From a virus: DNA of 25,143 nt. Of this stretch, positions 1 through 25,143 are shown piece after piece. Numbering within the stretch: position 1 is the first letter of the stretch; the number at the start of each line of letters is the position of its first letter. The position numbers were made by a program, and so were the translations under genes. The notes beneath the pieces are model-generated. The model saw only the letters and a program-made list of their open reading frames with translations. It was not told where the DNA came from and did no database searches. Location: positions 1 through 25,143 of IMG/VR virus record IMGVR_UViG_3300046003_008510. One strand, given 5' to 3'.

Positions 1-1041
1 TACGGTGAAATTCTGGCGCGCGTGCATGACCTTGGCAACACCAGTGGTGGTGGCGATGCAATGGCCGAAGTGCATGGGCTCGTGAAGATGCTGCAGGATC
101 AATCGGACCAAAACCTCCAGGCATGGGTGGCGGCCAAGCACTACGCGGATCTGAGCACGCTCTCTTTTCACAATGGTCCGGTGATGGTGCATCGGATTCC
201 TGATTACTTGAGTTCGCGCAGGAAAGTTATAGGAGCAGACAAGATCGCTCTGTTGGTTTTCGACGGGTTGTCTTTGGATCAGTGGGTACAGATTCGTGAA
301 CGCTTGATCGAGAACACCAAGCGCTTCGCTTTTGATGAAGGCACCTCCTTCGCGTGGCTACCCACGGTAACTTCTGTTTCGCGCCAGGCAATGTTCTCCG
401 GGCGCAAACCCCGTGAATTCGAAGACTCCATCGGGCATACCAACAAGGAAGAGTCGTTGTGGAAGGCGTACTGGCAAGAGCAAGGCGTCAAGCCGAACGA
501 AATCATGTATCAGCGTTCGCTGCGCCAGGTGGAGCAATTGGATGCGTTGGCAACTGCTCTTGAAGATCGCCGACCGAAAATTGTGGGCCTGGTAATCGAT
601 GAGGTGGACGATCGCCTGCACAAGGAACGATCGAAGCAGGATGTGGCGCTGTGGATTGCGAACTGGCTCAAGACGGGGTTTGTTGAGCGCTTGTTCTCCC
701 TGCTGCTGGACAAGGGATTCCACATTTATCTGACAGCTGACCACGGCAATGTCGAGGCTGTCGGCATGGGGCGACCAACCCAGGGAGATATTCCAGAGAC
801 GCGGGGGGAACGCGTTCGGGTGTACCGCAGCGAACCATTGCTGGCCGATTCTGTGGCGAGCTACCCAAATACGGTGAAGTTGGACATCGCTGGACTACCG
901 GCGAACTTCATGCCCTTATTCGCAGGCGGGAGAACGGCTTTTGTTACCGACGGTGAGCAGGTGGTTGTGCACGGCGGTATCTCGGTAGAGGAGCTGATCG
1001 TCCCCTTTGTGAAAGTTAATTACGTGATTGGTAAAGAATGA
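1..1041 (+). CDS. pglZ: PglZ-type phosphatase-like protein of a BREX (type 3-like) system, 3' part
   Basis: The reading frame is open from base 1, so the gene begins upstream. The GTG at 22 is only an internal candidate. What is seen is an alkaline-phosphatase-superfamily PglZ domain: a hydrophobic strand ending in FDGLSLDQW (about 260-285), TSVSRQAMFSG with the expected Thr/Ser (about 370-402), IDEVDDRLH (about 595-620), the metal-site motif TADHGN (733-750) and a C-terminal HGGISVEELIVPF (about 970-1010). PglZ is a core BREX protein; BREX blocks replication of phage lacking the host methylation mark. The wording of these motifs is closest, from memory, to BREX-3 PglZ, and in BREX-3 pglZ is followed by brxA, which fits the overlapping next gene. 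Family PglZ is near certain; the BREX subtype is inference, because brxC, pglX and brxH are outside the window. Confidence 0.88.
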   Translation, partial: YGEILARVHDLGNTSGGGDAMAEVHGLVKMLQDQSDQNLQAWVAAKHYADLSTLSFHNGPVMVHRIPDYLSSRRKVIGADKIALLVFDGLSLDQWVQIRERLIENTKRFAFDEGTSFAWLPTVTSVSRQAMFSGRKPREFEDSIGHTNKEESLWKAYWQEQGVKPNEIMYQRSLRQVEQLDALATALEDRRPKIVGLVIDEVDDRLHKERSKQDVALWIANWLKTGFVERLFSLLLDKGFHIYLTADHGNVEAVGMGRPTQGDIPETRGERVRVYRSEPLLADSVASYPNTVKLDIAGLPANFMPLFAGGRTAFVTDGEQVVVHGGISVEELIVPFVKVNYVIGKE

Positions 1042-1760
1042 AAACATCAGCCCCGCAAATCGGGTTCGATCGGTTCATTCAGCTTGATTGGGCAGCTGCG
1101 GCACTGAGAGTACGTGCGGGAACGGCTGGGCTTGATGATCTGAATGCACTGCTCGACGTAGCCGAGCTTGGCCTTGAAGCCAGGAAAAAAACACGAACGG
1201 TCTTGAATCGGCTGTGGCTAGAGCCGCGCGCCGAACTGGTTGCCTTTGCCGACCAGGGAGCCAGCCTTTACAAGGCGCAGCCGGACATCCCGGTCGCAGC
1301 ACTTTGTTGGGGTATGGCCGTCGCTTGCTATCCATTCTTTGGGAAAGTGGCGGAATTGGTAGGCCGCCTTTCGTCCATTCAGGGCGACTGTGCCTCAGCC
1401 GAGGTCCACCGACGAATGAGTGAGATCTACGGCGAGCGCGAAGGCACGAGACGCATGACCAACATGGTCATCCAGACACAAGCAAGCTGGGGCGCCGTTG
1501 AACGCGTGGAAAAAGGAAAACGGGTGCTTCGCCTTGCGCCGAGAGTGATTGATAACGACGTTGTCACTGCGTGGCTCATTGAGGCGGCATTGCGCTGTAC
1601 CGGCAAGCCCGTCTCACTAATGACTCTGCAATCACTGCCAATACTGTATCCCTATACTTTTACCCAGCCATTGGGTTACGTCGTTTCAAACTGCGACAGT
1701 CTGGTACTGCGCACGGAAGGCCCCACCAACCAGTTTGTGGCGCTGCGCGAAAGCATTTAG
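1038..1760 (+). CDS. BREX-associated protein in the brxA position (possible divergent BrxA)
   Basis: A 240-aa soluble protein whose ATG overlaps the pglZ stop by ATGA, which suggests translational coupling. No clear signature motif is visible. The layout is a helical N-terminal half with a Lys/Arg-rich KTRTVLNRLWLEPR stretch, a hydrophobic ALCWGMAVACYPFF helix (about residues 89-102), then RMTNMVIQTQASWGAVE followed by a basic beta-like turn. That last part looks like a winged-helix unit. BrxA (DUF1819), the gene after pglZ in BREX-3 loci, is a roughly 200-aa DNA-binding protein with winged-helix domains and a similar R..N.V...WG arrangement. Position and architecture support a BrxA-like role; sequence similarity judged by eye is weak, and the C-terminus is longer than usual. 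It could be a different helper specific to this locus. Confidence 0.5.
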   Translation: MKTSAPQIGFDRFIQLDWAAAALRVRAGTAGLDDLNALLDVAELGLEARKKTRTVLNRLWLEPRAELVAFADQGASLYKAQPDIPVAALCWGMAVACYPFFGKVAELVGRLSSIQGDCASAEVHRRMSEIYGEREGTRRMTNMVIQTQASWGAVERVEKGKRVLRLAPRVIDNDVVTAWLIEAALRCTGKPVSLMTLQSLPILYPYTFTQPLGYVVSNCDSLVLRTEGPTNQFVALRESI

Positions 1761-1784
1761 AAAATATTTGAAGGATTTATTGTT

Positions 1785-3623
1785 ATGGCACGTATTGAGA
1801 ACCACAAGTTCAGTATCGAGGAAGCGTTCCGGGAGTGTTTCTACATTGTCCCCGACTATCAGCGGGAATATGTCTGGACGGACAAGGAAGTGCATCAGTT
1901 GCTGGATGACATCAACGAGCAAATTGATGCCGGCTCTGTCCGCGAATACTTCATCGGCACTGTGCTGGTCTCTCCGACCGATCAAAAAAATCACTACGAA
2001 GTCATAGATGGCCAGCAGCGGCTCACGACATTTTTCCTGCTGCTGTGCGCCTTGAAGTATCTGTTCCAGGGTGAGGCGCAGCGACAAACCATCAGCGGAT
2101 TGATCTCGACGAGCTATACCGACAGCGATGGCGAAACGAGGACCAGTCTGAAGCTGGAACCTCGTTACGAAAATGCTGGCGATGTCATGGCCAAACTGGT
2201 TGAACTGGATAACGACCCACAAGTTGTTCGTGCCGGCATCCAGTCTGCCGGGATCCCGAGTTTCGGATCACTGGAAAACCTGGTCAATGCCTACGGTACG
2301 ATTTACCGATACCTGAAGGACAACTACGACGACACGCCGAAACTGAAAAAGTATTGGGGCTACCTGGCCAACAATGTTGTGTTCATCCAGATATCCACCG
2401 ATGTCAGCAGCGCCTTAAAAATCTTCGAGACCATCAACGAGCGCGGCGTGGGTCTGAACCCAATGGACTTGCTGAAGAACCTGTTGTTCACGCAAGTGAA
2501 ACAGGCTCAGTTCACCCAGCTCAAAGACGAGTGGAAGAAGATCACCAAGCCGCTGGAGAAAGAAAAAGAAAAGCCACTGCGTTTCCTGCGCTATTTCCTC
2601 ATGGCCAACTACGTCATCAAGAACGAGCGCGGCGATGCGGTGGTGCGCGAGGACGAGATCTACGACTGGTTCATCGCCAAGGACAACTCGGCTCTTTGCG
2701 ACTACGCCAACAAGCCCTTCGAATTCGTCCGCAAGGTCATTCGCAACGTCGAGCATTACCTGGCATTCGCCAACGGCCTGGGCAACGATGGCAAGTCCAA
2801 TCTGGCGATGGATAGCCTCAAGCGGCTTGCTGGCGGTGCGTTCAGTTTGCACTACGTCCTGTTACTGGCGGCGGCCAATTTTCCCAAGCCGCTGTTCGAC
2901 CATTTCGTGTCGCAACTGGAAAGCTTCCTCTTCTATTACATCTTCACCAAAACGCCGACCAAGGATCTGGAACGTAGCTTCTCGCTTTGGGCCGACGAGT
3001 TGCGTGCGATTGCAGAGGCCAGCGATCCGATGAAACAAAAGGCTCAACTCAACGCCTTTGTCGCCGACCGCTTCGAGAAGAACATGGCCGGCAAGTCGCA
3101 GGAACTGGCCGATGCCCTCAAACGCTTCACCTTGTATTCGATGCAGCAGTACCGAACACGGTACCTACTGGCGCGGCTGACGCAGCACGTCGAGATGGCC
3201 TTCAGTGGGCTGAAGCTGCCTGGCAGCCTGGAGCCGTTCACCAATTTGGAAATCGAGCACATCCTGCCTAACAAGCCAGAGGGGGATCTGCGTGGAAAGT
3301 GGGCCACCGAAAACCAGGGTCTTGCCTACGACGACTACAAGAACCGGCTTGGCAATCTGACCTTGCTGGAAAAGCCGATCAACATCGTCGCAGGCAACGA
3401 TTTCTACACTGCCAAACAGGCCGAGTACCGCAAGAGTGGCAACTACCTGACGCGCAGTCTGGTTGAGCTGACCGACGTCGGTCAGAACACGTCCATCTCC
3501 CGGATCAATGCCAAGCTGGAATCGTTCCCGTCATGGGATGCGTCATCCATCGAAAAACGGCACGGTCTACTGATCGCGTTGGCTCAAGAGGTCTGGAAGA
3601 CGACACCCATCGACGTTTCTTGA
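1785..3623 (+). CDS. DUF262-DUF1524 fusion, GmrSD/BrxU-like type IV restriction enzyme
   Basis: A 612-aa protein with both halves of a GmrSD-type enzyme in one chain. The N-terminal DUF262 domain shows PDYQREYVW (about residues 23-31) and the nucleotide-binding/hydrolysis motif IDGQQRLTTF (about 74-83). A long helical middle leads to a C-terminal DUF1524 HNH-like nuclease domain with EHILPNKPEG (about 489-498) and RLGNLTLLEKPIN further on. Enzymes of this family use an NTP to cut DNA with modified bases such as glucosylated hydroxymethylcytosine; BrxU, found within a BREX island, is the closest functional precedent. The ATG follows a GAAGGA ribosome site about 10 bases upstream and lies 24 bases after the preceding stop, so it belongs to the same operon. 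Both motif sets look intact. The family call is strong; the substrate is inference. Confidence 0.87.
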   Translation: MARIENHKFSIEEAFRECFYIVPDYQREYVWTDKEVHQLLDDINEQIDAGSVREYFIGTVLVSPTDQKNHYEVIDGQQRLTTFFLLLCALKYLFQGEAQRQTISGLISTSYTDSDGETRTSLKLEPRYENAGDVMAKLVELDNDPQVVRAGIQSAGIPSFGSLENLVNAYGTIYRYLKDNYDDTPKLKKYWGYLANNVVFIQISTDVSSALKIFETINERGVGLNPMDLLKNLLFTQVKQAQFTQLKDEWKKITKPLEKEKEKPLRFLRYFLMANYVIKNERGDAVVREDEIYDWFIAKDNSALCDYANKPFEFVRKVIRNVEHYLAFANGLGNDGKSNLAMDSLKRLAGGAFSLHYVLLLAAANFPKPLFDHFVSQLESFLFYYIFTKTPTKDLERSFSLWADELRAIAEASDPMKQKAQLNAFVADRFEKNMAGKSQELADALKRFTLYSMQQYRTRYLLARLTQHVEMAFSGLKLPGSLEPFTNLEIEHILPNKPEGDLRGKWATENQGLAYDDYKNRLGNLTLLEKPINIVAGNDFYTAKQAEYRKSGNYLTRSLVELTDVGQNTSISRINAKLESFPSWDASSIEKRHGLLIALAQEVWKTTPIDVS

Positions 3624-3638
3624 AAAAGGTGAGCAACC

Positions 3639-4400
3639 GTGCCTAATGAGCGTTCATTCATCGATCAGATAGCAGCCAATGCCGGAGAAGATCCTGTTGT
3701 GGTCAGTCGCGTCATCGAGGAATTCTGCCTTGGTCTTCGAAGGGAGTTGGATGAGTACAAGGGAATCAACGGTGATTACATCGGGGAACAGCTTCATTGG
3801 GATATCAGCAATCGGGCTTTATTTCACCTACTAGGCTTCCTTGACCAGTTCTCCGAAAAATATCAATGGGAACCAGGCTCGGCGCGTGAGTACGTCTCCC
3901 GCCTATTCACCGAGGATGAGTGGAAGCCCTTTAGCCAGGAGTATTTCCGTGACAAGACTCCCAACCATCAGCAGTCCGCCGCTTCTGAAAGCGGTGCGCT
4001 CGATGAATTTTGCTCAATGGCATACGCTTGTGCAATGAGCCTGATGAGCAACGCCGACTACATACAGAAGGAACTTCCGAAAATCGAGTTACCTACAGAT
4101 ATTCGCGCTTCGGTCGAGTCTCTTTGTGCGGACTGGATCGGAACCAAGCATGATGTCGTCCACGAGCTGGGCGAATTGAAGGAAAGCTCAAATATCGAAG
4201 AGCGGGTTCGGCGAATCATGGCCTGGCTCGGCGAAGATATGGTCAAGCTCCAGGAGCAAGTCCGCAATCTGGAGGCGCTGGCCCGATCAGAAGATCGTTT
4301 CAAGCTGGCTTATCTGTTAGTCGGCGAATCCGGTGGAAACATTCTGCGAAGTTTCGTTGCAGCAGGTGAGTCTGCGGATCGAGTACTTGAAGGACGCTGA
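3639..4400 (+). CDS. unrecognised protein, companion of the DUF262-DUF1524 enzyme
   Basis: A 253-aa protein starting at GTG, 15 bases after the restriction-enzyme stop, with AAAAGGTGAG as ribosome site. I do not recognise the family. It is acidic, soluble and mostly helical, with no signal peptide or membrane segment. The first 35 residues (FIDQIAANAGEDPVVVSRVIEEF) have the spacing of a helix-turn-helix or HU-like helical hairpin, but no further HU hallmark follows. The central part has a Cys-containing helix (FCSMAYACAMSLM), and residues about 165-225 are rich in heptad-like Glu/Leu/Lys, suggesting a coiled coil. The base composition looks AT-richer than the phage genes on its right. Being last in a defence operon next to a modification-dependent nuclease, a defence accessory role is plausible but unproven. 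It could also be an unrelated cargo gene. Confidence 0.75.
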   Translation: MPNERSFIDQIAANAGEDPVVVSRVIEEFCLGLRRELDEYKGINGDYIGEQLHWDISNRALFHLLGFLDQFSEKYQWEPGSAREYVSRLFTEDEWKPFSQEYFRDKTPNHQQSAASESGALDEFCSMAYACAMSLMSNADYIQKELPKIELPTDIRASVESLCADWIGTKHDVVHELGELKESSNIEERVRRIMAWLGEDMVKLQEQVRNLEALARSEDRFKLAYLLVGESGGNILRSFVAAGESADRVLEGR

Positions 4401-4407
4401 TCCGAGA

Positions 4408-4875
4408 TTAGTCGTTGCGAAGCAGCCAAGCAGCCTCAGCCTCCCGTCGTGTGACCAGTCCCGGCAGCACTTTCCCTCCACCATAGATCCATCGCCGTAG
4501 CTCAGAAGCGGAGACAGCCCAATCCCGCTGATTGATCCGCCGCCGCAGCGTCGAGGTCTGCAACCGTCCTGCACCGAGATTGAACGTGAAATCCACGATA
4601 GCCGCGAGCCGCCCCTCGGGCTCGGTGGCCAGCACCGGGCAATAGCGCAAGGTGGCAACGAGTGCCGATTGGAGATCGCGCGCCAGATAGACCTCGGCCT
4701 CGACATTGCTGATCGGTGGGTACTTCGAATCGCAGAGATGTCCGTAGCCAATCGTCCAGTAGCCTGCGGGGCACACGTAGGGAACAGCCGTGATTTCCGT
4801 GCCGCGCTTCGCCTTGCGCTCGAACCCTTCGAAGCGCTTGGCCAGCTCGATGGCCGTTTTCGGCACCTCGATCAC
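4408..4875 (-). CDS. phage endolysin, GH24-type lysozyme
   Basis: A peptidoglycan muramidase that ends the lytic cycle. I choose the GTG at 4875, whose GTGA overlaps the holin stop, giving 155 aa beginning MIEVPKTAIELAKRFEGFE; a longer frame to 4956 exists but would overlap the holin gene deeply. Visible features are the catalytic Glu16 in KRFEGFE, then Cys35 and Thr41 in CPAGYWTIGYGH, matching the C-x5-T half of the E-D/C-T lysozyme triad, and FTFNLGAG plus LPGLVTRREAE in the C-terminal half, typical of the family. Glu to Cys spacing is 18 residues rather than the usual 8, through a basic insert. There is no signal-anchor segment, so export should depend on the adjacent holin. It is the last gene of the late operon and ends 7 bases from the convergent defence gene. 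Confidence 0.9.
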   Translation of the reverse strand: MIEVPKTAIELAKRFEGFERKAKRGTEITAVPYVCPAGYWTIGYGHLCDSKYPPISNVEAEVYLARDLQSALVATLRYCPVLATEPEGRLAAIVDFTFNLGAGRLQTSTLRRRINQRDWAVSASELRRWIYGGGKVLPGLVTRREAEAAWLLRND

Positions 4876-5348
4876 GATCGCACTCGATCGAAGACCCGCC
4901 CAAGGAACCAGAAATTGAGCACCCCGGCCCACAGGGCTTGATCGGCTTCCGTCCACGCATGCAGAATCGCCGCACCCCAGCCAGCGCCAGCAGTCACGGC
5001 AGCCACGAACGCCGCCGTCTTGGCCGCACAGTACAGCGCCATGAACCAGTAGGTGATCACAGGCCGCACGCTGGAGGACAGCGCATCAGCCCATGCCACG
5101 CCAGTTTTCTCGCCCTGGCCGCGCACCGCATCGCGCAGCGCTTCGATGGCCCCGGTATTCCAGGCTGCGTCAGCACTGGCACCGATCTCACCCATGCGCT
5201 GTGCACCACGCAACTTCTCGAACTCCAGCGCCTTGTCCTGCATGAACAGTTCGTGACTGCGCTCGCCATTGCGGTCCAGCCATTTGAGGATTTCCGGAGC
5301 GAGGCGAAACGCACCACCCAGTAAGCCGCCGAGCAGTGTCTCAATCAT
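4872..5348 (-). CDS. holin, GTA/3TM-holin family
   Basis: A 158-aa membrane protein expected to form the lesion that lets the endolysin reach the wall. It has a short N-terminal hydrophobic segment (LLGGLLGGAF, residues 5-14), a charged cytoplasmic middle, and two hydrophobic segments at about residues 94-118 and 138-151. The stretch TGVAWADALSSSVRPVITYWF is characteristic of proteins annotated as holin of 3TMs for gene-transfer release. The ATG at 5348 overlaps the end of the upstream gene by four bases, and its stop overlaps the lysozyme start, so the three lysis genes are translationally linked. No spanin (Rz/Rz1) pair is seen beside it. Membrane topology is predicted by eye only. Confidence 0.85.
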   Translation of the reverse strand: MIETLLGGLLGGAFRLAPEILKWLDRNGERSHELFMQDKALEFEKLRGAQRMGEIGASADAAWNTGAIEALRDAVRGQGEKTGVAWADALSSSVRPVITYWFMALYCAAKTAAFVAAVTAGAGWGAAILHAWTEADQALWAGVLNFWFLGRVFDRVRS

Positions 5349-5638
5349 TGCGCACCTCCGAACAGCTTGAGTTTCACGAATGCGCCGGCGAGCAGCGCCA
5401 TCACCAAACCCGTAACCAGCATCTTCACCATGGTCAGGCCGGCGGTTTTCTTGGCCTCGGTGAAGGCATCCAGAAGTCCGCGCAGTTCGTGGATGTCACG
5501 GGCGGCATCCGGTCCATCAAGGCCAACTTCCGACAGTGCATGCCGGGCACCACGCTCGGCGGCGCGCTCCAGAATTTCCTCGAATTCTTCCTGCGGCAGC
5601 GTCACCATCTTGCGCCGCTCGATTTGTGCTGCGTCCAT
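5345..5638 (-). CDS. DUF6127-like small membrane protein of the lysis module
   Basis: A 97-aa protein with an excellent GGAGGAC ribosome site just ahead of its ATG. The N-terminal part is soluble and acidic (LPQEEFEEILERAAERGARHAL), then DIHELRGLLDAF, then one transmembrane helix at about residues 68-88 and a short basic tail. This pattern matches a family of short prophage proteins (DUF6127, from memory) that sit directly upstream of 3TM holins. Single-helix topology with a cytoplasmic helical head would allow it to act as an antiholin or second holin, but that is inference from location. It is the first gene after the candidate terminator at 5651-5682. Confidence 0.75.
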   Translation of the reverse strand: MDAAQIERRKMVTLPQEEFEEILERAAERGARHALSEVGLDGPDAARDIHELRGLLDAFTEAKKTAGLTMVKMLVTGLVMALLAGAFVKLKLFGGAQ

Positions 5639-5650
5639 TGTTCAGTCCTC

Positions 5651-5682
5651 CAGAAATGCGAAACCCGCCTCGAGGGCGGGTT
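5651..5682 (-). terminator. candidate intrinsic terminator or attenuator between tail and lysis genes
   Basis: A perfect 8-bp stem (5662-5669 with 5675-5682, AACCCGCC paired with GGCGGGTT) closes a 5-base loop. Read on the - strand it is followed by TTTCGCATTT, a broken T-rich run rather than a clean one. It lies in the only sizeable gap of the late operon (66 bases) between the DUF2793-like fibre gene and the lysis genes. It may act as a partial terminator that holds down lysis gene expression, or as an mRNA 3'-end stabiliser. Confidence 0.5.
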
Positions 5683-5704
5683 CGGTGGTTGCAAAATCTT
5701 CAGT

Positions 5705-6055
5705 TCAGATCGCGACGCCAGCACTCCATCCGGCAACCTTGTAAGCGGAAAGGATCGCCTCGTCCTCGACAAAGCAGAGCCAGCCCACTTTGGGGACGTA
5801 ATACTCCCAGGCGCTCGCCACACGGACGGCGATCTGGTTGGTCTTGCCGACCCAGACGCCTGTGGCGGCGGCCGGGACAATGTAGCGATCACCGTCGACG
5901 GGGCTCGCCGGCGGCGTCGTCAGATCCCGATCCTTGACCGAGAGTCCGACCACCGCGCCAAGCCGTTTCAGGTTGGAGTCCATGCTGGTGTTCCAGCCCG
6001 ATTCGCCCAATGTCCAGCCGTAGGTGAGTCCAAGATTGGGATCAGTATTTGCCAT
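5705..6055 (-). CDS. DUF2793-like tail fibre/tip protein
   Basis: A 116-aa protein whose ATG overlaps the stop of the large hub gene as TGATG. It opens NTDPNLGLTYGWTLGESGWN and continues with SVKDRDLTTPP, SPVDGDRYIV, and a W-rich C-terminal half (GVWVGKTNQIAVRVASAWEYY). This order is typical of the DUF2793 domain found at the end of tail fibre or tip genes of many prophages, here as a free-standing short protein. It probably decorates or extends the tail tip made by the preceding gene. No trimerisation or enzymatic motif is visible. Confidence 0.75.
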   Translation of the reverse strand: MANTDPNLGLTYGWTLGESGWNTSMDSNLKRLGAVVGLSVKDRDLTTPPASPVDGDRYIVPAAATGVWVGKTNQIAVRVASAWEYYVPKVGWLCFVEDEAILSAYKVAGWSAGVAI

Positions 6056-8265
6056 CAGGTGCCTCCATAGTATTTGCCATAGTTCAGCCCGTAGCCTGCG
6101 CGGTCAACGCTGCGGGTCTGCTTCTGCCAACTGGTGTAGCCGGCGCGCACGGCTTCGATTTCAATCTTGAGCTTGCCGTTGATGCGGCCCAGTCCGCTGT
6201 CTGTCGCTTCGTCGGTAGTGAGGTAGGACCAGGCCGTTGTCGAGAGGCCCGTGACGGTTTTTTGCAGCCCGTTGTTCTCGTTGTAGATGCGCACCGTATA
6301 GGTGGTGCCGGCTTCGGGGCCGATGTTAGCTTCCGTTTGCGCGACCAGATATACCGTCTGCTGCATCCGGTCGCGGTGAGACCAAGTCAAAGCAATCTGG
6401 CCAAGAGTCACCGTCGGCCACATCACGTTATTCACCTTGACGTTTCCCGGCGGATAGGGACGAATCATTCGGCTGGCGAATGTGTAGTTGTCTGCGGGTG
6501 CGGCGGACTCGGCTAGTCGTCCGAGTCCTGTCGCAGGGAGCATCTTGACCTGCAGGGTTTCGCCGGACAGGTATTGCTCGGTGATCAGTGCCTCCAGCGC
6601 ATCGGCAAACCAGATGCGAGCAGCGGCCAGGTGCGGTGCCGGCACGGTATCGAGCACGCCGCGATCCACTGTCACTGTTCCCGCTACCAAATTGATCGCC
6701 TTGACCGCCACGATCTCATTGTCGAGATAGGCGTAGGTGTCCAATTTCACCACATCCAGGTCTTGGCCGTTGCCGATGGCGAGTACGGTTGCCTGCTCAT
6801 CGATGGCATTGGTGACTGTCGCATTGGGCGTAAAGCCCATCGTCTCCACTTCGGCGTAGGCAGCACTGCCCTGGCGGGTCAGCAGTTTGACGTTGAGCGA
6901 ATCGCCAGAGGGGCGACTGGCGCAAGCGATCAGCAAGCCACCCTGTGGATCTAGTTCGTCCCTGGCCGTCTGCGATTCGCCGACCACTCGTTTGACGACC
7001 GTCCACCACGGTGCTTCGCTCAGTCGTCGATACGGAACGGGGGCTGGCGAGGTCAGTGGTGAAACCCATGAGGTCGGCGTCGGCGAAACATAGGAGGCCG
7101 ACGGCAATCCAAAAATGTCCTCCACGCACTCGATGCGCACCCGGCCATCTGTGAGCGTGCCGTAGGACACACGCACCACCCGCATCACCAATTGGGCGAT
7201 GCCCAACTCTGGCCAGGTGAACTTGAACACTTCGCCGATGTTGAGGTTGGAGGCCTGCCGGTTGGCGATCAGCGTGGCTTTGGCGAGTGGCACCGAGAGT
7301 TGCTTGAGATCACCTAGCGCAACCCGCGAGGCCAGACTGCCATTACTGACACCTGGGTAGTCGACTGTCACCGATGACACCACGCCGCCGGCAAGTTCCA
7401 GTGCGGCCAGATCATGCACCGTGATGGCCCCATCCTTGTCGGTGGATCGGTCGCGGTAACGCACGGTGATCTGATTGACCAGTTCTGATTCTGCCGGTCG
7501 CGAGAAACTCTCCAGTTCCAGGATGTTCGATGCATCGAGCACCAATAAGCTGGAAACGGTGTAGTCCGCCCTGGCCAGTTTCAGAACGAACTTGCCGGTA
7601 CGGGGATGCACGTAGAGCGTGCCATCGATATGGCGCAGCACCTCGGCGATGAATTCCTCCAAGGGTTGTTCGCGATCCCACAAGATCGACAAGCCATATT
7701 GTTCCGAGGCCAGCGTGTTAGCCGCCGCCTGGAAACTGGGCGCATCGATCTCGCTCGCCGCGTAGCCCAGGCCCCACGTAGCGTTGTTCAGGCACTCGTA
7801 AATAATATGCGCCGGGTTGGCGTCCCCATTGATATAGCCACTCCCCAGTGCTGCCGGGGTGGGAATGCGCCGCGCTTCGACGCTCCACGGTTTGACGTAG
7901 GGATTCATGGCCGACAGCAAGCATTGCTGGGCAATGAGCGACACCACGCCACGAAAGGCGGGAATCACGGCTCCGAGTTTCTGCTGCAGGTAACCGGAAA
8001 CCGTTTCGGTCGGCCCACCCATTTTCACTTCGACATAACCCTGGATGCCGCCCTCGCGGGATTCACCACCGAAGAGTTCGGGCGCGTTGATGTAAATCGT
8101 CTGTGAGGAGGTGATGCTGCCACTCCAGGCTGTGCGCTCGCCGACGATGATCCGCGTCACCGCATCCACTGGCCCGTGGCATAGCGCCAGATGGAGCCCC
8201 GCGTAATAGCGATGGCCAACGACATAGGAAGACGAACCCCCGCCGCTCTTTCCGCCACCGCCCAT
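6055..8265 (-). CDS. tail hub / host-specificity protein (J-like)
   Basis: A 736-aa protein, the largest distal-tail gene after the tape measure, in the position of lambda gpJ. It starts with a Gly/Ser-rich leader (GGGGKSGGGSSS) then VGHRYYAGLHLALCHGPVDAV, a start shared by many siphovirus tip proteins. The N-terminal half carries hub-like beta structure; the region around residues 260-300 contains SFSRPAESELVNQITVRYRDR, a pattern seen in baseplate hub proteins. The last roughly 150 residues look like fibronectin-type beta domains (ITLTWSHRD, TYTVRIYNEN). Such proteins close the tail tube and carry the receptor-binding part. Its ATG follows directly on the TAA of the 81-aa gene. Host receptor cannot be read from sequence. 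Confidence 0.82.
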   Translation of the reverse strand: MGGGGKSGGGSSSYVVGHRYYAGLHLALCHGPVDAVTRIIVGERTAWSGSITSSQTIYINAPELFGGESREGGIQGYVEVKMGGPTETVSGYLQQKLGAVIPAFRGVVSLIAQQCLLSAMNPYVKPWSVEARRIPTPAALGSGYINGDANPAHIIYECLNNATWGLGYAASEIDAPSFQAAANTLASEQYGLSILWDREQPLEEFIAEVLRHIDGTLYVHPRTGKFVLKLARADYTVSSLLVLDASNILELESFSRPAESELVNQITVRYRDRSTDKDGAITVHDLAALELAGGVVSSVTVDYPGVSNGSLASRVALGDLKQLSVPLAKATLIANRQASNLNIGEVFKFTWPELGIAQLVMRVVRVSYGTLTDGRVRIECVEDIFGLPSASYVSPTPTSWVSPLTSPAPVPYRRLSEAPWWTVVKRVVGESQTARDELDPQGGLLIACASRPSGDSLNVKLLTRQGSAAYAEVETMGFTPNATVTNAIDEQATVLAIGNGQDLDVVKLDTYAYLDNEIVAVKAINLVAGTVTVDRGVLDTVPAPHLAAARIWFADALEALITEQYLSGETLQVKMLPATGLGRLAESAAPADNYTFASRMIRPYPPGNVKVNNVMWPTVTLGQIALTWSHRDRMQQTVYLVAQTEANIGPEAGTTYTVRIYNENNGLQKTVTGLSTTAWSYLTTDEATDSGLGRINGKLKIEIEAVRAGYTSWQKQTRSVDRAGYGLNYGKYYGGT

Positions 8266-8511
8266 TTATACGGTCTCCTGTTGCTGTGCGTATTGTTGTT
8301 CAATCGCATCCGCCAGCCGGCTGGCCATCGCATCACCTGTGGCGCGCAACCAGTCGGTCGTCACGCCCTGTTGCCGAAAATCGTCGAAGGTGATGCCCTC
8401 ACGCGGGAACCACTTGCGCAGCCCTGCGTTGCAATAGCCGAAGGCTTTGGCATCGTCATGCGTCACGATCTCCCTCTTCCTCGGGAAGGGGGCTTGGGGG
8501 TTGGTCGTCAC
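8266..8511 (-). CDS. small conserved-type tail-module protein with a REP-derived N-terminus
   Basis: An 81-aa protein overlapping the preceding gene by ATGA and ending against the hub start. Its core reads IVTHDDAKAFGYCNAGLRKWFPREGI and DWLRATGDAMASRL, the look of a short helical protein found next to J-like hub genes in related prophages; function unknown. The first 14 residues (MTTNPQAPFPRKRE) are low-complexity and are encoded by a palindromic REP-like sequence (8472-8492). The original start was therefore probably close to IVTHDD, and the N-terminus is a recent addition. It may assist assembly of the hub. Confidence 0.7.
   Translation of the reverse strand: MTTNPQAPFPRKREIVTHDDAKAFGYCNAGLRKWFPREGITFDDFRQQGVTTDWLRATGDAMASRLADAIEQQYAQQQETV
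8472..8492. repeat. REP-like hairpin inside a coding start
   Basis: CCCTCTTCC (8472-8480) pairs with GGAAGGGGG (8484-8492) around a 3-base TCG loop, eight Watson-Crick pairs and one G-T pair. It is flanked by a G/C-rich stretch (GGCTTGGGGGTTGG). This is the look of the short dispersed palindromes common between genes in proteobacteria. Here it lies within the first codons of the 81-aa tail gene. Confidence 0.55.
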
Positions 8512-8747
8512 TTTTTGCCTCCGCTTCCCGACGATTGGCGAATCTCGGTGGTTTTGACGTCGCCATACCAGACCACGTTGGGCTGGTTGACGACACGCGT
8601 TCCGAATAGCACCGGAATGGCTTTGCCGGATTCAGCCACCGGCACATCGAGATGGCCAGGCGTCGCGGCCGCCGGTTTCGGCGGCTTGGGCGTAAGCAGC
8701 ATGCCGATGACTGTCGTGATGACCCAGATTGCAATCTGTACCCACAT
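8508..8747 (-). CDS. small tail-module protein with N-terminal membrane-like segment
   Basis: A 79-aa protein. Residues 2-18 (WVQIAIWVITTVIGMLL) are hydrophobic enough for a membrane helix or a buried virion helix. A Pro/Ala linker follows, then HLDVPVAESGKAIPVLFGTRVV and PNVVWYGDVKTTEI. The second half resembles a short beta unit that also occurs at the start of tail tip proteins (the VLFGT..V..PNVVWYGD pattern), suggesting it is part of the tip complex. It lies 10 bases after the BR0599 gene and overlaps the next start by ATGA. Exact function not known. Confidence 0.72.
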   Translation of the reverse strand: MWVQIAIWVITTVIGMLLTPKPPKPAAATPGHLDVPVAESGKAIPVLFGTRVVNQPNVVWYGDVKTTEIRQSSGSGGKK

Positions 8748-8757
8748 GATTCAGTCC

Positions 8758-9555
8758 TCAGACAATGGAGTCGCCCGCGAACGGGTTCTTGACAGGGATC
8801 CACGGAAACCCGCCGAAATTAAGACTGTTGCCGAACTTGCTCTGGCAGGTGGCGAACGTCCGGTCACAGCCGGCAAAGGCTTCGAAAGGCACACCCAATG
8901 CGAGCCCCGGCAGCACAGCGGAGAGCGTGATGGTGTCGCCGGAGTGGTTGGTGATCATGCGCGGCACACCGGCCACCCGGAGATAGCCTCCGGTCAGCCA
9001 CGCAGACGCCTGCGAGAGAAATGCGCTGGAGGTGACGTTCAAGCCGGAAAGCGCACTTACCGAGCCGACCACCTTGTACGCCTGGTTGTTCATGCCGCAA
9101 CCGGGATCGAAAAGCGCATGGCGGCACCCGGTCTGGTAGTGAGCGCGCAAGCCCGGCCGCTTTAGCGCCGTGAAGATCGATTCGCAGCGAATTTTCGCGG
9201 TACTGCCGCTAAAGACGACGGAGGCCACGCGCCCCTTCCACCAGGTGATGTACTCCGAGTCACCGAGATGGTTGCGAAACAGCGTGATCGACACCACGCC
9301 ATTGGGCCGCGCCGCCGCGAAAAGTTGTGCCACGGCGAAATCGCGGGCGCACTCAAGGTCGATGCCGTTCCTCGCAAATTCCGGCGACTGCTCGACGGCA
9401 GAGCGCCGAATCACGGCGGGGACATAACTCTCAACCTGATACGTGATCGCTTCCCGGCCACTGGTCACCGTCCACACTTGCTGGCCAAGGACGAAGCGAT
9501 AGAGTTCGACCGGCTGACCGGCAGCCGCCGAGATTTCCTGCGTGTTGTAGCTCAT
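8758..9555 (-). CDS. phage BR0599 / DUF2163 family tail tip protein
   Basis: A 265-aa protein. The C-terminal segment with GCDRTFATCQSKFGNSLNFGG and PWIPVKNPF is the hallmark of the BR0599 family; the middle has YQTGCRHALFDPGCGMN, with paired Cys residues. In gene transfer agents and siphoviruses with the same order, the DUF2163/BR0599 protein is a hub component between the distal tail protein and the J-like protein, sometimes carrying an iron-sulphur or metal site. The several conserved Cys here would fit such a site, which is inference. It starts 12 bases after the 562-aa tail gene. Confidence 0.85.
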   Translation of the reverse strand: MSYNTQEISAAAGQPVELYRFVLGQQVWTVTSGREAITYQVESYVPAVIRRSAVEQSPEFARNGIDLECARDFAVAQLFAAARPNGVVSITLFRNHLGDSEYITWWKGRVASVVFSGSTAKIRCESIFTALKRPGLRAHYQTGCRHALFDPGCGMNNQAYKVVGSVSALSGLNVTSSAFLSQASAWLTGGYLRVAGVPRMITNHSGDTITLSAVLPGLALGVPFEAFAGCDRTFATCQSKFGNSLNFGGFPWIPVKNPFAGDSIV

Positions 9556-9567
9556 GAAGGTTTCCGG

Positions 9568-11256
9568 TCAGGATTTCACGGAGAGCATCGGCAGCGAGAC
9601 TTCCGCGACACTGTCGGTTTGCCAATTGATCTCGATCTGGTCGGCGTCGAGTCGGGTCTTTTCCAGAAAATAGATCGCGAGCCAGTCTTCGGGGTTGGCG
9701 TCGAAGCCGAAGGACTGATTGATCGTCATCACTTCTTCATCACCGATTGTTCCTGCGCCGAAACTCAAGATCGTGCGGAAATACCAGGTGCCATTTTTGT
9801 GCAGGAACGCGGCTTCGGTGCGACCCGGCATCGGGTTGAAATACAGCGCGTAGCCGCGCGAGGCGACCGTCATCACCGTCTGGTTCGAGAGGATTTTCTT
9901 GACCGGGACGATGGAAGCTTCCCAGGTCGGATGCCAGAACGCGGTCAAGCGGCCCTGACGGGCGGCCAGCCATGCCTTGAAGGCGGCGACCTCAGTGCGG
10001 TTCTTGAAGAGGTAGTCGAAGGAACGGCGCACGAAGGGGCGTGCGGCATGGTCATCCACTGCCGTGATACCGATGTCGAAATCCAGGACTTCGGCCAGCC
10101 GCTGATAATCACTCTCCACGTCACGCATCCGGTTCGGGCGGGTGATCCAGACTGGGGTCGAGTTAAAGGTCGCGATCGAGTCCTGCTTGGTAATCGCCGT
10201 GGTGCCAGCGATATCGAACACCAGTCGGGCGGTTGCGATCGCGTCCGTCACCCGCGAAACCGCCTGGGTTATGCGCAGCCGAGCCGTGCGTGCCGGCGTC
10301 ACAAACGCGCCTGCCGGCCAGGGTTGTAGCAAAGGCTGCTTCAAGGTCACGGCATTACTGGCGATCGATAGTACTTCGGCCGCTTCGGTGTTGCGGCTGT
10401 CCGTACCGATAACCAGGAGTCCGTCGGCCTCGTATTCGAGATTGGTGGTGCTCAGCGGTATCACCGTACTGCCTGCCGCGATTGCTGTCGTCAGCACTCC
10501 CTTGTCGGGCCAAATCGGGAGGGCATAGACCCGCGATTGCCAGGCCGACAGCAGCACGTCGAGAAGCGCTGCATCCGCACTACCTACAAGGATTGAGAAC
10601 TCCAAGGACCGGCGCGGCTTAGCGCGCAAACCGACCCGCTGCTCGGTACCGTCACGCGCAGTGAGGACATCGGTCGCCCACATCAAGCGCTCCAGCCAGC
10701 CGTTTGCCCAGTTTGGTTTGAGCCCAAACACCACGACGCGCCGACCAGAGATCGACAGCGTCGGCGCTTCATCCGGGAACTGGAAGGTGAAATCCGCTTC
10801 GATCACCGGCGGCCCATCAAGGCTCACCGAGACGTTGTGCAGGCGCGACTCCAGCATGCCGTAGGTCGTTGGCGGATTGGCCGGGGCCGCAAGCGTAATG
10901 CCGCCATCGTTTTCCCCGATAACCGCCGACAAGGTCTTGGGGGCGAAGTGGGCGTTCCACACTTCGACCTGGCGCATTTGCGTCGACAGCAGATTGCCCA
11001 GTGCGATCTTGGCCGGCAGCAAGTGGACATGGTGATACCAGTCCTGCTCGAACTGGCGAATGATCGTTCCCGAAAAGCCAATCACGATCTCGGCAACCGG
11101 CAGGTTGTTGGCCATCGCCCCCGCATTGGGTGGGTTGCTTGCCAATGCGCCGGGAAAAGGCAAGGTCAAGGAGGCTGGCAAGAACTTGTAAGCAGCGCCA
11201 TAGGCGGGATCAGACGGCAATCCAGAGGGCAAGATGGCTCCAGCGTAAGTCGTCAT
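9568..11256 (-). CDS. distal tail / baseplate structural protein
   Basis: A 562-aa protein overlapping the preceding gene by ATGA. The N-terminal half (AEIVIGFSGTIIRQFEQDWYHHVHLLP, then MRQVEVWNAHF) resembles structural proteins at the tail end. The middle has beta-rich repeats ending in WPDKGVLTT. The C-terminal part has RPFVRRSFDYLFKNRTEVAAF followed by WLAARQGRLTAFWHPTW, which recalls the DUF2460-type distal tail domain of gene transfer agents. It sits just before the BR0599 gene, where a distal tail protein is expected. No enzymatic motif is visible. Role in tail tip architecture is inferred from order and these patterns. Confidence 0.72.
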   Translation of the reverse strand: MTTYAGAILPSGLPSDPAYGAAYKFLPASLTLPFPGALASNPPNAGAMANNLPVAEIVIGFSGTIIRQFEQDWYHHVHLLPAKIALGNLLSTQMRQVEVWNAHFAPKTLSAVIGENDGGITLAAPANPPTTYGMLESRLHNVSVSLDGPPVIEADFTFQFPDEAPTLSISGRRVVVFGLKPNWANGWLERLMWATDVLTARDGTEQRVGLRAKPRRSLEFSILVGSADAALLDVLLSAWQSRVYALPIWPDKGVLTTAIAAGSTVIPLSTTNLEYEADGLLVIGTDSRNTEAAEVLSIASNAVTLKQPLLQPWPAGAFVTPARTARLRITQAVSRVTDAIATARLVFDIAGTTAITKQDSIATFNSTPVWITRPNRMRDVESDYQRLAEVLDFDIGITAVDDHAARPFVRRSFDYLFKNRTEVAAFKAWLAARQGRLTAFWHPTWEASIVPVKKILSNQTVMTVASRGYALYFNPMPGRTEAAFLHKNGTWYFRTILSFGAGTIGDEEVMTINQSFGFDANPEDWLAIYFLEKTRLDADQIEINWQTDSVAEVSLPMLSVKS

Positions 11257-12020
11257 TTCAGGAAACCGTAGCCGCCGTAACTCATACTGAAAACCATCCA
11301 GTCGCTACCGCCGAGCGTGACGATGTCTTTGTTCACGTACTGTCCATTCATGCGCAGCAAGCGCACGCCGGGGGCATAACCCATCATCGAGCAAAAATAA
11401 CTGGGGGTCGGACGACCAACTTCTATCGTAGCCGGATAGAGTGGCGTCACGCCGTTAAAAGCAATGGGCGAATAACCATCCAACTGGCGCGTGGTCGCCG
11501 AATAGAACGCTTTAACGGTTTCCTCACCAGAAGAGTAGTAGCTCCCCGATTTCCACTTGTTGGTGTTGCCGTCGATGTCGGCCCGCACATTGGTGCTGTA
11601 GGTGTCCGATAGGAAGGCGCCACCGGTAAATGTGCAGGCCTTGGTGATCGTCCCAAAGATGAGGGGCCCATAAGTCGTACTGGCCGTCTGCACGATGCAG
11701 TAACACCAGCCGTCGCCACCAAAAAGGAAATACTCGGCGCTGCCTGACATCTGCGATACGGAAAACGAACCCGAAGCGACGGTTTGCGAACTGTAGGCCA
11801 GCCCACTATTAAAGCTTGTCGATCCGTACCAGGCGATGTAACTCGCGTAGGAATGCAGGTTGACGAACTGGCCACTGGCGGCGTGCTGCAGGTGCAGGCG
11901 GTAGTAACCCGCGTCGGCCTGATGCAACAACTGTGTATAGCCGCAGGACCCGATGGCAAAGAGGCGGATCTTGTCGAGGAGGTCGTTCGGCGAAGTGGTA
12001 ACGCCGGATTGAAATGCCAT
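11253..12020 (-). CDS. virion surface-type protein, paralogue B
   Basis: A 255-aa protein rich in Gly, Ser, Tyr and Phe, with the composition of an exposed beta-structured virion protein. It begins MAFQSGVTTSPNDLLDKIRLFA, closely parallel to the upstream neighbour, and near its end has NKDIVTLGGSDWMVF, parallel to ENIISVGGIDHLVVQ in that neighbour. I infer that the two arose by duplication. The middle (about residues 60-190) is Ser/Thr/Tyr-rich and differs strongly from the paralogue. Location between tape measure and distal tail protein indicates a tail tip or decoration function. It is AT-richer here than flanking genes by eye. No known domain recognised. Confidence 0.7.
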   Translation of the reverse strand: MAFQSGVTTSPNDLLDKIRLFAIGSCGYTQLLHQADAGYYRLHLQHAASGQFVNLHSYASYIAWYGSTSFNSGLAYSSQTVASGSFSVSQMSGSAEYFLFGGDGWCYCIVQTASTTYGPLIFGTITKACTFTGGAFLSDTYSTNVRADIDGNTNKWKSGSYYSSGEETVKAFYSATTRQLDGYSPIAFNGVTPLYPATIEVGRPTPSYFCSMMGYAPGVRLLRMNGQYVNKDIVTLGGSDWMVFSMSYGGYGFLK

Positions 12021-12028
12021 CGCTTACC

Positions 12029-12835
12029 TCACGCGAGCTTTAAGGCCCAGTAGTCGCTGTAGCCGGTACGGAACACGTCCTGCACCACCAGATGATCGAT
12101 GCCGCCGACACTGATGATGTTCTCGGCGGCATTGTTGAATCCCGGCACCGCATAGCAGCCATCCATTTCGCCAAGTCCATTCAGAATGAATGGCAGCAGC
12201 GGGTAGGAGCCGTCCGGGCATTCGCGCGTGTTGTTGCCCCAACTGTTCGGCCACATCGGCGGCACACCCGTCCATACGCCGGTCGGCGCGTAGTACGCCC
12301 CCGAGTAGCCCTGTGACTTGGGCAGATGGTTTCGGTAGGTGTAGCTGTTGCTCCAGCGCGTCGAGCCGTTGTAGGTGCCACCGACCAGCAGTGGATACGG
12401 ATACTGCCCCGGCGTGGCATAGGGCAGGAATAACCCCAGGTGCATCATTTCGTAATAGGTGCCGGTCTTGGCGACCATGACGATGCGTCGACCGTTGGCC
12501 ACGATCCAATACGGCATGGCCGATGCCATGAGCAGCGCGTAGAACGTCCCGCTCGGGTTGTACTGGCCATCGAAGGTCTGCGCCGGATTCCAGCCGACAA
12601 AGCCGCGCAGTTTCCAGTTGCCGTAGTCCGCACCGGCCTCGGACAGGACGCCGACGTTGATCTGATCGGTGCCGGCAAGACCGGGCCCCCGCAACACCAA
12701 TTCTGCCGGGGGCCCAGGCACCCAGCGCAGCACCGACCAGCGCTCGCCGGCAGGCAGCATGTCCTGCGTGACGAACTGTTTGAGGCGGTTCAACAGATCG
12801 AGATAGTCGGTGGCGGTGCCGCTGGTAAATGCCAT
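12029..12835 (-). CDS. virion surface-type protein, paralogue A
   Basis: A 268-aa protein starting 3 bases after the tape measure stop. It begins MAFTSGTATDYLDLLNRLKQFV, a helical head shared with the following gene, then RWSVLRWVPGPPAELVLRGPG. The rest is rich in Gly, Tyr, Trp and Pro with loops such as PMWPNSWGNNTRECPDG, suggesting an exposed beta domain. The C-terminus returns to the pattern shared with its paralogue (NIISVGGIDHLVVQD). Tail-associated by position; the precise role is unknown. A carbohydrate-binding or surface-decoration role is possible but not shown. Confidence 0.7.
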   Translation of the reverse strand: MAFTSGTATDYLDLLNRLKQFVTQDMLPAGERWSVLRWVPGPPAELVLRGPGLAGTDQINVGVLSEAGADYGNWKLRGFVGWNPAQTFDGQYNPSGTFYALLMASAMPYWIVANGRRIVMVAKTGTYYEMMHLGLFLPYATPGQYPYPLLVGGTYNGSTRWSNSYTYRNHLPKSQGYSGAYYAPTGVWTGVPPMWPNSWGNNTRECPDGSYPLLPFILNGLGEMDGCYAVPGFNNAAENIISVGGIDHLVVQDVFRTGYSDYWALKLA

Positions 12836-12838
12836 GGC

Positions 12839-15427
12839 TTACCTCAACAATTCACGCACGGCAGAGCCGTTGCGAGAGAGAACATTGAGAATGGTTTTTT
12901 CTCCGGCGGCGGAATTGAGATAGTCGGCCGCCATGCCGGGGTCAATGACGTTGACGATGCGCACCGATTGCGACGGTGCAGCGGCGGGCGCAGGCGATAC
13001 CGCCGGCACTAAACCACCATCGGCGAAGGCCAGTCGCTGCCCACTCCAACGCGGCATGAACAAGCCACCGTTCAAGGCGTGCAAGAACTCGATGCCGACG
13101 CGGCGCACGGCATCCGCCCGCAGCACATATTCACCAGCAGAGAGCCGCGCCGGGATGGAGTCACTGGTTCCGGTTCCCGGGCCAGTGACATAACCGCCCG
13201 AAGCGAAACCTGCAGATTGAAAGAGGCCGGAGATCAAGCCCCCCAATCCACCACCACCGCCCTTGGTCATGCTGCCAAAGAGTCCCTCGGCGATCTTTTG
13301 CGCCGCGATGCGATTGATGGCCGAGAGCACGGATCGAGCGAAATCCCCAAACGCGTCGGAGGCTGATTTCGCGCCTGATCCGATCTGTTCGAACATCGTC
13401 GTGAAGGCGTTCTCCACATCGCCGTTGATACGGGTGGCCACGTCATCCGCCACGGTCTTGAGACCCGCCACTTCCACCTTGAGCCGGGCCACCCGGTTGA
13501 TGGCTTCCTCCGATCCGGTAGCAGTGGCGAGTGCCTGCATTTTCGGGATCATCCCGTCCACTTCGGTGGCCGTCTGCTGATGCAAGGCCAGCACTTCGCG
13601 CCGCATCTGCGCCTCGGTAATCATCCCGGCATCTTTCTGCACCTGGAGTTCCCGTTCGCGGATGCTCATACGGTCGGTGACGTTCTGATACTGGCGTTCG
13701 AGTTTCGCCAGTTCCGCCATGTCCGCTTCAACGTTGATCAGGCGGGCGACATCGGTAGTGCCGGTGGTGTCGTCCATCCGTTGCAGTTTTTCAATCAGGG
13801 GCTGGTATTCGCGCTCGAGCCGGGTGCGGGTGACGTCGCCACCGGCCCCGCCACGAATTTCGGCCATGCGGTCGCGCACGCGGGCCAATTCGTCTGCCAG
13901 TTCCTTCTCGGCCTTGGCGGCGGCATGCGCGTTGATAATCTCGACTTCGCCGCGCTTCATGTTGAGCACGATGATCTCGCCTTCGAGCTTCTTCACCTCG
14001 GCCTTGGCGCGCAAGCGCTGCGCTTCATCCTTGCCGCCGACCGCCACCGTCGATTGCGCCCTCAGTTCCTGCTGCTTGGCGGCAAGCTCCTGGTCGATGG
14101 CTTGCTGCTCAATTTGTGTCTTGCGTGCGTAGTAGTCGCGCACGGACACCAAGCGGTCGTCGAGGGAACGGTCCAGTGCTGTTTTTTGCAGATCGAGACC
14201 TTCCTTCAGCACTTTGAATTCGGACTCGGCTTGCGCCTTGACCACGGCGAGTTGTGCACCGGTCGTGTCCTTTTCGGTTCCGCCTGTGGCTTTCTTCTCG
14301 CACTTGCCATTGACCCATTGCCCTCCCGACACCACGCAAGCGATCCGCTGCATGTCCTCGGTCGGCTTGCCCGTCGGGGTCTTTTCTTCGGGGCGCTTCG
14401 GACTGGTCAGGTCGTCAAATCGCTTCTTGGCCCCCGCCAGTTCCTGCTCCCACTGGGCGAGATTCTTGCGCAGGGTCGCCATCGCACCCTCGTTGAACTT
14501 GACGTCGAAGGGCATGAACGGCACCGGGGCCTTGCCGGAGTCGACCTTCTGGCGGGCGGAATCGACCAATTCCTGAATGCGTTTGATCTCGTCTCGTGCC
14601 TGCTTGATCTCGGTGCCGTTGAAGATCAGATTACCGACCCCGCCCAAACCGACCCACAACGCCTTCAGCGTTCCGGCCTCGTTGGCTGCCTCGCGCATGG
14701 CGTTGGTGATATTGGTCAGTTCCGGCAGAAAATCGCGGGCCAAAGCGATGCCAAGCGAAGAGCTTGAAGCCTTGAGCACCGTGAGGTTGTCGTTGAACGC
14801 CTCAGCGGAGCGTGCCGTCTCTGTGGTGAGCTTGAGGCCTAGCCGCTCGGCCTCGGCGGTCAGTTGATTGATGCCAGCTGCCCCCTGATTCAGGAACGGG
14901 ATCATGTCCATGCCGCTCTTGCCGAACAGCTTTACCGCGAGCGCCGTTTTGACCGCGCCATCCTCGAGGTTGGCGAAGACATCGGCCATCTGGAGCAGCA
15001 CGGCTTCGGTGGACTTCATGCTGCCATCGGCGTTCTTGACGGAAATTCCCAGGGCATCGAACACCTGCGCCCCGTCGCCGATGCCTGTATTGGCCTCGGC
15101 GATGTTCTGTGACAGCCCCTTGATCCCTTTCTGCAAAGTCTCCAGGCTCACATCCGATAGCTGCGCGGCGAAGTGCAAGGTCGATAAGGCCTCGACCGAG
15201 ATGCCAATCTTCTGCGACAACTTGTTCAGCTGATCGGCCGCATCGATGGCGTTCTTGATCATGGCAGCGAAGCCGGCCACAGACAGCGAAACGCCCAGGC
15301 CCGCCAGGAGTCCTTTGACCCGGTTCGATTCATTCCCAAGCTTGGCGAGATTGCCACGAATTGAGTCGAAGGCCGAGCGGGTCTGGTCGACGGCGGTAAT
15401 CAGCAGTTGGGCACGATCCTGAGTCAC
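12839..15427 (-). CDS. tail tape measure protein
   Basis: An 862-aa protein starting at GTG, 16 bases after the upstream gene. It shows the usual order: an amphipathic start (RAQLLITAVDQTRSAFDSI), a hydrophobic patch (about residues 42-62), the conserved tape-measure unit with LNKLSQKIGISVEALSTLHF and KLFGKSGMDMIPFLNQG, long charged coiled-coil regions from about 270 to 650, a Gly-rich hydrophobic stretch (MTKGGGGGLGGLISGLF), and a C-terminal ASGGYVTGPGTGTSDSIPARLSAGEYV. It sets tail length and is threaded inside the tube with help from the G/GT chaperones encoded upstream. A CVVSGGQWVNGKC module (Cys364 and Cys376) interrupts the charged region; see findings. Non-contractile siphovirus tail is indicated. 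Confidence 0.95.
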   Translation of the reverse strand: MTQDRAQLLITAVDQTRSAFDSIRGNLAKLGNESNRVKGLLAGLGVSLSVAGFAAMIKNAIDAADQLNKLSQKIGISVEALSTLHFAAQLSDVSLETLQKGIKGLSQNIAEANTGIGDGAQVFDALGISVKNADGSMKSTEAVLLQMADVFANLEDGAVKTALAVKLFGKSGMDMIPFLNQGAAGINQLTAEAERLGLKLTTETARSAEAFNDNLTVLKASSSSLGIALARDFLPELTNITNAMREAANEAGTLKALWVGLGGVGNLIFNGTEIKQARDEIKRIQELVDSARQKVDSGKAPVPFMPFDVKFNEGAMATLRKNLAQWEQELAGAKKRFDDLTSPKRPEEKTPTGKPTEDMQRIACVVSGGQWVNGKCEKKATGGTEKDTTGAQLAVVKAQAESEFKVLKEGLDLQKTALDRSLDDRLVSVRDYYARKTQIEQQAIDQELAAKQQELRAQSTVAVGGKDEAQRLRAKAEVKKLEGEIIVLNMKRGEVEIINAHAAAKAEKELADELARVRDRMAEIRGGAGGDVTRTRLEREYQPLIEKLQRMDDTTGTTDVARLINVEADMAELAKLERQYQNVTDRMSIRERELQVQKDAGMITEAQMRREVLALHQQTATEVDGMIPKMQALATATGSEEAINRVARLKVEVAGLKTVADDVATRINGDVENAFTTMFEQIGSGAKSASDAFGDFARSVLSAINRIAAQKIAEGLFGSMTKGGGGGLGGLISGLFQSAGFASGGYVTGPGTGTSDSIPARLSAGEYVLRADAVRRVGIEFLHALNGGLFMPRWSGQRLAFADGGLVPAVSPAPAAAPSQSVRIVNVIDPGMAADYLNSAAGEKTILNVLSRNGSAVRELLR

Positions 15428-15443
15428 GACGGGTTCATCTCTC

Positions 15444-16094
15444 TCAAATCTTGTTCAGTTGCTTCTCAATGGCACGGGCCAGGACGGGCAACTGGCCGCG
15501 CACCGTGCCTTCCAGATCGAAGCGACGCTTCATGGTTATGTTCGGTACCAGCACGGCAATGGGAATCTCCGTGCCGCGCTTGATCGACTTCGTGCCAGTG
15601 CGGCTCCGTTCCGCGCGCTTGAACCGGCTCAGGGCCGAGGCGTTCTCACGGAGGTTTTCTGCCATCAGAATGGCTTGGCCGTTTTTACGGATGAAATACG
15701 CGTTACCCGAGCGAATCAGCGTATCGATGACCCGCTTGAAAGCTCGACGACCGATGCGGCGACCTTCCTCGGTCAATGGAATCAGCATCCGGCCAGAAAG
15801 GGTTCCGCCCCGGACATGGATACCCAGCCAGGGAATCTTCGAGCCGATGAGAACCGCCGGCAATTTGTCGGGGTTGCGGTCATAGACCCTGGCCCGCAAC
15901 GAATTCACGAAGGCTGCTTTCTTCACCGTGAAATCCGACTTCATTTTGCTGCGCACGAGATCGGCCACCGATTTGCCGCCGGCCTGCATGCCCGTGGCCA
16001 CAGCCTTGTGAATGGCGGCCTGCTTTTGTCGCGTCCAGGCCTCGAGCGTGGATTTGTCGAGCAGGCCGGAAGTGGTCAGGGAAATCTTAAGCAT
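15444..16094 (-). CDS. DUF6441-like phage tail protein
   Basis: A basic 216-aa protein. I choose the ATG at 16094 (a TTG precedes it at 16097); the start overlaps the end of the T frame by 8 bases. It has KSVADLVRSKMKSDF, NSLRARVYDRNPD, LPAVLIGSKIPWLGIHVRGG and LIPLTEEGRRIGR. This order matches a family of minor tail or tail-completion proteins (DUF6441, from memory), which resemble HK97 gp10/lambda gpZ-type proteins in size and charge. Its unusual position after the chaperones and directly before the tape measure argues for a tail tip or tape-measure-associated role rather than a connector role. Confidence 0.68.
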   Translation of the reverse strand: MLKISLTTSGLLDKSTLEAWTRQKQAAIHKAVATGMQAGGKSVADLVRSKMKSDFTVKKAAFVNSLRARVYDRNPDKLPAVLIGSKIPWLGIHVRGGTLSGRMLIPLTEEGRRIGRRAFKRVIDTLIRSGNAYFIRKNGQAILMAENLRENASALSRFKRAERSRTGTKSIKRGTEIPIAVLVPNITMKRRFDLEGTVRGQLPVLARAIEKQLNKI

Positions 16095-16365
16095 CAAGGC
16101 GCCTCATGAACTTCTTGATGGCATCACTGCTGCCTTGTGCACCAACGCTCACGACCGACAACAGATTCGCTAGTCGCCGCGACTCCTGGCGATCGATCGC
16201 AGCGATGAAAGCATCGACCTGCGCCAGTGTGTAATTCAGAATGCTGGCGTAGGCATGCCCGGCATCGATCAAGCGCTGGAGGGCATCGCTCCAGGAATCC
16301 GGGCTCCCAGGCCTTGGCTTACCCGCGTCGCCGCCTCGGTCAGGCTCGGCAGCACGCGCTGGATA
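16087..16365 (-). CDS. T part of the tail assembly chaperone, made by -1 frameshift (gpGT-like)
   Basis: This frame has no ATG or GTG start; it opens directly after a TGA that ends exactly at the slippery run and stays open for 92 codons. A TTG at 16272 (TTGA overlap with the G stop) is the only conventional start option, but the residues upstream (SPDSWSDALQRLIDAGHAY) look like part of the same folded protein as the ILNYTLAQVDAFIAAIDR that follows. I therefore read it as the extension of the G product by slippage at 16365-16371, giving a fusion of about 194 aa. In lambda the T domain of gpGT recruits tail tube subunits to the tape measure. Small size and a basic C-terminus (KKFMRRLDA) fit. 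Confidence 0.75.
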   Translation of the reverse strand, partial: YPARAAEPDRGGDAGKPRPGSPDSWSDALQRLIDAGHAYASILNYTLAQVDAFIAAIDRQESRRLANLLSVVSVGAQGSSDAIKKFMRRLDA

Positions 16366-16670
16366 AAAAAATCAGCATTCACCTCGAATACCGCTTCAGC
16401 CAAACGTACTGCATCGTCGAGTGCCAGATTCGTCACCCACTCGGGCGGGCGACGACTGGCGATTGCGACCGCGTCGATTACCGCCTCACCATGCTCGGCC
16501 AGGAGCGCCAGCCAGTCGGGAGACGCCGACAGGCTGGCTGCCACTGGTTGCACGGCGCGAGCGAAGGCCGGCACATCGCCGACCTTGAGCGGCGTGAGAT
16601 CGAGGCGTTCGCCGCCGATGACGAGCGTCACCGGCACCGGCGGCAGCGCAGCAAAAGTGTCGCCTCCCAT
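16269..16670 (-). CDS. tail assembly chaperone, gpG-like
   Basis: A 133-aa protein between the tail tube and tape measure, the position of lambda gpG. The ATG at 16670 overlaps the tail tube stop as TGATG; a GTG just before it is an alternative. It has a beta-like start (PVTLVIGGERLDLTPLKVGDVPAF), a helical middle (WLALLAEHGEAVIDAVAIAS) and NLALDDAVRLAEAVFEVNADFF leading into the T7 slippery run. Most ribosomes should finish at 16269 with a low-complexity tail (GARIPGAMPSSA); a minority should shift to the T frame. It binds the tape measure protein during tail assembly. Confidence 0.82.
   Translation of the reverse strand: MGGDTFAALPPVPVTLVIGGERLDLTPLKVGDVPAFARAVQPVAASLSASPDWLALLAEHGEAVIDAVAIASRRPPEWVTNLALDDAVRLAEAVFEVNADFFIQRVLPSLTEAATRVSQGLGARIPGAMPSSA
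16325..16371 (-). promoter_or_regulatory. -1 programmed ribosomal frameshift signal
   Basis: Read on the - strand, the zero frame is GAT TTT TTT ATC, which supplies the heptamer T TTT TTT (16371 to 16365). After a 7-base spacer (16364-16358) a stem-loop can form: GCGT (16357-16354) with ACGC (16328-16325), GCCG (16350-16347) with CGGC (16333-16330), and CCT (16344-16342) with AGG (16336-16334), closing a 5-base loop, with small internal bulges. Heptamer, spacer length, stem and an immediately upstream TGA in the -1 frame together match the standard design used for tail chaperone G/GT genes. Confidence 0.8.
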
Positions 16671-17404
16671 CACAACAACACGATGCGGCCAAACTGACCC
16701 AGCGCACCGGCGGCCGCCTTGGTGAGATCTGCCAACACTTGACCCGACAATTCGAACTTCATTAATTCCGTGCCGATCACCGACAAGTCCTTGGTCGGAT
16801 TGATGGCCACCCGATAGAGGTCGATCACGACTTCCTTGTTAGCGTCCGCCGTGTTCAGACCCTCGAAGCGCACCCAGCGCTCGGGCAGTGGCTGCGTGAA
16901 CATCGCCGTGACGTTGGCCGCGCCGTAGCTGTAACTGGCGACGATGGCACCCGTGACGCCGGTGATGTCGTTAAACATGATCGAGCCGTGCTTGGCGTTG
17001 ACCGTGTATTTTTCTGCCGCCACGGTCGCCGCCCCCGCCTTGATCACCACGGTGGAGACGTTTTGCTTGCCCAGCAGATAGAGCTTGCCGAGTTCGGCGG
17101 TGGCAATAACGGGCTCGTCGGTAACAGTGCCGGTAGTCACAACGGTGGTGGAACCGTAAAGCGCGAGTTCCAGATTCGACTGAATCAGTTCTTCCAGCGT
17201 GCAGGCAAACTCGCCCTTCTTGGTCTTGATGAGTTGCAGGTCGGTTAGTCGCTGGCCGGATTGGGATTCCTGATGCTCCAGGGTTTCGACCGACAGCGAA
17301 ACCTTGAGGTCGGGGACGTTACCGACGAAGGTGAGCCCTTGCGGATTACCGTTGATGTCACGCGAACCGATGAAGACGCGTCCTTGTCCAGAAAAATAGC
17401 TCAT
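16670..17404 (-). CDS. major tail tube protein (gpV-like)
   Basis: A 244-aa protein forming the tail tube. It begins SYFSGQGRVFIGSRDINGNP and continues with GNVPDLKVSLSVETLEHQESQSGQR, the usual opening of siphovirus tube subunits, followed by alternating beta-strand sequences (KGEFACTLEELIQSNLELALYG) and FTQPLPERWVRFEGLNTAD. The C-terminal part ends with DLTKAAAGALGQFGRIVLL. Size is close to lambda gpV. It lies directly before the chaperone pair and shares a TGATG junction with it. A separate C-terminal Ig-like domain is not evident. Confidence 0.88.
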   Translation of the reverse strand: MSYFSGQGRVFIGSRDINGNPQGLTFVGNVPDLKVSLSVETLEHQESQSGQRLTDLQLIKTKKGEFACTLEELIQSNLELALYGSTTVVTTGTVTDEPVIATAELGKLYLLGKQNVSTVVIKAGAATVAAEKYTVNAKHGSIMFNDITGVTGAIVASYSYGAANVTAMFTQPLPERWVRFEGLNTADANKEVVIDLYRVAINPTKDLSVIGTELMKFELSGQVLADLTKAAAGALGQFGRIVLL

Positions 17405-17410
17405 GAGGTG

Positions 17411-17611
17411 TTACTCCTTGTGTGAGGTGAGTGGAGAGACTGGGGTTGCTTCGTTGTGACGGGATCGTCGTGGCTCTGCTGCCGTGGCGGCCTGGCCAAC
17501 GCCGTACTCGATGAGCCAATTCGCCGTGCTGCCATCGACATCGATGACGGCACCTGCGCCATGCTCGACGCCGGCATGGGTGTGGATCTTGAGAAGTTCG
17601 ATTTGCGGCAT
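17411..17611 (-). CDS. small DUF7210-like phage protein
   Basis: A 66-aa protein. The frame is open to 17752, but I choose the ATG at 17611 because it has an AAAGGA ribosome site and sits 4 bases after the previous stop; the upstream extension is Trp/Pro/Thr-rich shadow sequence. The product starts PQIELLKIHTHAGVEHGAG, then AVIDVDGSTANWLIEYGVG, a pattern seen in short phage proteins of this position (DUF7210, from memory), followed by a charged low-complexity tail. Function is unknown; it is probably a small virion or connector accessory. Confidence 0.72.
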   Translation of the reverse strand: MPQIELLKIHTHAGVEHGAGAVIDVDGSTANWLIEYGVGQAATAAEPRRSRHNEATPVSPLTSHKE

Positions 17612-17615
17612 GGAC

Positions 17616-18053
17616 TTATCCTTTCTGGGTGAGGTCGTGGGCAAATGTGCGGTAGGTGATGCGGTAGCGGGATGGCAGTGCCGCCACATCCATGTCGGCG
17701 TCGTCTTGCTGCCAGTCGGTGTCGGTTTCTTCCATCCCCAGCGCCAGGCCACCGAGCGTCACGTCGGCCAGTAACGCCGCGTGTGCGGCGGTCATCAGGC
17801 GATCGGCCATGGGCTCGGGGATTTCCGTCGCCGTTCCAACCGCCAGCGCCACGATGCGAATCACGAGTTCTCGCTCCGTGCGATCGTTGACGCGACGCAC
17901 TGCTTCGGAGTCGGGAAACACAAGCAGCGTGGGCAGTTGTGCCCGATCAGTCGGCACCGTGGGTTGGCGACGGATCGTCGCTCCCTGTGCCGAGGCAACG
18001 AGCGTGAGCCTCGCCACCACGGTTTGAATGATCTGTTCGCGGATGCTCTGCAT
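17616..18053 (-). CDS. tail terminator-like protein (gpU position)
   Basis: A 145-aa protein between the head-tail joining gene and the tube gene. The ATG at 18053 overlaps the previous stop as TGATG; a GTG lies one codon before. It begins MQSIREQIIQTVVARL and has LPTLLVFPDSEAV, ERELVIRIVALAV, DRLMTAAHAALLADVTLGGLA and SRYRITYRTFAHD. The helix followed by alternating strands and the closing Y-rich strand fit tail terminator proteins of the gpU type, which cap the tube and join it to the head. Sequence similarity to lambda gpU itself is low by eye, so order supplies much of the support. Confidence 0.75.
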   Translation of the reverse strand: MQSIREQIIQTVVARLTLVASAQGATIRRQPTVPTDRAQLPTLLVFPDSEAVRRVNDRTERELVIRIVALAVGTATEIPEPMADRLMTAAHAALLADVTLGGLALGMEETDTDWQQDDADMDVAALPSRYRITYRTFAHDLTQKG

Positions 18054-18343
18054 CACAACCTCGACAAGGTCGCCACCGACTCGGAACCATCCCGGATCTG
18101 CCGCACTTCGCGCACCCGGTAGGATTGGCCTGCAATTTCCACTGCATCGCCCTGGCTCAGCGTCAGACGCTCGCTCGGGTACTCGATCTGGTAGTCACGC
18201 GAGAGCGCCAGGCCATCGAGTACGCTGTCATCCGGCGCACGAAACGCCGCCTGCACCGTGACAGCTGCTGCCCCCGTTCCCACCTTGACGGTGGTCAGCA
18301 GTCCGCAGCGCGCGGCAGCGTCGTACAGATCAGCGACGTTCAT
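18053..18343 (-). CDS. head-tail joining protein (gpFII-like)
   Basis: A 96-aa protein. The frame extends to 18391, but the ATG at 18343 lies just after the capsid stop and gives the expected start MNVADLYDAAARCGLLTTV. The remainder, VTVQAAFRAPDDSVLDGLALSRDYQIEYPS and GDAVEIAGQSYRVREVRQIRDG, is the beta-barrel pattern of head-tail joining or neck proteins (FII/adaptor type). It would bind the portal ring and recruit the finished tail. A gene between this and the capsid equivalent to lambda FI is missing. Confidence 0.8.
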   Translation of the reverse strand: MNVADLYDAAARCGLLTTVKVGTGAAAVTVQAAFRAPDDSVLDGLALSRDYQIEYPSERLTLSQGDAVEIAGQSYRVREVRQIRDGSESVATLSRL

Positions 18344-18348
18344 TGGCG

Positions 18349-19353
18349 TCAGGCCGCTGTGAGTTTCACCAGCACACCCGGGCGATGGCACATCGGCAGC
18401 GGATTCGCTTGGGTATGCAGATCGGTGCCGCGATCAAACTTGCGGGGTTCCTGCTTGGCGTACAGCGGCTGGCCCAGTGTGTTCGCGGTTTCGTTGAAAT
18501 CAGCCGGCGCAAAGTAGGTGCTGAAAGTGTCCACCGTGCCGATCGGGAAGCAATGTGCTTCACCCGCCGCGATGAAGCGACGCGTCGCACCCGTGGCATC
18601 GGTAGCCTGGCCGCGATACTCCTCGAAGGTCACGCCACCGAAGGTAAAACCGGCACGCATGTCGTTGATCAGCACGGCACCTTGCTGCCAGTACGTGTAA
18701 GCGTCCTTCACCTTGGCGTGGTCGGTCAGGGCATCGAAGAACTCCGGCGAGCACAGGCAGTGGATGCCGGTCATGAACTCACCCTTAAGGTTGTCCTCGA
18801 GGTGGCGCAGCACATCGGCACACTTCTTCTTGACGTTGGTGCCGGCGACGGCGAGTTCGAAATTGACGGTGGCCGGGGTGATGCCAAACTCGTCGTAGAG
18901 GTCGTAGATCACCGAGCCATCGGCATCCAGAATGACGCCCTTGAGTGCGCCCATGCGCAGGTGCTCCAGGGTGATCGAATGCTTGTTGCGCATGGTCTCC
19001 AGATGCCGCGCCATGACACCGGCCACGGACTCCATCTCGGTTTCCGAGCCAAAGGCACGGATGCCCTGAACTTCCTCGGGCAACACCACATCGTCGTGCG
19101 GGATGTGGGGAATGACGAAGGATCGCACGGTGCGCTTGCCACGTGCGCCAACCGTGCCGGGCGACCCTGGCGGCATCGAGGGCAGCAGGTTGAGCACCCC
19201 GTTTTGCTCTTCGACGATGACCTGCCGGGTACGCACGGGTTTGGCCGGAAACAGATTGAGTGCTTCCATGCGACCGTAGCGGTTGGGAATGATATTGATG
19301 GCCGACGTGAGTGCCGCCATCGAGAAAGCCGGGGTGTTGAACACATTGTTCAT
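18349..19353 (-). CDS. major capsid protein, lambda gpE family
   Basis: A 334-aa capsid subunit, close to the 341 aa of lambda gpE. The frame is open further upstream, but the ATG at 19353 follows an AAGGAA ribosome site and gives MNNVFNTPAFSMAALTSAIN, typical for the family. Further signs are NRYGRMEALNLFPAKPVRTRQVIVEE, LLPSMPPGSPGT, RSFVIPHIPHDDVVLPEEVQG and near the end KQEPRKFDRGTDLHTQANPLP, the conserved E-family finish. It lies immediately after the decoration protein gene, as in lambda. HK97-type fold is expected from the family. Confidence 0.94.
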   Translation of the reverse strand: MNNVFNTPAFSMAALTSAINIIPNRYGRMEALNLFPAKPVRTRQVIVEEQNGVLNLLPSMPPGSPGTVGARGKRTVRSFVIPHIPHDDVVLPEEVQGIRAFGSETEMESVAGVMARHLETMRNKHSITLEHLRMGALKGVILDADGSVIYDLYDEFGITPATVNFELAVAGTNVKKKCADVLRHLEDNLKGEFMTGIHCLCSPEFFDALTDHAKVKDAYTYWQQGAVLINDMRAGFTFGGVTFEEYRGQATDATGATRRFIAAGEAHCFPIGTVDTFSTYFAPADFNETANTLGQPLYAKQEPRKFDRGTDLHTQANPLPMCHRPGVLVKLTAA

Positions 19354-19366
19354 GGTGATGAGTTCC

Positions 19367-19759
19367 TTAAGCGGATTGACGGATGAGGATGCCGCGCGCT
19401 TCGAGGGTGGCAATGGCTGCCACCTTTTGCTCTGCGGTAATGCCGACAGGCCAGACCACCGCGTGCGATGCAACGATGGCATGTCGAGCGAGTAGCAAAG
19501 CGTCGTCGCGTTGGATCAAGGAGGCGTCGACCGCGCCCAGCAGAATGCCGGCGACGTCTTCGGTGCCATCAGTGGCGACCGGATCAAAGCGCTTCAGCTT
19601 GCCGGTCGCCGTGACGCGGCCAACGACCGCACCAAGTTCCAGGTTCTGTCCTGAGGCGACCGTGACCTGCTCGCGGGAGTAATTGAGGCGGCCTTCTTCG
19701 TACTTGAGGAGATCGCCGAGATTGACGGGTTCGCGTAGTGGCGTAAATTGGGCGTTCAT
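19367..19759 (-). CDS. head decoration protein (gpD-like)
   Basis: A 130-aa protein between protease/scaffold and major capsid genes, matching lambda gpD order and size (110 aa). It shows LNYSREQVTVASGQNLELGAVVGRVT, then FDPVATDGTEDVAGILLGAVDA and ARHAIVASHAVVWPVG, the signature of the HDPD family. It would trimerise on the capsid surface at 3-fold sites and stabilise it after DNA packaging. It starts 3 bases after the protease stop. Confidence 0.9.
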   Translation of the reverse strand: MNAQFTPLREPVNLGDLLKYEEGRLNYSREQVTVASGQNLELGAVVGRVTATGKLKRFDPVATDGTEDVAGILLGAVDASLIQRDDALLLARHAIVASHAVVWPVGITAEQKVAAIATLEARGILIRQSA

Positions 19760-19762
19760 GGA

Positions 19763-20152
19763 TCAGTCCTTTCCAGTGAGTTTCTTGACGGCTTTCATGA
19801 GCAGGTTTTGCTCGGGCGATGCCGCCTTGGTAGCTGCATCGGGATGGATCACCGAAATGATCTCGGCGCTCTCGGCACGCAAGGCCAGCAAGACCCGTCG
19901 CACTTGAGATTCGCTGGCGCCTTCGGCAAGGAAGGTCGCAATGCGCTGCGGCTGACCAGCCAATTGGCAGAGTTCCGCGATCGCCAGAGCGTCAGCGCGA
20001 GCCGCTTGAGTCGCTTTTTTGACGGCATCGTCGACAACGTCGTCGGTCGTCGCCGTGGTGGACGACTCGGCCGGGGATTCGGCAGGCGATTGCGTTGGGG
20101 GCAGTGTCGGTGCTTCGGGTGCAACGGGAACGTCGGGTGTTTCGAGCTTCAT
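19763..20152 (-). CDS. nested scaffold protein (Nu3-like) from an internal start
   Basis: An in-frame ATG at codon 297 of the protease gene would give a 129-aa acidic, helical protein ending in the same residues (KAVKKLTGKD). It is preceded by AGGAG with a 6-base spacer, a better ribosome site than most in the window. In lambda, the scaffold Nu3 is made in this way from within gene C. The product starts MKLETPDVPVAPEAP and carries a Pro-rich section then a charged helical C-terminus (RADALAIAELCQLAG), as expected for an internal scaffold. Confidence 0.78.
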   Translation of the reverse strand: MKLETPDVPVAPEAPTLPPTQSPAESPAESSTTATTDDVVDDAVKKATQAARADALAIAELCQLAGQPQRIATFLAEGASESQVRRVLLALRAESAEIISVIHPDAATKAASPEQNLLMKAVKKLTGKD

Positions 20153-21040
20153 AGGAATCTCCTGTTGAGAGGGCGCGGAAACGGACAGGCTGTGGGCCGC
20201 CGCATTCCGCGAGCGACGTGCCGTGAGAAACGAACTAAAGTCAGAGAGAACGGTGTCGAAGCTGGCTTGCGCATCGGCGAGCCCTGCGGTCACAGCGTCG
20301 GGGCCGAAGTACAGCCCGGCTTGGGTGGAACGAACGAAACGCGGTTCGAGGTTGCGCATCACGGCCACGTGATCGACGAAGATGCTGTAGAGCCGGTCCA
20401 CCTCGGCCTGCAGTCGTACTGACGCCTCTTTGTCCAGCGGTTGGTGGGGCGAGAAATCGTTCTTTTGGTCGCCGGCGGTGATGGCCGTGTAGCGATAGCC
20501 CTCCTGGGCGTCACGCGCGGACTGATCGACGTGCATGGCAATGACGCCGATCGAGCCGACCCCGGCGGTCTGCGTCACATAGACCCGCGACGCCGCTGAG
20601 GCAATGGCGTAGGCCGCCGAGAATGCCGAGTCAGAAGCGATCGACCAGACCGGTTTCACCGCATCGACGACACGCACCCGCCCGGCGAGTTCGAACACGC
20701 CACCGGCTTCGCCACCGGGGGAATCCACATCGAGCAGGATGCCGGTGACACTCGGGTCGGACAGAGCTGCGTCGAGCATCGCGCTGATCTCGCCATAGGA
20801 CGTAAGTCCGGACGCTGCTTCCATGCCGAGTGAGCGACGAACCAGCGTGCCGTAGACCGGAATCACGGCAATACCGGGCGGCGGATCAGGCAGACCACGC
20901 GGGGGCGGAATTGGCAGCGCGGATTTCGGATCTGGCCAGCCGATGCGATCACCCAACACCGCCAGGATGATGTCGAGCTTGGAACGGGCGACAAGGAGCG
21001 GCGTCCCGTACAGACGGGACGCCAGGTGCGGTAGCTGCAT
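19763..21040 (-). CDS. S49-family prohead protease with C-terminal scaffold (gpC/Nu3-like)
   Basis: A 425-aa protein. I choose the ATG at 21040, with an AAGGA site and only one base after the portal stop; the longer frame to 21139 lies inside the portal gene. It has an SppA-like serine peptidase domain: PVYGTL (61-66), VDSPGG (105-110), the likely nucleophile Ser141 in SAFSAAYAIAS, the QTAGVGSIGV strand and the likely base Lys193 in AGDQKNDFSP. After about residue 280 comes a Pro/Ser/Thr-rich linker then a helical scaffold region (about 297-425). In lambda-like phages this protein matures the prohead and the scaffold part guides capsid assembly. Ser and Lys assignments are by pattern. Confidence 0.92.
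   Translation of the reverse strand: MQLPHLASRLYGTPLLVARSKLDIILAVLGDRIGWPDPKSALPIPPPRGLPDPPPGIAVIPVYGTLVRRSLGMEAASGLTSYGEISAMLDAALSDPSVTGILLDVDSPGGEAGGVFELAGRVRVVDAVKPVWSIASDSAFSAAYAIASAASRVYVTQTAGVGSIGVIAMHVDQSARDAQEGYRYTAITAGDQKNDFSPHQPLDKEASVRLQAEVDRLYSIFVDHVAVMRNLEPRFVRSTQAGLYFGPDAVTAGLADAQASFDTVLSDFSSFLTARRSRNAAAHSLSVSAPSQQEIPMKLETPDVPVAPEAPTLPPTQSPAESPAESSTTATTDDVVDDAVKKATQAARADALAIAELCQLAGQPQRIATFLAEGASESQVRRVLLALRAESAEIISVIHPDAATKAASPEQNLLMKAVKKLTGKD
20158..20164 (-). promoter_or_regulatory. internal ribosome binding site for the nested scaffold
   Basis: CAGGAGA on the - strand, 6 bases before the internal ATG at 20152. The strength and position of this site, in the middle of a reading frame, decide the call for independent scaffold synthesis. 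Confidence 0.7.
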
Positions 21041-21041
21041 T

Positions 21042-22544
21042 TCAGTTTCCTTGCGGTTGAGAATCGGGTGGCTGGACCACTGGTGCCGGCGTCGGCAATT
21101 CGTGACGCGGGTCGGAATCAAAGACCAGGCCGAAGGCATCCGCCCGGGCGTTGTCGGCAGCGATTTCGCGATCCACGTCCTCGGCGTCGTAGCCGTTGGC
21201 CGAGATGGCTTCCGAACGGGACATGAGGCCCGAGCGAATCGCCGCTTTCATGGCATCGGCCTCCTTCAATGGATCGACCCATTGCCAGCCTTGGGGAATC
21301 CATTTGACGGCCTGATACTCACGGCGCTTGACCGTTCCGCCTCGGGCATAGCCCGTCAGCGTAAGTGAACCTTCGAGAACGGCTTGTGCCATCCAGGCTT
21401 GCCAGATCGGACGGCACAGTTGATGGACGATCACGCCATGCTGCAAGGCTTCAACGCGGCGGCGAAACTCCAACAGCCCGGCCCGGATCGAGGAGTAATT
21501 GACCTGTGTGAGATCCCCGGTCAGTTGCTCATAGGTCACGCCCATCGCCGCTGCCACTGCGCGAAACTGCATGCGCAGGAATTCCGAGTAGGAACCACCG
21601 ACATCCGCTGGCTGCGAGAACTTGATGTCTTCGCCGGGTTCCAGAATCTGCATGGTGCCGGGCTCGAGACCGGCGAGCGCCACGCCGTTGGGGTCGGACA
21701 GGCCTTCGCCGAGCAGGTTGTCCTCGGGAGCGAGGCGCGTCACAAAACCGGCGAACATAGCGGCGGTTTTCTTGCGCACCAGTTCGGCGTCGTCGTACTG
21801 GTCGAGTTCGTTCAGTTTGACCAGCGCACGCGCCAGCCACGGCTCGCCGCGAATCTGTCCCGGGCGCAGTGCCCGGAATAAGTGAATGATCTCGGCGGCA
21901 TCGACACGTACAGTCATAAGCCCGCCATCTCCGGACATCGGGGTCAACATGCCGTCCTCGGGATGCGAGCGGTAGAGGTGATAGGCCACGCGCCGTCCAA
22001 GCCGGTCAAACTCAATGCCGGCACGGATCAGGTTTCCATTTTCTGCCGTGGTGTTGAGTGTCACCGGCAGATGCTCGGCTTCAAGCACTTGAAGCTGCAG
22101 CGCCACCGGCAGTCCATCTTCGGGTCGGCGATAACGCAGCCGTACCAGCGCTTCACCCCCTTCCAGCATCGCCCGACAGGCCAGCGCCTGCAGTCCATAG
22201 AAGTCGGTAAGCCCTGCGGCATCGGCGTCGACAGTCCAATCACGCCACAGTGCCTGAATGGCTTCGCGTACCGTGGCCTCCGGCACCATCGATTGCGGCT
22301 TGATGCCGGTACCGATGGCGTTGGCCACGTAGGACTCGAGCGCCGAATTGGCCCAGGCATTGCGACGCACCAGATCACGGCTCTTGGCGCGCAGCTCGTG
22401 CTGGGTGAAAAGCAGCGCCGCGACTGCGCCGGGATTGCCGACCGACCAGGCCAGAGCCCGACGACCGCCACCAACCCCATCGTAAGTGGGCGAGCCACCG
22501 AAGAGTTTCCGGCCCATGCTGCGAAAGGTTTTGAACAAGCGCAT
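21042..22544 (-). CDS. portal protein, lambda gpB family
   Basis: A 500-aa portal subunit, near the 533 aa of lambda gpB. The ATG at 22544 overlaps the gpW-like stop as TGATG and has GAAGGG upstream; a GTG further up at 22595 is less likely. Motifs include RSRDLVRRNAWANSALESYV in near form (AKSRDLVRRNAWANSALESY), VANAIGTGIKPQS, LEAEHLPV, IHLFRALRPGQIRGEPW, the well-known MGVTYEQLTGDLTQVNYSSI (portal clip region) and RAGLLEFRRRVEALQ. It forms the dodecameric vertex through which the terminase packages DNA and to which gpW- and FII-like connectors bind. Confidence 0.94.
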   Translation of the reverse strand: MRLFKTFRSMGRKLFGGSPTYDGVGGGRRALAWSVGNPGAVAALLFTQHELRAKSRDLVRRNAWANSALESYVANAIGTGIKPQSMVPEATVREAIQALWRDWTVDADAAGLTDFYGLQALACRAMLEGGEALVRLRYRRPEDGLPVALQLQVLEAEHLPVTLNTTAENGNLIRAGIEFDRLGRRVAYHLYRSHPEDGMLTPMSGDGGLMTVRVDAAEIIHLFRALRPGQIRGEPWLARALVKLNELDQYDDAELVRKKTAAMFAGFVTRLAPEDNLLGEGLSDPNGVALAGLEPGTMQILEPGEDIKFSQPADVGGSYSEFLRMQFRAVAAAMGVTYEQLTGDLTQVNYSSIRAGLLEFRRRVEALQHGVIVHQLCRPIWQAWMAQAVLEGSLTLTGYARGGTVKRREYQAVKWIPQGWQWVDPLKEADAMKAAIRSGLMSRSEAISANGYDAEDVDREIAADNARADAFGLVFDSDPRHELPTPAPVVQPPDSQPQGN

Positions 22545-22765
22545 CACGTGCCCTTCGACGTAGTGACCCTGATCTGCCGAGGTGCGCGGGGCCACAGACC
22601 GGTGTCAGCCGCTTGCTCGTAGAGGCCGCGTTCCACATCCAGAATGGCTTGGCGCAATTCCTCAACGGATCGGTACTCGACCGTCTTGTCGCCAAAGGTG
22701 ACGCGCTTCTCGCCCTTGGCCAGCGCGGCTTCGAGGGCGCTGAGTTGATCTTCCGTATAGGCCAT
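22544..22765 (-). CDS. gpW-like head-tail connector
   Basis: A 73-aa protein in the gpW position between terminase and portal, close to the 68 aa of lambda gpW. It begins YTEDQLSALEAALAKGEKRVTFGD, then KTVEYRSVEELRQAILDVERGL, two helices around a beta-hairpin, the known gpW fold pattern. A basic C-terminal tail (RAPRQIRVTTSKGT) follows. It would plug the portal after packaging and give a docking surface for the FII-like protein. Its TGA overlaps the portal ATG. Confidence 0.88.
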   Translation of the reverse strand: MAYTEDQLSALEAALAKGEKRVTFGDKTVEYRSVEELRQAILDVERGLYEQAADTGLWPRAPRQIRVTTSKGT

Positions 22766-22771
22766 GATTTT

Positions 22772-23368
22772 TTAGGCGACCTTGGTGGCCACGAGGTTGC
22801 TGCCGGCCTTGACCACGGCGTTGGAGCCGGCAACCTCGGAGGCGAAGCGGATTTGCAGATTTCCCGCCGTAGCACCCGTAATGACAAGGATCGATGCTGT
22901 GGCGAGGGTGTTGGCATTCGCCACATCAACCCCGGTCGTGGCGGCTCCCGTATCGGCAGCGCGCTGGTTGGCCAGCGTGCGAGCGGTCAGCGAAGTCGGC
23001 GTGTTCCACTGCGCCACGACCGTCGCTCCGGCAGGCACCGTTTGGGTGAGGCGAATGCCGGTACCTGTCGCCGCCGTCTGGAACATCACCTTCGCATCGA
23101 TCGCGTAGGTGCTGTTGGCGGCCAGCGCGATTGCCAGACCAGTGACGTTGGCCAGTGTCGTCGTGTTATTGGTGACATCGGCAGCAAGGCGAACCGTCGT
23201 CAAGCGCGTATCGGTACTACCGAGCAGGGTCATGTCGACCCAGGCCGTGCCATCGCACCAGTACGGCTTGTTGTCGGTGGACAGACGCGCAATGACGCCG
23301 GCCAGTGCTGCCGAGGCGGCAGGAAGCGCCGAGACGACCGGGGCTGCCCGGTAGGCCAAGTCCTTCAC
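22772..23368 (-). CDS. fibre/virion surface-type protein, Ala/Thr-rich
   Basis: A 198-aa protein with a very small-residue-rich composition (Ala, Thr, Val, Asn). It begins MKDLAYRAAPVVSALPAASA, then NKPYWCDGTAWVDMTL (residues 33-48), a short W-containing unit common in phage fibres, and a long beta-type section (TRLTTVRLAADVTNNTTTLANVTGL in shorter pieces) resembling fibre head domains that bind surfaces. There is no enzymatic motif. It starts 3 bases after the preceding fibre gene, so both appear to belong to one inserted set. Fibre assignment comes from composition and neighbours. Confidence 0.7.
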   Translation of the reverse strand: MKDLAYRAAPVVSALPAASAALAGVIARLSTDNKPYWCDGTAWVDMTLLGSTDTRLTTVRLAADVTNNTTTLANVTGLAIALAANSTYAIDAKVMFQTAATGTGIRLTQTVPAGATVVAQWNTPTSLTARTLANQRAADTGAATTGVDVANANTLATASILVITGATAGNLQIRFASEVAGSNAVVKAGSNLVATKVA

Positions 23369-23371
23369 CGA

Positions 23372-24163
23372 TTACCCCATCACCACAACACGGTAGGCAT
23401 TGCTGGCCGGCGCGGCGGCGAAATTGAGTCGTGCCGAATTGGTCGTGGGCAAACTCACGTCGCAGTTCACCTGCTCGTAGTTGCCGGAGGCTTGATAGAC
23501 CTGAACGAGGACGTCCCGCGTGGCGAAGTTGTGATTGACGTCGAACTGCGTGGCGCTGCCGTCACCAATGGTTGCCTGTGCGCGGCGGGTTTTGTTGGCC
23601 CAGGTATTGAGCTTCAGGGGCGTAACGAAACGCAGATCGTCGGTGCCACCATCGGTTTCCGCCTGCGTCGCTATTTCGGCGATGCCGGAACTGGTTTCGG
23701 AGGCGGCGCCGATCGCGGCACCGAACTGCAACCAGGTCACCGACCCGGTGTCGAGCACGAAATTGACGACCGACTGCCGCCAGCTCGTACCCGCCGACGT
23801 GCCTTCCTCGACCGTGGTGACCGCTTGTTCCAGTTCGTTACTGGTCGAGGCATCGAGACTGCGCGTCATGGCCACCGCCGCGCCGTTCCAGATGTAGAGA
23901 CCGTTTTCCGATCCAACGGTCTGGGCCTTGACCAGGATGCGGTCGCCGACCGTGAGAGTGATGCCGTCGATCGATGCGCCCGGCGACGAGAGGTTCACGT
24001 TGGCCTGACTCGCCACCCGGCACGAGTCCTTCCACGCCAAGCCCTCAACCGCCGAGTTGAGATCCTGCTGGCGTACCGGTTCGTCCGGATTGACCGGGGC
24101 CGGCAGATTGCGGATGCGGGCGACGCCGCCAAAATCGAGATCAGAGAGTTGCTTGCGAGACAT
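23372..24163 (-). CDS. tail fibre-like protein
   Basis: A 263-aa protein. It begins RKQLSDLDFGGVARIRNLPAP then EPVRQQDLNSAVEGLAWKDSCR, the classic opening of fibre proteins that carry the DGITLTVGDRILVK and NGLYIWNGAA units seen here (residues about 67-95). Further repeats include GTSAGTSWRQSV and SSGIAEIATQAETDGG, the latter a widespread fibre linker. The C-terminal part has an FDVNHN strand followed by a domain related to that of the next upstream gene. Such modules recognise cell surface structures, yet this one lies between terminase and connector genes, not with the tail genes. Confidence 0.85.
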   Translation of the reverse strand: MSRKQLSDLDFGGVARIRNLPAPVNPDEPVRQQDLNSAVEGLAWKDSCRVASQANVNLSSPGASIDGITLTVGDRILVKAQTVGSENGLYIWNGAAVAMTRSLDASTSNELEQAVTTVEEGTSAGTSWRQSVVNFVLDTGSVTWLQFGAAIGAASETSSGIAEIATQAETDGGTDDLRFVTPLKLNTWANKTRRAQATIGDGSATQFDVNHNFATRDVLVQVYQASGNYEQVNCDVSLPTTNSARLNFAAAPASNAYRVVVMG

Positions 24164-24184
24164 GGAGGTTTTCCTTTCAGGTGA

Positions 24185-24550
24185 TCAGGTAAGACGAGCG
24201 ATCCCGGCAACCGGGATGGCAAAGCGAATGACAAGTTGGTTGAAGCTCGTGTGCACGACATCGGCCTCGACCTCGTTGCCGCCGGTATCGAGAATCGTCA
24301 CGGCGGGCCGCATGCCGAGGTTGTGATTGATCGTCCAGACCGTGTTGGCCAGGGACTGCAAGTGCGTATAGGCCACGCCGCCGCTGGTGCTCCCGCCGTT
24401 TCCCCGGGCGGCCAGTTCGTTGATCGCGGTGACCAGATTCGACTTGTCCAGTGTGTCCAACTGGTCGATGCCGCCGATCCGGGCATCGACGCCGGCAAAC
24501 TTTTCGGCAACGCGTTCGACGAAGCTGAGGATCTGGGCTTGCAGCGACAT
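24185..24550 (-). CDS. short fibre protein with NHNLG-type tip domain
   Basis: A 121-aa protein directly downstream of the terminase gene. A helical head (LQAQILSFVERVAEKFAGVDARIG) leads to DKSNLVTAINELAARG (36-51), a motif recurring in phage fibre proteins, then a Gly/Ser hinge and a beta domain with WTINHNLGMRPAV (72-84), DTGGNEVEADVV and VIRFAIPVAGIARL. This last domain is a known tip unit of short fibres. It is similar to the C-terminal domain of the following gene. Together the head and tip make a plausible trimeric spike; trimerisation is inference. Confidence 0.8.
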   Translation of the reverse strand: MSLQAQILSFVERVAEKFAGVDARIGGIDQLDTLDKSNLVTAINELAARGNGGSTSGGVAYTHLQSLANTVWTINHNLGMRPAVTILDTGGNEVEADVVHTSFNQLVIRFAIPVAGIARLT

Positions 24551-24575
24551 GGCGCTCCGCTAAGTGGCGAGTTGG

Positions 24576-25143
24576 TTACGTAAGCCAGCGGCTGCGCACC
24601 AGGCGACGAGTTGGCCTCCGGTTGTCAGAAACAGCGAGGCCACCTCGCTGGGTGGCCTCGGGTTCGGCTTCGTGGTTAATCGGGTCGGGCGGTGGTGCCA
24701 GTCCGAGTTGCTTTTCCAGTTCTCGCCAGTGGCGTTCCTCGAAGCGATCAAGACCGGATGCGGCGGCTGCCGCGCGGGCATAGACGTAGCAGTCCAGTGC
24801 TTCGTTGCGCTCGCGCATCTTCTGCCACTCGCGAATCGCGAAGCCGTTACGGTCGCGCCGGGTCACCAGTTGCTCGGCGCAGAGTTGCTGGATGAACTCG
24901 GCGTCGACTTTGGGCAGATGCACGAAGCCGGCTGGATAGACCGTGTTCACACCATCGTCTGCCACATCGGCTGACTTGCGCAGGTTGTTGTAGAACTCCA
25001 GTTTGGCAATACCACCCGCGACCGAGAACACCTTGATGCCCCTGCGCAGTTTCTTACCGCCGGTGGTCGCATCCACTGCCGTCGGGGTGCCGACCAGTGC
25101 CGCGCCACGCGCCACACCCTTGACCGCCATCACGCGGGAATCG
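24576..25143 (-). CDS. terminase large subunit, C-terminal part (gpA-like)
   Basis: The frame continues past 25143, so only the last 188 codons are in the window; the GTG at 25133 is internal. The visible part shows RVMAVKGVARGAALVGTP and GIAKLEFYNNLRKSA, then FVHLPKVDAEFIQQLCAEQL and VTRRDRNGFAIREWQKM followed by RNEALDCYVYARAA, which are the closing elements of the lambda gpA nuclease domain. A charged Pro-rich tail ending RPTRRLVRSRWLT follows. It cuts and pumps phage DNA into the prohead. A cos-type packaging mode is suggested by family. The ATPase domain is outside the window. Confidence 0.9.
   Translation of the reverse strand, partial: DSRVMAVKGVARGAALVGTPTAVDATTGGKKLRRGIKVFSVAGGIAKLEFYNNLRKSADVADDGVNTVYPAGFVHLPKVDAEFIQQLCAEQLVTRRDRNGFAIREWQKMRERNEALDCYVYARAAAAASGLDRFEERHWRELEKQLGLAPPPDPINHEAEPEATQRGGLAVSDNRRPTRRLVRSRWLT

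Follow-up and report, generated by a model that had tools for sequence, protein, structure and literature searches.

A T_TTT_TTT heptamer and a predicted frameshifted G/GT-type tail assembly chaperone pair in an IMG/VR virus record

The window, meaning the whole 25,143-base stretch analysed, is the IMG/VR virus record IMGVR_UViG_3300046003_008510. Its minus strand carries a block of head and tail genes: portal, capsid, tail terminator, major tail protein, the G/T pair, a DUF6441 gene, the tape measure gene and further tail genes. The G/T pair had the major tail protein gene upstream and the tape measure gene downstream, the DUF6441 gene being the single extra gene between T and the latter (Table 1). 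The order major tail protein, G/T, DUF6441 was preserved among relatives; in 55 of 57 representatives, the DUF6441 gene stood immediately after T and generally touched or overlapped the T stop codon. Two adjacent minus-strand proteins of 255 and 268 aa (window 11253-12835) each matched PHROG 687 'structural protein', which suggests a duplicated gene. The left end of the window, on the strand opposite to the tail genes, encoded a PglZ-domain protein (PF08665, E 2e-25; 22-1041, plus strand) and a GmrSD-type restriction endonuclease (PF03235, PF07510; 1785-3623, plus strand), and is likely a defence island or a prophage edge. Scans of the window for tRNAs, Rfam families and tandem repeats were negative.

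Table 1. Coordinates, strand and basis of assignment of the features of the G/T region.
Feature	Position	Strand	Basis
Major tail protein gene	16670..17404	-	PHROG 807 (E 1.4e-76); directly upstream of G
G, predicted zero-frame tail assembly chaperone, 133 aa	16269..16670	-	PHROG 1442, fold matches, viral-library matches
Candidate 5' stimulator GAGGTGA (internal Shine-Dalgarno-like)	16379..16385	-	Synonymous constraint; putative function
Slippery heptamer T_TTT_TTT	16365..16371	-	X_XXY_YYZ phase; same place and phase in all distinct relatives; fixed synonymous codons
Predicted fusion junction peptide, LAEAVFEVNADFFYPAR			
G counterpart of the junction peptide, LAEAVFEVNADFFIQR			
T, -1-frame extension, 92 codons plus stop	16087..16365	-	PHROG 13355/14432; homology to Suso and Summit products; conserved core
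Candidate 3' stimulatory bulged stem-loop	16324..16358	-	Stem 16358-16348 with 16335-16324
DUF6441 protein gene	15444..16094	-	PF20039 (E 3.8e-84); directly after T
Tape measure protein gene	12839..15427	-	PHROG 2335, 8462 and others; downstream, with the DUF6441 gene between it and T

The start codon of G (ATG at 16670) overlapped the stop codon (TGA) of the major tail protein gene. G matched PHROG 1442 (tail assembly chaperone) with an E value of 1.8e-31, and a match to Pfam DUF6631 fell under the Pfam cut-off. When G was searched by tblastn in 50,697 phage records, nothing matched, which indicates poor coverage of this family in deposited phages. The AlphaFold model of G had a mean pLDDT of 84.7. 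A Foldseek search of this model against the PDB gave no significant match, and searches of solved structures by sequence with the G and T profiles gave nothing meaningful. The top two PDB rows in a subsequent VIA-align comparison were YqbN of Bacillus (3KLU, Z 5.0) and gp13/TAC of HK97 (2OB9, Z 4.3); the Z values were low, and about 90 residues were aligned at 9-13% identity. Both of these proteins have been named tail chaperones (PMC9603447). In a predicted viral structure library, many of the named matches of the G model were tail assembly chaperones (best E 1.7e-6), and the matches included the 'Pre-tape measure frameshift protein G' of Xylella phage Sano.

Near its 3' end, G reads GAT TTT TTT ATC in the zero frame, which places a run of seven T (16371-16365) in the phase required for tandem -1 slippage, and a TGA in the -1 frame (16374-16372) directly adjoins this run. 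Both elements, as given by the original prediction, were present on the minus strand. Sites of the X_XXY_YYZ type were rare, with seven among 5623 in-phase codon positions of the likely minus-strand genes of the window; T_TTT_TTT was the sole all-T site, and only one of the others (GGGAAAC) had an A/T second triplet.

The comparison set consisted of 152 distinct relatives out of 215 loci, mostly virus contigs and bacterial genomes. In the alignment of relatives proposed with the original prediction, T_TTT_TT(T/C) was invariant: the heptamer occurred at the equal place and phase in all 152 (TTTTTTT in 50, TTTTTTC in 102), counts which are not independent trials, since the relatives share ancestry. 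Synonymous codon choice at the site was also fixed, with GAT at the Asp position in 58/58 sequences and TTT at the first Phe in 60/60, versus 18-51% GAT and 15-32% TTT at other Asp and Phe positions that are well conserved in the G of the relatives. An in-phase TTTTTT was found at none of 7655 positions elsewhere in the G genes of the relatives. We regard the contrast between the site codons and neighbouring codons of the same sequences as decisive despite kinship. With the site count in the window and the invariance among the 152 relatives, the heptamer is far beyond chance.

The remark in the original prediction that a T-only heptamer is less usual has to be qualified, as T_TTT_TT(T/C) is the rule in this lineage. 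T-rich tail-chaperone sites are already known from P2-type phages, which use TTTTTTG for E/E+E' (PMC3091744), so a T heptamer at this locus is not surprising. A point against a frameshift reading is that in E. coli U_UUU_UUU reportedly slips far less than A_AAA_AAG (PMC5009743).

Downstream of the heptamer, the -1 frame was open for 92 codons to a TAA at 16089-16087, and a -1 slip at the heptamer would give a G-T fusion of 194 aa ending at 16087, in agreement with the length of about 194 aa claimed earlier. T matched PHROG 13355 and 14432, its structure was modelled as helices, and its core (W..RLI.AGH...YTL.Q) was conserved across 33 aligned sequences. Stop codons in the -1 frame of the relatives, which the original prediction had named as grounds for refuting it, were looked for and not found: in 150 of the 152 distinct relatives, T lay in the -1 frame and this frame was open from the heptamer onwards. 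One exception (L191) was a truncated contig that ends ahead of a complete T core. In the other (L193, Thermomonas sp. S9, around 2797-3083), one extra T placed G and T in a single frame. The contig name points to Canu long-read assembly, in which homopolymer errors are common; the extra T is probably such an error, or otherwise marks a natural fused variant.

Two alternative origins of the frame relation bear on these data. If G and T were normally one frame, as in L193, the window would contain a sequencing error or a pseudogene; the same -1 relation in 150 of 152 distinct relatives, from metagenomes and from sequenced isolates of many genera, refutes this reading and leaves it a negligible probability. 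Alternatively, RNA polymerase could add one U at the T run, and ordinary translation of the edited mRNA would then produce the same G-T fusion. Homopolymeric A/T runs are known sites of transcriptional slippage (PMC3711429), seven consecutive T occur at this site, and L193 carries an extra T in its DNA with the G and T parts in frame. However, 102 of the 152 distinct relatives have just six T followed by C, and it is thus the phase for tandem slippage rather than the length of the run that is fixed, which argues against transcriptional slippage; the assembly origin indicated by the contig name of L193 also counts against it. We consider it very unlikely and rejected it in favour of ribosomal frameshifting.

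The original prediction had described the -1 frame as 92 codons lacking ATG and GTG. The length was correct, while the absence of these codons was not, as a GTG occurred at codon 71 and an ATG at codon 86, near the C-terminal end. TTG codons were present at positions 31 (16272) and 68, and none of these four codons would be able to start the whole T domain. An open reading frame finder nevertheless reported a frame of 16087-16272 starting at the TTG, and the PHROG 13355 profile comprises only 58 positions, roughly the length that T would have if called from an internal start; both would fit a T gene initiated separately inside the -1 frame. Yet the TTG at 16272 had no Shine-Dalgarno site, fell within the conserved T core and was missing in L007, the nearest distinct relative (91% identity in G), in line with the earlier claim that 16087-16272 is not a free gene. 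Across 58 representatives, the first 30 codons of the -1 frame contained no start codon that had a Shine-Dalgarno-like site, and one relative (L127) lacked any ATG, GTG or TTG over the whole T frame. Since a conserved usable start is lacking, T is most likely made as a fusion only. A free T protein is unlikely, and initiation of T as a separate gene, which we also rejected, is extremely improbable.

The 7-base spacer (16364-16358) and the bulged stem-loop (stem from about 16357) claimed in the original prediction were present, but the folding strength of the stem did not exceed chance: it folds at about -20 kcal/mol, yet with a z of -0.71, and 38 of 200 shuffles of this GC-rich sequence folded as well. 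As the stem-loop by itself is no stronger than chance, its support comes only from relatives. In 16 close relatives, the stem pairs were retained in 76.7% of cells, versus 30-48% when slid, and two stem pairs had changes on both sides; RNAalifold on these 16 sequences gave no strong consensus structure. On the T_TTT_TTC branch, the exact stem pairs were not retained (47.6% paired, no better than slid controls). Family-wide, folding energy dipped just past the heptamer, with a mean z of -0.85 at +6 versus a background of -0.27. The folding pattern suggests that some downstream structure is favoured, with a variable exact form, and a stimulatory role of the stem-loop is only moderately supported.

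A second candidate stimulator, GAGGTGA, ends 7 nt upstream of the heptamer, and its GAGG core ends 10 nt upstream; Shine-Dalgarno stimulators of -1 shifts have a spacing of 9-14 nt (PMC5009743). Codon -4 was GAG in 51 of the 53 Glu-encoding representatives, versus 65% expected, ranking third in strength among the synonymous constraints of the region. The GAGG element may thus act as a 5' frameshift stimulator. A tentative and rather doubtful extension is that, across this lineage of phages and prophages of mostly Proteobacteria, slippage on U_UUU_UUY is set mainly by pairing of the upstream GAGG with 16S rRNA, with interchangeable downstream structures. If true, 5' rather than 3' stimulation would fix the G:GT ratio.

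The arrangement resembles that of gpG/gpGT of phage lambda, in which the gene likewise comes after the major tail protein gene and ahead of the tape measure gene, and a -1 shift near the 3' end of G adds a T domain; the likeness is one of arrangement. The slippery site of lambda is GGGAAAG, unlike the T_TTT_TTT here, and the DUF6441 gene between T and the tape measure gene is a further difference. HK97 gp13 and YqbN resemble G by their rank in the structural comparison, and differ by the low identity and Z values given above. The E/E+E' pair of P2 is likewise a tail chaperone pair with a T-rich -1 site; its heptamer, however, ends in G, and its products are shorter (91 and 142 aa). P2-like sites have been reported without a downstream hairpin (PMC3091744). 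The Stenotrophomonas phages Suso (MZ326866) and Summit (MZ326862) have a homologous T domain, annotated as joined CDS or tape measure chaperone frameshift products, with T_TTT_TTC in Suso and T_TTT_TTT in Summit at an equivalent V-N-x-(D/G)-F-F motif. Their G is longer and diverged, and their tape measure gene follows directly after T. T_TTT_TTC occurs at this motif in the Pseudomonas phages PotUPM1 and pAN as well, which have no frameshift annotation.

Gene position, family and fold matches, the invariant heptamer, the -1 frame of T kept in relatives and the absence of a usable start for T together support the G/GT-type -1 frameshift cassette of the original prediction. The locus very probably encodes a pair of G/GT tail assembly chaperones, with G-T arising through programmed -1 ribosomal frameshifting. 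The analysis shows the sequence anatomy, its evolutionary conservation and the family and fold resemblance; slippage itself, its rate, its stimulators and the role in assembly are inferred. Most ribosomes would complete G. A small share, with tRNA-Phe in the P and A sites on T_TTT_TTT, would slip back by one base, re-pair with TTT TTT and resume reading at TAT CCA into T, giving G-T with the junction N-A-D-F-F/Y-P-A-R. By analogy with tail-chaperone genes that gave 6-7% (PMC3711429), a few per cent of -1 product would be expected in E. coli. In the lambda model, the tape measure protein is the platform on which G and G-T assemble, the major tail protein is brought in by T, and neither G nor G-T is part of the virion (PMC5009743). 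By analogy, G and the G part of G-T would coat the tape measure protein here, the T part would recruit the major tail protein, and G and G-T would leave the finished tail.

The G/T pair is a well-supported further example of a long-known phage mechanism, the understanding of which is unchanged. For annotation, G and T should be joined and the open reading frame at 16087-16272 dropped. Its additions are small: a U_UUU_UUY site that does not vary across a broad lineage, a candidate GAGG stimulator and a DUF6441 gene directly after T. U_UUU_UUY is the fixed slippery site over a wide tail-chaperone lineage, including phage records in which T has no frameshift annotation, such as PotUPM1 and pAN.
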